A stretch of 64,000 nucleotides of DNA from Aequorivita iocasae. Lineage in GTDB: Bacteria; Bacteroidota; Bacteroidia; Flavobacteriales; Flavobacteriaceae. This document shows positions 1 through 64,000 of the stretch, piece by piece. The stretch lies in the NCBI RefSeq assembly GCF_016757735.1, contig NZ_CP068439.1, positions 1,116,001 through 1,180,000 on the forward strand, given 5' to 3'. A program made the translations under genes and the position numbers. Each line of letters starts with the position of its first letter. Position 1 is the stretch's first letter. Below the pieces are notes generated by a model that was given only the letters and a program-made list of their open reading frames with translations, was not told the DNA's origin and ran no database searches.

Positions 1-99
1 AACTTTCCTTTTCCAAACCAAAAGCAATAGAAAAACAACCACAATCACCGGTATGGCGAAGAGAATGTAGAAGTATATGGGTTGCTCTAATTGATACAT
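1..99 (-). CDS. batB: BatB-like VWA protein, N-terminal fragment cut by window edge
   Basis: An open frame on the minus strand begins at an ATG at 97-99 and runs off the left edge, giving 33 residues. The start MYQLEQPIYFYIL is followed by a hydrophobic stretch (about residues 8-27) and a basic WKRK motif. This is the membrane anchor expected at the N terminus of a Bat-type von Willebrand factor A protein. It lies 3 bp downstream of the batA stop, as the second VWA gene does in flavobacterial bat operons. The VWA domain itself is outside the window, so the name rests on position and the anchor only. Confidence 0.6.
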   Translation of the reverse strand, partial: MYQLEQPIYFYILFAIPVIVVVFLLLLVWKRKV

Positions 100-102
100 T
101 TC

Positions 103-1107
103 TTATAAAAATCCTTTAAATAGTGTTGTTCGCAACAAAAACTCAAACGCAATTAATATCAATGCGAAAATGGCCCAGGAACGGAACATTTCGTTATAAT
201 TTGTGTATTTGAATTCTTCAATATCTGTTTTTTCAAGTTTGTTGATTTCTTCGTAAATCTGCTCCAGTTTGGTATTGCTAGTTGCCCGAAAATACTGGCC
301 GCCAGTTTTTTCAGCAATTTCTTTCAGCAGGGCTTCGTCAATTTCAACTTGTACATTTCCATATTGAAATCCACCGTCTGGACGAATGCCTATGGGTGAC
401 ATTGCCATACCATTGCTTCCCAAACCAATGGTATATACCTTTATCCCAAATTCCACCGCAAGTTCACTCGCTATTTTGGGGTCGATGAATCCTGAATTGT
501 TTACGCCGTCCGTCAATAAAATAATCACTTTGCTTTTTGCACGGCTTTCCTTTAAACGGTTTACCGCTGTTGCCAAACCAGAACCAATTGCAGTTCCGCC
601 TTCAATGGTGGTATTGTAGATTATATTCTTCAAGGAAGAAAGCACGATGCTTTTATCGCTGGTTAACGGCGTGCGGGTGTAACTCTCACCAGCATATTCT
701 ACCAATCCAATTCTGTCATTTGGGCGACCATTGATAAAACGCGCAGCTACTGTTTTCAAAGCTTCCAAACGGTTTGGTTTTAAATCGCGTGCCAGCATAC
801 TTGCCGAAACGTCTATTGCCATCACGATATCAATCCCGCGGGTAGTTTTTGTTTTTGTAGATTCGTCAACGGTGCGAGGGCGTGCCAAGGCCACAATCAA
901 TGCAGAAAGGGCTAAAAGGCGAAGTGCAAAAAGTAAAGGTTTTAAACGCGCCAACCAATTTTTTCCAGATTTGAAACCGCTGATGCTGGAGATTTTTAGT
1001 GAAGCGGTTTGCTGTTTCCGTTTCCATAAATACCATAACACGAGCACTGGAAGTATGAGGAACAACCAGAAAAACTGCGGATTTACAAATTCGAAATTAC
1101 TGCCCAT
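103..1107 (-). CDS. batA: BatA-like VWA domain membrane protein
   Basis: Membrane-anchored von Willebrand factor A protein of the Bat (Bacteroides aerotolerance) type. Two hydrophobic segments at residues 11-28 and 57-74 precede a VWA domain whose MIDAS metal site is visible as DVSAS (D99, S101, S103), with the later LLTDGVNN strand. A third membrane segment lies near the C terminus (WAIFALILIAFEFLL). I chose the internal ATG at 1107 (MGSNFEF) because it overlaps the upstream stop by 11 bp, typical of translational coupling; an ATG 18 bp earlier is in frame. The family is thought to work with a MoxR ATPase in folding or assembly of envelope complexes; that role is inferred from context, not shown here. 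Confidence 0.88.
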   Translation of the reverse strand: MGSNFEFVNPQFFWLFLILPVLVLWYLWKRKQQTASLKISSISGFKSGKNWLARLKPLLFALRLLALSALIVALARPRTVDESTKTKTTRGIDIVMAIDVSASMLARDLKPNRLEALKTVAARFINGRPNDRIGLVEYAGESYTRTPLTSDKSIVLSSLKNIIYNTTIEGGTAIGSGLATAVNRLKESRAKSKVIILLTDGVNNSGFIDPKIASELAVEFGIKVYTIGLGSNGMAMSPIGIRPDGGFQYGNVQVEIDEALLKEIAEKTGGQYFRATSNTKLEQIYEEINKLEKTDIEEFKYTNYNEMFRSWAIFALILIAFEFLLRTTLFKGFL

Positions 1108-2776
1108 CTTTCTCTGAAATTTCAAGCTCTATGGAAGCTTCAATTCGTTTTAATATTTCTTCGGCGTATTTTCCATCGTCCTGATACACAATCAACACTT
1201 CCTGCAAGCCATTTTGCTGTGCGAAAAGTAACAATTCGTAGGTGCTTTTCTGCTTCAATACTTTGTTTTCTGAAACCTGCACATTGAATTCGCCGTAGGC
1301 TTTTAAACCTTTTATGCCTTTTTCGGTTTCAAAATCATCGCGTTTTACGATCATATTTTTGGCGCCACTCTGTTCCAGGTCGTCCAAAACTGCATCTAGT
1401 GCCGTTTCCAAGGCAATGTCCTGTTTTTGGCTGAATTGCGTCGTAGAAACCATAATGTAAAGCGGGGAATTCATTTCGCCATAGGTGAAAAAGTCTTTGC
1501 CAATCACCGCACTTTTATCGGCATTGGTTATCGGTGCTTCTGCGCGAACAAGTACTTCTGGCGTTTCCAAAATTACTGCCGGATTGCCGTATTCGCTCTT
1601 TATCCATCTGCCTTCGGTGAGCTCGCGGAGGTCATTGCCCAAAACCTTATCTTTTAAATTATCGAAACCCGAAACGGCTCCGTAAATAACCCCTGCCAAA
1701 ACCACTGCTGCGAGAACGCCCGATATTCCCAAAATCCACTTTCTGCGCTGGCGTTTTTTCTGAAGTTTTTCAAGGTATTCCTGATTGGCCAAAAGCTCTT
1801 CTTCAGTAGGCTCGGGAACGGCTTCGTGGGTTTCGTTGATGATTTCCTCAATTGTTTTTCTATCCACTTCGGCTTGCCCGGACTCTTGGTTCATTTTGGC
1901 AAATTTCACCAAATCGGCACGTTTAAAAATTGCCTCCAGCTTGCGGATGGTTTCTAAATCAAAGTCGAAATTCCCCGCGTCTTTGTGCATCATCAGGCGT
2001 GTGATAAGCTCATCGCTGGTGCTTTCCAAAGCGGCTTCATCAACTTCGCGGTCTAAATATCGTTTTACGATTTCGGTGAGGCTGCTGTAATATTCCTTGC
2101 TTTTGTTTTCTTTTAGAAGTTGGCTGTTGTCCAAAGATTTTAATGCGACGATTGCTTCTTCATAGGGCGGCAATTGCTTTTCGGCGGCTTCTTTTCGTTT
2201 TTTTCTTCGGAAGAGATAAATGGCAATCCCAACAATCAGTAAAATAGGAACCAACCAATACAAAAGCGACAACCAATCAAACGGCGGGCTTTTCACTTCC
2301 ACCGCTGGTTTTATGTCGAACATTTTTTGTTTGGTCGTATCAACGGGAACATCAGCCACTTCCACCTTTATGGAATCGGTCAAAAATGGTTTGTTGTTGA
2401 TGAAAATGCGCTGCGGGGGAATGGTGTAATGGCCGCTGTCAAATTGCGTTAACCCATATTTTTTGATTAGGCGTAGTTTTGAAGCTTCAAAAGTAGTGTC
2501 CGTTTTATAGGATTCAATCATTTCCAAAGGTGCAAACGTTTGCTCTTCTGGAAAGACCACAACATCGGTTGAGTCTGCCTGTACGTTTATGGTGTAAAGT
2601 ATTTCCTCGCCAATCTTAATTTTTGTGGAATCGATGGATGAGGTTACTTGAGCATGGGATAAGAAGGAAAAGAGAAAAAAGAATGTAGAAAAAAGAAAAT
2701 AGCTGTTTCCTTGAAATTTAAAATTTCGGTTTTTGTAATTACTATTTTGTCTAAAGTCTATCATCTCAAATCTCAC
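1097..2776 (-). CDS. BatD-like / DUF4381-like two-TM membrane protein of the bat operon
   Basis: A protein of up to 559 residues between DUF58 and batA. It has a hydrophobic signal-like stretch ending SHAQ (about residues 27-43), an extracytoplasmic beta-rich part, a membrane segment near 166-190 (WLVPILLIVGIAIYLF), and then a helical region with the KSLD and YYSSLTEIVKRYLD motifs typical of DUF4381 proteins in VWA/MoxR operons. A second membrane segment (about 345-366) is followed by a C-terminal domain of roughly 190 residues that I do not recognise. The open frame begins at GTG 2776; an ATG at 2764 is the alternative. Both lie inside a 7-nt periodic repeat array, which gives an unusually long polar stretch before the signal segment, so the true start is uncertain. 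Confidence 0.75.
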   Translation of the reverse strand: MRFEMIDFRQNSNYKNRNFKFQGNSYFLFSTFFFLFSFLSHAQVTSSIDSTKIKIGEEILYTINVQADSTDVVVFPEEQTFAPLEMIESYKTDTTFEASKLRLIKKYGLTQFDSGHYTIPPQRIFINNKPFLTDSIKVEVADVPVDTTKQKMFDIKPAVEVKSPPFDWLSLLYWLVPILLIVGIAIYLFRRKKRKEAAEKQLPPYEEAIVALKSLDNSQLLKENKSKEYYSSLTEIVKRYLDREVDEAALESTSDELITRLMMHKDAGNFDFDLETIRKLEAIFKRADLVKFAKMNQESGQAEVDRKTIEEIINETHEAVPEPTEEELLANQEYLEKLQKKRQRRKWILGISGVLAAVVLAGVIYGAVSGFDNLKDKVLGNDLRELTEGRWIKSEYGNPAVILETPEVLVRAEAPITNADKSAVIGKDFFTYGEMNSPLYIMVSTTQFSQKQDIALETALDAVLDDLEQSGAKNMIVKRDDFETEKGIKGLKAYGEFNVQVSENKVLKQKSTYELLLFAQQNGLQEVLIVYQDDGKYAEEILKRIEASIELEISEKDGQ

Positions 2777-2794
2777 GTCTAAAATCTAACGTCT
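2746..2794 (-). repeat. Imperfect 7-nt periodic array, seven units
   Basis: Read on the minus strand the units are AGACGTT, AGATTTT, AGACGTG, AGATTTG, AGATGAT, AGACTTT and AGACAAA, seven consecutive heptamers each starting AGA. The array includes the DUF58 stop codon and both candidate start codons of the next gene. Two other arrays with the same period and an AG-N5 unit occur in this window. Confidence 0.8.
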
Positions 2795-3649
2795 CTTAAA
2801 ATACCCCAACAATTTTTTTACATAACTTTCGTCAACCCTTGTACTCAAAGCGCCTGCGCCACTTTTTGTAAACGATTCGGTGAAATAATCCACCCTTTCG
2901 CGATGGTAACTGTAATATTGGTTGCGCACACTTTTTGACCCTGTGTTTACCAGTAAAAGTTCTCCGGTCTCTTGGTCTTGCATTTGCACCATTCCCAGAT
3001 TTGGTATGTTTTCCTCGGCTTTGTCGTAAATTCTGATTCCCGTAACATCGTGCTTTTTGGCGGCGATTTTTAAAGTGTCGCGGTAATTATCTGCAATAAA
3101 ATCTGAAAGCACAAAAACAATGGCTTTCTTCTTCATTACACTGCTTAAAAATTTTAAGGCGTTGGCGATATCGGTTTTGTTGCTTTTGGGTTTAAACTCA
3201 ATTAATTCGCGAATAATCCTAAGCACGTGCGACTTGCCTTTTTTCGGGGGAATGTAAAGTTCTATTTCATCTGAAAAAAGAATCAGTCCCGTTTTGTCGT
3301 TGTTCTGCATTGCTGAAAAAGCTAGTGTGGCGGCAATTTCAGTAATAATTTCATTTTTGAACTGTTCCTGCGTTCCAAAGAACTCGGAACCGCTGATATC
3401 TACCATCAACATCAACGTAAGCTCGCGCTCTTCCTCAAAAACTTTTACAAAGGGTTCGTTGTAGCGTGCGGTAACGTTCCAGTCAATATTACGCACATCG
3501 TCGCCAAATTGATATTGGCGTACTTCGCTGAACGTCATCCCGCGTCCCTTAAAAGTACTGTGATATTCGCCACCAAACACGTGATCGCTCAACCGACGTG
3601 TTTTGATCTCGATTTTACGTACTTTTTTAAGAAGTTCCTTTGTATCCAT
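2786..3649 (-). CDS. DUF58 domain protein
   Basis: 287 residues, the usual length of a soluble DUF58 protein. The family signature GDDVRNIDWNVTAR lies at about residues 49-62, followed by a VWA-like core with the MIDAS-type motif DISGS (about residue 94). There is no signal peptide or membrane segment. It lies between moxR and the Bat proteins, the usual setting in which DUF58 is thought to act as an adaptor between the MoxR AAA+ ATPase and membrane VWA proteins. The last two codons and stop (AGA CGT TAG) are the first unit of the heptamer array at 2746-2794. Confidence 0.9.
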   Translation of the reverse strand: MDTKELLKKVRKIEIKTRRLSDHVFGGEYHSTFKGRGMTFSEVRQYQFGDDVRNIDWNVTARYNEPFVKVFEEERELTLMLMVDISGSEFFGTQEQFKNEIITEIAATLAFSAMQNNDKTGLILFSDEIELYIPPKKGKSHVLRIIRELIEFKPKSNKTDIANALKFLSSVMKKKAIVFVLSDFIADNYRDTLKIAAKKHDVTGIRIYDKAEENIPNLGMVQMQDQETGELLLVNTGSKSVRNQYYSYHRERVDYFTESFTKSGAGALSTRVDESYVKKLLGYFKRR

Positions 3650-3655
3650 TGTTCC

Positions 3656-3690
3656 AGTAGTCAGTGTTCAGTGATTAGCATTCAGCAAAA
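3656..3690 (+). repeat. Imperfect 7-nt periodic array, five units
   Basis: The units AGTAGTC, AGTGTTC, AGTGATT, AGCATTC and AGCAAAA follow one another at exact 7-nt spacing. They lie in the 80-bp gap between the moxR stop and the DUF58 start. No hairpin or promoter is obvious here. This is the second heptamer array within the same operon. Confidence 0.7.
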
Positions 3691-3729
3691 GTTTAAAATT
3701 TTATACCGGATACTACGACTGCATACTTT

Positions 3730-4734
3730 TTACGGTACTTCAATTACATTAACAATCTTGTTAATGATTTCCTCGGAAGTAATATTTTCGGCTTCGGCTT
3801 CGTAAGTGATGCCAATTCTGTGGCGAAGTACATCGTGTACTACAGCGCGAACATCCTCTGGCACTACATAACCGCGACGGCGGATAAATGCGTAACATTT
3901 TGCGGCAATGGCGAGGTTGATACTTCCGCGTGGGGAAGCCCCAAAATTGATAAGTGGTTTTAAATCTGCTAAGCCAAACTTCTCAGGGCTTCTTGTAGCG
4001 AATATGATATCGAGGATATATTTTTCAATCTTTTCATCCATATATACCTCACGAACAGCAGCTTGAGCCCTCAGTATTTGGTCTATGGTGGCAACCGGAT
4101 TAATCTGTTCGTAAGCGCCTTTTAAATTTTGACGGATAATGAGTTGCTCTTCAGCTAGTTGTGGGTATTTTATAACCGTCTTTAGCATAAAACGGTCAAC
4201 CTGTGCTTCTGGCAATGGGTAGGTTCCCTCTTGCTCAATTGGGTTTTGGGTTGCCATTACCAAAAATGGTTTGTCGAGGGTAAAAGTGGTTTCGCCAATG
4301 GTAACCTGTTTTTCCTGCATTGCCTCTAAAAGTGCGGATTGTACTTTTGCGGGAGCACGGTTAATCTCGTCAGCAAGGACGAAATTGGCGAAAATAGGTC
4401 CTTTTTTTATACTGAAATCGTTTACTTTCATATTGTAAATAAGCGTTCCCACAACATCGGCAGGAAGCAAATCTGGCGTAAACTGAATTCGGCTAAAGGT
4501 GCCGTGAACTGCTTTTGCAAGTGTGTTGATTGCGAGGGTTTTTGCAAGTCCTGGTACACCTTCAAGCAGAATGTGCCCTTGGCCCAAAAGCCCTATCATA
4601 AGCCGTTCCACCATGTGTTTCTGGCCTACAATTACTTTGTTCATTTCCATAGAAAGCACGTCCACAAAAGCACTTTCCCGTTCAATTTTTTCGTTTAATG
4701 CCCCAATGTCAAAGGTCGAATTTGTATTTTCCAT
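3730..4734 (-). CDS. MoxR-family AAA+ ATPase
   Basis: A 334-residue AAA+ ATPase. The Walker A motif GVPGLAKT is at residues 59-66, Walker B is LADEINRAP, and a sensor-like MATQNPIEQEGTYPLPEAQ segment follows, a hallmark of MoxR ATPases. I chose the ATG at 4734 (MENTNST); the frame opens 48 bp earlier but without family-like sequence. It is the first gene of a minus-strand operon with DUF58, a BatD-like protein, batA and batB. MoxR proteins act as ATP-driven chaperones for maturation of partner complexes, often with VWA proteins; the client here is unknown. Confidence 0.92.
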   Translation of the reverse strand: MENTNSTFDIGALNEKIERESAFVDVLSMEMNKVIVGQKHMVERLMIGLLGQGHILLEGVPGLAKTLAINTLAKAVHGTFSRIQFTPDLLPADVVGTLIYNMKVNDFSIKKGPIFANFVLADEINRAPAKVQSALLEAMQEKQVTIGETTFTLDKPFLVMATQNPIEQEGTYPLPEAQVDRFMLKTVIKYPQLAEEQLIIRQNLKGAYEQINPVATIDQILRAQAAVREVYMDEKIEKYILDIIFATRSPEKFGLADLKPLINFGASPRGSINLAIAAKCYAFIRRRGYVVPEDVRAVVHDVLRHRIGITYEAEAENITSEEIINKIVNVIEVP

Positions 4735-4831
4735 ACCGTATTTAGATTCAATGTAGAATGCTTTTATTAAAAGACGGTGCAAATTGAAAATTTATTGCAG
4801 AAAACCCTGTTAATGATTGGTTAAAATAAAG

Positions 4832-4864
4832 AAAGAGGAAAAGTTTATTTTTCCTCTTTTTTTT
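4832..4864 (-). terminator. Rho-independent terminator downstream of the DUF4382 gene
   Basis: An 11-bp stem, AAAGAGGAAAA pairing with TTTTCCTCTTT around a short loop, flanked by T runs on both strands. It lies 20 bp downstream of the DUF4382 stop on the minus strand and upstream of moxR, so it should separate the two transcripts. Confidence 0.7.
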
Positions 4865-4884
4865 AATAGGTATGTTTTCGAATT

Positions 4885-5670
4885 TTATGGCTCCAAATTA
4901 ATTTCGCCTATCGCGGTAACCTCGCCTTGAACAACGGTTACATTTTCAATTACTACCGGTGGAATTCCCAAATTTACATCTGCTTGGGCAGTAACTGTAT
5001 AAGTTCCATCTGGAACGCCACTTAACAAAAATTCACCTAAAGGGTTTGCGTAAGTTGAAATTTCTGTAGTTCCACTAACCGCAGTGATCATTGTTACAAT
5101 TCCGGGAGGAACAATAGTGCCTGAAATTGCGCCGCTTTCAGCAACCGTTGTTGCTCTAATAACCGGTTTTAGACTGTAATCTCCGTTACCTTGTGATACG
5201 ATTGATTTATCTACATCAAAATCGAGCATAAACTCATATAAAATTCCTGCCTCAAGTGTTTCATTTACCTGAATTTTTAATCCGGATTGTTGTGCACTTG
5301 GAGTTGCTAGCGGCAATGTTTGCCCATCTACGACAATGTTATTTTGTTCTCCCAGAACTAGACGTATTTGGCTGATACTACCTGCGGGAACTTCATCATT
5401 AAATAGTAATACATTAACACCGGCGGTTAATTCCAAAAGATCATAAATGCCTGCGTTTATTCCTAAATTCAGGTCTTCTTGGCCATTGTTGTATTTAATA
5501 ACAACCTCTTGAACATCTACAAATACGTTCTCATAATCACCAGGAGCATCTGTCAACCTTATTGACAATTTGGCTTTACCTTCATTCGTATTGGAATCAT
5601 CATCGCTACTGCAGGATGCAAAACCAATAAATAAAAATGCAATTAAACTTAATTTTAATAGGGATTTCAT
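4885..5670 (-). CDS. DUF4382 lipoprotein with carboxypeptidase-regulatory-like C-terminal domain
   Basis: 261 residues. A lipoprotein signal peptide ends in the lipobox FASC (C20) followed by SSDDDSN, a run of acidic residues of the kind associated with surface export of lipoproteins in Bacteroidota. Residues 32-175 match the DUF4382 pattern, beginning LSIRLTDAPGDYENVFVDV. The last 75 residues look like a transthyretin-like carboxypeptidase-regulatory fold (NPLGEFLLSGVPDGTYTVT). It appears monocistronic, with its own promoter and terminator. Function is unknown; a surface-exposed binding lipoprotein is my inference. Confidence 0.85.
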   Translation of the reverse strand: MKSLLKLSLIAFLFIGFASCSSDDDSNTNEGKAKLSIRLTDAPGDYENVFVDVQEVVIKYNNGQEDLNLGINAGIYDLLELTAGVNVLLFNDEVPAGSISQIRLVLGEQNNIVVDGQTLPLATPSAQQSGLKIQVNETLEAGILYEFMLDFDVDKSIVSQGNGDYSLKPVIRATTVAESGAISGTIVPPGIVTMITAVSGTTEISTYANPLGEFLLSGVPDGTYTVTAQADVNLGIPPVVIENVTVVQGEVTAIGEINLEP

Positions 5671-5695
5671 ATTGATTGTTTTAGAATTAGATTTA

Positions 5696-5703
5696 CAAAC
5701 GTA
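5696..5703 (-). promoter_or_regulatory. -7 box TACGTTTG upstream of the DUF4382 gene
   Basis: A perfect Bacteroidota TANNTTTG box on the minus strand, 25 bp before the ATG at 5670. No convincing -33 element is seen at the right distance. Confidence 0.55.
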
Positions 5704-5809
5704 TTGTATGACAAATAGGTTTTTAAATCTATTAGGAATTTTTAACTATTGATTTAACCTATTTTAACCTAAAAAATTTATCAGCAATGTAATTTTAAAA
5801 ATGTGTAAT

Positions 5810-6565
5810 ATGAAAAACCAAACAGCATTAATAACCGGAGCAACTTCCGGAATAGGGATGGCAACAGCAATGCTTTTCGCCCAAAATGGGGTGAGATTAA
5901 TTCTTTGCGGAAGAAGAGAAAACCGGTTGAAAAAACTTTTGGAAGATCTTTTTACATTAACAGAAGTATATACTTTGTGTTTTGACGTTCGAAATAAAGA
6001 AGAAGTTTTTAAAGCCATAGGATCACTTCCCAACAGCTTTTCTGAAATAAATATTTTAATAAATAACGCCGGCAACGCCCACGGCATGGATACCATTGAC
6101 GAAGGGAATACGGATGACTGGGACGCAATGTTGGATATAAATGTGAAAGGGTTACTGTATGTTAGCAAAGCAATTATTCCAAAAATGATTGAAAAGAAAA
6201 GCGGCCACATTATAAATATTGGCAGCACTGCGGGCAAAGAAGTTTATCCAAAAGGCAACGTTTATTGCGCGAGTAAACATGCCGTGGACGCGATAAACCA
6301 AGGCATGCGATTAGATTTGAACGGCAAAGGAATAAAAGTGGGCGCAATAAACCCCGGATTGGTTGAAACGGAATTTAGTAAGGTACGATTTAAAGGTGAT
6401 TCTGAAAGAGCTGAAAAAGTCTATAAAGGTTATAAACCATTAAAACCTGAGGATATTGCAGACATTATTTGGTTTGCCATAACCCGTCCCCCACACGTAA
6501 ATATTGCAGATTTGACGGTTATGTGTCTCGATCAGGCATCTTCTACAATTGTGAATAAGTCATGA
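5810..6565 (+). CDS. Short-chain dehydrogenase/reductase (YdfG-like)
   Basis: 251 residues from the ATG at 5810 (MKNQTALITG); an ATG three codons earlier is in frame. This is a classical SDR: the cofactor loop TGATSGIG is near the N terminus, NNAG at about residue 87, the catalytic serine in IGSTAG and the YxxxK pair in YCASKHAVD. The sequence most resembles the YdfG branch, NADP-dependent oxidation of 3-hydroxy acids such as L-allo-threonine or serine. The substrate cannot be settled from sequence. Its stop overlaps the next gene start by 4 bp (ATGA), implying co-translation with the AlbA-domain protein. Confidence 0.88.
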   Translation: MKNQTALITGATSGIGMATAMLFAQNGVRLILCGRRENRLKKLLEDLFTLTEVYTLCFDVRNKEEVFKAIGSLPNSFSEINILINNAGNAHGMDTIDEGNTDDWDAMLDINVKGLLYVSKAIIPKMIEKKSGHIINIGSTAGKEVYPKGNVYCASKHAVDAINQGMRLDLNGKGIKVGAINPGLVETEFSKVRFKGDSERAEKVYKGYKPLKPEDIADIIWFAITRPPHVNIADLTVMCLDQASSTIVNKS

Positions 6566-7698
6566 TCAACAAACGTCTTTTAATCAAAAACCTGCTCGCC
6601 CATAATGACGAGAGCAGTTTCTATGATAAAAAGCGAAAAATTGACCTCGGCACGAAAGAAGGAAAAGCAAAATTCCTGAAACACATTTGCGCGCTCAGCA
6701 ATAGCAATCCGGCAAATAATTCCTTTATCGTTATTGGCGTTGAGGATGAAACCAACGAGATTCGGGGTGTGGATTTTTTTGACGACAGCAAAATCCAAAA
6801 CCTCGTAAATGCGTATCTTACCAATGCGCCACTGATTATTTATGAAAACGTCGCATTTCCAAATCTGCCTTCAGATAAAGTGGTGGGCTTGGTAACCATT
6901 CGGCCCAACGGGAAAATAACTTCGCTTCGCAAAAACATTTGGAAATATTGGGGTGGCTCCATTTTTCTTCGCGATGGCAGTATTTCGATGCCGAAGGATT
7001 TCGACATCGAGATAAAAGATGTGAATTCAGAAATCGTAAGATCCATTGAAAATGCCGCCAAGAATAATATTGAACTCACTCTGGACGGGGTGATGGATTT
7101 CATTAACCATCGCCACAAAGATTTGGAAAGCCACTACAAGGTTTTTAAGGAACAATTTGTGGTCTGTTGGGCTGGAACTCCAAAAAAGCTGAAAGACAAA
7201 ACCTATTATTCACGGGTGGACATCGAATTGATAAACGAACAGGTTCGACTTTTTTATTCGGCTTTGGATGAAATAAGCATTACATATAATGATGATTATT
7301 TTAAAACCGTAGAGTATGTTCATTTGGGATTGAATGAACAATTTAAATATTATCCTTTGGAAGAAGTGACCATTCATTTCAAAGAAAACGGTTCGTATAA
7401 TATGGATTCCAAACTCATTTTTGAGCCTCCGCAATTCAATAAAAAGACACTTTTTCACATTTATAATGCGAACAATGCAATTTTGGAAAAGCTGAAAAAG
7501 AATATTCCGCTGAACGCTTCCGAAGAAAAAGATTTGCGAAATCTACCCTCAACCTACCTAATCTGTTATTTAAACGATTTTGATGATGCGAAGGAAAAAT
7601 TGCAGGATGCTAAAGAGTTTTTAAGAGATTATGATATGGAAGCGTACCAACTTTTAAAAGAATCGTTGCGCATTTTGAGAAAAGTTAGTTATAATTAA
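6562..7698 (+). CDS. AlbA_2 (Schlafen-like) domain putative DNA/RNA-binding protein
   Basis: 378 residues. The N-terminal 120 residues carry the AlbA_2 pattern: E-S-S-F-Y-D at residues 17-22 where the family has its ES-x-x-ED motif, the hydrophobic helix KAKFLKHICALSNS, the strand FIVIGVED, and a nucleotide-binding-like loop ending VGLVTI. The remaining 250 residues are charged, with no recognisable domain and no helicase or HTH region, unlike AlbA_2 regulators that carry a C-terminal helix-turn-helix. It overlaps the SDR gene by 4 bp and ends 3 bp before the phosphatase gene, so the three are almost certainly one transcript. Role unknown; nucleic-acid binding is inferred from the domain. Confidence 0.75.
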   Translation: MINKRLLIKNLLAHNDESSFYDKKRKIDLGTKEGKAKFLKHICALSNSNPANNSFIVIGVEDETNEIRGVDFFDDSKIQNLVNAYLTNAPLIIYENVAFPNLPSDKVVGLVTIRPNGKITSLRKNIWKYWGGSIFLRDGSISMPKDFDIEIKDVNSEIVRSIENAAKNNIELTLDGVMDFINHRHKDLESHYKVFKEQFVVCWAGTPKKLKDKTYYSRVDIELINEQVRLFYSALDEISITYNDDYFKTVEYVHLGLNEQFKYYPLEEVTIHFKENGSYNMDSKLIFEPPQFNKKTLFHIYNANNAILEKLKKNIPLNASEEKDLRNLPSTYLICYLNDFDDAKEKLQDAKEFLRDYDMEAYQLLKESLRILRKVSYN

Positions 7699-7701
7699 AT
7701 T

Positions 7702-8427
7702 ATGAAAACAGTTGTAATTGGTGATATTCATGGAGGTTTTAGAGCTCTAAAACAAGTATTGGAAACAACAAATCTTCCGAAGAATACAAGGTATATTTTC
7801 GTGGGCGATTATGTGGACGGCTGGAGCGAATCTGCCGAAGTGGTTTCTTATTTAATTGATTTTTCGAAAAAAAATGATTGCATTTTCATTCGCGGAAATC
7901 ACGACGAATTGCTTTATAAATTTTTAAAATTCGGTGAAAGAAACCCGATGTGGCTCAGTCAGGGAGGGGAGAGTAGCGTGGAAAGCTATTCGAAAATTTC
8001 CGAAAAGGAAAAGAAAAAGCATCTCAAATTTTTTGAAAATTTGGTGAACTATCACGTAGATTCCGAAAACAGACTTTTCGTCCATGCAGGTTTTACCAAT
8101 CAGCATGGGCCACAAAGTGAGTATTACCCAAACATGGTCTATTGGGACCGAACCCTTTGGGAAATGGTCTGCTCGATGGACCCCTCCATTTCCGGAGAAG
8201 ACGATAAATACCCAAAACGGCTAAAACTTTTTAAAGAAATTTATATTGGGCACACACCAGTAACCCGTATAGGGTTTGAGAAACCCGCTAATTTCGCCAA
8301 TGTTTGGAATGTGGATACGGGCGCTGCTTTCAAAGGGAAAATTTCGATGCTTGATGTGGATTCAAATGAAATTTGGCAGAGCGAACCTGTTTTTAAGCTG
8401 TATCCAAATGAAAATGGCAGGAATTAA
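7702..8427 (+). CDS. Calcineurin-like metallophosphoesterase (PPP-type serine/threonine phosphatase)
   Basis: 241 residues with the complete PPP-family metal-site set in order: GDIHGG (residues 7-12), GDYVDGW (about 35-41), GNHDE (about 60-64), a VHAG motif (about 132-135) and GHTP (about 182). This order is that of bacterial PrpA/PrpE and phage lambda-type protein phosphatases, which may also act on diadenosine tetraphosphate. The gene starts 3 bp after the AlbA-domain gene, so it belongs to that operon. The substrate is not evident. Confidence 0.88.
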   Translation: MKTVVIGDIHGGFRALKQVLETTNLPKNTRYIFVGDYVDGWSESAEVVSYLIDFSKKNDCIFIRGNHDELLYKFLKFGERNPMWLSQGGESSVESYSKISEKEKKKHLKFFENLVNYHVDSENRLFVHAGFTNQHGPQSEYYPNMVYWDRTLWEMVCSMDPSISGEDDKYPKRLKLFKEIYIGHTPVTRIGFEKPANFANVWNVDTGAAFKGKISMLDVDSNEIWQSEPVFKLYPNENGRN

Positions 8428-8461
8428 TACTTCTTTATAATAAATTCCGCTGTACAGTCCC

Positions 8462-8469
8462 TATCTTTG
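8462..8469 (+). promoter_or_regulatory. -7 box TATCTTTG for the acyl-ACP desaturase gene
   Basis: A perfect TANNTTTG box 22 bp upstream of the ATG at 8492, in a 64-bp gap after the phosphatase gene. The desaturase therefore probably has its own promoter. The -33 element is weak. Confidence 0.6.
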
Positions 8470-8491
8470 TGGTTACCTGTAAAAAAATACC

Positions 8492-9481
8492 ATGGCACTC
8501 AAAAATATCCGTTTGGAAGTAATGCAAACTGTTGAAAAGAAAATTGACAGTTATATTGACCAATATTTAATTCCCGTTGATGAAATATGGCAACCCACCG
8601 ATCTATTACCTAATTTCCAAAAGGAAAATTATATGGATGAGGTTATCCAAATCCGCGAAGAGGCCAAAGAATTGGGCTACGATTTCTGGATCGTTTTGGT
8701 GGGCGATATGGTTACGGAAGAAGCACTGCCAACTTACGAAAGTTGGTTGATGGATATGGAAGGTGTGGACCAGCACGGCCGAAACGGCTGGAGCAAATGG
8801 ATACGCCATTGGACCGGCGAGGAAAACCGGCACGGAGACGCACTCAATAAATATCTTTATTTATCCGGAAGGGTAAATATGAAGGAAGTTGAAAAAACCA
8901 CCCAACATTTAATTAACGACGGTTTTGAAGTGGGGACGGGTCGCGATCCCTACCGAAATTTTATTTATACCAGTTTTCAAGAATTGGCGACGAATATTTC
9001 GCACAATCGCGTTGGAAAAATTGCAAAAAAGAAAGGCAATAAAATGCTTGCGAAAATGTGCAATATTATTGCCGGTGATGAAATGCGACACCATTTGGCC
9101 TATCGTGAATTCGTAAAAACCATTTTTGAATATGACGCTAGCGAAATGATGATTGCGTTTCAGGATATGATGCAGAAAAAAATAATTATGCCTGCCCAAA
9201 ATCTTCGCCAAAGCGGTGGGAAAATGGCTTCAGCATTTGATGATTTCAGTAACGCAGCACAGCGTTTGGGCGTTTACACCACTTTTGATTATATCGATAT
9301 TCTTGAAAAATTGAATGCGCATTGGGAAATTTCAAAAATAAATGGCTTGACCGATGAAGCTGAAAAGGCACGTGATTATCTTCTAAAATTGCCCTCGCGA
9401 ATGATGCGTATTGCCGAACGAATAAAAATTCCTCAGGATGCCAACCGCTTTAAATGGGTTGAACCGAATGGGATTGTATAA
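8492..9481 (+). CDS. Acyl-ACP desaturase (soluble diiron fatty acid desaturase)
   Basis: 329 residues with no membrane segments. It matches the soluble stearoyl-ACP desaturase family (FA_desaturase_2): glutamates in VTEEALP (about residues 75-80), the first diiron motif EENRH at 110-114 and the second DEMRHH near residue 197. All carboxylate and histidine ligands are present, so it should be active. The family introduces a cis double bond into acyl-ACP using oxygen and ferredoxin; plant SAD and mycobacterial DesA belong here. It would supply unsaturated fatty acids under aerobic, perhaps cold, conditions. It has its own -7 box and ends at a strong terminator. Confidence 0.9.
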   Translation: MALKNIRLEVMQTVEKKIDSYIDQYLIPVDEIWQPTDLLPNFQKENYMDEVIQIREEAKELGYDFWIVLVGDMVTEEALPTYESWLMDMEGVDQHGRNGWSKWIRHWTGEENRHGDALNKYLYLSGRVNMKEVEKTTQHLINDGFEVGTGRDPYRNFIYTSFQELATNISHNRVGKIAKKKGNKMLAKMCNIIAGDEMRHHLAYREFVKTIFEYDASEMMIAFQDMMQKKIIMPAQNLRQSGGKMASAFDDFSNAAQRLGVYTTFDYIDILEKLNAHWEISKINGLTDEAEKARDYLLKLPSRMMRIAERIKIPQDANRFKWVEPNGIV

Positions 9482-9490
9482 AACTAAAAA

Positions 9491-9517
9491 AGCCGCTTCA
9501 ATTGAAGCGGCTTTTTC
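9491..9517. terminator. Bidirectional terminator between convergent genes
   Basis: An uninterrupted 11-bp inverted repeat, AGCCGCTTCAA followed directly by TTGAAGCGGCT, flanked by A run and T run. It serves both the plus-strand desaturase and the minus-strand aldehyde dehydrogenase. Confidence 0.9.
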
Positions 9518-9535
9518 TTTCATTTAAATTTATGG

Positions 9536-11089
9536 CTACAAATCAAACTTAATTCCCTGAGCCAATGGAAGCTCAGTGGTATAGTTTATTGTATTTGTCT
9601 GTCTGCGCATATATACTTTCCAGGCATCGCTTCCGCTTTCGCGGCCGCCACCTGTTTCCTTTTCACCGCCAAAAGCACCGCCAATTTCAGCACCGCTGGT
9701 TCCGATGTTTACGTTTGCAATTCCACAATCGCTACCAGCGTGCGAAAGAAAACGTTCTGCTTCGCGAAGGTTGTTGGTCATAATTGCAGAGGATAATCCT
9801 TGAACCACTCCATTTTGAAGTTCGATTGCATTTTCAACCTCGCCGCTGTATTTCATTAAATATAAAACAGGAGCGAAAGTTTCGTGCTGTACAATTTCAA
9901 AACTGTTTTCTGCTTCGGCAATTGCTGGTTTTACATAGCAACCACTTTCATAACCTTCACCTTCCAGTACGCCGCCTTCAACAATAATATTTCCGCCTTC
10001 GGCAACGACTTTTTCAAGCGCTTGATTGTACATTTTTACCGCATCTTTGTCAATAAGTGGACCAACATGATTCTTTTCGTCCAATGGATTTCCGATGCGA
10101 AGTTGCTTATAGGCATCAACCACGGCATCTTTCACTTTGTCATAAATACTATCGTGAATTATCAATCTTCGGGTTGAGGTACAACGTTGTCCTGCAGTTC
10201 CCACAGCACCAAAAACAGCGCCGATAACGGTCATTTTTATATCTGCATCCGGAGTTACGATAATGGCATTGTTTCCTCCAAGTTCTAGCAATGATTTTCC
10301 TAAACGTCCCGCAACGGCTTGGGCAACAATTTTCCCCATTCTGATGGAACCCGTTGCTGATACCAAAGGTACACGCTTATCATTCGTCATCATTTCACCA
10401 ACTTTATAATCGCCATTGATTAGACATGAAATACCTTCAGGCAAATTGTTATCAGCAAATACTTTTGCAGCTATTTTTTGGCAAGCTATTCCACAAAGTG
10501 GAGTTTTTTCCGAAGGCTTCCAAACACACACATCACCGCAAATCCACGCCAGGGCAGTGTTCCAAGCCCAAACGGCTACCGGAAAGTTAAAGGCTGAAAT
10601 AATTCCAACCACGCCAAGCGGATGATATTGCTCATACATTCTGTGGCCGGGGCGTTCGCTGTGCATCGTCAAGCCGTGAAGTTGGCGGGAGAGACCTACT
10701 GCAAAGTCGCATATATCAATCATTTCCTGCACTTCACCGAGACCTTCTTGATAGCTTTTCCCCATTTCATAAGAAACTAATTTTCCAAGTGGTTCTTTTA
10801 GTCTTCGCAACTCCTCCCCGAATTGGCGTACAATTTCACCACGCTGAGGAGCTGGTTTGAGTCTCCAGTCTTTAAATGCTGAAGTTGCACTTTGCATTAC
10901 TTTTTCGTAATCTTCTTTGGAAGTGGTACTCACTTTTGCAATGAGTTGGCCATCAACGGGTGAAAAAGATGAAATTTCCTCACCGTTTGAAAACCATTCG
11001 TTTCCAGTGGAAGTTCCCTGGTTTACATCCTTAATTCCTAATTGTTCCAATGCTTCTTCGATACCGAAGGAAGTGGTTGTTGCTTGCAT
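9536..11089 (-). CDS. Aldehyde dehydrogenase, ALDH7 / piperideine-6-carboxylate dehydrogenase type
   Basis: 517 residues from the ATG at 11089 (MQATTTSFG); the frame opens 144 bp upstream, but that stretch overlaps the preceding gene and is not family-like. The NAD(P)-dependent ALDH fold is clear: the catalytic glutamate in LLELGGNN (E269), the nucleophile in GQRCTSTRR (C303) and the anchoring FNFPVAVW segment (about 168-175). The LGGNNA form and overall length fit the ALDH7A1/AmaB group, which oxidises alpha-aminoadipate semialdehyde (as piperideine-6-carboxylate) in lysine breakdown. It follows a 3-hydroxyanthranilate dioxygenase gene, so a role in tryptophan catabolism is also possible, although the known 2-aminomuconate semialdehyde dehydrogenases are a different ALDH group. 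Confidence 0.88.
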   Translation of the reverse strand: MQATTTSFGIEEALEQLGIKDVNQGTSTGNEWFSNGEEISSFSPVDGQLIAKVSTTSKEDYEKVMQSATSAFKDWRLKPAPQRGEIVRQFGEELRRLKEPLGKLVSYEMGKSYQEGLGEVQEMIDICDFAVGLSRQLHGLTMHSERPGHRMYEQYHPLGVVGIISAFNFPVAVWAWNTALAWICGDVCVWKPSEKTPLCGIACQKIAAKVFADNNLPEGISCLINGDYKVGEMMTNDKRVPLVSATGSIRMGKIVAQAVAGRLGKSLLELGGNNAIIVTPDADIKMTVIGAVFGAVGTAGQRCTSTRRLIIHDSIYDKVKDAVVDAYKQLRIGNPLDEKNHVGPLIDKDAVKMYNQALEKVVAEGGNIIVEGGVLEGEGYESGCYVKPAIAEAENSFEIVQHETFAPVLYLMKYSGEVENAIELQNGVVQGLSSAIMTNNLREAERFLSHAGSDCGIANVNIGTSGAEIGGAFGGEKETGGGRESGSDAWKVYMRRQTNTINYTTELPLAQGIKFDL

Positions 11090-11187
11090 ATAATTATGAT
11101 TTTTTATTCTGAAATTTATGAAGCGCAAAGGTACACAATGCGCTGAAGAAAGTAAAATGAAACAGTATCTGTTTGGGAAATACGGTG

Positions 11188-11724
11188 TTAATCTTGTGTG
11201 AAACGAGGGTCGGCTTCCATCACCGTTCCGCATTTGTCACAAGTTCGCAACTCTTTGCTTCCGTAGAAATGCTTGAAGTGTTTTAGAAAATCAGTTTCAA
11301 TATTGCTTAGCGGGAAGTAAACTTCATATAATTTATTGTTGCAATTGTCGCAAAACCAGAGCAAGCCGTCTTTTCCTTCAAGGTCTGTGCGTTTCCTTTC
11401 AATGACCAAACCGATTGAGCCAGCACTTCTGCCGGGCGAATGCGGAACTTTTGCGGGATGGAGATACATATCGCCAGGACCAAGTTCCATCACTTTTTTC
11501 TCGCCATTTTCCTGTATTGCAACCTGAATATTTCCTTCAAGTTGATAAAAAAGCTCCTCGGTTTCGTTGTAGTGATAATCCTTTCGGGCATTGGGACCTG
11601 CGACTATCATTACGATATAATCGTCAGATTCAACGTATAAATTCTTATTGCCCACTGGTGGTTTCAGCAGGTCGCGGTTTTCCTCAATCCATTTATTGAG
11701 GTTGAAAGGTTTCTTAATAGCCAT
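11188..11724 (-). CDS. nbaC: 3-hydroxyanthranilate 3,4-dioxygenase
   Basis: 178 residues, a cupin dioxygenase that opens 3-hydroxyanthranilate to 2-amino-3-carboxymuconate semialdehyde in the kynurenine pathway (tryptophan to quinolinate/NAD or catabolism). The iron ligands fall at H51, E57 and H95, and the C-terminal rubredoxin-like metal site is C125-x2-C128 and C162-x2-C165, the same numbering I recall for the Cupriavidus metallidurans enzyme. I chose the ATG at 11724 (MAIKKPFNLNKW), where family similarity begins, over an in-frame start 36 bp upstream. It is upstream of the ALDH gene on the same strand; kynureninase and kynurenine monooxygenase are not in the window. Confidence 0.93.
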   Translation of the reverse strand: MAIKKPFNLNKWIEENRDLLKPPVGNKNLYVESDDYIVMIVAGPNARKDYHYNETEELFYQLEGNIQVAIQENGEKKVMELGPGDMYLHPAKVPHSPGRSAGSIGLVIERKRTDLEGKDGLLWFCDNCNNKLYEVYFPLSNIETDFLKHFKHFYGSKELRTCDKCGTVMEADPRFTQD

Positions 11725-11789
11725 TGCCGTATCTTTAACTGTTACGTAAAAATACGGCAAAATGCGCTAATAGAAAAAGGGATGTGAGG

Positions 11790-12299
11790 TTACTTTCTAT
11801 AAAATAGCTGAGTGAAGTAGCTTCGGCCTTTGGCACATTTCATTACTCCAAATCCGGTATGTGTATAATTACCTTCTATGATTGCTTTGTGCCCTGGGCT
11901 GTTTAGCCAGGCATTTACAACGGCTTCAGCAGTATCGTAGCCATAAGCTACGTTTTCCCCTACCACTTCGGCATTGTCATGATATTTAATTCCTTCTGAA
12001 CGGTACCCGAAATTGTCGTGATTTATCTGTTCTTTTTCAATCATATATTCAGTATGATCTACAGCGAATGCAGAAGCGTATTGGGAGTCCATTTTGAGCA
12101 CAGAAAGGCCTAAGGACGCACGATGATCATTTACTAAACTTAAGATTTCAGCTGACATTTGGCTGTCATTTCTTTGAGCCAAAGTTAAATCAATGTCGTA
12201 TTTAGTGGCTTCAACTTCAACAGAATCCTCTTTTGAACAAGAGGTAATCACTAGGCATAACAATGCCATTGCAAGTAGGTTGCTTTTTAGTAGGTTCAT
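11790..12299 (-). CDS. CAP (SCP/PR-1) domain lipoprotein
   Basis: 169 residues. A lipoprotein signal ends with the lipobox VITSC (C21). The CAP domain covers about residues 50-168: LVNDHRASLGLSVL, the HTEYM and INHDNFGYR histidines, ENVAYGY, then AVVNAWLNSPGHKAII and THTGFGV. The histidine and glutamate residues of the CAP cavity are present. The protein should be envelope-anchored. Bacterial CAP lipoproteins have no single agreed function. It is transcribed alone from its own -7 box. Confidence 0.88.
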   Translation of the reverse strand: MNLLKSNLLAMALLCLVITSCSKEDSVEVEATKYDIDLTLAQRNDSQMSAEILSLVNDHRASLGLSVLKMDSQYASAFAVDHTEYMIEKEQINHDNFGYRSEGIKYHDNAEVVGENVAYGYDTAEAVVNAWLNSPGHKAIIEGNYTHTGFGVMKCAKGRSYFTQLFYRK

Positions 12300-12337
12300 A
12301 ATTTGGGGGACACCAGATTTGGGGCTTGATGTCGATT

Positions 12338-12345
12338 CAAATATA
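12338..12345 (-). promoter_or_regulatory. -7 box TATATTTG for the CAP lipoprotein gene
   Basis: A perfect TANNTTTG match on the minus strand, 38 bp upstream of the ATG at 12299. Confidence 0.55.
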
Positions 12346-12474
12346 TAAAAAAAATGATACGAAAATGCTTTTAATCGAAAAAATGTTGCACTTTATCGGA
12401 TAAAAGATATTTTTTTTAAAACAAGAGATACTTTAAAATTTTGTTGAAGTACTATAAACATTGTATTTTTACTT

Positions 12475-12482
12475 TATCTTCG
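12475..12482 (+). promoter_or_regulatory. -7-like box TATCTTCG upstream of iaaA
   Basis: A seven-of-eight match to TANNTTTG, 20 bp before the ATG at 12503. The same TATCTTCG variant occurs upstream of the AhpD-like gene at 61374. Confidence 0.45.
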
Positions 12483-12502
12483 TAATAAATCAAAAAGTAA
12501 AT

Positions 12503-13567
12503 ATGGTAAAAAATTTAACATTTTTAATCGCTATTTTTTTGTGTTTTGGATGCAAAAACGAAGAAAAACATAGTTCAGCTGCCATACATACTTCTAAAAA
12601 TACAATAATAAATGAAGAAAACTTCGGAATCGTCATTCATGGGGGAGCCGGAACCATTCTTAAAGAAAATATGAGCGATTCCTTGGAAACAGCATATAAA
12701 GCGAAACTTAAGGAAGCTATTTCCACTGGTTATGACATCTTGAAAAACGGCGGAACTTCTTTAGAGGCCGTTACCCATACTATTAATATAATGGAAAACT
12801 CACCTTTATTCAACGCGGGAAAGGGCGCGGTCTTTACACATGATGAGTCGAATGAGCTGGATGCCTCAATAATGGATGGCGCTACCTTGAATGCTGGAGC
12901 TGTCGCAGGAGTAAAACACATTAAAAACCCAATAGATTTAGCCCGGGATGTAATGCAAAAAAGCGAACATGTAATGCTGTATGGTGCCGGTGCGGAAGCA
13001 TTTGCTCAAAGTTTGAATTATAAAATGATGGATACCTCCTATTTCTACACCCAGAACAGATATGAGTCGCTACAAAGAGTTTTGGAAAGGGAAATAGCCC
13101 AAAATGAAAACAAGATTTCTTTTGAAGATTCTTATTTAAAAAACTCAAAATTCGGGACCGTGGGTTGTGCAGCCTTGGACAAACATGGAAATCTGGCAGC
13201 AGGAACCTCAACTGGAGGAATGACAAACAAACGCTGGAACCGCATTGGCGATGCACCAATTATTGGTGCTGGAACCTATGCTAATAACGCAACATGTGCA
13301 GTTTCTTCAACGGGTTGGGGAGAATATTTTATCAGATCTGTTGTGGCCTATGATATTTCAGCTTTGATGGAATATAAAGGAATGAGTTTGCAAGATGCTG
13401 CAAGAGAAGTCATTCAGAAAAAAGTACCTGAACTTGGCGGCGATGGCGGTATTGTTGCCATAGACAAGGACGGAAATGTGGCAATGGAATTCAACACTGC
13501 GGGAATGTATCGCGCCACTATGAATTCAAAAGGTGAGTTGATTATTAAAATCTACAAAGAAGAATAA
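12503..13567 (+). CDS. iaaA: Isoaspartyl peptidase / L-asparaginase (plant type), lipoprotein form
   Basis: 354 residues. An N-terminal lipoprotein signal (FLCFGC) precedes an Ntn-hydrolase of the isoaspartyl peptidase/asparaginase family. The N-terminal strand IHGGAGT and the auto-cleavage site FG-TVGC are both present, with T219 the expected nucleophile after self-processing into two chains; TSTGGMTNKRWNRIGDAPIIG follows as the oxyanion/substrate loop in two parts. The enzyme hydrolyses L-asparagine or isoaspartyl dipeptides. With a lipobox it should act outside the cytoplasm. I chose the ATG at 12503 because the signal peptide follows at once. The ABM gene follows with no gap. Confidence 0.9.
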   Translation: MVKNLTFLIAIFLCFGCKNEEKHSSAAIHTSKNTIINEENFGIVIHGGAGTILKENMSDSLETAYKAKLKEAISTGYDILKNGGTSLEAVTHTINIMENSPLFNAGKGAVFTHDESNELDASIMDGATLNAGAVAGVKHIKNPIDLARDVMQKSEHVMLYGAGAEAFAQSLNYKMMDTSYFYTQNRYESLQRVLEREIAQNENKISFEDSYLKNSKFGTVGCAALDKHGNLAAGTSTGGMTNKRWNRIGDAPIIGAGTYANNATCAVSSTGWGEYFIRSVVAYDISALMEYKGMSLQDAAREVIQKKVPELGGDGGIVAIDKDGNVAMEFNTAGMYRATMNSKGELIIKIYKEE

Positions 13568-13867
13568 ATGGAACCTTATTACGCCGTAATCTTTACTTCA
13601 CGTCAAACCAAAAATATTGAAGGTTATTCTGAAATGTCAGATTTAATGGAAACTTTGGCAAAACAACAACCCGGATTTTTAGGTATGGAAAGTGCGCGAA
13701 ACGAAGTTGGCATTACCGTAAGCTATTGGCAAAACCTTGAAAACATTAAAAACTGGAAAGCGAATCTTGATCATTTAACTGCGCAGCAAAAAGGTCGGAA
13801 ACAATGGTATTCTTATTATAAAGTGCGGATTTGTAAAGTAGAAAGGGAGTATGAGTTTGAACGTTGA
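13568..13867 (+). CDS. ABM-domain (antibiotic biosynthesis monooxygenase-like) protein
   Basis: 99 residues, the size of a single ferredoxin-like ABM domain. The pattern YYAVIFTSRQT, then the helix YSEMSDLMETLAKQQPGF and the strand ITVSYWQNLENIKNW is typical of the family, which includes heme-degrading and quinol monooxygenases as well as many uncharacterised proteins. Its ATG follows the iaaA stop directly, so it is co-transcribed. No substrate can be given. Confidence 0.8.
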   Translation: MEPYYAVIFTSRQTKNIEGYSEMSDLMETLAKQQPGFLGMESARNEVGITVSYWQNLENIKNWKANLDHLTAQQKGRKQWYSYYKVRICKVEREYEFER

Positions 13868-14018
13868 CAGCCAATAAATTGCTGCCATTCTGTTAATTCT
13901 CTCCCAAATGTTAAATCCTAAAATACGATTTGAAAACAACCCCACGTTACCAATTTAATCTCCCACCCAAAAAAGTATTTAAGTAATTATTTCCAAAACA
14001 AAACGAATCGGTTTTTGC

Positions 14019-14049
14019 TTTGCAGCACAATCATTTTGCCTTATTTTTA
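14019..14049 (+). promoter_or_regulatory. Promoter TTTG-N19-TATTTTTA for the A2M-pbpC operon
   Basis: TTTG at 14019-14022 and TATTTTTA at 14042-14049 are spaced 19 bp apart, 20 bp upstream of the ATG. This is the best promoter in the 202-bp gap after the ABM gene; nothing else is evident in that gap. Confidence 0.6.
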
Positions 14050-14069
14050 AATGCTTTTAACCATCGCTT

Positions 14070-17000
14070 ATGAAAACTCATCTCAAGTTTCTGCCTGTTC
14101 TTTTATTGCTATTCGTTTTTTCCTGCAAAGACAAGGACAAACATTCCGAAACCGACAACCTTTTTAAATTCAAAGAATATATTTCCTATAATACTTACGG
14201 AAACCAATCCATCACTACAGATATTCGGGTGGAACTTGTAAAACCGTTGGAACAATTTGACCTAACACAGGAACTTGCTGCCGATGAATATTTAAAAATT
14301 TCATCTGCTACAAAAGGTAAACTGATTGTTGAAAATGGCAAAACGTTAATTTTTCAACCTTTCGAATATTTAAATCCTGATACTGAATACACCGTTACCG
14401 TAAAACTGGATAAATTTTACGAAGACATTTCAAAAGAATTCAAATCTTATACCTTCAGTTTTCATACCATTACCCCAAATTTTAAAGTTGATTTGGGAAA
14501 ACTTCAAAGCTACAGCAAACAATGGCAGTATGTAGAAGCATCCGTTGAAGCCTCGGATGTTATTTCTTTGGAAAAAGCGAAGCAATTGGTTTCTGCCTCC
14601 CAAGATGGAAAAAAATTGAAACTGAAATGGCCGTCGGAGGAAAAAGAAGCGCGCTATTTTAACTTTACAATTGATAGCATCAGCCGAAAAATAGACGATT
14701 CCGAAATACTAATAAAATGGGACGGCAAACCAATCGGCGCTGAAAACAAAGGTGAAAATACCTTTGCAATTCCAGGCCAAAACAATTTTACAATCGTTGA
14801 CATCAGCAGCACCTTGGCGCCAGCAGCATTGCTGAGTATCAACTTTTCAGATCCTTTGCTGGAAAATCAGGATTTTGCAGGTTTGGTTACCATTGAAAAT
14901 ATACAGGATCTGCGCTATGAAGTCAACGGAAATGTTCTAAACGTTTACCCGTCCAACCGCGTTGTGGGCAATGTAAAAGTCACCGTTTTTACGGGAATCA
15001 AAAATACCGAAGGTTTCGGTTTAAAAAAGGAATTTTCAGAATTGATTTCCTTTGAACAGTTGAAACCCGCCGTAAGGATGATTTCAAAAGGCGTAATTCT
15101 TCCGAATTCCGCTTCAACGCCCGTTTATTTTGAGGCAGTAAATCTTTCAAAAGTTGACGTTCGAGTGATTAAAATTTACGAGAACAACGTCCTTCAATTT
15201 CTTCAAAGTTATAATTTGAACGATAACAACACCTACGACATCAAACGAGTTGGAAGAAGAATTGCCAAAAAAACCATCGAACTTAAAAATACCGATTTGG
15301 GCGATAATGGTAGCTGGAAAGCGTATGCCATAAACCTTTCGGAATATTTTAAGGCAGATCCCGGCGCCATTTATCAATTGGAACTCAGCTTCAAAAAAGA
15401 TTATATCACTTATGATTGTAGCGAAACCACTTCCGAAGAAATTTCAGATGAAAATGCTGAGGAAGGCGATGAATATTACGATGATTACTACGAAGAAGAT
15501 TCATATTACACGCACGATTCCTCCGAAGATGAAGAACTTCGCGAAGAGCGCTATTGGGATAACGAAATTTACCGCTGGCGGAATTATACCTACAATTGGG
15601 AACAGCAAGACAATCCCTGCCATCCCGCATATTATAACGAAGAGCGAGTAGTTACCGCAAATATTCTAGGCTCAGATTTGGGCTTGATTGTGAAAAAAGG
15701 AAACAATCGTTCGTATCATTTCATTGCCACAAATTTGATAACCGCAAAGCCGGAAGGTGGCGTAAAAGTGAAGCTTTTCAATTATCAGCAGCAACTTATT
15801 GAGACCGTAACTACGGAAGGCGATGGAATGACGCTTTATGACGGTTCAAAAAATGCAGCTTTCGCCGTGGCCCAAAAAGGAAACAATTTCGCTTACGTAA
15901 AATTGGAGGATGGCAATGCACTTTCCATGAGTAATTTCGATATTTCTGGGAAGGAACTGCAAAAGGGTTTGAAAGGATATACGTATACCGAACGCGGTGT
16001 TTACCGCCCCGGCGATAGTATTCACCTTACGTTTGTGTTGAACGATAACGCAAACCCACTGCCTAAAAATCATCCCGTAGCGCTTTCAGTTACCGATGCT
16101 CGTGGAAAACTTGTCTATCGCACTGTTCAGCAGACCAATTCTTCAAAAGGCGGATTTTATTATTTCCCAATAGCAACCGATGCTTCGACACCCACCGGAA
16201 ATTGGAACGCAACCGTGACAGTTGGTGGGGCGCAATTTTCGCACACGTTAAAAGTGGCGACTATTAAACCAAACCGTTTAAAAATCAAACTTGATTTTGA
16301 AGATGAAATCCTAGATGCAACAAAACCAGTAAAAGGGACAGCGAGCGTAATGTGGCTTCATGGCTCGCCTGCGCGGAATTTAAAAATTGATATGACCGCC
16401 ACCCTTCGCGCGAGCAACTCTTCTTTCCCGAAATTTCCAAAATACAATTTCATCGACCCAATCCGAAAATTTGATGAGGTGGAAATCCCCGTTTTGGACA
16501 CGCAACTTTCTTCGGAAGGAAGCAATTCTTTCAGCCAAAATTTGGAGATTGGAAAGAACGCGCCCGGCATGTTGAAAGCTACTTTTTTAACGAAAGTGTA
16601 CGAAGGCGGTGGCGATTTCTCCATAGATATTTTTTCAAAAGATTTGGCGCCGTTTTCACATTTCGTCGGGTTAAAATCACCCGAAGCAGGCCGCTACGGT
16701 TCCTATTTTACGGATGAAAATACAACTTTTGACGTAGCTTCAGTAGACGCTCAAGGCAAAACTGCAGGCAATCGGGAGCTGGAAGTGAAAGTTTTTAAAA
16801 TTGAATGGCGTTGGTGGTGGAACCGCGGAAGAGACAATCTTTCAACTTATGAAAATTCAACCGTGCATCGTCCCGTAAAGGAATTCACCATAAAAACTGA
16901 TGGAAGTGGAAAAGGAAAATTCACCGTAAATATTCCTGAGGAGGAAGGCGGACGCTATTTAATTCGCGTCATCGATAAACAATCCGGCCACGCAACGGGA

Positions 17001-19658
17001 CGAATCACTTATTTCTACAGAAATTGGTGGCAACGCCCAAGTGACGGCGATGCGGAAAGTGCGCGGATGTTGCTTTTTTCTTCAGATAAAGAAAAGTATA
17101 ATGTTGGCGAAGAAGCGTTTATAACTTTTCCTTCGGGAAGTGATGGGCATGCTTTAATTAGTGTTGAAAACGGCACCGAAGTTTTGGCTACGCATTGGAT
17201 TGAAACCAGAAAAGGCGAAACCAAAGCCGCAATAAAAATCACGAAGGAAATGGCTCCGAATATTTATGTGAATATTTCGCTGCTTCAGCCGCACAGCCAG
17301 ACCAAAAACGATTTGCCGATACGACTTTACGGTGTAATTCCGCTTTCGGTGGAAGACCCATCAACGGTGCTTCATCCAAAAATCACGATGCCGGAAGTTT
17401 TAAAACCCGAAAAGCAATTCACCGTAAAAGTTTCCGAAGAAAACAACAAACCGATGACTTACACCATTGCTGTTGTTGACGAAGGTTTACTGGATTTAAC
17501 ACGTTTTGCAACGCCCGATATTCACGAAGCCTTTTACAACCGAGAAGCACTTGGAGTGAAAACTTTTGATATGTTCGATTACGTGATTGGCGCGTATTCC
17601 GGCAGTGTCGATAATATTTACGCAATCGGTGGTGGCGATGCGGCTTTGGGTGCAAAAAACCGAAAAGCCGACAGATTTAAACCTGTTGTGAAATATCTTG
17701 GACCGTTTGAACTCGCCGCCGGAAAAACCGCAAGTCATAATATTATAATGCCAAATTACATCGGCTCCGTTCGCACCATGGTTATTGCGGGCGATAATAC
17801 CAAAAGTGCCTACGGCAGTGTCGAACAAACAACGCCCGTCCGTACGCCTTTGATGGTGCTGGCTTCGCTTCCGCGGAAATTATCTCCGGGTGAAACTGTG
17901 GTGCTTCCCGTTACGGTTTTCGCGATGGAAAATAAAGTGAAAACCGCCACCATTTCTGTGAAAACTGGCGATGCGCTTAAACCGAAAAACGGTTCTTCAA
18001 AAACGGTTTCTTTCAGCGGACCGGGCGAACAGATTGTGAATTTTGAATTTGAAGTTTTGCCAACCACGGAATTCCAAACCATTGAAGTTACCGCTTCCGG
18101 AAACGGAGAAAAGGCAAGTTATAAAGTGGAAATCGACGTGGAAAATCCGAATCCGATTTCTCAGAAATCCACAAATTACACTGTGGACGGAAACGCTTCC
18201 CAAACAATCAATTTTGAAACTTTCGGTGTACCCGGAAGCAACGCTGCGATGCTTGAATTTTCGACTTTGCCTCCGATGGATTTCGGAAAACGTATGGAAT
18301 ATTTAATCCATTATCCATACGGATGCATTGAACAGACTACTTCTTCAGCGTTTCCGCAGTTGTATTTGGCAGATGTTTTCGACATAACTTTTGATAAAAA
18401 GAAGAAAATTGAGAAAAATGTAAAAGCGGCAATTGAGCGTTTGGGCAGATTCCAAATTGCAAATGGCGGACTTGCATATTGGCCCGGAGAGCGTGAAGCC
18501 GATGAATGGGCGACTAATTATGCCGGACATTTTATGCTTGAAGCGAAGCAAAAAGGATACGCTTTGCCAATCAGTTTTATGAGCAATTGGTTGCTGTATC
18601 AGCAAAACACCGCACGGCAATGGCGAAATAGCTATACGCGTTACAACTCAAGTTTGACGCAGGCATACAGACTTTACACTTTGGCGTTGGCGGGAAAACC
18701 AGAGCTCGCCGCGATGAACCGCCTTCGCGAAAGTAAAGAGCTTAGTAACGATGCCAAATGGCGATTGGTCGCTGCTTATGCTTTGGCCGGAAAAAAAGAA
18801 GTTGCTCAGCAAATCGCACAAACAGCGAATATCAATTTTGTTTCTCAGAGATATGATTATTACACCTACGGATCACCTTTCAGAAATAGAGCGATGGCTT
18901 TGGAAACCTTGGTATTATTGGGAGATTCGAAACAACGTGATTTAGCCATTTCCGTAGCGAAAGATTTGTCATCAGGAAATTGGTACAGCACACAGGAAAC
19001 ATCGTATGCATTGATGGCGATGGCGAAAATGGTTGCTAAAAACGGCGGAAAAGCAATGGAGCTTACGTTTACAAATGGTGGAAAAACCGTTGAAGTGAAA
19101 ACGGATCGAGCTATTGCGCAACGCGACCTTTCTTTTTTAATGGGAAGCAACTCAGTTTCGGTGACCAATAAAAAAGGAAATGTGGTTTACGTTACGCTTT
19201 CGCAACGCGGAAAATTACCTTTAGGGAAAGAGCTTGCCGAAAAGCGTAACTTATCAATAAAATCTGAATATTTGGGAGGAGATGGAAAAGTCATAGATGT
19301 TACTAAATTGCGACAAGGAACGGAAATCCTTGCGAAAGTAAGTGTTACAAACACGTCAAATGATTGGATAAACAATGTGGCACTTTCAAAAATCTTCCCT
19401 AGCGGTTGGGAAATCGTGAACACCAGCTTTTCTGAATTGGGAGGAGGCGCAAGTGGAAATGCACGTTATACTGACATTCGCGACGACCGTGTGAATTTCT
19501 TTTTTGATTTAACTGCTGGACAAACGAAGACCTTCAGCGTGAAATTAAATGCTTCCTATCTTGGAACGTATTATTTGCCGGGAACGCAAGTAGAAGCTAT
19601 GTATGATAATTCATATTATGCGCGGAACAAAGGAATGTGGGTAACGGTTGAGTTGTAA
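14070..19658 (+). CDS. Alpha-2-macroglobulin family lipoprotein with thioester motif
   Basis: 1862 residues, the size of bacterial type YfhM macroglobulins. A lipoprotein signal ends in the lipobox VFSC (C19). Tandem beta-sandwich MG domains follow, including the MG2-like YRPGDSIHLTFVLND near residue 650. The thioester motif GCIEQ is intact, with C1419 and Q1422, followed by the helical thioester domain (FGKRMEYLIHYPYGCIEQ region onward). The family traps attacking proteases in the periplasm. A Tyr/Asp/Glu-rich insertion at about residues 451-530 is not part of any domain I know. The next gene is pbpC, the same pairing as yfhM-pbpC in enterobacteria, suggesting protection of the cell during wall repair. 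Confidence 0.93.
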   Translation: MKTHLKFLPVLLLLFVFSCKDKDKHSETDNLFKFKEYISYNTYGNQSITTDIRVELVKPLEQFDLTQELAADEYLKISSATKGKLIVENGKTLIFQPFEYLNPDTEYTVTVKLDKFYEDISKEFKSYTFSFHTITPNFKVDLGKLQSYSKQWQYVEASVEASDVISLEKAKQLVSASQDGKKLKLKWPSEEKEARYFNFTIDSISRKIDDSEILIKWDGKPIGAENKGENTFAIPGQNNFTIVDISSTLAPAALLSINFSDPLLENQDFAGLVTIENIQDLRYEVNGNVLNVYPSNRVVGNVKVTVFTGIKNTEGFGLKKEFSELISFEQLKPAVRMISKGVILPNSASTPVYFEAVNLSKVDVRVIKIYENNVLQFLQSYNLNDNNTYDIKRVGRRIAKKTIELKNTDLGDNGSWKAYAINLSEYFKADPGAIYQLELSFKKDYITYDCSETTSEEISDENAEEGDEYYDDYYEEDSYYTHDSSEDEELREERYWDNEIYRWRNYTYNWEQQDNPCHPAYYNEERVVTANILGSDLGLIVKKGNNRSYHFIATNLITAKPEGGVKVKLFNYQQQLIETVTTEGDGMTLYDGSKNAAFAVAQKGNNFAYVKLEDGNALSMSNFDISGKELQKGLKGYTYTERGVYRPGDSIHLTFVLNDNANPLPKNHPVALSVTDARGKLVYRTVQQTNSSKGGFYYFPIATDASTPTGNWNATVTVGGAQFSHTLKVATIKPNRLKIKLDFEDEILDATKPVKGTASVMWLHGSPARNLKIDMTATLRASNSSFPKFPKYNFIDPIRKFDEVEIPVLDTQLSSEGSNSFSQNLEIGKNAPGMLKATFLTKVYEGGGDFSIDIFSKDLAPFSHFVGLKSPEAGRYGSYFTDENTTFDVASVDAQGKTAGNRELEVKVFKIEWRWWWNRGRDNLSTYENSTVHRPVKEFTIKTDGSGKGKFTVNIPEEEGGRYLIRVIDKQSGHATGRITYFYRNWWQRPSDGDAESARMLLFSSDKEKYNVGEEAFITFPSGSDGHALISVENGTEVLATHWIETRKGETKAAIKITKEMAPNIYVNISLLQPHSQTKNDLPIRLYGVIPLSVEDPSTVLHPKITMPEVLKPEKQFTVKVSEENNKPMTYTIAVVDEGLLDLTRFATPDIHEAFYNREALGVKTFDMFDYVIGAYSGSVDNIYAIGGGDAALGAKNRKADRFKPVVKYLGPFELAAGKTASHNIIMPNYIGSVRTMVIAGDNTKSAYGSVEQTTPVRTPLMVLASLPRKLSPGETVVLPVTVFAMENKVKTATISVKTGDALKPKNGSSKTVSFSGPGEQIVNFEFEVLPTTEFQTIEVTASGNGEKASYKVEIDVENPNPISQKSTNYTVDGNASQTINFETFGVPGSNAAMLEFSTLPPMDFGKRMEYLIHYPYGCIEQTTSSAFPQLYLADVFDITFDKKKKIEKNVKAAIERLGRFQIANGGLAYWPGEREADEWATNYAGHFMLEAKQKGYALPISFMSNWLLYQQNTARQWRNSYTRYNSSLTQAYRLYTLALAGKPELAAMNRLRESKELSNDAKWRLVAAYALAGKKEVAQQIAQTANINFVSQRYDYYTYGSPFRNRAMALETLVLLGDSKQRDLAISVAKDLSSGNWYSTQETSYALMAMAKMVAKNGGKAMELTFTNGGKTVEVKTDRAIAQRDLSFLMGSNSVSVTNKKGNVVYVTLSQRGKLPLGKELAEKRNLSIKSEYLGGDGKVIDVTKLRQGTEILAKVSVTNTSNDWINNVALSKIFPSGWEIVNTSFSELGGGASGNARYTDIRDDRVNFFFDLTAGQTKTFSVKLNASYLGTYYLPGTQVEAMYDNSYYARNKGMWVTVEL

Positions 19659-19664
19659 TGTCTT

Positions 19665-22052
19665 TTGAAATTTGACAAATCTGAAATAAAGAAAAGAATC
19701 AGCAGGCACAAAATAAAACTCAGTGTCCTGCTGATTTTATTTGTGGTTTGGCTTTTCTGTCTTCCATCGCTACTTTTTAATTTTCCAACCGCAACCGTTG
19801 CGGAAAGCAACAGCGGACAAATGCTCGGCGCTCGGATTGCGGACGACGGCCAGTGGCGATTTCCACAGATGGATTCTGTACCAGAGCGGTTTGAAAAATG
19901 CATCCTTTATTTTGAGGACGAGCATTTTTATTGGCATCCTGGTTTCAATCCTGTTTCCATCTCAAAAGCACTTTGGAACAATCTTACCACCGATTCCCGT
20001 CGCGGCGGAAGTACGATCACCCAACAAGTTATTCGCCTTTCCCGACAAAATAAAAGCCGAACTTATTTCGAGAAAATTATAGAGATTTTTCAAGCAACAC
20101 GTTTGGAGGCGGGTTACAAAAAGAAATCAATTCTGAATTTATACGCTTCTTTTGCACCTTTCGGGGGAAATGTGGTTGGTTTGGAAACCGCTTCGTGGCG
20201 CTATTTCGGAATTCCCGCCAGCGAATTGAGTTGGGGGCAATCGGCTGCTTTGGCGGTGCTTCCCAACGCGCCCGCGCTGATTTTTCCCGGAAAAAATGAG
20301 GAAATTCTGAAACAAAAAAGAGATGCGCTGTTGCTAAAACTTTTTCAAAATGAAGTGATTGATGAAACCACATATCAATTGGCTTTGGAAGAAAGTCTCC
20401 CCGGAAAACCCTTGCAATTGCCAGAATATGCCCCTCATTTAACCGAAAAAATACGAAAAGAACACCCTGGCAAACGGATTGAAACCACGATCGATTTTTC
20501 GCTTCAGCAAAAGGTGAATAATATTGTGAAGGAGCAACATTACAAGCTTTCGCAAAACCAAATCCACAATCTCGCGGTTTTGGTTATGGATGTGAATACA
20601 CGTGAAGTTTTGGCGTATGTTGGCAATTCCCCAACAACGCGCGAGCATAACAATTTTGTGGACGTAATTGAAAAACCACGAAGCACAGGCAGTATTTTGA
20701 AGCCCTTTCTTTTTGCATCGATGTTGGATGCTGGTGAAATTCTTCCAAATATGTTAGTTGCAGATATTCCAACGACAGTAAATGGTTATACGCCCGAAAA
20801 TTTTGATAAAAAATTTAACGGCGCAGTACCAGCAAGTGTTGCGCTTTCACGTTCGTTAAACATTCCTGCAGTAAGGATGTTACGGGATTTTGGATTTCAA
20901 AGGTTTTATAATATTCTGCAAAAAACGAATCAAAAAGCAATCGAGAAACCTGCGGATTATTATGGACTTTCATTGATTCTGGGCGGGGCGGAAAGCAGTC
21001 TGTGGGATATTACGAAAGGGTATGCGGGTATGGCTTCAACCTTAAATTTCTTCAACAATTCTTCTAGTGAGTACCGAAAAAATGAATTTGTGGAACCTGT
21101 TTATGTGAAAAATCACGAGAAAATCGATTTAGGGAAAATTCAGCAAAAACCTTCTGTTTGGAATGCTGGAGCAATTTATGAAACTTTCGAAGCGATGGAA
21201 AAAGTAAACCGTCCCAGCGGCGAGGAAAACTGGGAGTTTTTCACAAGCAGTCAGCCGCTTGCATGGAAAACAGGAACCAGTTATGGCTTTAAGGACGCAT
21301 GGGCAGTTGGTGTTACACCAAAATACGCCATTGGGGTTTGGGTGGGAAATGCCGATGGCGAAGGGCGTCCAGGATTGACGGGAATTCAAGCCGCAGCGCC
21401 TGTTTTGTTCGATGTTTTGAATATGTTGCCCCAAAGCGGTTGGTTTAAAATGCCGTACGATGAATTGGTTGAGGTTGAAATTTGTTCTAAAAGTGGGCAT
21501 CTCGCTGGGCTTTTCTGTGAGGAAACAAAAACTGAGTGGATTCCAAAAAACGGAACGCGAACCGAAGCTTGCCCCTATCATCAAACAGTTTTTCTATCCC
21601 GAAGCGTCGGGACGGAAAAATTTCGCGTGAATTCTTCCTGCTATCCACTTTCGGAGATGGTTCAAAAAAACTGGTTTGTTCTGCCGCCGGTGATGGAATA
21701 TTATTATGCACAACTTCATCCTGAATATAAAATTTTGCCGCCCTTTGCGCCCAATTGTTTGCAGGAAGGCGAAAAGTTGATGGCGTTTATTTATCCGAAG
21801 AAAAATGAAGCTGTGTTACTTCCGAAGAATTTCGACGAAAATGTGAACGAAGTGATTTTTAAGCTTGCGCATCGTTCGCCAGAAACTACCGTTTTTTGGT
21901 ATTTGGATTCAAAATATATCGGCAAGACCGAGACCTTTCACGAATTGGCCGTTTCACCTAAACCCGGAAAATATATTTTGACTGCAACCGACGAAGATGG
22001 AAATGAACTTCGTGAGCAAATCGAGATAAAATCGGCATCCCAAATTCCTTAA
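19665..22052 (+). CDS. pbpC: Penicillin-binding protein 1C (transglycosylase/transpeptidase)
   Basis: 795 residues. A membrane segment at 19-39 is followed by the glycosyltransferase 51 domain with catalytic E84 in FEDEHF and RRGGSTITQQ (112-121). The transpeptidase domain has SxxK (S343 to K346 in STGSILKP) and KTGTS at about residue 535. The C-terminal 90 residues fit the PBP1C-specific beta domain. The only reasonable start in frame is a TTG at 19665. An ATG at 19658, overlapping the A2M stop, opens a five-codon frame (MSFEI) instead. Six bases separate it from the A2M stop, so translation should be coupled. Confidence 0.9.
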   Translation: MKFDKSEIKKRISRHKIKLSVLLILFVVWLFCLPSLLFNFPTATVAESNSGQMLGARIADDGQWRFPQMDSVPERFEKCILYFEDEHFYWHPGFNPVSISKALWNNLTTDSRRGGSTITQQVIRLSRQNKSRTYFEKIIEIFQATRLEAGYKKKSILNLYASFAPFGGNVVGLETASWRYFGIPASELSWGQSAALAVLPNAPALIFPGKNEEILKQKRDALLLKLFQNEVIDETTYQLALEESLPGKPLQLPEYAPHLTEKIRKEHPGKRIETTIDFSLQQKVNNIVKEQHYKLSQNQIHNLAVLVMDVNTREVLAYVGNSPTTREHNNFVDVIEKPRSTGSILKPFLFASMLDAGEILPNMLVADIPTTVNGYTPENFDKKFNGAVPASVALSRSLNIPAVRMLRDFGFQRFYNILQKTNQKAIEKPADYYGLSLILGGAESSLWDITKGYAGMASTLNFFNNSSSEYRKNEFVEPVYVKNHEKIDLGKIQQKPSVWNAGAIYETFEAMEKVNRPSGEENWEFFTSSQPLAWKTGTSYGFKDAWAVGVTPKYAIGVWVGNADGEGRPGLTGIQAAAPVLFDVLNMLPQSGWFKMPYDELVEVEICSKSGHLAGLFCEETKTEWIPKNGTRTEACPYHQTVFLSRSVGTEKFRVNSSCYPLSEMVQKNWFVLPPVMEYYYAQLHPEYKILPPFAPNCLQEGEKLMAFIYPKKNEAVLLPKNFDENVNEVIFKLAHRSPETTVFWYLDSKYIGKTETFHELAVSPKPGKYILTATDEDGNELREQIEIKSASQIP

Positions 22053-22080
22053 AAATTTATTTAACAAAAAATTAATACAC

Positions 22081-22106
22081 TTTGGTTCGTAATGTTCCGA
22101 ACCAAA
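22081..22106 (+). promoter_or_regulatory. Inverted-repeat operator of the efflux operon
   Basis: A perfect 9-bp inverted repeat, TTTGGTTCG (22081-22089) and CGAACCAAA (22098-22106), with an 8-bp spacer. It lies immediately upstream of the -7 box at 22109, so a dimeric regulator bound here would block RNA polymerase. The GbsR/MarR-type gene that follows is the obvious candidate repressor. Confidence 0.8.
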
Positions 22107-22108
22107 CG

Positions 22109-22116
22109 TACTTTTG
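22109..22116 (+). promoter_or_regulatory. -7 box TACTTTTG of the efflux operon
   Basis: A perfect TANNTTTG match starting 3 bp after the inverted repeat. The TTTG of the left arm (22081-22084) is 24 bp upstream and may serve as the -33 element, at the long end of the usual spacing. Confidence 0.7.
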
Positions 22117-22134
22117 TGCCCTATTTTTAATCTG

Positions 22135-22140
22135 AAGGAG
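22135..22140 (+). promoter_or_regulatory. Unusually strong Shine-Dalgarno AAGGAG supporting a TTG start
   Basis: AAGGAG lies 5 bp before the TTG at 22146. Such sites are rare in Bacteroidota, and this one supports TTG as the real start of the regulator. Confidence 0.6.
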
Positions 22141-22145
22141 ATATT

Positions 22146-22628
22146 TTGACAAAAAGAGAACGAATAATAGAAAAATTGGGAGTACACATTGAGAGTCGCG
22201 AACAGTTGGCCCCACTGGCCGCACGCATACTTTCCACCTTAATTTTAACTGGAAAAAGAGGAATTACTTTTGAATCGCTAGTCTGTGAACTTGGGGCAAG
22301 CAAAAGTACAATTTTTACGCATTTAACTACACTTCAGGCCGCAAACCGCATTACGTATTACACAAAATCTGGCGATAGAAAAAAGTATTTTATCCTCATT
22401 CCGGATGTGATGATTCAATCAATGACCGAAATGATTAAAAAATGGAATTGCGAAAAGGAAATCCATATGGAAATTATGGATTACAAAAAAGAATTGAACG
22501 AAACCTTGGAAGATTCAGAAAAATTTGATTTAGAATTTCACAGAGATTATTTGGACTTTCTAACCCAAGCCAGTGCTTCCGTTGAAAAATTGCAGAAAAA
22601 ACTTATTGAAAAAAACAAAAACGACTAA
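22146..22628 (+). CDS. GbsR/MarR-family winged-helix transcriptional regulator
   Basis: 160 residues. A winged-helix region at about 15-85 includes ESLVCELGASKSTIFTHL as recognition helix region and the wing ITYYTKSGDRKKYF; a coiled, charged C-terminal half probably dimerises. This is the GbsR-type branch of MarR proteins that often precedes RND pumps in Bacteroidota. The start is a TTG with a good ribosome site. The gene heads an operon with membrane fusion, RND and outer membrane factor genes, and an inverted repeat overlies its promoter, so I infer autorepression relieved by a pump substrate. Confidence 0.85.
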   Translation: MTKRERIIEKLGVHIESREQLAPLAARILSTLILTGKRGITFESLVCELGASKSTIFTHLTTLQAANRITYYTKSGDRKKYFILIPDVMIQSMTEMIKKWNCEKEIHMEIMDYKKELNETLEDSEKFDLEFHRDYLDFLTQASASVEKLQKKLIEKNKND

Positions 22629-22639
22629 TAAAATCAACA

Positions 22640-23776
22640 ATGAAAAAGAAAAATTTTATTCATTCACTTCCCATAGCTTTAGGCATTCTGCTATTGTTTT
22701 CTTCATGTGGGGATGACAAAAGTGCACAACAGGCCCAAATGGCACAACAAGCCCCAACTTTACCGGTTGTATCAATTCCAACGAAAACTGTTACAGCGTT
22801 TACTACCTATCCCGCAAGTATTGAAGGGATTGTAAACAGTCAGGTAAATGCAAAAATTTCAGGATATATTACTGATGTTTTGGTTGATGAGGGTCAAAAA
22901 GTAAGAAAGGGACAAACGCTATTTAGACTCGAAACTCAAACCTTAAGTCAAGATGCTGCCGCTGCCCGTGCAAATGTAAATGCGGCTCAAGTGGAAGTTG
23001 ATAAACTGAAACCGTTGGTTGAAAAAAACATTATTAGCAATGTGCAACTTGAAACTGCCAAAGCAAAACTTCAGCAAGCAAAAAGTGGTTATAACAGCAT
23101 TGCGGCAAACATAGATTACGGAAACATTAAAAGTCCGGTTGATGGGTATGTGGGCTCCATAAATCTTCGGAAAGGTGCTTTGGTAAGCCCATCGTCACAA
23201 ATTCCAATGACTACTGTTTCAGACATTAGTAAAGTGTATGCTTATTTCTCAATGAACGAAAAGGAATATTTGGATTTTATTCAAAATGCGGAAGGAAAAA
23301 ATATTGAAGAAAAAATAAAAAAACTTCCGAAAGTGCAATTGTTATTGGCAAACGGAAGCCTTTACGAAGAAGAAGGAACCATTGAAACCATTAATTCCCA
23401 GGTAAATGCAAATACAGGATCTATTTCTTTCAGAGCTGTTTTTGATAATCCTTCAAGAATTTTAACAAACGGTAACAGCGGAAAAATAAAAGTTCCAAAA
23501 GTTTATAACGATGCTGTAGTCGTTCCGCAGGAAGCTACTTATGAGCAACAAGGCAGTATTTATGTTTATAAAGTTGGTGAAGATGGTATGGCTACTTCAA
23601 CCAAAATTGAGACAACGGCAGAAGTTGGAAACCTTTACGTGGTAGCTTCCGGCTTGCAGAAAGGCGATAAAATTGTTGCAAAAGGCGCAAACAAACTACG
23701 TGGAAATTCCAAAATAAATCCACAGGAAATGCCTTTTGACAGCATTGCCAAACCTATTGAAAAAGTTTTCAGATAA
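22640..23776 (+). CDS. RND efflux membrane fusion protein (AcrA-like lipoprotein)
   Basis: 378 residues with a lipobox (FSSC). The order is that of AcrA/MexA: a biotinyl-lipoyl half motif (INSQVNAKISGYI then VDEGQKVRKGQTLF), a coiled-coil hairpin (about residues 95-145), the second lipoyl half (NIKSPVDGYVGSI), a beta barrel and a membrane-proximal domain. It bridges the inner-membrane pump and outer-membrane channel. It starts 11 bp after the regulator gene and precedes the pump gene by 20 bp. Confidence 0.93.
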   Translation: MKKKNFIHSLPIALGILLLFSSCGDDKSAQQAQMAQQAPTLPVVSIPTKTVTAFTTYPASIEGIVNSQVNAKISGYITDVLVDEGQKVRKGQTLFRLETQTLSQDAAAARANVNAAQVEVDKLKPLVEKNIISNVQLETAKAKLQQAKSGYNSIAANIDYGNIKSPVDGYVGSINLRKGALVSPSSQIPMTTVSDISKVYAYFSMNEKEYLDFIQNAEGKNIEEKIKKLPKVQLLLANGSLYEEEGTIETINSQVNANTGSISFRAVFDNPSRILTNGNSGKIKVPKVYNDAVVVPQEATYEQQGSIYVYKVGEDGMATSTKIETTAEVGNLYVVASGLQKGDKIVAKGANKLRGNSKINPQEMPFDSIAKPIEKVFR

Positions 23777-23796
23777 CCGTTTAAGAAAAACCAATC

Positions 23797-26700
23797 ATGT
23801 TAAAAACATTTATAGACAGACCCGTACTCTCTACGGTTATCTCGATAATTATTGTGATTTTGGGAATTTTGGGGCTTACCAATCTGCCCATTACTCAATA
23901 TCCCGATATTGCCCCACCGACCATTCAGGTGAATGCAACGTATCCAGGAGCGAATGCCGAAACCATTCTTGAAAGTGTAGTAATACCGCTGGAAGAGCAG
24001 ATAAACGGTGTGGAAGGAATGACCTATTTAACTTCCACTGCCACCAACAACGGAACGGCTTCCATCAGCGTGTTTTTTGATCAGGATGTAGATCCCGATA
24101 TTGCCGCTGTAAACGTTCAAAACCGTGTGGCACGGGCAAATTCACTGTTGCCGCAAGCTGTAATTCAAACTGGGGTTACAACTTCAAAACAACAAACCAG
24201 TGCGTTGATGTTTCTTTCCTTTTACAGCACGAACCCAGATTATGACGATACATTTCTTCAGAATTATTTAAAAATCAACGTCATTCCCGAATTACAAAGG
24301 GTAAACGGTGTGGGTGACGTAAGTGTTTTTGGCGGAAAGGATTATTCTATGAGAATCTGGCTAAATCCTCAAAAACTTGCAGCCTATAGCTTGATGCCTT
24401 CAGACGTTGTGGCAGCTTTAAAAGAACAGAGTTTGGAAGCCGCGGCGGGTGCTTTGGGTGAAAATAATGGCGAAGCCTTTTCATATACCATTAAATATCC
24501 GGGACGTTACAAAACTGAGCAGCAATACAGCGACATTGTGATTAAAGCTTTGGGCAATGGCGAATTTTTGAGATTGAGCGATGTTGCACAAATAGAACTT
24601 GGCGCACAATCTTATGCAGGTGGATCTGTTACCAATGGAAATCCTGCGGTAAATATGGGTATTTTTCAAACGAAAGGTTCAAATGCACAGGAAATTATTG
24701 ATGCTATAAAAGTAGAATTGGCTCAAGTGGAAGCCAATCTTCCCGAAGGCATCACGTATTATATTCCGTATGATACTAACAACTTTTTGAATGCCTCAAT
24801 TGAAAAGGTGGTAATGACTTTGGTAGAAGCGTTCCTGCTAGTTTTTCTTGTGGTATTTATATTCTTGCAGGATTTTCGTTCCACTTTAATACCGGCAATT
24901 GCGGTACCAGTTTCGATTATTGGAACATTTTTCTTCCTAAATTTATTTGGATATTCCATCAACCTTCTGACACTTTTCGCTTTGGTATTGGCAATTGGTA
25001 TTGTGGTAGATGACGCTATTGTAGTCGTCGAGGCAGTCCATTCAAAGATTGACGAAGGAGAGAAAAGCCCGAAAAAGGCATCGCTTAAAGCCATGCACGA
25101 AATTTCCGGAGCTATTGTTTCCATTACCTTGGTGATGTCTGCAGTGTTTATCCCCGTAACTTTTATAAAAGGCCCTACGGGAGTATTTTATGAGCAGTTT
25201 GGAGTAACGCTTATTGTTGCAATTATTATTTCTGCAATAAACGCTTTGACTTTAACACCCGCGCTGAGTGCACTTTTCTTAAAAGGTCACGATGAAAAAC
25301 AAAACAGCAATAAACCAGGTTTTATTCAGAAATTCTTTAACGGTTTCAACAGAGGTTTTAAAGCTACTGTAAACCGTTATGGAAGATCTGTCCATTTCCT
25401 ATACAGGCATAAATGGATTACTGGAGTTATTTTGCTTTTGGCAGTTTTGGGAATTTGGTGGTCATCTGCAACTTTGAAAACAGGCTTTGTGCCCGATGAA
25501 GACCGTGGAATTATCTTTATGAACGTAGAACTTCCCGCGGGTTCTTCAATTGATCGTACGCGTGAGGTAAACCTAAAACTATACAATAAAATAAAAGACC
25601 TTCCTGGCGTACAAGGTGCGTCGGTTATTGACGGTCGAAGTTTGATCAGCGGTGCGGGAAGCAATTACGGACTTGGCTTTATTAGGCTTGACGATTGGAA
25701 AGACAGAGAAGACGAATCGCTTTCGGTGCAGGCAATAACTGGCCAACTTTTCGGAATTGCTGCGCAAATTCCAGAGGCGCAAATTATATTTTTCTCGCCA
25801 CCAAGTATTCCCGGTTTTGGAAACTCCGCTGGAGCCGAAGTGAACCTTTTGGATCGTTCCGGCGGAAGCTTTACAGATTTGGACCAAACCAATCAGGAGT
25901 TTATTGCAAAATTGAGCCAACGGCCTGAAATTCAATATGCACAATCCTCTTTCAACACGCGTTATCCGCAATATGAAATGATACTGAACGTGCCATTGGC
26001 AAAAGAAGTTGGGGTTTCGGTGCAAACCATTTTCAACACTTTACAAGGTTATATAGGAAGTATTTTCGCAGCAGATTTTTCCCGCTTCGGAAAACAATAT
26101 CGCGTGTATGTTCAAGCATTGCCGGAAGACAGGGCAAGTGAAAGCGATTTGAACAATATTTATGTACGTACTGCCAGTGGTGAAATGACGCCAATTACCC
26201 AATTCGTTACGCTGAAACGGGTTTATGGGCCACAATCGGTTACACGTTTCAATTTGTTCAATTCCACAAAAGTTACTGCTGCGCCGGCGCCGGGCTATAG
26301 CTCGGGTGATGTTATTGCCGCTGTTGAAGACGTTAGCCAAACTTTGCCCAGCAATTTTGATATCGCTTACTCAGGTTTAACCTTGGAAGAAAAAAGCGCA
26401 GGCAACCAAACAACGATGATTTTCATTTTGTCATTGGTATTCGTTTACTTTTTGCTCGCAGCTCAATATGAAAGCTATTTATTGCCGTTTTCGGTTCTAT
26501 TTTCATTGCCGGTTGGGGTTTTTGGAGCCTATATTTCAACACAGTTTATGGGATTGCAAAACAATATCTACTTTCAGATTGCGCTCATAATGCTTATAGG
26601 GTTGCTCGCGAAAAACGCAATTCTTATAGTTGAATTTGCCTTACAGCGAAGAAAGCACGGCGAATCTATTTTAGATGCCGCAATTGATGGTGCCGAAGCC

Positions 26701-26961
26701 CGATTACGACCTATTTTAATGACTTCCTTCGCCTTCATCTTAGGATTGATGCCGTTGGTACTTTCCAGTGGCGTGGGTGCAGCCGGGAACCGTTCAATCG
26801 GTACGGGAGCAGTTGGCGGATTGTTGATTGGAACTATTATAGGCGTTTTCGTAATTCCAATTTTGTTCATCCTTTTCCAATGGTTACAGGAAAAAATTAC
26901 CGGTGCACCGACTGAAAAATTAGAAACTATTGAAGAAAACATTTCAGATGAAAAAGAATAG
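23797..26961 (+). CDS. RND multidrug efflux transporter (AcrB/HAE1 family)
   Basis: 1054 residues, the standard HAE1 length, with 12 expected membrane helices. It begins FIDRPVLSTVISIIIVILG, and the porter region opens with NLPITQYPDIAPPTIQV. The TM4 proton-relay segment GIVVDDAIVVVEAV has the two adjacent aspartates, and the C-terminal half has GLLAKNAILIVEFA with the relay lysine. It exports hydrophobic or amphiphilic compounds using the proton gradient; the actual substrate is not predictable. Confidence 0.95.
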   Translation: MLKTFIDRPVLSTVISIIIVILGILGLTNLPITQYPDIAPPTIQVNATYPGANAETILESVVIPLEEQINGVEGMTYLTSTATNNGTASISVFFDQDVDPDIAAVNVQNRVARANSLLPQAVIQTGVTTSKQQTSALMFLSFYSTNPDYDDTFLQNYLKINVIPELQRVNGVGDVSVFGGKDYSMRIWLNPQKLAAYSLMPSDVVAALKEQSLEAAAGALGENNGEAFSYTIKYPGRYKTEQQYSDIVIKALGNGEFLRLSDVAQIELGAQSYAGGSVTNGNPAVNMGIFQTKGSNAQEIIDAIKVELAQVEANLPEGITYYIPYDTNNFLNASIEKVVMTLVEAFLLVFLVVFIFLQDFRSTLIPAIAVPVSIIGTFFFLNLFGYSINLLTLFALVLAIGIVVDDAIVVVEAVHSKIDEGEKSPKKASLKAMHEISGAIVSITLVMSAVFIPVTFIKGPTGVFYEQFGVTLIVAIIISAINALTLTPALSALFLKGHDEKQNSNKPGFIQKFFNGFNRGFKATVNRYGRSVHFLYRHKWITGVILLLAVLGIWWSSATLKTGFVPDEDRGIIFMNVELPAGSSIDRTREVNLKLYNKIKDLPGVQGASVIDGRSLISGAGSNYGLGFIRLDDWKDREDESLSVQAITGQLFGIAAQIPEAQIIFFSPPSIPGFGNSAGAEVNLLDRSGGSFTDLDQTNQEFIAKLSQRPEIQYAQSSFNTRYPQYEMILNVPLAKEVGVSVQTIFNTLQGYIGSIFAADFSRFGKQYRVYVQALPEDRASESDLNNIYVRTASGEMTPITQFVTLKRVYGPQSVTRFNLFNSTKVTAAPAPGYSSGDVIAAVEDVSQTLPSNFDIAYSGLTLEEKSAGNQTTMIFILSLVFVYFLLAAQYESYLLPFSVLFSLPVGVFGAYISTQFMGLQNNIYFQIALIMLIGLLAKNAILIVEFALQRRKHGESILDAAIDGAEARLRPILMTSFAFILGLMPLVLSSGVGAAGNRSIGTGAVGGLLIGTIIGVFVIPILFILFQWLQEKITGAPTEKLETIEENISDEKE

Positions 26962-28345
26962 TATATATAGAATATTGATATTGGCAAGCTTGCCATTGCT
27001 ATTGGTTTCATGCTTTGCCGCAAAAGATTATGAACGGCCCCAAGTGGTAAATGAAGCAAATTACCGAACTGAAAATCTTCCACAGGATACGTTGAGCATC
27101 GCGACCCTTTCGTGGAAGGAATTGTTCACGGATCCGTTGTTGCAAGGTTACATTGAAGAAGGCTTGAAAAACAATATGGACATTCGGGTGGCGCTTCAGC
27201 AAATACGTATTGCCGAAGCTTATGTAAAACAAGGCAAGGCGGGATATTTTCCTTCTTTGAATGGAAATGCAAAATATACTCATCAGGAATTTTCTGCCGG
27301 AGGTCAGTTTGGCGGTCAGTTTTCATCATTGGATCAATATGAATTGAGCGCTGGTCTTTCTTGGGAAGCAGATATCTGGGGAAAAATACGTAGCAATGAA
27401 AGGGCTTTTCAAGCTTCATACCTTCAAAGCATCGCAGCACACCAAGCCGTAAAAAGTAGGTTGATTGCCAATATTGCTTCGGTTTATTACCAATTGTTGG
27501 CGGTGGATGAACAAATACGTGTTACAGAAGAGACAATTGAAACGCGTTCCAAGGGGCTGGAAACTACCCAAGCTTTAAAAGAAGCCGGAAACGTTACCGA
27601 AGTAGGCGTAAAGCAAACGGAAGCACAGCTTTATACCGCTCAGGGAATTTTAATCGATTTAAAAAACCAAGCCCGCTTGTTGGAAAACACCATGTCCATT
27701 TTATTGGGAAGTGCTCCGCACGAAATAAGCCGTGGAAACTTGGAAAATCAAGATATCGAAATACCTTTAAACACGGGGATTCCCTCACAATTGCTCAGAA
27801 ATAGACCCGATGTTATGGCGGCAGAATATAGTTTGATGAATGCTTTCGAACTTACAAATGCAGCACGCGCAAATTTCTATCCTTCATTGACGCTTTCGGC
27901 AACGGGAGGTTTTCAAAATATTGAGATTGATAAACTTTTCAACGCCAATTCGTTATTCGCAACCATCATTGGCGGGTTGACGCAGCCTATTTTTAACAAA
28001 CGACAAATCCGCACGCAGTATGAAGTTTCGCAGGCACAGCAGGAACAGGCTTATTTAGATTTTAGATTGGCCATTATTACTGCCAGTAAAGAAGTCTCTG
28101 ACGCACTTTATAACTATGAGTCCGCAACCGAAAAAATTGAGGTAAACCAAAAGGAATTTGAAGCTTATAATTTGGCAACAGGCTATTCCGAAGAACTTTT
28201 GAATAACGGTTTTGCAAACTATTTGGAAGTCTTAAATGCGCAGGAAAATGCGCTTAATTCAAGCTTAAACCTTATAAACACAAAGAATAACCAGCTTCAG
28301 GCCATCGTAGATTTATACGAAGCCTTGGGCGGCGGTTGGCGATAG
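26948..28345 (+). CDS. TolC-like outer membrane efflux lipoprotein (NodT/OprM family)
   Basis: 465 residues from the ATG at 26948 (MKKNSIYRIL), which overlaps the end of the pump gene by 14 bp; an in-frame TTG lies 18 bp upstream. The lipobox LLLVSC (C23 from M1) is followed by the duplicated TolC helical-hairpin fold, seen in LEAGL-type repeats such as RADVMAAEYSLMNAFELTNAARANFYP split over two motifs (RNRPDVMAAEY and ARANFYPSLTLSATGGF). It completes the tripartite pump. A terminator follows at 28375. Confidence 0.93.
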   Translation: MKKNSIYRILILASLPLLLVSCFAAKDYERPQVVNEANYRTENLPQDTLSIATLSWKELFTDPLLQGYIEEGLKNNMDIRVALQQIRIAEAYVKQGKAGYFPSLNGNAKYTHQEFSAGGQFGGQFSSLDQYELSAGLSWEADIWGKIRSNERAFQASYLQSIAAHQAVKSRLIANIASVYYQLLAVDEQIRVTEETIETRSKGLETTQALKEAGNVTEVGVKQTEAQLYTAQGILIDLKNQARLLENTMSILLGSAPHEISRGNLENQDIEIPLNTGIPSQLLRNRPDVMAAEYSLMNAFELTNAARANFYPSLTLSATGGFQNIEIDKLFNANSLFATIIGGLTQPIFNKRQIRTQYEVSQAQQEQAYLDFRLAIITASKEVSDALYNYESATEKIEVNQKEFEAYNLATGYSEELLNNGFANYLEVLNAQENALNSSLNLINTKNNQLQAIVDLYEALGGGWR

Positions 28346-28374
28346 TTTTTTTCATAATTTTTATTGTTGATTGT

Positions 28375-28414
28375 AAATCTGTCTTGAAACTTTTTTTCAA
28401 GGCAGATTTTTTTT
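28375..28414 (+). terminator. Terminator of the efflux operon
   Basis: A 15-bp stem (AAATCTGTCTTGAAA with TTTCAAGGCAGATTT, one G-U pair) followed by eight T residues. It ends at the stop codon of the convergent YCII lipoprotein gene and may serve both. Confidence 0.85.
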
Positions 28415-28907
28415 ATCGCAACGGAAACCCCTTAGCAGCCCACCACGGGTGGATTTCAATTGGCAGTCTGCCCGCTTTTACCATCGGGTCCATATTTGCC
28501 AAACTATCCGCCATTTTTTGGGTGGGCACGTTGTAAATGGTGATGCCGCGAATATCGCCATCATCGCCAAACGGTCCTGAAATATCTGCAAAACCTTCTT
28601 TATACATCCTGCCCAAGTGTGCCAAATGCAGTTTTTGAAGACTGTCTGCCTCCTCTTTAGTTTGGGAGCGGGTTGGACCTTTTTTTAAGAATGCAATAAA
28701 ATATTGCTGCATCAAAATGGTGTCGCCCGATTTTTCATCAACATAATCGAAGGTTTGAAAGCCTTTTTGAGTAAGTTCTTCTTTTAGCTGCGCCATTGGA
28801 ATTTTCTCTTCCTCTGGGCAAGGCTCGGTGATGTATTCTTTCTCAACTTTTGTTTCACAACTAAAAAGTGTGATTCCTAAAATTATCAATAGTAGTCTAG
28901 CTTTCAC
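28413..28907 (-). CDS. YCII-domain lipoprotein
   Basis: 164 residues. A lipobox LFSC (C17) is followed by a spacer and a YCII-like ferredoxin fold: YFIAFLKKGPTRSQ, then LHLAHLGRMYKEGFADISGPFGDDGDIRGITIYNV and the late PTQKMADSLANMDPMVKAGRL helix (quoted in parts). YCII domains keep a conserved His (HLAHL) and Asp (DD). Exported versions are common in Bacteroidota; the activity is unknown. The start overlaps the CYTH gene end by 11 bp. Confidence 0.8.
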   Translation of the reverse strand: MKARLLLIILGITLFSCETKVEKEYITEPCPEEEKIPMAQLKEELTQKGFQTFDYVDEKSGDTILMQQYFIAFLKKGPTRSQTKEEADSLQKLHLAHLGRMYKEGFADISGPFGDDGDIRGITIYNVPTQKMADSLANMDPMVKAGRLPIEIHPWWAAKGFPLR

Positions 28908-29376
28908 TTTTCCAAGTTTTAAAAGGATTTTTACTCAAATTTGAATTGTAATATTTCACATCGCCCGTAACTTCCTTTCCCAGCCATTCAGGTTTTGAAA
29001 AGGGCTCGGTTTCTGAATTAAGTTCTATTTCTGCAATGATTAAACCTTCGTTTTCGCCCGTAAAATCATCCACTTCAAAAGTATGGTCGTCAAAGAAAAT
29101 TTCATAGCGTGTTTTTTCAATAATTCCCGGTTCGCAGAGATGAAGCAATTCCTCAGCTTCGGCCTGTGAAATTTGTTTTTCCCATTCAAATCTCGTAAGG
29201 CCAGATTTGTTGGATTTTCCTTTAATGGTTAAAAATCCATCGTTTCCCTGAATGCGGATGCGCACGGTGCGTTCGGGATGGGTGTTCAAAAACCCTTGAA
29301 CGATTCGCGTGCGTTTGTGCGCCTCATTTTTAAAAGCTTCGGAAGTGACTAAAAATTTACGTTCTATTTCCTGCAT
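28897..29376 (-). CDS. CYTH-domain protein (class IV adenylate cyclase / triphosphatase fold)
   Basis: 159 residues, a single CYTH domain. The signature ExExK is EIERK at residues 3-7, and the alternating charged strands of the triphosphate tunnel follow: RTVRIRIQ, GFLTIKGK, RFEWEKQI, EKTRYEI, FEVDDFTG and IAEIELNS. Small bacterial CYTH proteins are often inorganic triphosphatases; cyclase activity cannot be excluded. It overlaps its neighbours at both ends, so it is translated with the NAD(P)-binding protein and the YCII lipoprotein. Confidence 0.9.
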   Translation of the reverse strand: MQEIERKFLVTSEAFKNEAHKRTRIVQGFLNTHPERTVRIRIQGNDGFLTIKGKSNKSGLTRFEWEKQISQAEAEELLHLCEPGIIEKTRYEIFFDDHTFEVDDFTGENEGLIIAEIELNSETEPFSKPEWLGKEVTGDVKYYNSNLSKNPFKTWKSES

Positions 29377-30022
29377 TTTGGGCTATTTGTTTGATTTCAT
29401 CGGAAGTGATTTGTTGTTTTGGAAATTCTTTTTTCACCAAAACCAGCATCGCTTCAGCAATAGTTTCAGCTTTTATCATTTTGTATTTCTTCGGAACCAA
29501 AAATCCGAAACTCTTCATAAAAAAAGTAGCAACTTTTTCACCAAAACGGTTTTCTTCACGATCGCCAACAATTAGTGAAGGTTGCAGGATGTATGTATTT
29601 TCAATATGCTGATTTAAAACATCATGTTGCATTTCACCTTTTGTTTTGTTGTAAAAAATGCTGCTATTGGCATCTGCGCCCATTGCCGAAATTACGATAA
29701 ACGTTTCAATTCCGTTCTGTTTTGCAAGCTTGGCGGCAGTCACGGGAATGCCGTAATCAATTTTTTTATAGGTTTCCTTATTAGGCGTTTTGGCTTTTGT
29801 GGTGCCAATGCAGCAGAAAACCACATCGGCTTTAAAGGCTTCGGAATGGTTTTCCAGTTGGAACATATCTATCAAATGCTCCTCAATTTTCGGGGAATTC
29901 ATATCAGCAGTGCTGCGCGAAAAGAGTTTTATCTTTTCATAAGCAGGGTCTTTCAAAAGTTTTTTGAGCAGGATACTTCCCGTTAAGCCCGTGGCGCCTA
30001 AAATGATTGCTGTTTTTTTCAT
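29357..30022 (-). CDS. NAD(P)H-binding atypical SDR (HTATIP2/TIP30-like)
   Basis: 221 residues from the ATG at 30022 (MKKTAIILGATG); an ATG five codons earlier is in frame. The dinucleotide loop GATGLTG is at residues 9-15, followed by FCCIGTTKAK and IVISAMGAD, features of the atypical SDR group with human HTATIP2. The YxxxK pair appears as YNKTKGEMQ. It is likely an oxidoreductase or a sensor; no substrate is evident. It is the first gene of a three-gene minus-strand cluster with CYTH and YCII genes, divergent from dinB. Confidence 0.82.
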   Translation of the reverse strand: MKKTAIILGATGLTGSILLKKLLKDPAYEKIKLFSRSTADMNSPKIEEHLIDMFQLENHSEAFKADVVFCCIGTTKAKTPNKETYKKIDYGIPVTAAKLAKQNGIETFIVISAMGADANSSIFYNKTKGEMQHDVLNQHIENTYILQPSLIVGDREENRFGEKVATFFMKSFGFLVPKKYKMIKAETIAEAMLVLVKKEFPKQQITSDEIKQIAQNAGNRT

Positions 30023-30045
30023 TGAATATGTTTCCATTAAAAATA

Positions 30046-30070
30046 GGTTTCGACTGCGCTCAACCAGACA
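30046..30070 (+). repeat. Dispersed intergenic repeat, copy 1
   Basis: GGTTTCGACTGCGCTCAACC and the following AGACA. It matches 19 of 25 bases, without gaps, to a second intergenic copy at 57942. The outer GGTT/AACC arms become GGTC/GACC in the second copy, a compensating change. It lies in the divergent gap upstream of dinB. Confidence 0.6.
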
Positions 30071-30080
30071 TTAAAGATAT

Positions 30081-30088
30081 TAAATTTG
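30081..30088 (+). promoter_or_regulatory. -7 box TAAATTTG immediately upstream of dinB
   Basis: A perfect TANNTTTG box ending 4 bp before the dinB ATG at 30093. Transcription would begin at or within a base or so of the start codon, implying a leaderless mRNA. Confidence 0.6.
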
Positions 30089-30092
30089 TAAG

Positions 30093-31202
30093 ATGCAGGA
30101 CGAACTACCCATCCGCAAAATAATTCACGTAGATATGGACGCTTTTTATGCGTCCGTGGAGCAGTTGGACAATCCCGAGCTTCGCGGAAAGGCGATTGCC
30201 GTGGGCGGTGGCTCAGCCCGTGGCGTTGTAAGCGCTGCAAGTTATGAAGCCCGAAAATTTGGTGTGCGCAGTGCGATGAGCGGGACGGTAGCACGAAAGC
30301 TTTGTCCAGACTTGATTTTTGTGCGAACCAATTTTGACCGCTACAAAGAAGTTTCGAAACAAATTAGGAAAATATTTTTTGAATATACCGATTTGGTGGA
30401 ACCGCTGTCTTTGGACGAAGCTTATTTGGACGTTACCGAAAACAAAAAGGGCAATCCCAGCGCCACAATGATTGCAACCGAGATTCGGAAAAAGATAAAA
30501 GAAAAGACAGGGTTGAACGCTTCCGCAGGGATTTCGGTTAATAAATTTGTGGCAAAAATTGCCAGCGATATTAACAAGCCCAACGGACAGAAAACAATTG
30601 GCCCCGAAGAGGTAATTTCTTTTTTGGAAACTTTGGATGTAAAGAAATTTTACGGTGTGGGGAAAGTAACCAAAGAGAAAATGTACCGTTTGGGCATTTT
30701 TACGGGAAAGGATTTAAAAAGTAAATCGATTGAATTTTTAGAGGAACACTTCGGGAAAAGTGGCGGGTATTATTACAATGTTGTCCGTGGAATTCACAAT
30801 AGCAAAGTAAAACCTACACGGACACAGAAATCTTTGGCGGCCGAACATACTTTTTCTGAAAATATTTCCTCTGAAATTTTTATGCTTGAAAGATTAGAGG
30901 AAATAGCCGCTGAAGTAGAAAGCAGATTAAAGAAGAAAAAACTGGCGGGAAAGACCGTGACGCTGAAAATTAAATACCGTGACTTTACGCTTCAAACCCG
31001 CAGCAAAACCTTGCCGTTATATATATCCTCCAAAGAACTTATTATGGACGTGGTTAAAGAATTGTTATTTCAGGAAAAAATGTATGAGTCGGTACGATTG
31101 TTGGGCATTTCAATTTCACACCTAAACAATAACAATGAAACCCCGAAGAAAAAAGAGGTTCCGAAGGAATCGATTGATGTACAACTTAAACTTGAATTTT
31201 AA
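30093..31202 (+). CDS. dinB: DNA polymerase IV (Y-family translesion polymerase)
   Basis: 369 residues. The palm catalytic motifs are intact: HVDMDAFYAS (D14) and SLDEAYLDV (D108, E109). The steric-gate position is the F of DAFYASVEQ as in DinB. The thumb helix-hairpin-helix (YGVGKVTKEKMYRLGI) and a little-finger domain follow, and the C terminus IDVQLKLEF resembles a beta-clamp binding peptide (QLKLEF). It copies past lesions at low fidelity. The gene seems to stand alone with a promoter right at its start codon. I see no LexA-type box. Confidence 0.95.
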   Translation: MQDELPIRKIIHVDMDAFYASVEQLDNPELRGKAIAVGGGSARGVVSAASYEARKFGVRSAMSGTVARKLCPDLIFVRTNFDRYKEVSKQIRKIFFEYTDLVEPLSLDEAYLDVTENKKGNPSATMIATEIRKKIKEKTGLNASAGISVNKFVAKIASDINKPNGQKTIGPEEVISFLETLDVKKFYGVGKVTKEKMYRLGIFTGKDLKSKSIEFLEEHFGKSGGYYYNVVRGIHNSKVKPTRTQKSLAAEHTFSENISSEIFMLERLEEIAAEVESRLKKKKLAGKTVTLKIKYRDFTLQTRSKTLPLYISSKELIMDVVKELLFQEKMYESVRLLGISISHLNNNNETPKKKEVPKESIDVQLKLEF

Positions 31203-31217
31203 ATATGATAGAAAGCT

Positions 31218-31225
31218 ACGTATCT
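31218..31225 (+). promoter_or_regulatory. -7-like box TATCTTTA for the SH3 lipoprotein gene
   Basis: A seven-of-eight match to TANNTTTG, 26 bp upstream of the ATG at 31252. Confidence 0.45.
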
Positions 31226-31251
31226 TTAAACTAATTTAAAACTCCAGATTT

Positions 31252-32013
31252 ATGAAAACCGTAGCTTTTTCCCTTCTTGCCCTTGCAGGTTTCACCTTTC
31301 TATTTTCCTGTAAAAACAACGCCAAAACCAACGAAGAAACCCAGACTGTTGTAACTGATTCCATTCCTGCGGAAACTGCGCCCAATGCTATGTACGTTAC
31401 CGCTGTAAGTGGATTAACTTTACGTGAATTTCCCAATCTGCAAAGTGCGAAACTTGCCGTGATGCCCTTGGGCACGAAAGTGAAAATCGTGAAGGCCGAA
31501 GGAAAAACCACGATGAACGTGGGTGGAATTGATGGCGCGATGGACGAGGTGGAGTTTAATAATCAAAAAGGGTTTGCTTTTAACGGTTTTCTTTCAAAGT
31601 TTTTCCCTCCCGGGGAAAATGCTTCCGCAAAAAACTATGCTGAGGAACTAAAGAAAGATTTTCCAAAAGTGAGTTATTCCGAAGCTACGGGCGGTACGGC
31701 GAGCAAGCCTACAAAAACCGAAACCTTGATTTTGCCAACCGATACATGGCACGAGGCATTTTTTACGGCGCAACAACTATTTGCAATTCCGAAATCGTTT
31801 GCGTTTCCAAATCCTAAGGGTTCCAATAGCGAAACGCAACAAAACAATGAGAAAAAGAAAACCGATTTTATAAGTGAACTCCAAATTTCACGAAATGAAA
31901 ACCAGCTTCAGAAAATAGTGTATAATTATAAAACCACTGGTTTTGGCTATACGGTTACTATTACCAAAGAAGCGGAGGGGATGAAACTTGAGAAGACGGA
32001 AGTAGCAGACTAA
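31252..32013 (+). CDS. SH3-domain lipoprotein
   Basis: 253 residues. The lipobox LFSC (C20) is followed by a low-complexity linker and a bacterial SH3-like domain (about 47-118): MYVTAVSGLTLREFPNLQS, KLAVMPLGTKVKIVK and a closing strand QKGFAFNGFLSKF. The remaining 130 residues show no domain I recognise. Bacterial SH3 domains often bind cell-wall peptides, so an envelope role is plausible. Its stop codon touches the pyk stop codon of the convergent operon with no gap. Confidence 0.78.
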   Translation: MKTVAFSLLALAGFTFLFSCKNNAKTNEETQTVVTDSIPAETAPNAMYVTAVSGLTLREFPNLQSAKLAVMPLGTKVKIVKAEGKTTMNVGGIDGAMDEVEFNNQKGFAFNGFLSKFFPPGENASAKNYAEELKKDFPKVSYSEATGGTASKPTKTETLILPTDTWHEAFFTAQQLFAIPKSFAFPNPKGSNSETQQNNEKKKTDFISELQISRNENQLQKIVYNYKTTGFGYTVTITKEAEGMKLEKTEVAD

Positions 32014-33444
32014 TTATTTCACCTGCGTAACGCGCAACGTATTCACCATTCCCTTATCCACAATAGGCATAGCTGCAAGGTTTATTAAATAGTCGCCTTT
32101 GTGCACGTAGCCTTTTTCAAAAGCAATCCGGTTTACATCGTCCACGGTTTCATCAGTACTTACGTATTTGTCGTAATAAAAGGCTTTTACGCCCCAAAGT
32201 AAATTCAAACGGGCAAGAATACGTTTGTTAGAAGTAAATGCCAAAATAAAAGCTGAAGGGCGCCATGCTGAAATTTGGAAAGCAGTATAACCACTATTTG
32301 TCAAAGTGCAAATAGCTTGCGCCTCAATTTCATTGGCCATATGTGCTGCGTGGTAGCAGATGGATTTGGTAACGTAACGGTTGGTTTTTATTTGCGGAGG
32401 CTCCTGTGGCACGCGTATCAATTCAGAGTTTTCTACACTTTTTAGGATTTTTGCCATTGTTTTTATAACAGCTACTGGATAATTGCCCACGGAAGTTTCG
32501 CCCGAAAGCATCACGGCATCGGCACCATCCATAACAGAGTTTGCCACGTCGTTCACTTCGGCGCGGGTTGGGGTTAATGAGGTTATCATCGTTTCCATCA
32601 TTTGGGTAGCTATGATTACGGGAATGCGGGCACGCTTTGCGGTAAGCACCAATTCTTTTTGAATTAGGGGCACTTCCTCTGCGGGCACTTCTACGCCCAA
32701 ATCGCCGCGGGCTACCATAAGGCCGTCGCAATATGCGATGATCCTGTCAATATTTTCGACCGCCTCGGGCTTTTCAATTTTTGCAATTATGGGAATTTTA
32801 TATTCCGAATGCGCTTCAATCAACGCTTGAAGTTCCTTTAAATCCTCGGCGTGGCGTACAAAGGAAAGGGCTATCCAATCTACCTTTTGTTCAATGGCAA
32901 AAATGGCGTCCTCTTTGTCTTTCGCAGTAAGGGCAGGGAGCGAAATTTTGGTGTTTGGCAAATTCACACCTTTTTTTGAACGCAACGGTCCGCCCTGAAT
33001 TACCATTACTTTTACTTCGTTTACATTATTGGTTTCGAGCACTTCAAAAATAAGTTTGCCATCGTCTAAGAGTACCCGCTCGCCAGCGTTTACATCTCGC
33101 GGAAAATTGTCATAGTTCATATAAACGCGTTCGCGGTTGCCCTCAAACTCATCGCCAGTGCAGAATAAAAGCTCATCGCCGGGTTGCACGATCACTTCTT
33201 CTTTCATCATCCCCACACGAAGTTTTGGCCCTTGCAGATCGCCCAAAATGCCTACGTGTGTATCCAATTCCTCGGAAAGTTTCCTGATGGTGGCGATTGT
33301 TTTTTTGACAGTAGTATAGTCAGCATGCGAAAAATTCACCCTAAATACGTCCACACCCTCCAAAATCATATATCTGAGGGTTTCTTCACTGGAAGTTGCA
33401 GGGCCAAGGGTTGCAACTATTTTGGTTCTTTTTTGATTTGACAT
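32014..33444 (-). CDS. pyk: Pyruvate kinase
   Basis: 476 residues. It carries the family signature region IAKIEKPEAVENIDRII, followed by DGLMVARGDLGVEVP and the MMETMI helix. The N terminus KRTKIVATLGPATSS and substrate loops (NFSHAD, GDLQGPKLRVG) are complete. It makes ATP and pyruvate from phosphoenolpyruvate, the last step of glycolysis. It follows the IPExxxVDY gene with no gap, as in other flavobacteria, and the two share the promoter at 33961. Confidence 0.96.
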   Translation of the reverse strand: MSNQKRTKIVATLGPATSSEETLRYMILEGVDVFRVNFSHADYTTVKKTIATIRKLSEELDTHVGILGDLQGPKLRVGMMKEEVIVQPGDELLFCTGDEFEGNRERVYMNYDNFPRDVNAGERVLLDDGKLIFEVLETNNVNEVKVMVIQGGPLRSKKGVNLPNTKISLPALTAKDKEDAIFAIEQKVDWIALSFVRHAEDLKELQALIEAHSEYKIPIIAKIEKPEAVENIDRIIAYCDGLMVARGDLGVEVPAEEVPLIQKELVLTAKRARIPVIIATQMMETMITSLTPTRAEVNDVANSVMDGADAVMLSGETSVGNYPVAVIKTMAKILKSVENSELIRVPQEPPQIKTNRYVTKSICYHAAHMANEIEAQAICTLTNSGYTAFQISAWRPSAFILAFTSNKRILARLNLLWGVKAFYYDKYVSTDETVDDVNRIAFEKGYVHKGDYLINLAAMPIVDKGMVNTLRVTQVK

Positions 33445-33936
33445 TTAGTCGAAAATTAAATTGTTTTTTGATTTTATATTTTCCATTTCAACTGTGTAAG
33501 CTGAAATAACTTGTTTTATTCCGGTTATTTCTGAAAGTATTTTTCGCAGTGGATCTGTTTCAAAATCTGAGTAAATTTTCAGAAAATAATCCACTTTTTT
33601 AAATTCAGGAAGCAAATAATGTGCTGTCGATTTCTCTGAAACCAAATCTGCAAATAGACCACCAGAGGACTGTAACCCTGCTTCAACCGATTTGCATTTG
33701 TTGGCTATTAGGTAAAAATGGGTGTATTTGTGCACATCTTCAAAAGCATATAGCGGAAACGTTATCAGCAAACCTTCTGTTGAAAAATCGAGGTCGGTTT
33801 GTTTTCTTTTCAGCTTCAAATTTAAGTGGCGATTCATGAGATAGGCCATTTTATAGGCTTCTTCGCTACAATGGATGGCGATGAGCGTGTAGGGCTCTTC
33901 AAAATCTTCATCAAAAATCAATTTGTGATTTGCCAT
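33445..33936 (-). CDS. IPExxxVDY-family protein
   Basis: 163 residues from the ATG at 33936 (MANHKLIFDED); the frame opens with a TTG four codons earlier. The family motif appears as LPEFKKVDYFLKI near residue 115, close to the IPExxxVDY name-giving pattern. The family is restricted to Bacteroidota and typically lies between rnc and pyk, as here. Its function is unknown. Confidence 0.88.
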   Translation of the reverse strand: MANHKLIFDEDFEEPYTLIAIHCSEEAYKMAYLMNRHLNLKLKRKQTDLDFSTEGLLITFPLYAFEDVHKYTHFYLIANKCKSVEAGLQSSGGLFADLVSEKSTAHYLLPEFKKVDYFLKIYSDFETDPLRKILSEITGIKQVISAYTVEMENIKSKNNLIFD

Positions 33937-33960
33937 TGCTATTTTCAAGATATCTACTTA

Positions 33961-33968
33961 CAAAAATA
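33961..33968 (-). promoter_or_regulatory. -7 box TATTTTTG for the IPExxxVDY-pyk operon
   Basis: A perfect TANNTTTG box on the minus strand, 24 bp upstream of the ATG at 33936, in the 105-bp gap after rnc. It suggests that pyk is transcribed separately from the acpP-fabF-rnc genes. Confidence 0.6.
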
Positions 33969-34041
33969 GGCAACTTTAAAGGGATTAACGAAAGAACTTG
34001 GTTGCTATCGCTAAATTTGATGGTAAAATAACTTTTGGCAG

Positions 34042-34785
34042 CTAAGGTTTTTCTGAATCAACCTTAATTTGAAGTTTGTAAAAGGCTCTTTTGGCTGCGC
34101 GTTCCTCGGCTTTCTTCTTTGAGGTGGCCCTTGCTTTTGCCACTATTTCATCTTCAAGTTTTAATCTAACGGCGAAATGTTTCAGTTCGTCTTTGCCGTT
34201 GTCTTCATAAACTTCAAAAGTGAACTGTTTTTTATGTTTTTGGCACCATTCAATGAAAAGACTTTTATAGCTGATTACCTTTCCCTCCAGTTTTTTGATG
34301 TCCACATAAGGTTTGATGACCCTTTTTTGGATAAATTTTTCGCAGTATTTAAATCCGCGATCCAAATAAATGGCGCCCACTAAGGCTTCAAAAACGTTTC
34401 CATAGATATTTCCACTGAATTGCTGAGTGGGAATGGTGGTTTTTAAAAATTTTACCAATTGTAGGTCGCGGCCTAATTCATTCAAATGCTCACGGCTCAC
34501 AACCTTACTGCGCATTTTGGTAAGATAGCCTTCGTTGCCTCCAGGTACTTTTTTGAACAAATGTGCAGCAATTACGGCACCTAGCATGGCATCTCCCAAA
34601 AATTCGAGACGTTCATAATTTTGTGGTTGGCCGCTGGTATTTTTTTCGTTGGTAGAACGGTGGGTGAAAGCGGTTTCGTATATGGAAAGGTCTTTAGGGT
34701 TAAACCCCAATATTTTTTTTAGGGAATTGGAAAATTCCCCGTTTTTGTCTGAACGGGAAGAAAATATGTTTTTAATGGAGGCCAT
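34042..34785 (-). CDS. rnc: Ribonuclease III
   Basis: 247 residues. The RNase III signature YERLEFLGDAMLGAVIA with its acidic residues lies at about 57-73, and the second acidic pair is in the FEALVGAIYLDRG helix (about 127-139). The C-terminal double-stranded RNA-binding domain spans about 165-240. It processes rRNA precursors and structured RNAs. It lies 8 bp downstream of fabF in an acpP-fabF-rnc operon. Confidence 0.95.
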   Translation of the reverse strand: MASIKNIFSSRSDKNGEFSNSLKKILGFNPKDLSIYETAFTHRSTNEKNTSGQPQNYERLEFLGDAMLGAVIAAHLFKKVPGGNEGYLTKMRSKVVSREHLNELGRDLQLVKFLKTTIPTQQFSGNIYGNVFEALVGAIYLDRGFKYCEKFIQKRVIKPYVDIKKLEGKVISYKSLFIEWCQKHKKQFTFEVYEDNGKDELKHFAVRLKLEDEIVAKARATSKKKAEERAAKRAFYKLQIKVDSEKP

Positions 34786-34793
34786 TAATTGTT

Positions 34794-36047
34794 TTAGGCA
34801 TCAAGTTTTTTAAAGAGCACACAAGCATTGTGCCCGCCAAACCCAAATGTATTGCTCATTGCCACTTTTATATCGCGTTTTTGAGCTTTATTGAGGGTAA
34901 GGTTTAAGGAAGGGTCTATGTTTTCATCTACCGTAGTATGGTTAATGGTAGGTGGAACAATCCCGTATTTCATTGCCAAAATAGAGGCAATAGCTTCAAT
35001 AGCGCCGGCAGCTCCCAAAAGGTGCCCGGTCATGGATTTTGTTGAATTAATATTGATGTCTTTTGCGTGCTCGCCAAAAACATTTACAATAGCTTTCAAT
35101 TCGGCAACGTCGCCCAGAGGGGTTGAGGTTCCGTGGGTGTTTATGGCATCCACTTCATTCGGGCTCATATTGGCATCGCGCAGGGTGTTCAGCATAACGC
35201 GTTCCACACCAATACCGTCAGGATGGGGTGCGGTCATATGGTAAGCATCACTGCTCATCCCACCGCCAACCACTTCGGCATAAATTTTTGCGCCACGCTT
35301 TTTTGCGTGTTCGTATTCCTCAAGGATCAACGCGCCAGCGCCTTCACCCAAAACAAAACCATCACGGGTGGCATCAAATGGACGTGAAGCCGTTTCAGGA
35401 CTATCATTACGGGTAGAAAGGGCGTGCATTGCGTTAAAACCGCCCATCCCGGCTATGGTTACAGCTGCTTCGCTACCGCCGGTTACAATAATATCGCAAT
35501 GCCCCAAACGTATGTAGTTTAGTGCATCTATCATCGCATTGGCAGAGGAGGCGCAGGCAGAGACCGTTGTATAATTTGGCCCCATGAAACCGTGCTTTAT
35601 GGAAATATTTCCAGGCGCAATGTCCGCAATCATTTTTGGAATAAAGAAGGGGTTGAAACGTGGTGTTCCATCCCCTTCTGCATAGTTTATTACTTCATCT
35701 TGAAAAGTTTCCAGCCCACCTATTCCGGCTCCCCAAATTACACCAACACGAAATTTATCAACCTCGTCGAGGTTTATTCCGGCGTCTTGTATGGCTTCAT
35801 CTGAAGATACAAGGGCATATTGGGCAAAACGGTCAAGTTTTCGGGCTTCTTTCCTGTCAAAATGATCTTCTGCGTTGAAATTCTTCAATTCGCAAGCGAA
35901 TTTTGTTTTGAACTTTTCAGTATCAAAATAAGTTATGGGCGCACAGCCACTTTTCCCACTAACAAGAGCATCCCAATATTCTTGAATATTGTTACCGATA
36001 GGGGTAAGTGCACCAAGGCCTGTAACTACAACTCGCTTTAATTCCAT
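34794..36047 (-). CDS. fabF: Beta-ketoacyl-ACP synthase II
   Basis: 417 residues, the usual KAS II length. The nucleophile is in TVSACASS (about C164), the catalytic histidines in NTHGTSTPLGD and KSMTGHLLGAAGA, and the C-terminal GFGGHNACV is present. It elongates acyl-ACP with malonyl-ACP in fatty acid synthesis. The gene follows acpP by 10 bp. Confidence 0.97.
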   Translation of the reverse strand: MELKRVVVTGLGALTPIGNNIQEYWDALVSGKSGCAPITYFDTEKFKTKFACELKNFNAEDHFDRKEARKLDRFAQYALVSSDEAIQDAGINLDEVDKFRVGVIWGAGIGGLETFQDEVINYAEGDGTPRFNPFFIPKMIADIAPGNISIKHGFMGPNYTTVSACASSANAMIDALNYIRLGHCDIIVTGGSEAAVTIAGMGGFNAMHALSTRNDSPETASRPFDATRDGFVLGEGAGALILEEYEHAKKRGAKIYAEVVGGGMSSDAYHMTAPHPDGIGVERVMLNTLRDANMSPNEVDAINTHGTSTPLGDVAELKAIVNVFGEHAKDININSTKSMTGHLLGAAGAIEAIASILAMKYGIVPPTINHTTVDENIDPSLNLTLNKAQKRDIKVAMSNTFGFGGHNACVLFKKLDA

Positions 36048-36057
36048 AGAAGAATTC

Positions 36058-36291
36058 TTATTTTGCTGCTTCTATATAGGAAATTGCTTGACCAACAGTG
36101 GCAATGTTTTCAGCTTGGTCGTCTGGAATCTGGATATCAAATTCTTTTTCAAATTCCATGATAAGCTCTACCGTATCTAGGGAGTCTGCTCCTAAGTCGT
36201 TAGTGAAGCTTGCTTCGTTTACAACTTCGTTTTCGTCTACACCTAATTTGTCTACGATAATCGCTTTTACTCGTGATGCAATGTCTGACAT
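36058..36291 (-). CDS. acpP: Acyl carrier protein
   Basis: 77 residues, acidic and helical, with the phosphopantetheine attachment serine S37 in [10 protein letters not shown]. It carries growing acyl chains for FabF, whose gene follows. It heads the minus-strand acpP-fabF-rnc operon, divergent from purN. Confidence 0.97.
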
Positions 36292-36323
36292 AATTCTTGA
36301 TTTTTAAATTTAATTATAAGTGG

Positions 36324-36331
36324 CAAAAATA
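36324..36331 (-). promoter_or_regulatory. -7 box TATTTTTG of the acpP operon
   Basis: A perfect TANNTTTG match on the minus strand, 32 bp upstream of the acpP ATG. No clear -33 element is visible. Confidence 0.6.
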
Positions 36332-36431
36332 AAATATTTTAATTGAAATCACCATTTAATGTTAAAAATGTGCCTTTGATAATTTTGAATTTTCACATTT
36401 CAACAAAATTGGAAAAACCAATTTAAACAAT

Positions 36432-36466
36432 TTTGGGCGAAGTAAAACCCTATTGCCTTACTTTTG
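36432..36466 (+). promoter_or_regulatory. Promoter TTTG-N23-TACTTTTG of purN
   Basis: TTTG at 36432-36435 and TACTTTTG at 36459-36466, 48 bp upstream of the purN ATG. Together with the acpP box it makes the 223-bp acpP-purN gap a divergent promoter region. Confidence 0.65.
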
Positions 36467-36514
36467 TGTTTTATTTGTTAATATTTACTTCGAGAAAAAC
36501 TTTTGGAAACGGGA

Positions 36515-37087
36515 ATGAAGAAGCGGATTGTAATTTTTGCGTCGGGTAGTGGTACCAATGCCGAGAACATTATTAAATACTTTCAACGAACCCAGTTTGC
36601 CGAGGTCGTTCGCGTGCTTTCAAACAAGAAGGATGCCAAAGTTTTGGATCGTGCCGAAAAGCTTGGCGTAAATACGGTTTTCTTTACAAAGGATGAATTG
36701 TTTTCTGAAAACGGCGTTTTAAAAATTTTGCAAGAAGTGAGTCCAGACGTAATAGTATTAGCTGGTTTTCTGCTGAAATTTCCTGAAATTATTCTGAAGG
36801 AATTTCCGAATAAGGTAATCAATATTCACCCGGCATTGCTGCCAAAATACGGCGGAAAAGGAATGTACGGCAACTTTGTGCACGAGGCTGTTGTAAAAAA
36901 GAAAGATGCCGAAACAGGAATAACCATCCATTATGTGAATGAAAATTATGACGAGGGCGCAATTATTTCACAAAAAAAAGTAACCCTTTCAGAAAAAGAA
37001 ACGCCAGAAACCGTTGCTGAAAAGATACATAAATTGGAATACGAGTGGTTTCCGAGGATAATTGAAGAAGTACTTCGCAATGGCTAA
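36515..37087 (+). CDS. purN: Phosphoribosylglycinamide formyltransferase
   Basis: 190 residues from the ATG at 36515 (MKKRIVIFASGSGTN). The folate-dependent GAR transformylase signature is present: the GSGTNAENI phosphate loop, the HPALLPKYGG catalytic histidine region and the conserved aspartate in NENYDEGAII. It performs the third step of purine synthesis. The 3' end overlaps rnhA by 8 bp. A PurF-like gene lies about 3 kb downstream on the same strand. Confidence 0.95.
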   Translation: MKKRIVIFASGSGTNAENIIKYFQRTQFAEVVRVLSNKKDAKVLDRAEKLGVNTVFFTKDELFSENGVLKILQEVSPDVIVLAGFLLKFPEIILKEFPNKVINIHPALLPKYGGKGMYGNFVHEAVVKKKDAETGITIHYVNENYDEGAIISQKKVTLSEKETPETVAEKIHKLEYEWFPRIIEEVLRNG

Positions 37088-37712
37088 AAAACAAAAATTT
37101 TACGTAGTCTGGTTCGGAAATCCTGCTGGTATTTTTGGCAGTTGGGAAGAATGTAAGCGTTCCATACAAGGGGTAAAAGGCGCACAGTACAAAAGCTTCG
37201 AAACTTTCGCCGAAGCCAAAAAAGCTTACAATAAAGAATACTCAGATTATAAAGGAAAGACTGTAAAAAAAGTACTTTCCAAAGAACAGCTTCAAAAAAT
37301 AGGCGAACCGAATCTTTATTCCATCGCGGTGGACGCAGCATCCAGCGGCAACCCCGGAAAAATGGAATATCGCGGGGTGGATACCCAAACGCACAAACAA
37401 CTTTTCCATCAAGGGCCTTTTCAGCAGGGAACCAATAATATAGGCGAGTTTTTAGCTTTGGTTCACGGATTGGCGTTTCTGAAAAAGAACAATAGCGACC
37501 GTATTATTTACAGTGATTCGCGAATTGCAATGGGTTGGGTAAAAAGGAAAAAATGCAACACAAAGCTAAAACAATCTGCGAAAAACAAAACGCTTTTTGA
37601 ATTGGTTGCACGTGCCGAAAACTGGCTCAAAACCAATAAATACGAAACAAAAATAGTGAAATGGGAAACCAAGGCCTGGGGTGAAATTCCTGCGGATTTT
37701 GGGCGGAAATAA
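37080..37712 (+). CDS. rnhA: Ribonuclease H with N-terminal viroplasmin (hybrid-binding) domain
   Basis: 210 residues from the ATG at 37080 (MAKKQKFYVVWFG), which overlaps the purN stop by 8 bp. Residues 5-48 form the hybrid-binding domain (YVVWFGNPAGIFGSWEECK, then VKGAQYKSFETFAEAKKAY). The RNase H fold follows, with the catalytic acids in IAVDAASSGNPG, NNIGEFLALVHGL and IYSDSRIAMGW. It degrades RNA in RNA-DNA hybrids. This domain combination is usual for Bacteroidota. Confidence 0.93.
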   Translation: MAKKQKFYVVWFGNPAGIFGSWEECKRSIQGVKGAQYKSFETFAEAKKAYNKEYSDYKGKTVKKVLSKEQLQKIGEPNLYSIAVDAASSGNPGKMEYRGVDTQTHKQLFHQGPFQQGTNNIGEFLALVHGLAFLKKNNSDRIIYSDSRIAMGWVKRKKCNTKLKQSAKNKTLFELVARAENWLKTNKYETKIVKWETKAWGEIPADFGRK

Positions 37713-37715
37713 ATT

Positions 37716-39281
37716 TTACAGATTAATTTTCATTATCCAGATTTCTTTAAAATATTCGAAATATTTATAGGTTTTCCATTTTTCGTAAACAGGTTTCAAA
37801 GTATTGTTTTGGGCAACATATACGTAATTCCAGTTATTTCTTGGGTTGATGAAAGTTTGTGGGCTGTAGCTTTTTTCAGTTAAAAATTGTGACCATTTTA
37901 CAGCATTTTCTTTTACGGAAAATACATTTGTAACCAGGTAATAGCCCGAAGCCAAACCGGGAACTGCCATCGATTGGATTCTGACCTCCTTTTTTATTTT
38001 ATCCTCTTCTGAAAGAACAATGGGTTTTTTGGCGACTACTTTTTCTTTTTCAAGGGGTTTAATTTCCTTTTTTTCAGTTGAAATAATAGCTATTTTCTTT
38101 TCCTCCACAATAGGTTCTGAAACTTCTGTAACTGCAGGGTCACTAACAAGAGGGTCTGAAGCCACATTTATTTTTTCTTCTAAAAAATCCTTGTTAATTT
38201 CAGTTTCAAATGCTACAAAAAACAAGTAAAAACGATCTGCTTTTGCTTGAAACCTAAGGTTTGCCTGCGTGCTTGCATTGTCCAAAAGGTCATTGTTTGG
38301 GTTTGGGATTTCCATTTTCAATAAATCAAAACCCAATGTGTTGGCGCTGTGTGGGTTTCTATCTGTAAAAAATTCATCACCCATTGTAATAGAACTGTTG
38401 AAAAAATTTTTTTCTTTCCTTACTTTATTGCTTAAAGGTTTATAATCTCCAGATTTTTTATCGAATATAAAAAGCTCATCTGTCTTTATTTTCCGGTCAC
38501 CCTCCATGGCTCCGAGAGCGATGGTAGTATTAACAATGCCTTCTTCTTTGCTTTTAAAACCCTTGAAATCTATATCGATGACTTCTTTATTCACTTCAAC
38601 CAGGCCATTATAGGTCGTGAAGTATTTTGGGCTTTCCGAAGGGTCCTCATAAATAACATATAAAAGCCAACCGGCAGAGCCGCCGCCCGAAATTTCACCT
38701 TCGGTGGCTTTAACGTTGGCAACGGTATAAGTGCCGTTAATAGTTGCAAGATTCTGAAGTTTTGTGGTAACATCGGCATAGCAAACATAGGGGGAATTGG
38801 TTTTGAAAACTTCCGTATTGTAACTATCAAAAATTATTTTACCGATTAAGGTTTCATAGATTCCACTAGGTGTTTTAAACAATATTGAATTTACCGCTGC
38901 ATCCCTTTCGCCACGACCCACGTGTACCATTCTATTGCCAGATTTCCGCAGTGCACTTTTTTCATCAGGGTACAATCCACACCAATAAAGGGCGGCGTAT
39001 GAAATCTTGGGCTTTACAGGAGTGCTTTTTATAATAGCTTCACTGGAGCTAAATGTTGTTTCATCATTATCAATATCTATATATTTCATTTTTACAACAT
39101 CGTTGGGAATGCCAATATCCATTAATGGTTCTGTGGGGTCATCGCCCAAAATGTTGTTTCCAATAAGTATGGAATTCCCCTGAAGATAAAATTGTTTGTT
39201 TTCTTTAAACGGAACGCCATCTTGGGGATATATAAATTGAAAAAACAGAAAGAACGAAATTAAAAAGCATAAGTTTTTCAT
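37716..39281 (-). CDS. Exported adhesin-like protein with C-terminal SPOR-like domain
   Basis: 521 residues with a signal peptide ending IYPQ. Residues about 25-330 resemble the N-terminal domain of large flavobacterial T9SS-linked surface proteins: KISYAALYWCGLYP, the GRGERDAAVN segment, YVCYADVTTKLQ, and GGGSAGWLLYVIYEDP. A charged linker (about 345-425) rich in Glu, Lys and Pro leads to a C-terminal SPOR-like domain (about 440-521: GYYLVTNVFSVKENAVKW and NNWNYVYVAQN). This tail resembles the end domain of some Bacteroidota OmpA-like or gliding-related proteins. The pairing suggests an envelope protein that binds peptidoglycan. It is convergent with rnhA with only 3 bp between stops. Confidence 0.65.
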   Translation of the reverse strand: MKNLCFLISFFLFFQFIYPQDGVPFKENKQFYLQGNSILIGNNILGDDPTEPLMDIGIPNDVVKMKYIDIDNDETTFSSSEAIIKSTPVKPKISYAALYWCGLYPDEKSALRKSGNRMVHVGRGERDAAVNSILFKTPSGIYETLIGKIIFDSYNTEVFKTNSPYVCYADVTTKLQNLATINGTYTVANVKATEGEISGGGSAGWLLYVIYEDPSESPKYFTTYNGLVEVNKEVIDIDFKGFKSKEEGIVNTTIALGAMEGDRKIKTDELFIFDKKSGDYKPLSNKVRKEKNFFNSSITMGDEFFTDRNPHSANTLGFDLLKMEIPNPNNDLLDNASTQANLRFQAKADRFYLFFVAFETEINKDFLEEKINVASDPLVSDPAVTEVSEPIVEEKKIAIISTEKKEIKPLEKEKVVAKKPIVLSEEDKIKKEVRIQSMAVPGLASGYYLVTNVFSVKENAVKWSQFLTEKSYSPQTFINPRNNWNYVYVAQNNTLKPVYEKWKTYKYFEYFKEIWIMKINL

Positions 39282-39400
39282 TCATAGGAAATTAAAAGTT
39301 TCGGAATTTACAATTTTTTTACATATCACGATTTTTTACTTTAAAAATCATCTTATTATTTCTTCAACTTTATAAGTACTTAAAATTGTAAATAATTGAT

Positions 39401-39408
39401 TAAATTTG
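39401..39408 (+). promoter_or_regulatory. -7 box TAAATTTG for the PfkB kinase gene
   Basis: A perfect TANNTTTG match, 21 bp upstream of the ATG at 39430. Confidence 0.55.
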
Positions 39409-39429
39409 CACCCTCTTTAAAAACCCTTT

Positions 39430-40353
39430 ATGAGCAAACTCGTAATTGTTGGCACCGTTGCCTTTGATGCCATTGAAACCCCTTTCGGGAAAACCGATAA
39501 AATTCTTGGCGGCGCCGCTACCTATATAGGTTTGGCAGCTTCCCAATTTAAAGTTGATGGTGCAATAGTTTCAATCGTTGGTGGCGACTTTCCGAAGAAA
39601 GACCTAAAAATGCTCGAAGAAAACGGGATGGATATTACAGGCCTTGAGGTCGTGAAAGATGGAAAAACCTTCTTCTGGAGCGGAAAATATCACAACGATA
39701 TGAATACCCGCGACACTTTAATAACAGATTTAAACGTACTTGCAGATTTCAACCCACAGGTTCCCGAAGAATATCGCGATGCAGAAGTGGTGATGTTAGG
39801 AAACCTACATCCGCTCGTCCAATTGGGCGTGATTGAGCAAATGGATTCACCAAAACTAATTGTGCTTGATACAATGAACTTTTGGATGGATAGCGCTTTA
39901 AATGAATTGATGCAGGTTATTGCAAAAGTAGATGTAATTACAATTAATGATGAAGAGGCAAGACAGCTTTCCGGTGAGTATTCACTGGTAAAAGCTGCCC
40001 ATAAAATTATGGAAATGGGTCCGGAATACGTGGTTATAAAGAAAGGAGAGCACGGCGCATTGCTTTTTAGCGATGATGATGTTTTCTTTGCGCCCGCACT
40101 TCCGCTTGAAGAAGTTTTTGATCCAACCGGAGCTGGCGATACGTTTGCAGGTGGATTTACTGGCTATTTGGCAAAAACCGGCGATTACAGCTATGATAAT
40201 ATGAAGAATGCCATCATTAACGGTTCTGCACTTGCTTCGTTCTGTGTTGAAAAATTTGGTCCCGAAAGATTGCTTCAGCTTTCAAACGGGGAAGTGCACC
40301 AACGCTTGCAGCAATTTAAGAGCCTAACACAATTTGATATCAAATTAACCTAA
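39430..40353 (+). CDS. PfkB-family carbohydrate/nucleoside kinase
   Basis: 307 residues. The PfkB signature DPTGAGDTFAGGF (about residues 233-245) carries the catalytic aspartate and anion hole; the N terminus has the GGAATYIGLAAS substrate loop. The family phosphorylates sugars or nucleosides such as ribose or adenosine. It lies just before a PurF-like gene, so a nucleoside or ribose substrate feeding PRPP or purine metabolism is plausible, but this is inference. A terminator separates the two genes. Confidence 0.88.
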   Translation: MSKLVIVGTVAFDAIETPFGKTDKILGGAATYIGLAASQFKVDGAIVSIVGGDFPKKDLKMLEENGMDITGLEVVKDGKTFFWSGKYHNDMNTRDTLITDLNVLADFNPQVPEEYRDAEVVMLGNLHPLVQLGVIEQMDSPKLIVLDTMNFWMDSALNELMQVIAKVDVITINDEEARQLSGEYSLVKAAHKIMEMGPEYVVIKKGEHGALLFSDDDVFFAPALPLEEVFDPTGAGDTFAGGFTGYLAKTGDYSYDNMKNAIINGSALASFCVEKFGPERLLQLSNGEVHQRLQQFKSLTQFDIKLT

Positions 40354-40358
40354 ATATG

Positions 40359-40385
40359 CGCCCTGAAATTTCAGGGCGTTTTTTG
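40359..40385 (+). terminator. Terminator after the PfkB kinase gene
   Basis: A perfect 10-bp inverted repeat, CGCCCTGAAA followed directly by TTTCAGGGCG, then seven bases starting with six Ts. It precedes the PurF-like gene by 27 bp. Confidence 0.88.
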
Positions 40386-40411
40386 TACATTTATATAGTT
40401 TCAGAAAAAAT

Positions 40412-42310
40412 ATGAGCGACGCCTTAAAACACGAATGTGGAATTGCACTGGTAAGATTGTTGAAACCCTTGGAATATTACAAGGAAAAATACGGCACGGC
40501 ATTTTACGGAGTAAATAAAATGTATCTGATGATGGAAAAGCAGCACAACCGCGGGCAGGATGGTGCTGGTTTTGCAAGCATTAAACTGGATGTAAATCCT
40601 GGGGAGCGGTACATAAGCCGCGTACGTTCCAATGCCGCGCAACCCATTCAGGATATTTTTGCACAAATTAACGAACGCATAAATCTTGAATTCAAAAGCC
40701 ATCCCGAATACAGAGAAGATGTTGCCGCACAAAAAAAGCACATTCCATATATAGGTGAATTGTTTCTTGGCCACGTTCGCTATGGCACCTTCGGAATAAA
40801 CAGTGTTGAAAACGTCCACCCTTTTCTACGTCAAAACAATTGGATGCACCGAAATTTAATAATTGCGGGTAATTTTAATATGACCAATACCAACGAGCTT
40901 TTTGATAATCTCATAAAGCTCGGCATGCACCCCAAGGAAAAAGCCGATACCGTTACGGTAATGGAAAAAATAGGCCACTTTTTGGACGATGCGGTTCGAA
41001 AACTCTACAAAAAGGCAAAGGCAAAAGGAATGACTAAACAAGAGGCCTCTCCCTATATTGCCGAAAACCTTAACGTCGCAAAAATTCTTCGGAAATCTGC
41101 CGCCAATTGGGATGGCGGATATGCTATGGCCGGTCTTTTGGGCCATGGCGATTCTTTTGTGCTTCGCGATCCGGCAGGAATTCGGCCTGCATATTTTTAT
41201 CAAGACGATGAAGTGATTGTGGTTGCTTCGGAAAGGCCCGCAATCCAAACAGTTTTCAATGTTCCCTTTGAAGAGGTGAAAGAATTGGAGCCTGGCAACG
41301 CAATTATTATAAAAAAGGACGGAAGCATGAAACTTTCTGAAATACTTGCGCCATTGGAACGCAGATCCTGCTCCTTTGAACGTATTTATTTTTCCCGCGG
41401 AAGCGATGCCGAAATTTATCAAGAGCGAAAAATGCTCGGAAAATTGATAATGCCGAAAATTTTGGAGGCCATAGATTTTGATACTGAAAATTCAGTGTTC
41501 TCTTTTATACCGAATACTGCCGAAACTTCTTTTTACGGAATGCTGGAAGCTGCACAGGACGAACTGAACAAACAGAAAAATGAGGCAATTTTGAATGAAA
41601 AGGAGAAATTGACCCCAGAAAGGCTTCAAGAAATTCAAGCACACAAAATACGTACAGAAAAGATTGCCATAAAAGATGTAAAACTCAGAACTTTTATAAC
41701 TGACGATAGCAGCCGGGACGATTTGGTTGCGCATGTCTATGATGTTACTTATGGTGTTGTTAAAACAGATGATAACCTCGTAATTATTGACGACAGTATT
41801 GTTCGTGGAACCACCCTGAAGAAAAGTATTTTAAAAATGCTGGATAGGCTTCGCCCAAAACAAATTGTCGTGGTTTCTTCTGCCCCGCAAATTCGTTATC
41901 CGGATTGCTATGGTATCGATATGGCGCGCTTGGAGCATCTGGTCGCTTTTCAGGCAGCCTTGGCACTTCACAAAGATCGTGGAACGTATGATGTTGTAGA
42001 AGAAATCTATCACAAATGTAAGGAGCAAGTTGCAATGGAAGATGCGTCAGTAATCAATCACGTGAAAAAACTTTATGCGCCATTTACAGACGAGGAAATT
42101 TCAGATAAAATTGCAGAGATAATAAGCGATGAAGATATAAAAGCAAAAGTAAAACTTATCTTTCAATCTGTTGATGATTTACATAAAGCATGCCCTAAAA
42201 ATCTTGGCGATTGGTATTTTACTGGCAATTATCCTACGGCTGGTGGAAACCGGGTTGTGAACCGAGCCTACATCAACTTTTATGAAGGCAATCCAGAAAG
42301 AGCGTATTAA
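40412..42310 (+). CDS. Amidophosphoribosyltransferase-like protein, long form
   Basis: 632 residues, well over the 470-510 of typical PurF. An N-terminal class II glutaminase domain starts after an eight-residue leader, with the expected nucleophile C9 in HECGIALVRLL. HNRGQDGAGFA and GHVRYGTFG are further glutaminase motifs. The phosphoribosyltransferase domain has the PRPP loop VIIDDSIVRGTTL (about residues 457-469). Extra sequence sits between the domains (about 375-435) and after the PRPP loop. The reaction by homology is PRPP plus glutamine to phosphoribosylamine, the first step of purine synthesis; whether this long form is the main enzyme or a paralogue cannot be told here. Confidence 0.85.
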   Translation: MSDALKHECGIALVRLLKPLEYYKEKYGTAFYGVNKMYLMMEKQHNRGQDGAGFASIKLDVNPGERYISRVRSNAAQPIQDIFAQINERINLEFKSHPEYREDVAAQKKHIPYIGELFLGHVRYGTFGINSVENVHPFLRQNNWMHRNLIIAGNFNMTNTNELFDNLIKLGMHPKEKADTVTVMEKIGHFLDDAVRKLYKKAKAKGMTKQEASPYIAENLNVAKILRKSAANWDGGYAMAGLLGHGDSFVLRDPAGIRPAYFYQDDEVIVVASERPAIQTVFNVPFEEVKELEPGNAIIIKKDGSMKLSEILAPLERRSCSFERIYFSRGSDAEIYQERKMLGKLIMPKILEAIDFDTENSVFSFIPNTAETSFYGMLEAAQDELNKQKNEAILNEKEKLTPERLQEIQAHKIRTEKIAIKDVKLRTFITDDSSRDDLVAHVYDVTYGVVKTDDNLVIIDDSIVRGTTLKKSILKMLDRLRPKQIVVVSSAPQIRYPDCYGIDMARLEHLVAFQAALALHKDRGTYDVVEEIYHKCKEQVAMEDASVINHVKKLYAPFTDEEISDKIAEIISDEDIKAKVKLIFQSVDDLHKACPKNLGDWYFTGNYPTAGGNRVVNRAYINFYEGNPERAY

Positions 42311-42408
42311 GATTCTAAAATTTTAACACAGCGTTTACCGTTTATCGGAAACCCGCTCCACTTAATCGAAATTGTTGATTAACACTGTTTTACTGCTCAA
42401 ACTTAAAT
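42311..42408. other. Start of a 649-bp gene-free region
   Basis: The gap between the PurF-like gene and sod (42311-42959) holds no credible ORF. This first part is featureless apart from ordinary AT-rich sequence. Two RNA-like elements follow, separated by about 240 bp (42497-42738) in which I see nothing further, and the gap ends with the sod terminator. Confidence 0.7.
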
Positions 42409-42416
42409 TATATTTG
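42409..42416 (+). promoter_or_regulatory. -7 box TATATTTG of RNA element copy 1
   Basis: A perfect TANNTTTG box. It sits 4 bp before the TACCAT of the element, the same distance as in copy 2. Confidence 0.65.
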
Positions 42417-42418
42417 AG

Positions 42419-42495
42419 CTTACCATAAGGCGTAAGTAGGTTAGGTCTATGGTAAGATTTGGGGCAAAATAGGCAGACTCTCGTCTGCCTATTTT
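42419..42495 (+). ncRNA. Candidate small structured RNA, copy 1
   Basis: About 77 nt. A 9-bp stem pairs CTTACCATA (42419-42427) with TATGGTAAG (42448-42456) around a 20-nt loop holding TAAGTAGGTTA. The block ATTTGGGGCAAAA follows, then a 13-bp terminator hairpin at 42466-42495 (AAAATAGGCAGAC, loop TCTC, GTCTGCCTATTTT). A second copy at 42749 keeps the loop core, the GGGGC block, the stem and the -7 box, while the terminator stems differ in sequence. The small ATG frame in it (MVRFGAK) is not kept in copy 2, so an RNA rather than peptide product is likely. I do not recognise the class with certainty. Confidence 0.72.
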
Positions 42496-42738
42496 CATGG
42501 CCTGACCGAAGTGTATGATAAGACCTAACAGTTTGTGATCCACTTCCTATTTCTCTTTGTAAAAGATTGCCTCATCCATCTCTTAAATATTTGTTGAAAA
42601 TAACACATTAGCAATCGCTTAGGAATGTTAAATTTCAGTGTTAAATGCATTTTACTGGCAGAAAAACATTAAAATATGTTTTTCAACGAAAAAATTGGCA
42701 ATTCATCTAAAAGCATAATTTTGAATGCTTTATTGGCA

Positions 42739-42746
42739 TATATTTG
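42739..42746 (+). promoter_or_regulatory. -7 box TATATTTG of RNA element copy 2
   Basis: Identical in sequence and relative position to the box of copy 1. TTTG at 42720-42723 could be a -33 element, although the 15-bp spacing is short. Confidence 0.65.
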
Positions 42747-42748
42747 AA

Positions 42749-42825
42749 CATACCATTAGCATAAGTAGGTTAAGTTCATGGTAGATTTGGGGCAAAAAAA
42801 GGTAAACGCTAGTTTACCTTTTTTT
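42749..42825 (+). ncRNA. Candidate small structured RNA, copy 2
   Basis: About 77 nt, aligned with copy 1 along its 5' 50 nt with only a few substitutions and single-base gaps. The stem is TACCAT (42751-42756) with ATGGTA (42778-42783); the loop core TAAGTAGGTTA and the block ATTTGGGGCAAAA are identical to copy 1. The terminator at 42794-42825 has a 14-bp stem (AAAAAAAGGTAAAC, loop GCTA, GTTTACCTTTTTTT) unrelated in sequence to that of copy 1. The ATG in the stem opens a different reading frame from copy 1. Confidence 0.72.
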
Positions 42826-42905
42826 ATGTTTCAAATTTTTTTTAAGTGGCAAATATTTCAGCAGTTACTTTCAAGTTATCAACCCTCCATTTTTTTAAAC
42901 AAAAA

Positions 42906-42934
42906 AATCCGCAATCATTTAGACTGCGGATTCT
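42906..42934 (-). terminator. Terminator of sod
   Basis: On the minus strand AATCCGCA and TGCGGATT pair around an 11-nt loop, followed by a run of Ts. It lies 26 bp downstream of the sod stop codon. Confidence 0.8.
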
Positions 42935-42959
42935 TAATTTAAATTGTCTAATTTAAAAT

Positions 42960-43568
42960 TTACTTGTTTTTGGCATAATTAGCAGAAACTTCTTCCCAAT
43001 TAATCACATTCCAAAATGCACCAACGTAGTCAGGACGCTTGTTTTGGTATTTCAAATAGTAAGCATGTTCCCAAACGTCCAATCCTAAAATTGGAGTTCC
43101 GCCGCAACCTACTTTTGGCATCAATGGATTATCTTGGTTTGGGGTTGAGCAAACGTCTACTTTTCCACCTTTGTGTACGCAAAGCCAAGCCCAACCAGAG
43201 CCAAACTGCGTTTTAGCAGCGGTAGAAAATTTTTCTTTAAAATCCTCAAAACTTCCAAAGGCACTATTAATAGCCTCTGCAAGTTCACCCGAAGGTTTTC
43301 CGCCGCCATTTGGAGACATTACTTTCCAAAAAAGGCTGTGGTTATAAAATCCGCCACCATTATTACGGACGGCTTTATTTTCCATATCAAGGTTGGTCAG
43401 AATATTTTCAATGGTTTTTCCTTCCATGTCGGTGCCTTTTATAGCATCGTTCAATTTATCGGTGTACCCTTGGTGGTGTTTGTCGTGGTGTATTTCCATC
43501 GTTCTGGCATCTATGTGCGGTTCAAGCGCATCAAATGCATACGGTAATTTCGGTAATTCGAAAGACAT
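42960..43568 (-). CDS. Superoxide dismutase, Mn/Fe family
   Basis: 202 residues. The metal ligands are seen in [11 protein letters not shown] (about H27), NHSLFW (about H77), and [13 protein letters not shown] (aspartate and histidine near 165-169). It converts superoxide to oxygen and peroxide. Whether it uses Mn, Fe or either is not decidable by eye. The gene is monocistronic with its own promoter and terminator, next to the RNA-element region. Confidence 0.95.
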
Positions 43569-43606
43569 AATTATATCGTTTTTTATTGGTTATTACTAAA
43601 TTCACT

Positions 43607-43614
43607 CAAATTTA
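43607..43614 (-). promoter_or_regulatory. -7 box TAAATTTG of sod
   Basis: A perfect TANNTTTG match on the minus strand, 38 bp upstream of the sod ATG. Confidence 0.55.
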
Positions 43615-43676
43615 GACATTCTCACCTCTTTAAAGTGTTATAGATTTTATAAGATTTCTATTCAATTATAGATTAT

Positions 43677-43709
43677 TTTGATTCCAAAGCCATAAAAGAA
43701 GTATTTTAG
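43677..43709 (+). promoter_or_regulatory. Promoter TTTG-N21-TATTTTAG of the addA-like gene
   Basis: TTTG at 43677-43680 and TATTTTAG (six of eight) at 43702-43709, 17 bp before the TTG start. Confidence 0.4.
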
Positions 43710-43726
43710 TACAAAATGAAAATTCC

Positions 43727-46700
43727 TTGGAAAAACAAACCTCCTTTTCAATTTATGATGCCGCGGCCGGAAGCGGAAAAACTTTTACGCTCGTAAAAGA
43801 ATATTTGAAACAGATACTTTCTTCAAAAAGCGAAGATTACTTTAAACATCTTTTGGCGATCACTTTTACCAACAAGGCGGTAGCTGAAATGAAACAGCGC
43901 ATTGTAGAAACACTTGTTAATTTTAGTGAAGAAAAAAGCATCGCCCAACCGCTGCCGATGATGCTGAAAATTGCTGATGAAACGGATAAAAGTTTGGTTG
44001 AAATTCAAACTCAATCCAAAAAAATCATCAAAAATTTACTTCATAATTACGCAGCTTTTAGTGTAGAAACAATTGACAGATTCAATCATCGGTTAATACG
44101 AACTTTTGCGCGCGATTTAAAACTGGCTACAAATTTTGAGGTAACGCTGGAAACAAATGAGCTCTTGGCGGAGGCCGTAGATCTTTTGCTGAGCAAAGCT
44201 GGGGAAAACAAGGAAATTACAAAAGTTTTGCTCGATTTTGCCTTGGAAAAAACAGACGACGACAAATCGTGGGACATTTCACGCGATATCGCCGAAGCTG
44301 CCAAATTGCTTTACGATGAAAACGAATCAGGCCACGTTTCACTTTTGAAGCAAAAATCGTTGGAAGATTTTCTGGCATTCAAAAAACAATTGATCCTTAA
44401 AAAGAAAGAACTTTCGGAAGCAATTGAAGCTATTGCTTCGGAAACACTTCAGCTTATTGCCGAAAGTGGTTTGCAGTTTGACGATTTTAGCGGTAGTTAT
44501 CTTCCGAAGCATTTTCAAAATCTTTCCATTGGAAGATATGATTTGAATTTTGGTGCAAAATGGCAGGAAACCATGGGCGAAAAGCCATTGTATCCAGGAA
44601 GGGTTTCCGCAGCCATTGGTGGAATTATTGATGAATTGACCCCTAATTTTATTGAGAATTTCCAACAAACTAAAGCATTGGTCTTTCAGTTGCTTTTGGT
44701 GGAAAATATGCTAAAAAACATCACCCCACTTTCAGTAATAAATCTGGTAAACCACGAAATTGAAACCATAAAGGAAGAAAAAAATGTATTACCAATTTCA
44801 GAATTCAATTCGCTAATAAATAAGGAAATAAAAAACCAGCCCGCACCTTTTATTTACGAACGTTTGGGCGAAAAATACCGTCACTTTTTTATTGATGAAT
44901 TTCAGGATACTTCAAAACTGCAGTGGGAAAATTTAATTCCGCTTATTGATAATGCGCTTTCGCAACAATTAGAGCCAACCTCCGGGAGTCTGTTGTTGGT
45001 GGGCGATGCCAAACAATCCATCTATCGTTGGCGAGGCGGTCTGCCCGAACAGTTTATGGATTTGTACGGAAACTACAATCCATTCCAACGTGAAAAGGAG
45101 GTGTTTCCTTTAGATACCAACTTTCGAAGTTGTGCCGAAATTGTAAAATTCAACAATGAATTTTTTACAAAGATTTCATCCTATTTTGCAAATGTAGATC
45201 ACGGAAAACTATATGAGGAGGGGAACAAACAAAAGCTGAATGCAAAGGAAGGCGGCTATGTGAAATTTGAATTCATTGAAAAGCAGAACAAAGCCGAAAA
45301 AGAGGAAACCTATTCAAAATTGGTTTTAGAGACCATTCGCGATGTAAAAAACAAGGGTTTTTCAGAAAGTGATGTTTGCATTTTAACCCGCAAAAAAGCA
45401 GATGGAATTGCCCTTGGCGCCTTTTTGATGGAGCAGGGTGTTCCTGTAATTTCTTCGGAAACCTTGCTTTTGCAATCTTCAAATTTGGTTCAAATTCTCG
45501 TTTTTTCTTTGCAAGTTTGTTTGTATCCAAACAACGACGAAGCCAAAATACAATTGTTGGATTTATTGTACGATCAGCTTAATATTGCTGAAGAAAAACA
45601 TACTTTTTTCACCAAATTTTTAAATATTTCCGAAGCAAGGTTTTCAGAAAATTTAAGGGAATACGGCGTTGATTTTTCCTTTGCGGAAATGTGCACGGTT
45701 TCGCTTTATGAAGCTTTTGAATATTGTATTGAAAAATTCAAAATCGCTGAAGTTGCTGATGCATATCTTTTCGGTTTTATGGATTTGGTCTATGAGTTTG
45801 AGCAACAACCGCAGGCCGATAAAATATCATTTTTAGACCATTGGGAAACAAAAAGGGAAAACGCTTCAATTCCAGCCAGCAAAGGCACCAATGCCGTGCA
45901 GTTGATGACCATTCACAAAGCAAAAGGACTGGAATTTCCGGTGGTTATTTTTCCGTTTGCAGATATGCAATTGTACGACGGAAAATATGACAAGCTTTGG
46001 TTTCCGCTAGAAAATGAAGATTTCAGTTTTAAGGAAGCGCAAATAAATTACAAATCTGAAATTGTAAATTATGGCGAAATTGGTGAACAAATGTACAACG
46101 AGCACCGAAGCCAGTTGGAGTTGGACACCATTAACTTGCTGTATGTTACATTAACCCGCGCAGTTGAAAAACTCTTTGTTTTTGCCGAAATGCCCACCGA
46201 ACCAAAAGATGGAATTCCCTCAACATACAACCATCTTTTTATGGAGTTTTTGAAGCAAAAAAATATGTGGAACGGTGATCAAATGATTTATGAATTCGGA
46301 AAAAATTCAGAAAATACTTCAAAGAAAAAGGAAGTCATTTCCCAAATGGAACCGAAATACCTTTCCAGCAATCCCAACACACATGGTTTGAAAATTGTTG
46401 CTTCCGAAGAAATGTTTTTGGAAACGGAAACCGTTGCAGCCATTACCGCCGGAAATCTACTTCACGACACAATGGCTCAAATTTATTCGGGGGCCGATGC
46501 TGAAAGGGTTTTGGCGGAATTGGAAATGCGGGCGATTATTCCAAAAGAAGAGTTTGATAGTTTGCAGAAAACGGTTTTTCAAATTATTCAACATCCCGAT
46601 TTAAAAAAGTTGTTTGATGGAACCGATAAAGTTTATAATGAACGAAGCATAATCACGAAGGACGGTTTGGTTTTGAGGCCTGATAGAATAAATATTAATT

Positions 46701-46867
46701 CTGAAAACGCTTCAACCATAATTGATTATAAAACGGGTAACCCTAAAATTTACCACAATGATCAATTAATTGATTATGCAAATGCGTTGCAGGATATGGG
46801 TTTTATAGTTTCGGAAAAAATGCTTATCTATAGCAATGAGGATGAAATAGTGATAAATAAAGTTTAA
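43727..46867 (+). CDS. AddA/RecB-like UvrD-family helicase-nuclease
   Basis: 1046 residues. The UvrD-type ATPase motifs are Walker A AAAGSGKTF (residues 12-20), TFTNKAVAEMK, Walker B DEFQDTSKLQW (about 391-401), GDAKQSIYRWRGG and the late TIHKAKGLEFPVV. The C terminus carries a RecB-type nuclease (RPDRI then TIIDYKTGNPK, about 985-1010). It should unwind and resect DNA ends for recombination together with the PD-(D/E)XK protein encoded at 49676. The start is a TTG at 43727, because sequence typical of the family begins at once; the nearby ATG at 43716 is out of frame. kbl follows after 27 bp. Confidence 0.9.
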   Translation: MEKQTSFSIYDAAAGSGKTFTLVKEYLKQILSSKSEDYFKHLLAITFTNKAVAEMKQRIVETLVNFSEEKSIAQPLPMMLKIADETDKSLVEIQTQSKKIIKNLLHNYAAFSVETIDRFNHRLIRTFARDLKLATNFEVTLETNELLAEAVDLLLSKAGENKEITKVLLDFALEKTDDDKSWDISRDIAEAAKLLYDENESGHVSLLKQKSLEDFLAFKKQLILKKKELSEAIEAIASETLQLIAESGLQFDDFSGSYLPKHFQNLSIGRYDLNFGAKWQETMGEKPLYPGRVSAAIGGIIDELTPNFIENFQQTKALVFQLLLVENMLKNITPLSVINLVNHEIETIKEEKNVLPISEFNSLINKEIKNQPAPFIYERLGEKYRHFFIDEFQDTSKLQWENLIPLIDNALSQQLEPTSGSLLLVGDAKQSIYRWRGGLPEQFMDLYGNYNPFQREKEVFPLDTNFRSCAEIVKFNNEFFTKISSYFANVDHGKLYEEGNKQKLNAKEGGYVKFEFIEKQNKAEKEETYSKLVLETIRDVKNKGFSESDVCILTRKKADGIALGAFLMEQGVPVISSETLLLQSSNLVQILVFSLQVCLYPNNDEAKIQLLDLLYDQLNIAEEKHTFFTKFLNISEARFSENLREYGVDFSFAEMCTVSLYEAFEYCIEKFKIAEVADAYLFGFMDLVYEFEQQPQADKISFLDHWETKRENASIPASKGTNAVQLMTIHKAKGLEFPVVIFPFADMQLYDGKYDKLWFPLENEDFSFKEAQINYKSEIVNYGEIGEQMYNEHRSQLELDTINLLYVTLTRAVEKLFVFAEMPTEPKDGIPSTYNHLFMEFLKQKNMWNGDQMIYEFGKNSENTSKKKEVISQMEPKYLSSNPNTHGLKIVASEEMFLETETVAAITAGNLLHDTMAQIYSGADAERVLAELEMRAIIPKEEFDSLQKTVFQIIQHPDLKKLFDGTDKVYNERSIITKDGLVLRPDRININSENASTIIDYKTGNPKIYHNDQLIDYANALQDMGFIVSEKMLIYSNEDEIVINKV

Positions 46868-46894
46868 TTTTGAAGCTTAAAATAAAGCACAATT

Positions 46895-48091
46895 ATGTAC
46901 GGGAAAATAAAGGAACACTTACAGAGCGAATTAGAGGAAATAAAGGATAACGGCCTTTTTAAAAAAGAGCGAATCATTACTTCACCACAAGATGCTGAAA
47001 TAACTATTTCTACCGGTGAAAAGGTTATTAATTTTTGCGCAAACAATTATTTGGGGCTTTCTTCAAACAAAGAGGTGATTCAAGCAGCGAAAGATGCAAT
47101 GGACACTCACGGTTTTGGAATGTCGTCAGTTCGTTTTATCTGCGGTACGCAGGATATCCATAAAGAGCTGGAGCAAAAAATAGCTGATTTTTATGGCACA
47201 GAAGATACAATACTATACGCAGCCTGTTTTGATGCCAACGGCGGTGTTTTTGAACCCCTTTTGGGCGCTGAAGACGCGATTATTTCAGACTCATTAAACC
47301 ATGCTTCAATTATAGATGGGGTACGCTTGTGTAAGGCAGCGCGCTATCGCTATGAAAATAGCAATATGGAAGATTTGGAAAAACAACTTATTGCCGCAAA
47401 TGAAAAAGGGGCAAGGTTTAAAATTATAGTTACGGACGGTGTATTCTCAATGGACGGTTTAGTCGCTCCACTTGATAAAATCTGTGATTTAGCAGATAAA
47501 TATGACGCTCTGGTAATGATAGATGAATGTCATGCCACAGGTTTTATTGGCGAAACTGGCCGAGGCACTTTAGAAGAAAAGGGTGTAATGGGCAGAATAG
47601 ATATTATTACCGGAACCCTTGGAAAAGCCTTGGGGGGTGCCATGGGCGGGTATACCACGGGGAAAAAAGAAATTATCGAGATGCTTCGCCAACGTTCTCG
47701 GCCATATTTGTTTTCAAACTCATTGGCGCCGGCAATTGTGGGTGCATCTATTAAGGTGTTTGATATGCTTTCAAGTAATACATCCCTAAGGGATAAGTTG
47801 GCAGAAAATACGGCTTATTTCAAAAAAGGGATGAAACAAGCAGGGTTTGATATTATTGATGGCGATTCTGCCATAGTACCTGTAATGTTGTATGATGCCA
47901 AACTATCTCAGCAAATGGCAGATATGCTTTTGGAGGAAGGAATATATGTTATAGGGTTCTTTTTCCCGGTGGTACCAAAAGGTAAAGCGAGAATCCGCGT
48001 ACAGCTTTCAGCAGCTCACAGTAATGCGCATTTGGACAAAGCCATAAATGCCTTTATTAAAATTGGAAAAAAATTGGAAGTTATTGGCTAG
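46895..48091 (+). CDS. kbl: Glycine C-acetyltransferase (2-amino-3-ketobutyrate CoA ligase)
   Basis: 398 residues, an alpha-oxoamine synthase. The PLP lysine is in [13 protein letters not shown], and the cofactor aspartate in [12 protein letters not shown]. It begins [16 protein letters not shown], typical for Kbl. It converts 2-amino-3-ketobutyrate and CoA to glycine and acetyl-CoA in threonine breakdown. Threonine dehydrogenase is not in the window. The gene is 27 bp after the addA-like gene. Confidence 0.94.
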
Positions 48092-48150
48092 TAAATCCTT
48101 TATTTACGTATCTATAGCAACGACTTTAGGAAAATTTTATTAGATTTGCT

Positions 48151-48181
48151 TTTGTTTATAAAATTTAACAACTTACTTTTG
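48151..48181 (+). promoter_or_regulatory. Strong promoter TTTG-N19-TACTTTTG of ompA
   Basis: TTTG (48151-48154) and TACTTTTG (48174-48181) at the optimal 19-bp spacing, 35 bp before the ATG. This is the most complete Bacteroidota promoter in the window and fits an abundant outer membrane protein. Confidence 0.85.
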
Positions 48182-48216
48182 CTCTTAATTAACACTTAAA
48201 AATTAAACAATCGAAT

Positions 48217-49602
48217 ATGAAACATCTTAACAGATTATTAGTTGCTGCTATCCTATTTATGGGAATCGGGGTGGCGAACGCACAAGACGAAAACAATCCT
48301 TGGGCTGTTGAGGTTGGTGTAAACGCTGTTGACGTTTATCCAGCTGGACTCAATGAGGATCAAGTACGTATCCCAGCTGCTGCTAGAGGGGATATCTTTG
48401 ACGAGTATTTTAATGCAAATGACCACTGGAATATCCTTCCATCAGTTTCTAGGCTAGCTATTAGCAGATACATTGGTAGTGGTTTTGTATTCACTGCAGC
48501 AGGTTCTATTAACAGAATTGACAAATTAGGCGATATTTCTGTTGATGACCTTAGCTACTACAGTGCAGACGGAGAGGTTAAGTATAGCTTCAAAAATGCA
48601 CTAGGTGGTGGATGGTTTGATCCATCTATTGGTATTGGTGGTGGTTACACTTGGGTTGATGACATCGGCTTTGGTACTGCTAACGCACTTGCTGGTGTTA
48701 AGTTTTGGTTCAATGATTATTTAGCTCTTAACCTTCAATCTACTTACAAGCATGCCTTTGAGGATTCTTATGGAATCACTCACTTCCAACACTCTGCTGG
48801 AATCGTATTCCAATTCGGTGGAAAAGATACTGACGGTGACGGAATCTATGATAAAGATGATGAGTGTCCAGAAACTCCAGGTCTTCCTGAGTTTAACGGA
48901 TGTCCTGATACAGACGGTGACGGCATCGAAGATAGAAATGATGCTTGTCCAAACACTCCTGGTTTAGCTGAATTCAATGGTTGTCCTGATACTGATGGTG
49001 ATGGTATTGCTGATCCACAGGATGAGTGTCCTACTGTTGCTGGTTTAGCTGCACTTAACGGTTGCCCAGATGCCGACGGTGATGGTATCGCTGATAAAGA
49101 TGATGCTTGTCCAAACGAAGCTGGTCCAAAAGCTAATAACGGTTGCCCTTACCAAGACAGAGATGGTGATGGTGTTCTTGACAAAGATGATCAGTGTCCA
49201 GATGTTGCTGGTACTGTAGCAAACAAAGGTTGTCCAGAAGTTTCTGTAGAAGTTATCAAGCAATTGAATGAATACTCTAAAACTATCTTGTTTGACTATG
49301 ATAAGTCTTCTATCAGAAAAGAGTCTTATGCTGCACTTCAGAGCATTGCTGATATTATGAAAGAATATCCTAACACTACTTTCCACGTAGAAGGTCACAC
49401 TGACAGCCGTGGTAGTGATGCATATAACATGAAGCTTTCAAAAGAAAGAGCTGCTTCTGTTAAGGATTACTTAACTACTATCGGTATGGATGGCAACAGA
49501 TTAACTTCTGAAGGTTACGGTGAAGAAAGACCAATTGCAACTAACAATACTGCAGCTGGTAGACAACAAAACCGTCGTGTTGAAATTTCTTTGAAGAAAT
49601 AA
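48217..49602 (+). CDS. OmpA-family outer membrane protein with TSP3 calcium-binding repeats
   Basis: 461 residues. Signal peptide ends GVANA (about residue 22). An N-terminal beta-barrel-like region to about 205 is followed by five or so thrombospondin type 3 repeats ([15 protein letters not shown] and variants, 207-340) with DxDGDG calcium loops and cysteine pairs. The OmpA-C peptidoglycan-binding domain (about 345-461) has FDYDKSSI and [13 protein letters not shown]. It links outer membrane and cell wall and is likely abundant. Codon use differs by eye from its neighbours, as in highly expressed genes. It has a strong promoter and terminator of its own. Confidence 0.95.
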
Positions 49603-49633
49603 TTTCAACAGATAAGTTTTAATAAATAATTTT

Positions 49634-49662
49634 GAAACGCCTCCGATTTTCGGAGGCGTTTC
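49634..49662 (+). terminator. Terminator of ompA
   Basis: A 12-bp stem, GAAACGCCTCCG with CGGAGGCGTTTC around ATTTT, followed by a T-rich run. The addB-like gene starts 14 bp later. Confidence 0.88.
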
Positions 49663-49675
49663 TTATTTTTAGGAT

Positions 49676-52405
49676 ATGCTAACATTTCTTCAAGAGGCCC
49701 TAGCCGATATTAAAAATAGTCTTTCAGACATTTCTGAAATTACATTTATACTCCCTAGCAAACGCGCTGGTGGCTTTCTTCTGAATGAGTTAAAAAAAAA
49801 TTCCGATACTACTTTGTTTGCTCCAAAGATTTGGAGTATTGAGGAGTTTATAGAAGAACTCTCAGGCCTTAAAATTATCGATAATACAGAACTCCTCTTT
49901 AAAAGCTATGAGGCTTATTTAAGTACCGATTCAATAAAAGAAAAGGAAGATTTTGAGAGCTACTCAACCTGGGCCATTACATTATTGAATGATTTCAATG
50001 AAATAGATAGATACCTTGTGGACCATATACAGTTCTTCAACTATTTGGCCAGTATAAAAACACTGGAAAGATGGGGAGTAAAGGAAGAAAAGACCGAATT
50101 GATAAACAACTATTTGCAATTTTGGGAAAGCCTTCCCGGATTTTATGAAAATATTCAGTCGCTCCTGCTAAAGGAACAAATTGGATACCAGGGTATGGTT
50201 TACCGAGAGGCTTCGGCGAATATTGAACATTATATTAATAACAATAAAAATAAAATTCACGCATTCATCGGTTTTAATGCCTTAAACCTGGCCGAGCAGC
50301 ATATTATACAAGAATTGCTGGAAACCGAAAACACAATGATTTATTGGGATGCTGATCGCACATTTTATGAAGATTTAAAACACAGTGCTTCTCATTTCAT
50401 AAGAAAATATATAAATGAATGGAAATATTTTCAACAGAAAACACCAAAGTTCATCGCTCAAAATTATGAAAAACCAAAAGGTTTTCAATTTATAGAAGTC
50501 CAGAAAAATATTGGACAGGCAAAGCATGTGGGTGAAATGCTTTCTACCCGTTCTGAGGATGAAATCAACAAAACGGCCATCGTGCTCGGCGATGAAAACC
50601 TCTTGGTCCCCTTGCTCTATTCATTGCCAAAGAATGTAAAAAATATCAACCTTACCATGGGTATTTCCCTCAAGAATTTTCCTGCGGTTGTTTTTTTTGA
50701 AAAGCTTTTCGCTATTCACCATAGAGATACGGAAACACTTTATTATAAAGATATTCTTTCCATTTTAAACCATCCATTAGGAAAGGATTTGCTATCCAAT
50801 GCCAGTGATATTACACAAACATTGATACGTGAAAATAACACACATAATACTTTCGCAGATTTGATCGAGCTATCAAATAATGTGGAAACCGAGATGCTGG
50901 AGCTTCTTTTTAAAAGTTGGAAAGACAGTAGCACAACCGCCATAAAATCTTCATTAAAGATAATTGACAAACTTCAAAAAAAGCATACACATGGTGCTAT
51001 TGAAAGTATGGTGCTCCATCAACTAAAAAAGATTTTTAGTAAGATTGACGCATTAAACCAAAAGTACCCACATTTAAAGTCAGTAAAAAGCATAAGTATA
51101 CTTTTTTCAGAACTAATTGCAACCACTTCCCTCGATTTTGAAGGCGATGCCTATAGTGGACTTCAGGTGATGGGTGTTCTCGAAACACGGGTTCTCGATT
51201 TTGAAAATGTAATAATTACCTCTGTAAACGAAGGTATTTTTCCTTCCGGTAAATCTAACGCATCATTTATTACTTATGATTTGAAACAACAATTTGGTCT
51301 TCCACTTTACTTAGAAAAGGACGCCATCTACACCTATCATTTCTATAGATTGTTGCATAGAGCAACAAATATCACACTACTTTACAACAATCATTCTGAA
51401 GGCATAAATACAGGTGAAAAGAGCCGCTTTATAAGACAATTGGAAGTTGAAAAACAACCAGCCCATACCATTGAAAAATGCATTCTTTCACCAAAGGTTA
51501 AAATTAAGGCACAGTCTCTAAAGCAGATTCAAAAAACCGAAGCTATAATGATGCGAGTACGTGAAATTGCCGAAAAGGGATTTTCGCCCTCGTCATTAAC
51601 CAGTTATATCCGCAATCCAATCGAATTTTATTTTCAGAAAATTTTAAAACTGAATGAATTTGAGGAAGTAGAGGAAACCGTTGCGGCAAATACCTTAGGA
51701 ACTATTGTTCACGACACTTTAGAGATTTTTTATAAGCCTTTGGAAGGTTCATTCCTTTCAATTGAAAAGCTTTCGGAAATGAAAAATAAAATTCACGAAC
51801 AGGTGACTTCTGAATTCAAAAAAACCTTTAAAGGAGGAACGTTTACCAAAGGAAAAAACCTCATTATTTTTGAAGTGGCAAAGCGATACATTTCAAATTT
51901 TATTGATCGTGAACTTGCCGATATCCAAGCGGGAAATAGTATAAAAATCATTAAAATTGAAAGCGATCTTACTTTGAAAATTCCTATTCAAGAACTTGAT
52001 TTTCCTGTAAATATCCATGGGAAAGTAGATCGCGTTGATGAATATAACGGGCAACTTAGAATTATGGATTATAAAACCGGATTGGTAACTCAAGGCGATG
52101 TAGAAATCATTGACTGGGAAAAATTAAACCAAGATTACAAATTTAGCAAAGCCTTTCAAGTACTAGCGTATGCGCTAATGATGAATAAAAAGATCCCGAT
52201 TAATAATGCCGAAGCCGGCATAATCTCATTTAAAAATCTGGGAAGCGGATTTCTAAAGTTTGGAACAAAAACTTCTCCTTACAGCAAAAGAAACCAACAA
52301 ATAAACAGTGATGTTTTAGAGACATTTACGGTTGAACTGAAGAAATTAATTTTGGAAATTTGCGACCCAAACATTCCATTCACTGAAAAAGAGATAAGTA
52401 AATGA
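49676..52405 (+). CDS. AddB-like PD-(D/E)XK nuclease / helicase-like protein
   Basis: 909 residues. The N-terminal half resembles the inactivated UvrD-like fold of AddB (ITFILPSKRAGGFLLNEL near residue 22). The C-terminal nuclease holds NTLGTIVHDTLE (about 677), GKVDRVDEYNGQLRIMDYK (about 783-801) and a late helix. The aspartate and DYK acids are kept. The cysteines that bind the iron-sulfur cluster in Bacillus AddB are not visible. It should pair with the AddA-like protein from 43727. A terminator separates it from ompA, so it needs a promoter in only about 14 bp or within the terminator region, or depends on readthrough. It overlaps the hydrolase by 4 bp. Confidence 0.85.
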   Translation: MLTFLQEALADIKNSLSDISEITFILPSKRAGGFLLNELKKNSDTTLFAPKIWSIEEFIEELSGLKIIDNTELLFKSYEAYLSTDSIKEKEDFESYSTWAITLLNDFNEIDRYLVDHIQFFNYLASIKTLERWGVKEEKTELINNYLQFWESLPGFYENIQSLLLKEQIGYQGMVYREASANIEHYINNNKNKIHAFIGFNALNLAEQHIIQELLETENTMIYWDADRTFYEDLKHSASHFIRKYINEWKYFQQKTPKFIAQNYEKPKGFQFIEVQKNIGQAKHVGEMLSTRSEDEINKTAIVLGDENLLVPLLYSLPKNVKNINLTMGISLKNFPAVVFFEKLFAIHHRDTETLYYKDILSILNHPLGKDLLSNASDITQTLIRENNTHNTFADLIELSNNVETEMLELLFKSWKDSSTTAIKSSLKIIDKLQKKHTHGAIESMVLHQLKKIFSKIDALNQKYPHLKSVKSISILFSELIATTSLDFEGDAYSGLQVMGVLETRVLDFENVIITSVNEGIFPSGKSNASFITYDLKQQFGLPLYLEKDAIYTYHFYRLLHRATNITLLYNNHSEGINTGEKSRFIRQLEVEKQPAHTIEKCILSPKVKIKAQSLKQIQKTEAIMMRVREIAEKGFSPSSLTSYIRNPIEFYFQKILKLNEFEEVEETVAANTLGTIVHDTLEIFYKPLEGSFLSIEKLSEMKNKIHEQVTSEFKKTFKGGTFTKGKNLIIFEVAKRYISNFIDRELADIQAGNSIKIIKIESDLTLKIPIQELDFPVNIHGKVDRVDEYNGQLRIMDYKTGLVTQGDVEIIDWEKLNQDYKFSKAFQVLAYALMMNKKIPINNAEAGIISFKNLGSGFLKFGTKTSPYSKRNQQINSDVLETFTVELKKLILEICDPNIPFTEKEISK

Positions 52406-53241
52406 TCATAAATAAAAACAGAATACTTTCCACAGAAAACAAAAAACCGATTCTTTACGATGTTTATTATACCGAAACGGACAAACCGCAACCGCTAGTT
52501 GTTTTCTGTCACGGCTATAAAGGTTTTAAAGATTGGGGTGCGTGGCATTTAGTGGCCAAAGCTTTTGCAGAAGCTGGTTTTTGCTTCGTAAAATTCAATT
52601 TTTCTCACAACGGCGGAACCATGGAACAACCTATCGATTTCCCAGATTTGGAAGCGTTTGCAGACAATAATTTTAGTTTGGAACTGGACGATTTAGACAG
52701 GGTTTTAAACGAAATTGAAAAAGGAAATGAAAATCTTCCCAAGCAGATTTCAACAATATCCTTAATTGGCCACAGTCGTGGCGGTGGAATTGTATTGATA
52801 AAAGCGAATGAGGATAGCCGAATTGACAAGGCAGTCACATGGGCCAGTGTAAGCGATTTTAAAGCAAGATTCCAAGAAAATACTCCAGAGTTCGAAACAT
52901 GGAAAGAAACAGGCGTAACCCACGTTGAAAACAGTCGGACAAAGCAAATGCTGCCTCACAAATTTCAGTTTTACAAAGATTTTAAGGAGAACGAGGAGCG
53001 TTTTTCTATTAAGCGTGCGGTCAAAAACTTAAAAATTCCACAGCTTATTGTTCACGGAAGCGAAGACCCAACGGTTTCCGAAAAAGAGGCAAGGGCAATC
53101 CATTCGTGGAATCCAGAAAGTGAGCTGAAAATAATTGAAGGCGCAGACCACGTTTTTAATGCAAAACATCCTTGGGAAGAAAATAGTTTGCCACAAAATC
53201 TCGAAAAAACTGTTGCGGAAACGATTGAATTTATTAAATAA
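52402..53241 (+). CDS. Alpha/beta hydrolase (dienelactone hydrolase-like)
   Basis: 279 residues. The fold is shown by VVFCHGYKGFKDWG (oxyanion region, about residue 33), the nucleophile elbow GHSRGG (about 115-120), an acidic residue in VHGSEDPTV and the histidine in EGADHVF. A full Ser-Asp-His triad is therefore present. The elbow is that of a family of small bacterial esterases; no substrate is apparent. The ATG overlaps the addB-like stop by 4 bp. Confidence 0.88.
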   Translation: MIINKNRILSTENKKPILYDVYYTETDKPQPLVVFCHGYKGFKDWGAWHLVAKAFAEAGFCFVKFNFSHNGGTMEQPIDFPDLEAFADNNFSLELDDLDRVLNEIEKGNENLPKQISTISLIGHSRGGGIVLIKANEDSRIDKAVTWASVSDFKARFQENTPEFETWKETGVTHVENSRTKQMLPHKFQFYKDFKENEERFSIKRAVKNLKIPQLIVHGSEDPTVSEKEARAIHSWNPESELKIIEGADHVFNAKHPWEENSLPQNLEKTVAETIEFIK

Positions 53242-53269
53242 AAAAACCACCGCATAACGGTGGTTTTTT
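53241..53269. terminator. Bidirectional terminator between hydrolase and tRNA-Ala
   Basis: CCACCG and CGGTGG around CATAA, extended by A6/T6. It starts within the hydrolase stop codon and ends 1 bp before the tRNA 3' end, so it serves both strands. Confidence 0.88.
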
Positions 53270-53270
53270 G

Positions 53271-53345
<75 letters not shown>

Positions 53346-53412
53346 TTGCTGATTTAGGTTGCGAAAATACTAAATTTTTTGATATCGCAGCACCGAAATT
53401 ACAAAATGAATT

Positions 53413-54207
53413 TTATTCCTGTACCGGTAAGACCAACAAAGGTTTGCTCGTGTAGAACTCCTTTTTATGGATTTCGTTCTTTTCCCAAAGTTTTTTGAAA
53501 AAACCACGCTTCCTTCTAACTACACAAAGCATATCTGGGCTAAATTGTTGGAAATATTCAATTACAGCTTGAAAGGTAGTAGCGGCTTCAACCTGGGTAT
53601 ATGAATTTTGTAAAGCCATTAAATTATGGGTTACATTTTTCATATCTTCCGTAGTTTCGGCCGTTTCAACATGAAGTACGTTTACCTCAGTTTTAAAACT
53701 TTGCTTAAACACTCTAACGGCTTCCAACAATTCATCGTGCTCAAAAGTTCCATTTTTAAATGCCATCAACATGGTTTTGGGAGGTTGAAACTTCGCTCCT
53801 TCCGGCACTACGAGTATAGGAATATTGGTCTGCTTTAAAAGCTTTCCAGAGGTTTTCCCAAGATATACCTCTTCCTTTATGGAATTACTGCGTGGGGCCA
53901 GCACCATCAAATCAATTGGCACTTGTTTGCCAATGCGGTTTATACCTTCCACAACCTCCCCTTTGATGGGGTGCGCAATCACCTGCACTCCTTGGCGGTC
54001 CACTTGTGAAAGCACTTCATCCAAACGATTTTCAGATTCTTCCTTTAATATGGTATTTACTTTTGAAAGTCCACCAACTTTTGAAAGTTCCTGAAATACA
54101 GAAACCACATACACATTTGCGTTTATTGATTTGGCCAAATCTATGGCATATTGTAAATTACTGATTGCGTTTGCTGAAGACCCTACGGGCACCAAAATAT
54201 TTTTCAT
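53413..54207 (-). CDS. Universal stress protein (tandem Usp, UspA family)
   Basis: 264 residues, long enough for two Usp domains. The first (about 1-140) begins MKNILVPVGSSANAISNLQ and ends with the LGKTSGKLLKQTNIPILVVPEG strand-helix, close to the G-x2-G-x9-GS ATP-binding pattern although GKTSG replaces the usual GS. The second (about 145-264) is degenerate at the nucleotide motifs. Usp proteins accumulate under growth arrest and stress; the effect is not defined. It has its own promoter. Confidence 0.85.
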   Translation of the reverse strand: MKNILVPVGSSANAISNLQYAIDLAKSINANVYVVSVFQELSKVGGLSKVNTILKEESENRLDEVLSQVDRQGVQVIAHPIKGEVVEGINRIGKQVPIDLMVLAPRSNSIKEEVYLGKTSGKLLKQTNIPILVVPEGAKFQPPKTMLMAFKNGTFEHDELLEAVRVFKQSFKTEVNVLHVETAETTEDMKNVTHNLMALQNSYTQVEAATTFQAVIEYFQQFSPDMLCVVRRKRGFFKKLWEKNEIHKKEFYTSKPLLVLPVQE

Positions 54208-54235
54208 AAGACGAAACTTCTTCTTAGTTTGAAAA

Positions 54236-54243
54236 CAAAATTA
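54236..54243 (-). promoter_or_regulatory. -7 box TAATTTTG of the usp gene
   Basis: A perfect TANNTTTG match on the minus strand, 28 bp upstream of the ATG at 54207. Confidence 0.5.
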
Positions 54244-54337
54244 ACTTTAAATAGTATTTAATCCCTAGCACATTAACATTTCAACCAAATTTAAACATTT
54301 CATATAAAACTTTTCAAGTGGCTTTTTACATTTTACG

Positions 54338-54345
54338 TAGTTTTG
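54338..54345 (+). promoter_or_regulatory. -7 box TAGTTTTG of the MATE gene, very close to its ATG
   Basis: A perfect TANNTTTG match ending 10 bp before the ATG at 54356, implying a leader of only about 6 nt. Confidence 0.55.
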
Positions 54346-54355
54346 CCATTTCAAA

Positions 54356-55690
54356 ATGCGACAGACCGATATTTCCTTTAAGCGCATACAGCAACTCGCC
54401 ATTCCTGCTATAATTTCCGGAATTGCAGAGCCTGTACTTTCAGCTACTGATGCGGCGGTGGTAGGAAATATAAAAGATTTTGGCATTGAATCGCTTGCTG
54501 CCGTAGGCATTGTAGGAACCTTTCTTTCATCGTTGATTTGGATCTTGGCACAAACACGAAGTGCCATTTCCGCAATTGTTTCCCAAAATTTAGGGGCGGG
54601 GAAACTGAAGAATCTGCAGAACTTTCCGGCACAGGCTATTTATTTCAATATTGGGCTGAGTATAATCGTTTTGTTCTCCACCTATTTTTTTGTTGAAGAT
54701 ATACTTAAAATCCTCAATGCAGAAGGGATGGTTTTAACTTTCAGTCTTGATTATTACAACATTCGCGTTTGGGGGTTTCCACTTACACTTTTCACTTTTG
54801 CTGTCTTTGGATTGTTTCGTGGGCTGCAAAATACCTTTTGGCCAATGGTAATAGCCACCATTGGCGCTACTTTAAATATAGGTCTGGATTTTGTCTTGGT
54901 CTATGGAATTGAAGGATATATTTTACCAATGGGAATAAAAGGCGCAGCTTGGGCGAGCCTTATTTCACAGGCAGTGATGGCCATAATAGCGCTGTTTTTT
55001 CTTCTAAAAAAAACCGAAGTTTCCCTAAGGCTCAAATTTCCGCTACATCCTGAAATAAAGCGCCTAGTAGCCATGAGCTTTAATCTGTTTCTGCGATCGG
55101 TAGCTTTAAACACGGCTTTAATTCTTGCAACCCGCGAAGCTGCTCATTTGGGAAAAGAATATATTGCCGCCCACACCATTGCTTTCAACATTTGGATTTT
55201 TACTGCTTTTTTTATTGACGGTTACGGCGCCGCTGGGAATATTCTGGGCGGAAAACTTTTGGGTGAACGCAATTATAGCTCGCTTTGGAAACTTACAAAA
55301 AAAGTAAATCTTTATAATTTGGGCGTTGCCGTTTCCCTTGTTTTGATTGGTCTGATTCTCTATGAACCCCTCGGTCTCCTTTTCAATAAAGATGAAAAGG
55401 TGCTTTCCATTTTTTACGGCATGTTTTTTATGGCGCTTCTTTGCTTGCCGTTTAATGCATTGGCATTTACGCTCGATGCTATATTCAAAGGCTTAGGAGA
55501 AATGCGCTATCTACGGAATGTGTTGTTGGGAGCCACTATTTTCGGCTTTATTCCCGTCCTTTATTTTTCAAAATATATGGATTGGGGGCTTATTGGCATT
55601 TGGACGGCGCTTATTGTTTGGGTGGCGTATCGGGCTGTCGCATTAATGATTAAATTCCGAAGAAAATACATTCCGCTAATCGGAAATTAA
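54356..55690 (+). CDS. MATE-family efflux transporter (DinF-like)
   Basis: 444 residues with about 12 membrane helices. It starts with ISFKRIQQLAIPAIISGIAEP, a typical MATE helix 1, then SATDAAVVGNIKDFG. The internal duplication is seen in the second-half helix LFLRSVALNTALILATREAAHLG, which fits the DinF branch. It exports organic cations or drugs using a sodium or proton gradient. A 7-nt repeat and a tiny ORF follow. Confidence 0.92.
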   Translation: MRQTDISFKRIQQLAIPAIISGIAEPVLSATDAAVVGNIKDFGIESLAAVGIVGTFLSSLIWILAQTRSAISAIVSQNLGAGKLKNLQNFPAQAIYFNIGLSIIVLFSTYFFVEDILKILNAEGMVLTFSLDYYNIRVWGFPLTLFTFAVFGLFRGLQNTFWPMVIATIGATLNIGLDFVLVYGIEGYILPMGIKGAAWASLISQAVMAIIALFFLLKKTEVSLRLKFPLHPEIKRLVAMSFNLFLRSVALNTALILATREAAHLGKEYIAAHTIAFNIWIFTAFFIDGYGAAGNILGGKLLGERNYSSLWKLTKKVNLYNLGVAVSLVLIGLILYEPLGLLFNKDEKVLSIFYGMFFMALLCLPFNALAFTLDAIFKGLGEMRYLRNVLLGATIFGFIPVLYFSKYMDWGLIGIWTALIVWVAYRAVALMIKFRRKYIPLIGN

Positions 55691-55698
55691 ATATATTT

Positions 55699-55740
55699 AC
55701 TCAATACTCAATACTCAATACTCAATACTCAATACTCAAC
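55699..55740 (-). repeat. Perfect 7-nt tandem array, six units
   Basis: Five perfect ACTCAAT units (55699-55733) and a sixth, ACTCAAC, end one base before the ATG of the small ORF at 55742. On the minus strand the unit is AGTATTG, the same AG-N5 type as the arrays at 2746 and 3656. Confidence 0.9.
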
Positions 55741-55741
55741 T

Positions 55742-55840
55742 ATGGATTGGTTAAAGTTTATAGGCGGCCCCGGCCTCTTTCTAATATTGGCGGTTTTAGT
55801 AATTGCGGTAGTTGCTTATCAAAAAATCAAGAAAAAGTAG
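55742..55840 (+). CDS. Small single-pass membrane protein, 32 residues
   Basis: ATG at 55742, stop TAG at 55838-55840. The protein starts MDWLKFIGGPGLF, has one hydrophobic helix (about residues 11-25: GLFLILAVLVIAVVA), and ends in a strongly basic tail, QKIKKK. The architecture is that of a genuine small membrane protein. The codons are GC-balanced and not repeat-derived. It lies 51 bp after the MATE gene and 11 bp before the end of the convergent 2OG oxygenase gene, so it may be co-transcribed with the transporter. No known function. Confidence 0.6.
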   Translation: MDWLKFIGGPGLFLILAVLVIAVVAYQKIKKK

Positions 55841-55851
55841 CATATTTTACG

Positions 55852-56487
55852 TTAACGCGTTTTTAGCCAACCGGTAATACTCATACGTTCCGAAGCCTTT
55901 ACTACTTTCACTTCGTGTTCCAAAACTTGGCTTTCAAAAATAACCACCCGACCCGGAAGTGGTAAAATATCCAGATCTTCTTTTTCGGTATAAATGGTAA
56001 GCTCACCGCCATTTTCGCGCAGCCAGTTATCTTCGTTTAAATAACAAACAATGGACAATTTTCGTCGATCATCGTTTTGAAAAGTGTCTAAATGCCGTTT
56101 ATAAAATGTGCCGGTTGGATATACCGCGTAGTGAAATTCTTTTTGAAGAATTCCTAAAAAACAAGTCTTATTTAAGTAATTGACCAGATCATTTATTTTT
56201 TTGAAGAAAAGCAATTCAGCTTCATTTGCATTCTTTTCGTCCATCCAAAGAATAAAATCACCGCGAATGGCTTTGTCAATTTCTTCATTGGTACGGTTGC
56301 CGATGGCCGATTTTTTAAAACGGTCTGCTTCGTATTTTGCAAGCAGCGAATTGCGCAAAACCTCCACTTCTTCCGAAGAAAAAAAATCGTTTACAATGCT
56401 GTATTGCTGCTGAAGCAAGTCGTCAATAATAGTTTCAAACAGTGGGTTTTCAATAAATTCAAGCTGTTCAAAAAGTTCTTCGGTCAT
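55852..56487 (-). CDS. 2-oxoglutarate/Fe(II)-dependent oxygenase (SM-20 / PKHD type)
   Basis: 211 residues from the ATG at 56487 (MTEELFEQ). An ATG 57 bp upstream is in frame, but a -7 box lies between the two, so the shorter form is better supported. The facial triad is H132-x-D134 in RHLDTF and H191 in VLEHEV; R201 would bind 2-oxoglutarate. It is a prolyl-hydroxylase-like fold. The family hydroxylates proteins or small molecules; the target is unknown. Divergent from the queD-like gene. Confidence 0.85.
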   Translation of the reverse strand: MTEELFEQLEFIENPLFETIIDDLLQQQYSIVNDFFSSEEVEVLRNSLLAKYEADRFKKSAIGNRTNEEIDKAIRGDFILWMDEKNANEAELLFFKKINDLVNYLNKTCFLGILQKEFHYAVYPTGTFYKRHLDTFQNDDRRKLSIVCYLNEDNWLRENGGELTIYTEKEDLDILPLPGRVVIFESQVLEHEVKVVKASERMSITGWLKTR

Positions 56488-56509
56488 TCTGGATTTTTTA
56501 AAAAGTGGG

Positions 56510-56517
56510 CAAATATA
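56510..56517 (-). promoter_or_regulatory. -7 box TATATTTG of the 2OG oxygenase gene
   Basis: A perfect TANNTTTG match on the minus strand. It lies inside the 5' extension of the ORF and so decides for the ATG at 56487, 22 bp away. Confidence 0.6.
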
Positions 56518-56573
56518 GTGCAGAAATCGATTGGTTTTTTTCATTAGTTAAAAAGATAAGCTTCTTTAGGAAG

Positions 56574-56612
56574 AAACCACGTGTACTTTTACACAAAACC
56601 ACGTGTGGTTTT
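56574..56612 (+). promoter_or_regulatory. Paired CACGTG-containing repeats, possible regulator site
   Basis: AAACCACGTGT occurs at 56574-56584 and again at 56596-56606, 22 bp apart (about two helical turns). The second copy is part of an 8-bp inverted repeat, AAAACCAC-GT-GTGGTTTT (56595-56612). They lie in the divergent gap between the 2OG oxygenase and the queD-like gene. Confidence 0.5.
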
Positions 56613-56674
56613 AGAGAAAACAACGCCTGTTTTTTTCAAAAAGCCATATTTTAAAACGTGGGCGTATAAAATTG

Positions 56675-56682
56675 TATCTTTG
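56675..56682 (+). promoter_or_regulatory. -7 box TATCTTTG of the queD-like gene
   Basis: A perfect TANNTTTG match, 17 bp before the ATG at 56700. Confidence 0.6.
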
Positions 56683-56699
56683 TTGCCCAACTTTATACA

Positions 56700-57149
56700 A
56701 TGGAGCAGATACGCATTACCAAGATTTTTTCTTTTGAAACCGGCCACGCACTCTACGGTTATGATGGCAAATGTAGAAATGTGCACGGCCACAGTTATAA
56801 GCTTTCCGTTACCGTAATAGGCAGCCCCATTGCCAACAACGACAACGTGAAATTTGGGATGGTAATCGATTTTGGCGACCTAAAAAAAATTGTAAAAGAA
56901 GAAATTGTGGATGTTTTTGACCACGCCACGGTTTTCAATAAAAACACGCCCCACGTAGAATTGGCAAAGGAACTGAGCGACCGCGGGCACAGTGTATTGC
57001 TTGTGGATTACCAGCCCACCAGCGAGATGATGGTGATTGATTTTTCTGAAAAAATAAAAAAACGTCTTCCTAAAAATATAATGCTTCACTCCTTACGGCT
57101 ACAGGAAACTGATAGTAGCTATGCAGAGTGGTTTGCTGGAGATAATTAA
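56700..57149 (+). CDS. 6-pyruvoyl-tetrahydropterin synthase family protein (QueD-like)
   Basis: 149 residues. The zinc ligands are H16, H29 and H31 and the catalytic cysteine C25, in the pattern GHALYG and CRNVHGHSY. The later DFGDLK and DHATVFNKN motifs and a catalytic glutamate near the C terminus (LRLQETDSS) complete the active site. The cysteine spacing (C-x3-HGH) fits QueD, which makes 6-carboxy-tetrahydropterin on the route to queuosine; a tetrahydropterin role is also possible. Other que genes are not in the window. lpxH follows after 26 bp. Confidence 0.88.
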   Translation: MEQIRITKIFSFETGHALYGYDGKCRNVHGHSYKLSVTVIGSPIANNDNVKFGMVIDFGDLKKIVKEEIVDVFDHATVFNKNTPHVELAKELSDRGHSVLLVDYQPTSEMMVIDFSEKIKKRLPKNIMLHSLRLQETDSSYAEWFAGDN

Positions 57150-57164
57150 ACCGAAACAGTTTCC

Positions 57165-57172
57165 TATCTTTG
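57165..57172 (+). promoter_or_regulatory. -7 box TATCTTTG abutting the lpxH start codon
   Basis: A perfect TANNTTTG match ending 3 bp before the ATG at 57176. Given the usual distance from this box, transcription should start on or next to the A of the ATG, so the mRNA would be leaderless. The TTG inside the box is in frame but should not be used. Confidence 0.6.
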
Positions 57173-57175
57173 AAT

Positions 57176-57937
57176 ATGCAAATCCCGCAAGGCAAAAAAA
57201 TATACTTTTCCAGCGATAACCATCTTGGCGCGCCCACACAGGCCGAAAGTTTGCCGCGCGAAAAGATTTTTGTGAAATGGCTGGACAGCATTAAACACGA
57301 TGCCGAAGTGATTTTTCTCCTCGGCGACCTTTTTGATTTTTGGTTTGAATACAGAACGGTGGTGCCGAAAGGCTTTGTACGCGTTTTGGGAAAATTGGCT
57401 GAACTTCGCGACAGCGGAATACAAATTCATTTTTTTGTAGGGAACCACGATTTGTGGATGCACGATTATTTTGAAAAGGAATTGAACATTCCAGTTTATC
57501 ACGACCCAAAGGAATTTGTTTTTAACAACAAGCATTTCTTCATTGGCCACGGCGACGGTAAAGGTCCAGGCGACAAGGGTTACAAACGGATGAAAAAAGT
57601 TTTTATCAATCCGTTTTCAAAATGGCTTTTTCGGTGGTTACATCCGGATATTGGTGTGCGGGTGGCGCAGCATCTTTCAGTAAAGAATAAGTTGATTTCT
57701 GGCGATGAGGACAAAGAATTTTTGGGCGAGGAAAAGGAATGGCTTGCGCAATATTCAAAACGAAAACTGGAAAGCAAGCATTTTGATTACTTCGTTTTCG
57801 GGCACCGCCATTTGCCGATGGAAATTAAAGTTGGGGAAAATTCCACCTATTATAATCTTGGCGATTGGATTAACCATTATACCTACGGAGTTTTTGATGG
57901 GGAAACCTTTGAGATGAAAACATTTCAAACTTCTTAA
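57176..57937 (+). CDS. lpxH: UDP-2,3-diacylglucosamine diphosphatase (LpxH-like)
   Basis: 253 residues from the ATG at 57176 (MQIPQGKKIYF). The metallophosphoesterase metal sites are SDNHLG (D14, H16), GDLFDFW (about 49-55), GNHD (about 87-90), GHGDG (about 124) and FGHRH (about 205). The FDFW and HRH forms are those of LpxH, which hydrolyses UDP-2,3-diacylglucosamine to lipid X in lipid A synthesis at the inner membrane. It is next to the queD-like gene, on the same strand. Confidence 0.88.
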   Translation: MQIPQGKKIYFSSDNHLGAPTQAESLPREKIFVKWLDSIKHDAEVIFLLGDLFDFWFEYRTVVPKGFVRVLGKLAELRDSGIQIHFFVGNHDLWMHDYFEKELNIPVYHDPKEFVFNNKHFFIGHGDGKGPGDKGYKRMKKVFINPFSKWLFRWLHPDIGVRVAQHLSVKNKLISGDEDKEFLGEEKEWLAQYSKRKLESKHFDYFVFGHRHLPMEIKVGENSTYYNLGDWINHYTYGVFDGETFEMKTFQTS

Positions 57938-57941
57938 GAGA

Positions 57942-57966
57942 GGTCTCGACTGCTCTTGACCTGTCA
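57942..57966 (+). repeat. Dispersed intergenic repeat, copy 2
   Basis: GGTCTCGACTGCTCTTGACC followed by TGTCA. It aligns without gaps to the copy at 30046 (19 of 25 bases). It fills the 30-bp gap between the convergent lpxH and recJ genes. Confidence 0.55.
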
Positions 57967-57967
57967 T

Positions 57968-59659
57968 TTATTCCATAATATCTTTTAAGCGAAGCTGTAG
58001 ACTTATATTTCCCTGCCATTCATTTTCATCAATGCAATAGGCTGCTTTAAAGGATTTTCCGCCGCAGGCTATATCCTGTTTGTTTGCCAAGCCAAACCCT
58101 ATTCCTGTAAATTGATTTGAATTTCCTTGTTTTACTAATACTCGTAAATGTGTTTTGTCTTCCCCAACGCATTTTCCCCAACCCGTGTCCATTAGATTTT
58201 GGGTCATAAAAGTAGGCGTCATATTTCCTGGGCCAAAGGGTGCAAACTGTTTTAGAATTCTATAGAATTTTGGAGTGATATCTTCCAAGTTTATTTCGGC
58301 ATCTATTTTTATTTCAGGCGTTAGTAGATGTGGATCGATGGTTTCGGAAACTACCCTTTCAAATTCATTTTTAAAGTTTTCGAAATCTTTTTCAAACAAG
58401 GTCAATCCCGCGGCATACATATGCCCGCCGAATTGCTCAATGTGTTCCGAACAACTTTCCAAGGCATTATAAACATCAAATCCGCTAACCGATCGGGCAG
58501 AGGCGGCAAGCTTTTCACCGCTTTTGGTAAACACCAAAGTGGGTCGATAGTACGTTTCCGTCAACCGGGAAGCTACTATCCCGATAACGCCCTTATGCCA
58601 ATTTTCTTGATAGACAACCGTAGTTTTTCGTTCTTCTTCCTTATTTTGGATTATTTGCTGAAGGGCTTCCTCGGTAATTACTTTATCGGCGTCCCTTCGT
58701 TCGGTATTGAAGCTTTCAATTTCCGCAGCATAGGTTTCGGCTTTTTCAGCTTCTGTTTCGGTAAGTAAAGTTACTGCGTGGTTTCCGTGTTTCATCCGTC
58801 CGGCGGCGTTGATGCGTGGGGCGATAATGAAAACCACATCGGTAATTGTGAGCGTTTGTTTTTTTATTTGTTTCAGAATTGCCTGTATCCCCGTTCGCGG
58901 ATTGCTGTTTATTACTTTAAGACCGTAATGGGCAAGAATCCTGTTTTCGCCCGTGATTGGGACAATATCTGCTGCAATTGCAGTTGCAACGAGATCTAAA
59001 TACAGAAGCAAATCTTCAATCTGTAAACCCCTCTTTTCCGCTAAAGCTTGAATTAATTTGAAACCAACGCCGCAACCGCAGAGTTCTTTGTAAGGATATT
59101 CGCAATCTTCCCGTTTTGGGTCGAGCACCGCAACTGCTTTGGGTATTTCCTTCCCTGGGCGGTGGTGATCACAGATTATAAAATCGATATTCTTTTCGGA
59201 AGCATACGCAACTTTATCAATGGCTTTTATGCCGCAGTCCAAAGCGATAATCAGTGAAAAACCATTGTCTTCTGCATAATCAATTCCTTTGTATGAAACA
59301 CCGTAACCTTCATCATAACGATCGGGAATGTAGGTTGAAATATTGGAATAATAACTTTTTAAATAGGAAGAAAGCAAGGCTACGCTTGTAGTTCCATCAA
59401 CGTCATAATCGCCGTAGATTAAAATATTTTCTTCGTTTTCAATTGCTTTTTCAATTCGGGCAACGGCTTTGTCCATATCCTTCATCAAAAACGGGTCGTG
59501 CAGATTATCCAGACTTGGGCGAAAAAATCTTTCAGCTTCCTCAAAAGTTTCAACCCCACGTTGTACTAAAAGCGACGCAATTATAGGCTCGACATTCAAG
59601 GATTTTGAAAGTGAATGTACTTTTTCAGGATTGGGTTTAGGTTTTAGTGTCCAGCGCAT
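57968..59659 (-). CDS. recJ: Single-stranded-DNA exonuclease RecJ
   Basis: 563 residues from the ATG at 59659 (MRWTLKPKPNPEKV); an ATG six codons earlier is in frame. DHH-family motifs are complete: YGDYDVDGTTS, ALDCGIKAIDK, ICDHHRPG and the DHHA1-type GGHMYAAGLT. An OB-fold region lies near the C terminus. RecJ degrades single-stranded DNA 5' to 3' in recombination and mismatch repair. It is convergent with lpxH and separated from it by only the dispersed repeat. Confidence 0.95.
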   Translation of the reverse strand: MRWTLKPKPNPEKVHSLSKSLNVEPIIASLLVQRGVETFEEAERFFRPSLDNLHDPFLMKDMDKAVARIEKAIENEENILIYGDYDVDGTTSVALLSSYLKSYYSNISTYIPDRYDEGYGVSYKGIDYAEDNGFSLIIALDCGIKAIDKVAYASEKNIDFIICDHHRPGKEIPKAVAVLDPKREDCEYPYKELCGCGVGFKLIQALAEKRGLQIEDLLLYLDLVATAIAADIVPITGENRILAHYGLKVINSNPRTGIQAILKQIKKQTLTITDVVFIIAPRINAAGRMKHGNHAVTLLTETEAEKAETYAAEIESFNTERRDADKVITEEALQQIIQNKEEERKTTVVYQENWHKGVIGIVASRLTETYYRPTLVFTKSGEKLAASARSVSGFDVYNALESCSEHIEQFGGHMYAAGLTLFEKDFENFKNEFERVVSETIDPHLLTPEIKIDAEINLEDITPKFYRILKQFAPFGPGNMTPTFMTQNLMDTGWGKCVGEDKTHLRVLVKQGNSNQFTGIGFGLANKQDIACGGKSFKAAYCIDENEWQGNISLQLRLKDIME

Positions 59660-59839
59660 ATACTTCGTAAATTCCAAAGCTTAAAATTACAAATTCCAAA
59701 ATTCGGTTTGGTTGTGATATTAAATAAAGGGGAGAGGTGTAAAATTACAAAATTAAGATAATTGTTTATGTGCTTTTTGTATTTGATAATTTATTATCTT
59801 GTGGAACATTCTCCCCGTTAACCTATAATTTTTAAAATT

Positions 59840-61321
59840 ATGAAAGCACTTTTACTTTTTTTGGCGGGAATTTTATGTTTTGTTTCTTATGCACAGGATG
59901 GGAGTTTGGACATTTCGTTTGGGGATGGGGGAATTGTGGTGATGGATATAGAAAACAGTCATGATATGGGATGGTATCTAGCCCAACAAGCGGATGGTAA
60001 AATCATAGTTTCTGGAGCCACAAGTCCTGATACAAATAATTTTTATTCCATATTGGTAAGGTATTTACCTGATGGTACTTTGGATACTTCTTTTGGAACA
60101 AATGGGGTTGTTACTCAAGATTATGTGAGCTGGTATGGTGACCAAGGGTTTTTATCCATAGATAATACAGGAAACATTATAACAGCTGGTGTAGTATATC
60201 AAAATTCAAATACATATTTTATTATTGCAAGGTACTTGGAGAATGGTCAACTGGATTATAGTTTTGGCACTGATGGTATTGTTTCTTTTCAAGGGGTTTA
60301 TAATATAATTCTTTTGTCAGATGGTTCTTTTCTTTTATTGCTCTTTACAGCTAGCGATGAAATATCTATTTCACATTACTTAAATGATGGTACATTGGAT
60401 GTTTTATTTGGCACGAATGGTACCGCAGTCTCAACTTTTTCTGGTGAAAGCTTTAGAATTAGGGAAACAAAAGTGGATGGCCAAGAAAATATTTTTCTTT
60501 TAGGGACGCGTGATAATAATGCCAATTCGGATATTATTTTAATGAAATTTCAGCCAAGTGGTTATTTGGATAGTAACTTTGGGAATAATGGAGTGGTAAC
60601 AAAAAATATTGATGCTCTTAATCCGATGAACTTTAGCAGTGCAAGTCTCGATTTTACCCCTGATGGTAAACCAGTGATTGCGGGAAGTTGCGGCGCCTGT
60701 GTTGATCTTTTTGAGCCCGTAATGCAGCCTTTTTTTATAAGATATTTAAACGATGGTTCGCCTGATTCAAGTTTTGGAAATAATGGAACAATTCTACTTC
60801 CTGTTTCTGGTTTCAGCATCTCCCAACTGTTTGTTCAAGAAAATCAGAGTATGATTGTCAGTGGAAGATTGTTAGATTGTTTTGAGGGAAGCATTTATGT
60901 GGTAAACAGATATTTTGAAGGAGGATTTATTGACAATTCATTTAATGGAGCATCACTGGAATTTGATTATTATCAAACTATTTTACAACAAGACGGAAAA
61001 ATTTTAAGCGTCGGAAATACCTATTGGTATGATGGTCAGGAAGATATTGTTTTGCTTCGTCATAACAACAACCCTTTATCCGTTCCGGAATTTCAAAACC
61101 AAATAGCAACCATTTACCCAAACCCCTCAAATGGTATTTTTACTCTTAATTATGAATTGTTTTCTGAAAAAATACCTTATCAAATTTCCGATATTACTGG
61201 AAAAGTTATTGCCACAGGCGAATTAACAGAAAAGCAATCACAGCTAGACCTTTCTTCTGCACAAAATGGGGTTTATTTTCTAAAAACTAATAATAGGGTG
61301 TTTAAACTTCTGAAGGACTAA
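59840..61321 (+). CDS. Delta-60 repeat protein with type IX secretion sorting domain
   Basis: 493 residues. A signal peptide ends SYAQ (about 19). At least seven repeats of the delta-60 type follow to about residue 380, with the core LDxSFGxxG (for example DGSLDISFGDGG and DGTLDTSFGTNG), about 50 residues apart. They probably form a beta-propeller. The last 75 residues are a T9SS type A sorting domain: IYPNPSNGIFTLNY, then ISDITGKVI and a final NGVYFLKTNNRVFKLLKD. The protein should be secreted and anchored or released at the cell surface. Cargo function unknown. Confidence 0.92.
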   Translation: MKALLLFLAGILCFVSYAQDGSLDISFGDGGIVVMDIENSHDMGWYLAQQADGKIIVSGATSPDTNNFYSILVRYLPDGTLDTSFGTNGVVTQDYVSWYGDQGFLSIDNTGNIITAGVVYQNSNTYFIIARYLENGQLDYSFGTDGIVSFQGVYNIILLSDGSFLLLLFTASDEISISHYLNDGTLDVLFGTNGTAVSTFSGESFRIRETKVDGQENIFLLGTRDNNANSDIILMKFQPSGYLDSNFGNNGVVTKNIDALNPMNFSSASLDFTPDGKPVIAGSCGACVDLFEPVMQPFFIRYLNDGSPDSSFGNNGTILLPVSGFSISQLFVQENQSMIVSGRLLDCFEGSIYVVNRYFEGGFIDNSFNGASLEFDYYQTILQQDGKILSVGNTYWYDGQEDIVLLRHNNNPLSVPEFQNQIATIYPNPSNGIFTLNYELFSEKIPYQISDITGKVIATGELTEKQSQLDLSSAQNGVYFLKTNNRVFKLLKD

Positions 61322-61348
61322 TGCTTTTTTTGAATTTGGAGCTTATGA

Positions 61349-61381
61349 TTTGGTATTTGCCCTCGGCAATTCCTATCTTCG
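61349..61381 (+). promoter_or_regulatory. Promoter TTTG-N21-TATCTTCG of the AhpD-like gene
   Basis: TTTG at 61349-61352 and TATCTTCG (seven of eight) at 61374-61381, 26 bp before the ATG at 61408. Confidence 0.5.
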
Positions 61382-61407
61382 GATAAAATAATATCTAAAC
61401 ATTACTG

Positions 61408-61998
61408 ATGCCATTAGTCTCTCCCCTTTCTCCAGACCACGACGCTGAAACAAAACAGCTGGCTGAATTTTTCAACGAAACACTCGGGTTTTGTCCCAAT
61501 AGCGTGCTCACCATGCAGCACCGTCCGGCAATCAGCAAAGCATTTATAAATCTCAACAAAGCCGTAATGGCCAATGAAGGGCGCGTTACTTCGGCTTTAA
61601 AAAGAATGATTGCTTGGGTGAGCAGCAACGCCACAGGTTGCCGCTATTGCCAAGCGCACGCCATTCGCGCTGCAGAACGTTACGGAGCGGAGCAGGAACA
61701 GCTTAACAACATTTGGGAATACAGAACCCATTCCGCTTTTTCGGAAGCGGAACGTGCGGCGCTCGACTTTTCTTTGGCTGCCAGCCAAGTGCCAAACGCG
61801 ATAAATGATGAAATTAAAGAAAGACTCTACGCCTACTGGAACGAAGGCGAAATTGTGGAAATGCTTGGCGTTATTTCGCTTTTTGGCTATTTAAACCGCT
61901 GGAACGATTCCATGGGAACTACTATTGAAGAGGGCGCTGCAGAAAGTGGGGAGCAGTATCTTGGAAAGCATGGGTGGAATAAAGGGAAACATATTTAA
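61408..61998 (+). CDS. Carboxymuconolactone decarboxylase / AhpD-like protein
   Basis: 196 residues, all-alpha. The redox-active motif CRYCQAH (about residues 78-84) within ATGCRYCQAHAIRA matches the C-x2-C-x3-H pattern of AhpD-type members of the CMD family, so peroxidase or disulfide reductase activity is more likely than decarboxylation. The C-terminal half repeats the helix arrangement. The MORN lipoprotein gene follows after 13 bp. Confidence 0.87.
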   Translation: MPLVSPLSPDHDAETKQLAEFFNETLGFCPNSVLTMQHRPAISKAFINLNKAVMANEGRVTSALKRMIAWVSSNATGCRYCQAHAIRAAERYGAEQEQLNNIWEYRTHSAFSEAERAALDFSLAASQVPNAINDEIKERLYAYWNEGEIVEMLGVISLFGYLNRWNDSMGTTIEEGAAESGEQYLGKHGWNKGKHI

Positions 61999-62011
61999 TA
62001 AAAAGCTAGCG

Positions 62012-62752
62012 ATGGTAAAAAAACTACTCTTATTTGCTTCATTTTCAATACTTCTATTTTCCTGTAATAAAGTGATAGACGCTGTTGATGAGGTTCGGAT
62101 GAATTCTAAACAGACAATAACTTACGATGATTTTGAGGTTGTTCGGAACGATTATGACATAAAACTTTATTATGACAATGATAAAGAATTGATGACCGGT
62201 CATTATGTGGTTGTTTATCAGGGAAAACCTTCAGAGGAATTTCAAACCAAGCGCGGATTTTTAAATGGTGTATATGCTTCCTACAATGCCGATGGACAAC
62301 TTACAAAAGGGTACAACTATAAAGACGGCAAGCAGGAAGGGCTTCAAAGGGAATTTTATGGGTCTGGCGAATTACTTTCTGAAGCTAGTTTTAAAAAAGG
62401 AAAAATGGTTGGGGAGAAAGTGGTTTACGACCAACTGGGAGAAGTGAGGGCGAAACACAAAATAGAGAACGGAGTGGAATACAAACGCTATTTTAAAAAT
62501 GGAAAGATGGCAATTGCCGAATTTAAAAGGAATTGGGAAGGAAAGGTCCTTGACATGATGGTTTATTATGATGCTTTTGAAAACATCCAGTTTGCCTTTG
62601 GAAAAAGCAGTGACCCGAATGAGAAAAATATATTTTATGTTTTTGACGCCAATATGCAACTTTCCGATACCGTTGATATAACGATAGATCCGCAAAAAGC
62701 ATCTTATTATATGGGTTTAATTCAACGGACAGCCATGGCAGTCATGGAATAG
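62012..62752 (+). CDS. Lipoprotein with MORN-variant repeats (YwqK-like)
   Basis: 246 residues from the ATG at 62012 (MVKKLLLF); the frame is open 87 bp upstream inside the AhpD-like gene. The lipobox LFSC (C17) is followed by at least five MORN_2-type repeats of about 22 residues (KRGFLNGVYASYNADGQL, YKDGKQEGLQREFYGSGEL, FKKGKMVGEKVVYDQLGEV and further degenerate ones). Such YwqK proteins are sometimes called antitoxins, but no toxin is adjacent, and an envelope role is as likely. It converges with rsmI, with 3 bp between stops. Confidence 0.82.
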   Translation: MVKKLLLFASFSILLFSCNKVIDAVDEVRMNSKQTITYDDFEVVRNDYDIKLYYDNDKELMTGHYVVVYQGKPSEEFQTKRGFLNGVYASYNADGQLTKGYNYKDGKQEGLQREFYGSGELLSEASFKKGKMVGEKVVYDQLGEVRAKHKIENGVEYKRYFKNGKMAIAEFKRNWEGKVLDMMVYYDAFENIQFAFGKSSDPNEKNIFYVFDANMQLSDTVDITIDPQKASYYMGLIQRTAMAVME

Positions 62753-62755
62753 ATT

Positions 62756-63430
62756 TTATTTCTTCCCTGAAACAACAACAACAATTTCCCCTTTCGGCGG
62801 CTTATTTTCAAAATGTTTTAAAACCTCTTTGGAAGTGCCGCGAACGGTTTCTTCGTGAAGTTTTGTGAGTTCCCGTGAAACGGAAATTGGTCTATCTGCC
62901 CCAAAATATTCTATAAACTGAGCGAGGGTTTTCAGTAGCTTGTGTGGTGATTCATAAAAAATAATGGTTCTGGTTTCTTCGGCTAAAAGTTCGAGTCGGG
63001 TTTGTCTGCCTTTTTTCACAGGAAGAAAGCCTTCAAATACAAATTTATCGTTTGGAAAACCACTGTTCACTAGTGCCGGTACAAAAGCTGTAGGGCCGGG
63101 TAAACAATCTACTTCTATGCCTGCTTCCACGCAGGCACGGGTCAATAAAAATCCGGGATCGCTAATGGCGGGGGTCCCCGCATCACTAATTAGCGCGATG
63201 TTTTCACCATTTTGAATTCGCTTTACAATACCTTCCACAGTTTTGTGTTCGTTGTGCATGTGGTGGGAATGCATTTGGGTGCCAATTTCAAAATGTTTTA
63301 AAAGCTTTCCGCTGTTGCGGGTGTCTTCGGCCAGAATTAAATCTACTTCTTTCAGCACTTCAACAGCGCGAAAGGTCATATCTTTTAAATTGCCGATAGG
63401 CGTGGGCACCAAATAGAGTTTTCCCGTCAT
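62756..63430 (-). CDS. rsmI: 16S rRNA 2'-O-ribose C1402 methyltransferase
   Basis: 224 residues of the tetrapyrrole-methylase fold. The N terminus LYLVPTPIGNLKDMTFRA, the AEDTR motif, the ALISDAGTPAISDPG loop and PGPTAFVPALVNSG are all diagnostic for RsmI. It methylates the 2' hydroxyl of C1402 in the 30S decoding centre. It follows a DoxX gene by 3 bp on the minus strand. Confidence 0.95.
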   Translation of the reverse strand: MTGKLYLVPTPIGNLKDMTFRAVEVLKEVDLILAEDTRNSGKLLKHFEIGTQMHSHHMHNEHKTVEGIVKRIQNGENIALISDAGTPAISDPGFLLTRACVEAGIEVDCLPGPTAFVPALVNSGFPNDKFVFEGFLPVKKGRQTRLELLAEETRTIIFYESPHKLLKTLAQFIEYFGADRPISVSRELTKLHEETVRGTSKEVLKHFENKPPKGEIVVVVSGKK

Positions 63431-63433
63431 AAT

Positions 63434-63790
63434 TTATGGACGTACCGTTTTTCCGAAGAAATATGAAACCAACAAAAATAAAATTCCCAATAAGGTAAGT
63501 GTAAAGCTTGAATCGCCCAAACGGTAATGCGCAAATGAGGCTAATACGAGGTCAAAGAACAAGCCGGCATAGGCCCATTCCATAACCCATTTTGGTTTTC
63601 GAAGCAATATAACTGCTATTGCAAAGATTTTCGCAATGGCCATGGGCACGACCAAATAGGAAGGATATTGATAGTCTTGATAATGGCCTTGAATAACGAG
63701 CGTGTCTGTTAAAAACAGGAATGCGGAATAGAGAAAGAGCGCGCTTAGCAGCCCTGTGGCTATCCAGTAGATTGTTTTTTGGGCTGTCAT
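63434..63790 (-). CDS. DoxX-like four-helix membrane protein
   Basis: 118 residues with four hydrophobic helices (about 8-27, 48-62, 70-86 and 95-112). The pattern of PMAIAKIFAIAVILL and WVMEWAYAGLFFDLVLA fits DoxX-like proteins. Function is uncertain; relatives take part in quinol oxidation or envelope redox balance. Co-directional with rsmI, 3 bp apart. Confidence 0.82.
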   Translation of the reverse strand: MTAQKTIYWIATGLLSALFLYSAFLFLTDTLVIQGHYQDYQYPSYLVVPMAIAKIFAIAVILLRKPKWVMEWAYAGLFFDLVLASFAHYRLGDSSFTLTLLGILFLLVSYFFGKTVRP

Positions 63791-63801
63791 AAAAGCAAAG
63801 T

Positions 63802-64000
63802 TTAGTTGAAACGTTTTTCAATAATATTCATAAACCGCTCGGAATATTCTTCTTTATTGAGCCAGTGGTTATAGTCAGGTTTCACTTTAGTTTTTATGAA
63901 ATTTTGTGCTTCTTCAAAATTTTCCATCGTGTTTATCTGCGAAAGTACACGGGTGTAATCTTCGGTTTGCCCTTCAAAAAGGTGTTTTATAAATGCCAAA
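63802..64000 (-). CDS. C-terminal part of an unrecognised protein, cut by the window edge
   Basis: An open frame enters from the right edge and ends with a stop at 63802, giving about 66 residues, helical and charged (FEEAQNFIKTKVKPDYNHW, then KEEYSERFMNIIEKRFN). The apparent start would be a TTG at the very edge, so I treat it as a fragment. I do not recognise the family. It is 11 bp before the DoxX gene and probably shares its operon. Confidence 0.65.
   Translation of the reverse strand, partial: LAFIKHLFEGQTEDYTRVLSQINTMENFEEAQNFIKTKVKPDYNHWLNKEEYSERFMNIIEKRFN

Follow-up and report, generated by a model that had tools for sequence, protein, structure and literature searches.

Between a purF-like gene and a superoxide dismutase (sod) gene, the genome of Aequorivita iocasae carries two units that are, with good probability, genes of a conserved multicopy trans-acting small RNA (sRNA) under activator control, whose two seeds would address the mRNA starts of CAP-domain lipoproteins and probably block their translation. 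Judged by genome comparison, such units form an RNA family spread over the Flavobacteriaceae, with one to several copies in most sampled members; from it we infer that the RNA is transcribed, that it pairs with its target in the cell and represses it, and that an activator is involved. Flavobacteriaceae play a major part in polymer degradation, both marine and in soil, and, to our knowledge, their post-transcriptional control has been little studied. An RNA found across the family, for which a pair of seeds can be proposed, a target family named and an operator put forward as a candidate, makes the proposal directly testable, and provides a case of a near-fixed RNA whose target-site arrangement varies between groups, with the same seeds found on two scaffolds.

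The window analysed here is a stretch of 64,000 nucleotides (Table 1). The preliminary description had reported two related promoter-stem-terminator units in the purF-sod gap, which our analysis bore out: the box, the TACCAT/ATGGTA stem, the loop core and the block ATTTGGGGCAAAA are common to both. Each unit follows the same plan, namely TATATTTG, four bases, the TACCAT/ATGGTA hairpin, a short GATTTGGGGC-containing linker and a terminator. The box lies exactly 4 nt 5' of TACCAT in both units (TACCAT at 42421 and 42751), and the ATGGTA stem arm is found at 42449-42454 (unit 1) and 42778-42783 (unit 2). As the flavobacterial -7 box is placed at -12 to -5 in one study (PMC9723704), the RNA would start at the first hairpin base and measure 75-80 nt. 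The folds of the units beat 200 of 200 dinucleotide shuffles, with z of -6.0 and -4.5. Folding also recovered the terminator stems of 13 and 14 bp given at the outset; the terminators had been called unrelated in sequence, which is wrong, as they can be aligned under the common pattern AGGnAnAC...GTnTnCCT. The loop 11-mer is weak by itself, with at least two window matches at one mismatch in 15 of 100 shuffles, and occurs twice in the A. iocasae genome versus seven times for its reversed form.

Table 1. Features of the array, of its predicted target and of the paired upstream repeats, in window coordinates.
Feature	Position	Strand	Remarks
purF-like gene, conserved upstream neighbour	40412..42310	+	TIGR01134 match below its cut-off
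Unit 1 paired upstream direct repeats	42337..42371	+	42337-42350 and 42358-42371, spacing 21; matrix scan
-7 promoter box TATATTTG, unit 1	42409..42416	+	Box position kept in 246/249 dereplicated units
sRNA unit 1	42421..42495	+	5' hairpin 42421-42454, loop seed TAAGTAGGTTA 42433-42443; start base inferred from box
Unit 1 linker seed AGATTTGGGGC	42455..42465	+	Predicted pairing with CAP 5'UTR
Unit 1 terminator, 13 bp stem	42466..42495	+	Fold prediction
Unit 2 paired upstream direct repeats	42678..42711	+	42678-42691 and 42698-42711, spacing 20; matrix scan
-7 promoter box TATATTTG, unit 2	42739..42746	+	Sequence
sRNA unit 2	42751..42825	+	Hairpin 42751-42783, loop seed 42762-42772, linker GATTTGGGGC 42784-42793, terminator 42794-42825
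Superoxide dismutase gene, conserved downstream neighbour	42960..43568	-	Opposite strand to array
Predicted target, CAP-domain lipoprotein gene	11793..12299	-	PF00188, E 1.6e-19
Predicted target site 1, CAP 5'UTR: GCCCCAAATCT	12315..12325	-	Complements linker seed; in predicted 5'UTR hairpin loop
Predicted target site 2: CCCCCAAAT	12301..12309	-	Complements linker seed
Predicted target site 3: AACCTACT directly after ATG	12289..12296	-	Complements loop seed
Predicted target site 4: AACCTACTT after ATG	12273..12281	-	Complements loop seed
Third same-type paired repeat	12367..12401	+	Between CAP gene and divergent lipoprotein gene starting near 12503

Unit 1, used as query, matched 237 of 299 sampled Flavobacteriaceae genomes (E 0.01), so that the flavobacterial homologues for which a search had been advised do exist; a strict whole-hairpin pattern occurs in 86 of the 299 and its reversed form in none. 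Named carriers among the matches listed include Maribacter, Zobellia, Winogradskyella, Aquimarina, Flavobacterium and Aequorivita aquimaris, the units of the latter being identical to those of another genome of the same genus. Over 395 genomes of the class, a covariance model gave strong matches only in Flavobacteriaceae (in 10 of the 14 genomes of that family named in the output), and its four matches outside the family, at E 0.004-0.008, are at chance level. Three short-pattern records labelled as other groups (L079, L082 and L117) were rejected as units, being without the linker, and a chance match (L163) was left out of the unit alignment. A TAnnTT box lies 12-15 nt 5' of the stem CCAT in 246 of the 249 dereplicated units, and a terminator-like stem followed by a T run was present in 200 of the 202 units checked; on these counts the reading originally favoured, a pair of small RNA genes each of about 77 nt, remains the best one.

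Rfam at gathering thresholds returned nothing but a tRNA over the whole window, which holds a tRNA gene at 53271-53344 on the minus strand. The scan thus gave no family match for Flavo-1 or any other known class, a possibility raised in the preliminary description: Flavo-1 had no gathering match and, with the threshold relaxed to E 10, was absent from the 25 matches in 42000-43200. No description of the array was found in search listings of the open PMC literature, and this family of ~77-nt RNA genes is apparently undescribed.

The position of the array is largely conserved. Unit-bearing named loci number 109; of those extending far enough to be scored, 90 of 100 have purF directly upstream in the same orientation and 78 of 94 have sod downstream on the opposite strand; both flanks are present at 75 named loci and neither at four. 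The 75 two-flank loci carry one copy (23 loci), two (33), three (13), four (5) or five (1), these counts being lower bounds under a strict matching rule, as a looser pattern gives six copies in Zobellia uliginosa (L073). The median copy spacing is 220 bp. At the end of the Salegentibacter flavus locus (L074), an off-site copy, possibly brought there by a mobile element, adjoins a recombinase-like frame, as read from the protein letters. At several loci (L004, L012, L030, L032, L040, L052, L057 and L097), unit terminators are followed by a repeat element (CCAAATC..ACGGGGTGGCGAG, in places a variant of it), and in some relatives (e.g. L004 and L030) the second half of the terminator is duplicated beyond it. 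CCAAATC 3' of the terminators was considered as a part of the RNA and rejected: it follows 14 of 291 units versus one for the reversed form, and belongs to the repeat element of these relatives.

Within the units, the apical loop CAUAAGUAGGU and the linker AUUUGGGGC are nearly invariant across 34 diverse units, a sameness partly imposed by the search words. With no pattern imposed at the search, 25 of 26 displayed covariance-model matches keep AGTAGGTTA or AGTAGGTTAG plus ATTTGGGG (one of the 26 was not displayed under the display rule), and the bases 5' of the loop are variable in one genus among these model-found matches. Covariation in the array hairpin, proposed earlier as a check, amounts to one pair changed on both sides and is otherwise slight because the stem itself is conserved and barely varies. 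Among the matches listed, the reverse complement of both blocks occurs at 29 places besides the units, the reversed control giving 22 over all 249 genomes; these 29 places comprise ten loci of a second RNA class, eleven gene starts (one of them a 41-codon frame) and eight positions elsewhere. The second class (class B), whose ten loci were fetched, consists of ACATAAGTAGG or a near variant, a different hairpin, AAATTTGGGGC and a terminator. Its loci were found by eight bases of each seed, the sameness of which is therefore by construction, whereas its spacer hairpin covaries, with two-sided changes in 5 of 24 pairs and 14 cells versus 5.1 in shuffles, a value reached by 0 of 500. The occurrence of both blocks on a different, covarying hairpin suggests two pairing seeds, a proposal that is well supported; on our reading, selection acts to maintain these two blocks. 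The GGGGC block had been put forward as a possible antisense seed, which the target complementarity detailed below upholds; a second seed in the hairpin loop, going beyond that proposal, is likewise supported by these comparisons.

In the mechanism that we propose, the RNA would start at the hairpin and expose the apical loop and the linker as seeds, both of which would pair with the 5' end of CAP lipoprotein mRNAs, often near CCAAAUCUA-aauuu-ACCUACUUAUG, covering the start codon. Because the sites lie at the start codon, this pairing would probably stop CAP translation. The four sites predicted in the window CAP mRNA give duplex energies of -10.4 to -20.2 kcal/mol. In near CAP orthologues, a complement of at least 8 nt is found in 13 of 13 and of at least 10 nt in 11 of 13, and the reversed and sense controls give 0; shuffled RNAs on the same 13 average 4.1, 1.4 and 0.4 at 8, 9 and 10 nt, with single maxima of 12, 8 and 7. 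This set excludes L409 and L412, whose start was not parsed or mis-assigned, and L407 was counted as distant. Eleven distant homologues score 6, 4 and 4 at the same three lengths versus 1, 0 and 0 for the reversed control. A further 79 CAP homologues (80 were fetched of 106 listed CAP rows without a locus, and L548, at a contig end, was left out) show a perfect complement around the start in 57, 42 and 20 cases at 8, 9 and 10 nt, compared with 3, 1 and 0 for reversed, 7, 2 and 0 for sense and 7, 1 and 0 for gene-interior controls, and with means of 23.1, 7.4 and 2.3 (maxima 30, 14 and 6) for 40 shuffled RNAs, all of these complementarity tests treating as independent CAP homologues that share ancestry.

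The sites also track the RNA. A complement of at least 9 nt is present in 64 of 101 CAP genes of RNA-bearing genomes versus 0 of 7 in three RNA-lacking genomes (p 0.0014; L414, a short locus, left out), while 20 of the 101 fall short of 8 nt. A search of 164 genomes for ACCTACTTATGAA, a word that leaves out the RNAs themselves, gave 97 matches versus 36 for the reversed word; gene starts are in any case favoured by a word containing ATG. Of the 91 matches in the first 149 genomes, 8 fall on CAP starts, where random gene starts would give about 0.03, assuming 3100 genes per genome and with the three weakest of 136 listed CAP rows dropped. The arrangement of sites differs by group, from a leader hairpin plus codons 2-4 to CCAAATCTAaatttACCTACTTATG or a doubled ACCTACTTA, a variety that speaks against all of them having simply inherited a single leader. 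In the CAP 5'UTR hairpin, covariation was limited to one two-sided pair change, no better than shuffles, in an alignment with one row misaligned by a base. Taken as predictions from sequence, CAP mRNAs are well supported as targets.

Other candidates were surveyed as well. General targeting of start codons showed no excess of complements of at least 9 nt in two genomes (10 of 356 versus a shuffle mean of 14.1 in G000, 6 of 305 versus 10.6 in G032), and the absence of an excess at average genes implies that targets are few. Single 7-mers were mixed: CCAAATC occurred 6 times against 2.1 expected in G000 and 3 times against 1.4 in G032, most others being near expectation. SusC/TonB-receptor starts, tried as main targets, did better than shuffled seeds (loop and whole core), but many starts were mis-assigned and no conclusion was drawn. 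The pattern GCCCCAAATN{2,32}ATGAAA gave 102 matches in 164 genomes versus 52 reversed; five of the 102 are CAP gene starts and a sixth (L445) reads like one, yet the linker alone is a weak predictor because most of the 30 loci fetched are without a long frame. Thirty fetched ACCTACTTATGAA starts included several secreted proteins or lipoproteins, some recurring 22-42-codon frames and one LytTR response regulator, others being without a long frame; we regard them as leads. The regulator (L484:1509-2207, Pfam) has a start overlapping ACCTACTTATGAA, the loop-seed complement. Short hydrophobic frames (22-42 codons) whose starts complement a seed are found repeatedly, at L465, L466, L468, L429, L376, L483 and L487; a small-peptide target was not borne out in the genus of the window, 11 genomes giving no match in G000 and one weak match, with a stop, in G302.

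Pairing data of this kind are compatible with either sign of regulation: the RNA might instead stabilise or activate the CAP mRNA, or the CAP mRNA might act as a sponge that titrates the RNA. The four sites in the window CAP 5'UTR and the two ACCTACTTA copies of some homologues (e.g. L558 and L530) would suit a sponge. We nevertheless hold this opposite logic to be unlikely, since the sites overlap or adjoin the start codon in many homologues, which is the usual place for a translation block, and since the window leader is predicted to fold with its ATG free, with no inhibitory structure for an activating RNA to open. That the RNA mainly binds a protein, either an RRM protein such as RbpB or another, would account for the near invariance of the whole hairpin, including its A.A mismatch and loop, and would make the CAP complementarity secondary; Bacteroides FopS RNAs do bind RbpB, according to the FopS report (PMC11697453). 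Class B has the seed blocks on a replaced scaffold, not easily allowed by a structured protein site, and target sites track RNA presence, which together make a mainly protein-binding role quite improbable.

The units could also be viewed as distant members of the FopS/GibS family of Bacteroides thetaiotaomicron (RF04319), which, as reported (PMC11697453), is similarly multicopy, belongs to the same phylum and pairs near the start codons of envelope-protein mRNAs, where both RNAs are predicted to act. The 3' arm and linker resemble the FopS consensus through a short common stretch, UUCAUGGUA-AGAUUU, a partial match to FopS R1, but unit 2 scores 22.8 bits (E 0.82), far below the gathering value of 56, none of 20 relatives passes the cut-off, and seven control genomes besides Bacteroides, e.g. 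E. coli, also match weakly. The architecture differs as well: FopS/GibS RNAs, reported as 14 paralogues, consist of a single-stranded 5' part with the seed and a terminator, whereas the present units have a 5' hairpin preceding linker and terminator, carry two seeds, form a tandem array at a single locus and have the R1-like stretch in a stem. Among 395 class genomes, the covariance model of the units found no intermediates, and a class-wide search for UUCAUGGUA..AGAUUU gave FopS-like copies and scattered matches, with no hairpin unit in 30 loci; several of the non-FopS matches lie antisense to gene starts. Membership was hence rejected and even distant kinship is extremely improbable; FopS is similar to the units in logic and not a relative by the tests run. 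By analogy, the nearest system in working appears to be LhrC of Listeria monocytogenes, which is reported (PMC4132741) to be a multicopy sRNA with redundant sites on a surface protein mRNA whose translation it impedes, and whose copies need a two-component system. LhrC belongs to a different phylum and differs in sequence, its sites being CU-rich and the unit seeds G-rich. Conserved flavobacterial sRNAs are known from Flavobacterium psychrophilum, including Rfp18 and other Rfp RNAs; the published description (PMC9723704) has Rfp18 pairing through a third stem-loop, with predicted metalloprotease targets, whereas the units have two hairpins, a comparison made by description. The array family may include one of the Rfp RNAs.

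Returning to the sRNA reading, its expression would be timed by a putative activator binding paired ~14-bp direct repeats (20-21 bp apart) 5' of the units and beside the target gene. The aligned upstream regions of the units show no visible -33 box; counted back from the end of the box, the starts of two direct repeats, GcatTTtAtCtAAa, lie at ~49 and ~69 nt, spaced by 20 bp in 133 cases and by 21 bp in 22, with no other spacing shown exceeding 7. In 464 kb of the genome, made up of the window and 20 stretches picked without regard to repeats, same-strand pairs number three (unit 1, unit 2 and beside CAP), and 12 control spacings give none; a second genome, sampled over 400 kb, has three pairs at 20-21, all at its array, and three in total over the 12 control spacings. 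Of 15 parsed near homologues, 11 keep the CAP-side pair, 98-102 nt 5' of the start of CAP; it is absent from the distant homologues (10 rows). Being inverted relative to CAP and in line with the divergent lipoprotein gene, it may drive the latter. This divergent gene (MVKNLTFLIAIFLCFGC...; window 12503 onward, plus strand) has the paired repeats in common with the CAP gene, and comparable divergent frames occupy the same place in most near CAP homologues. The paired repeats look like the sites of a two-site activator, tentatively of the LytTR type. Judging from the repeats, an activator probably controls the array.

A broader scheme is possible, though somewhat doubtful: the pair of seeds, and not the fold, would be inherited, as in the two classes on unrelated scaffolds; the same operator would drive array and target locus in a feed-forward loop; and the sRNA may also pair with the mRNA start of a LytTR regulator in some genera (one case, L484), feeding back on a regulator of the predicted type. 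The strongest single match to the repeat matrix in the window (54012-54025, score 16.1) is unpaired.
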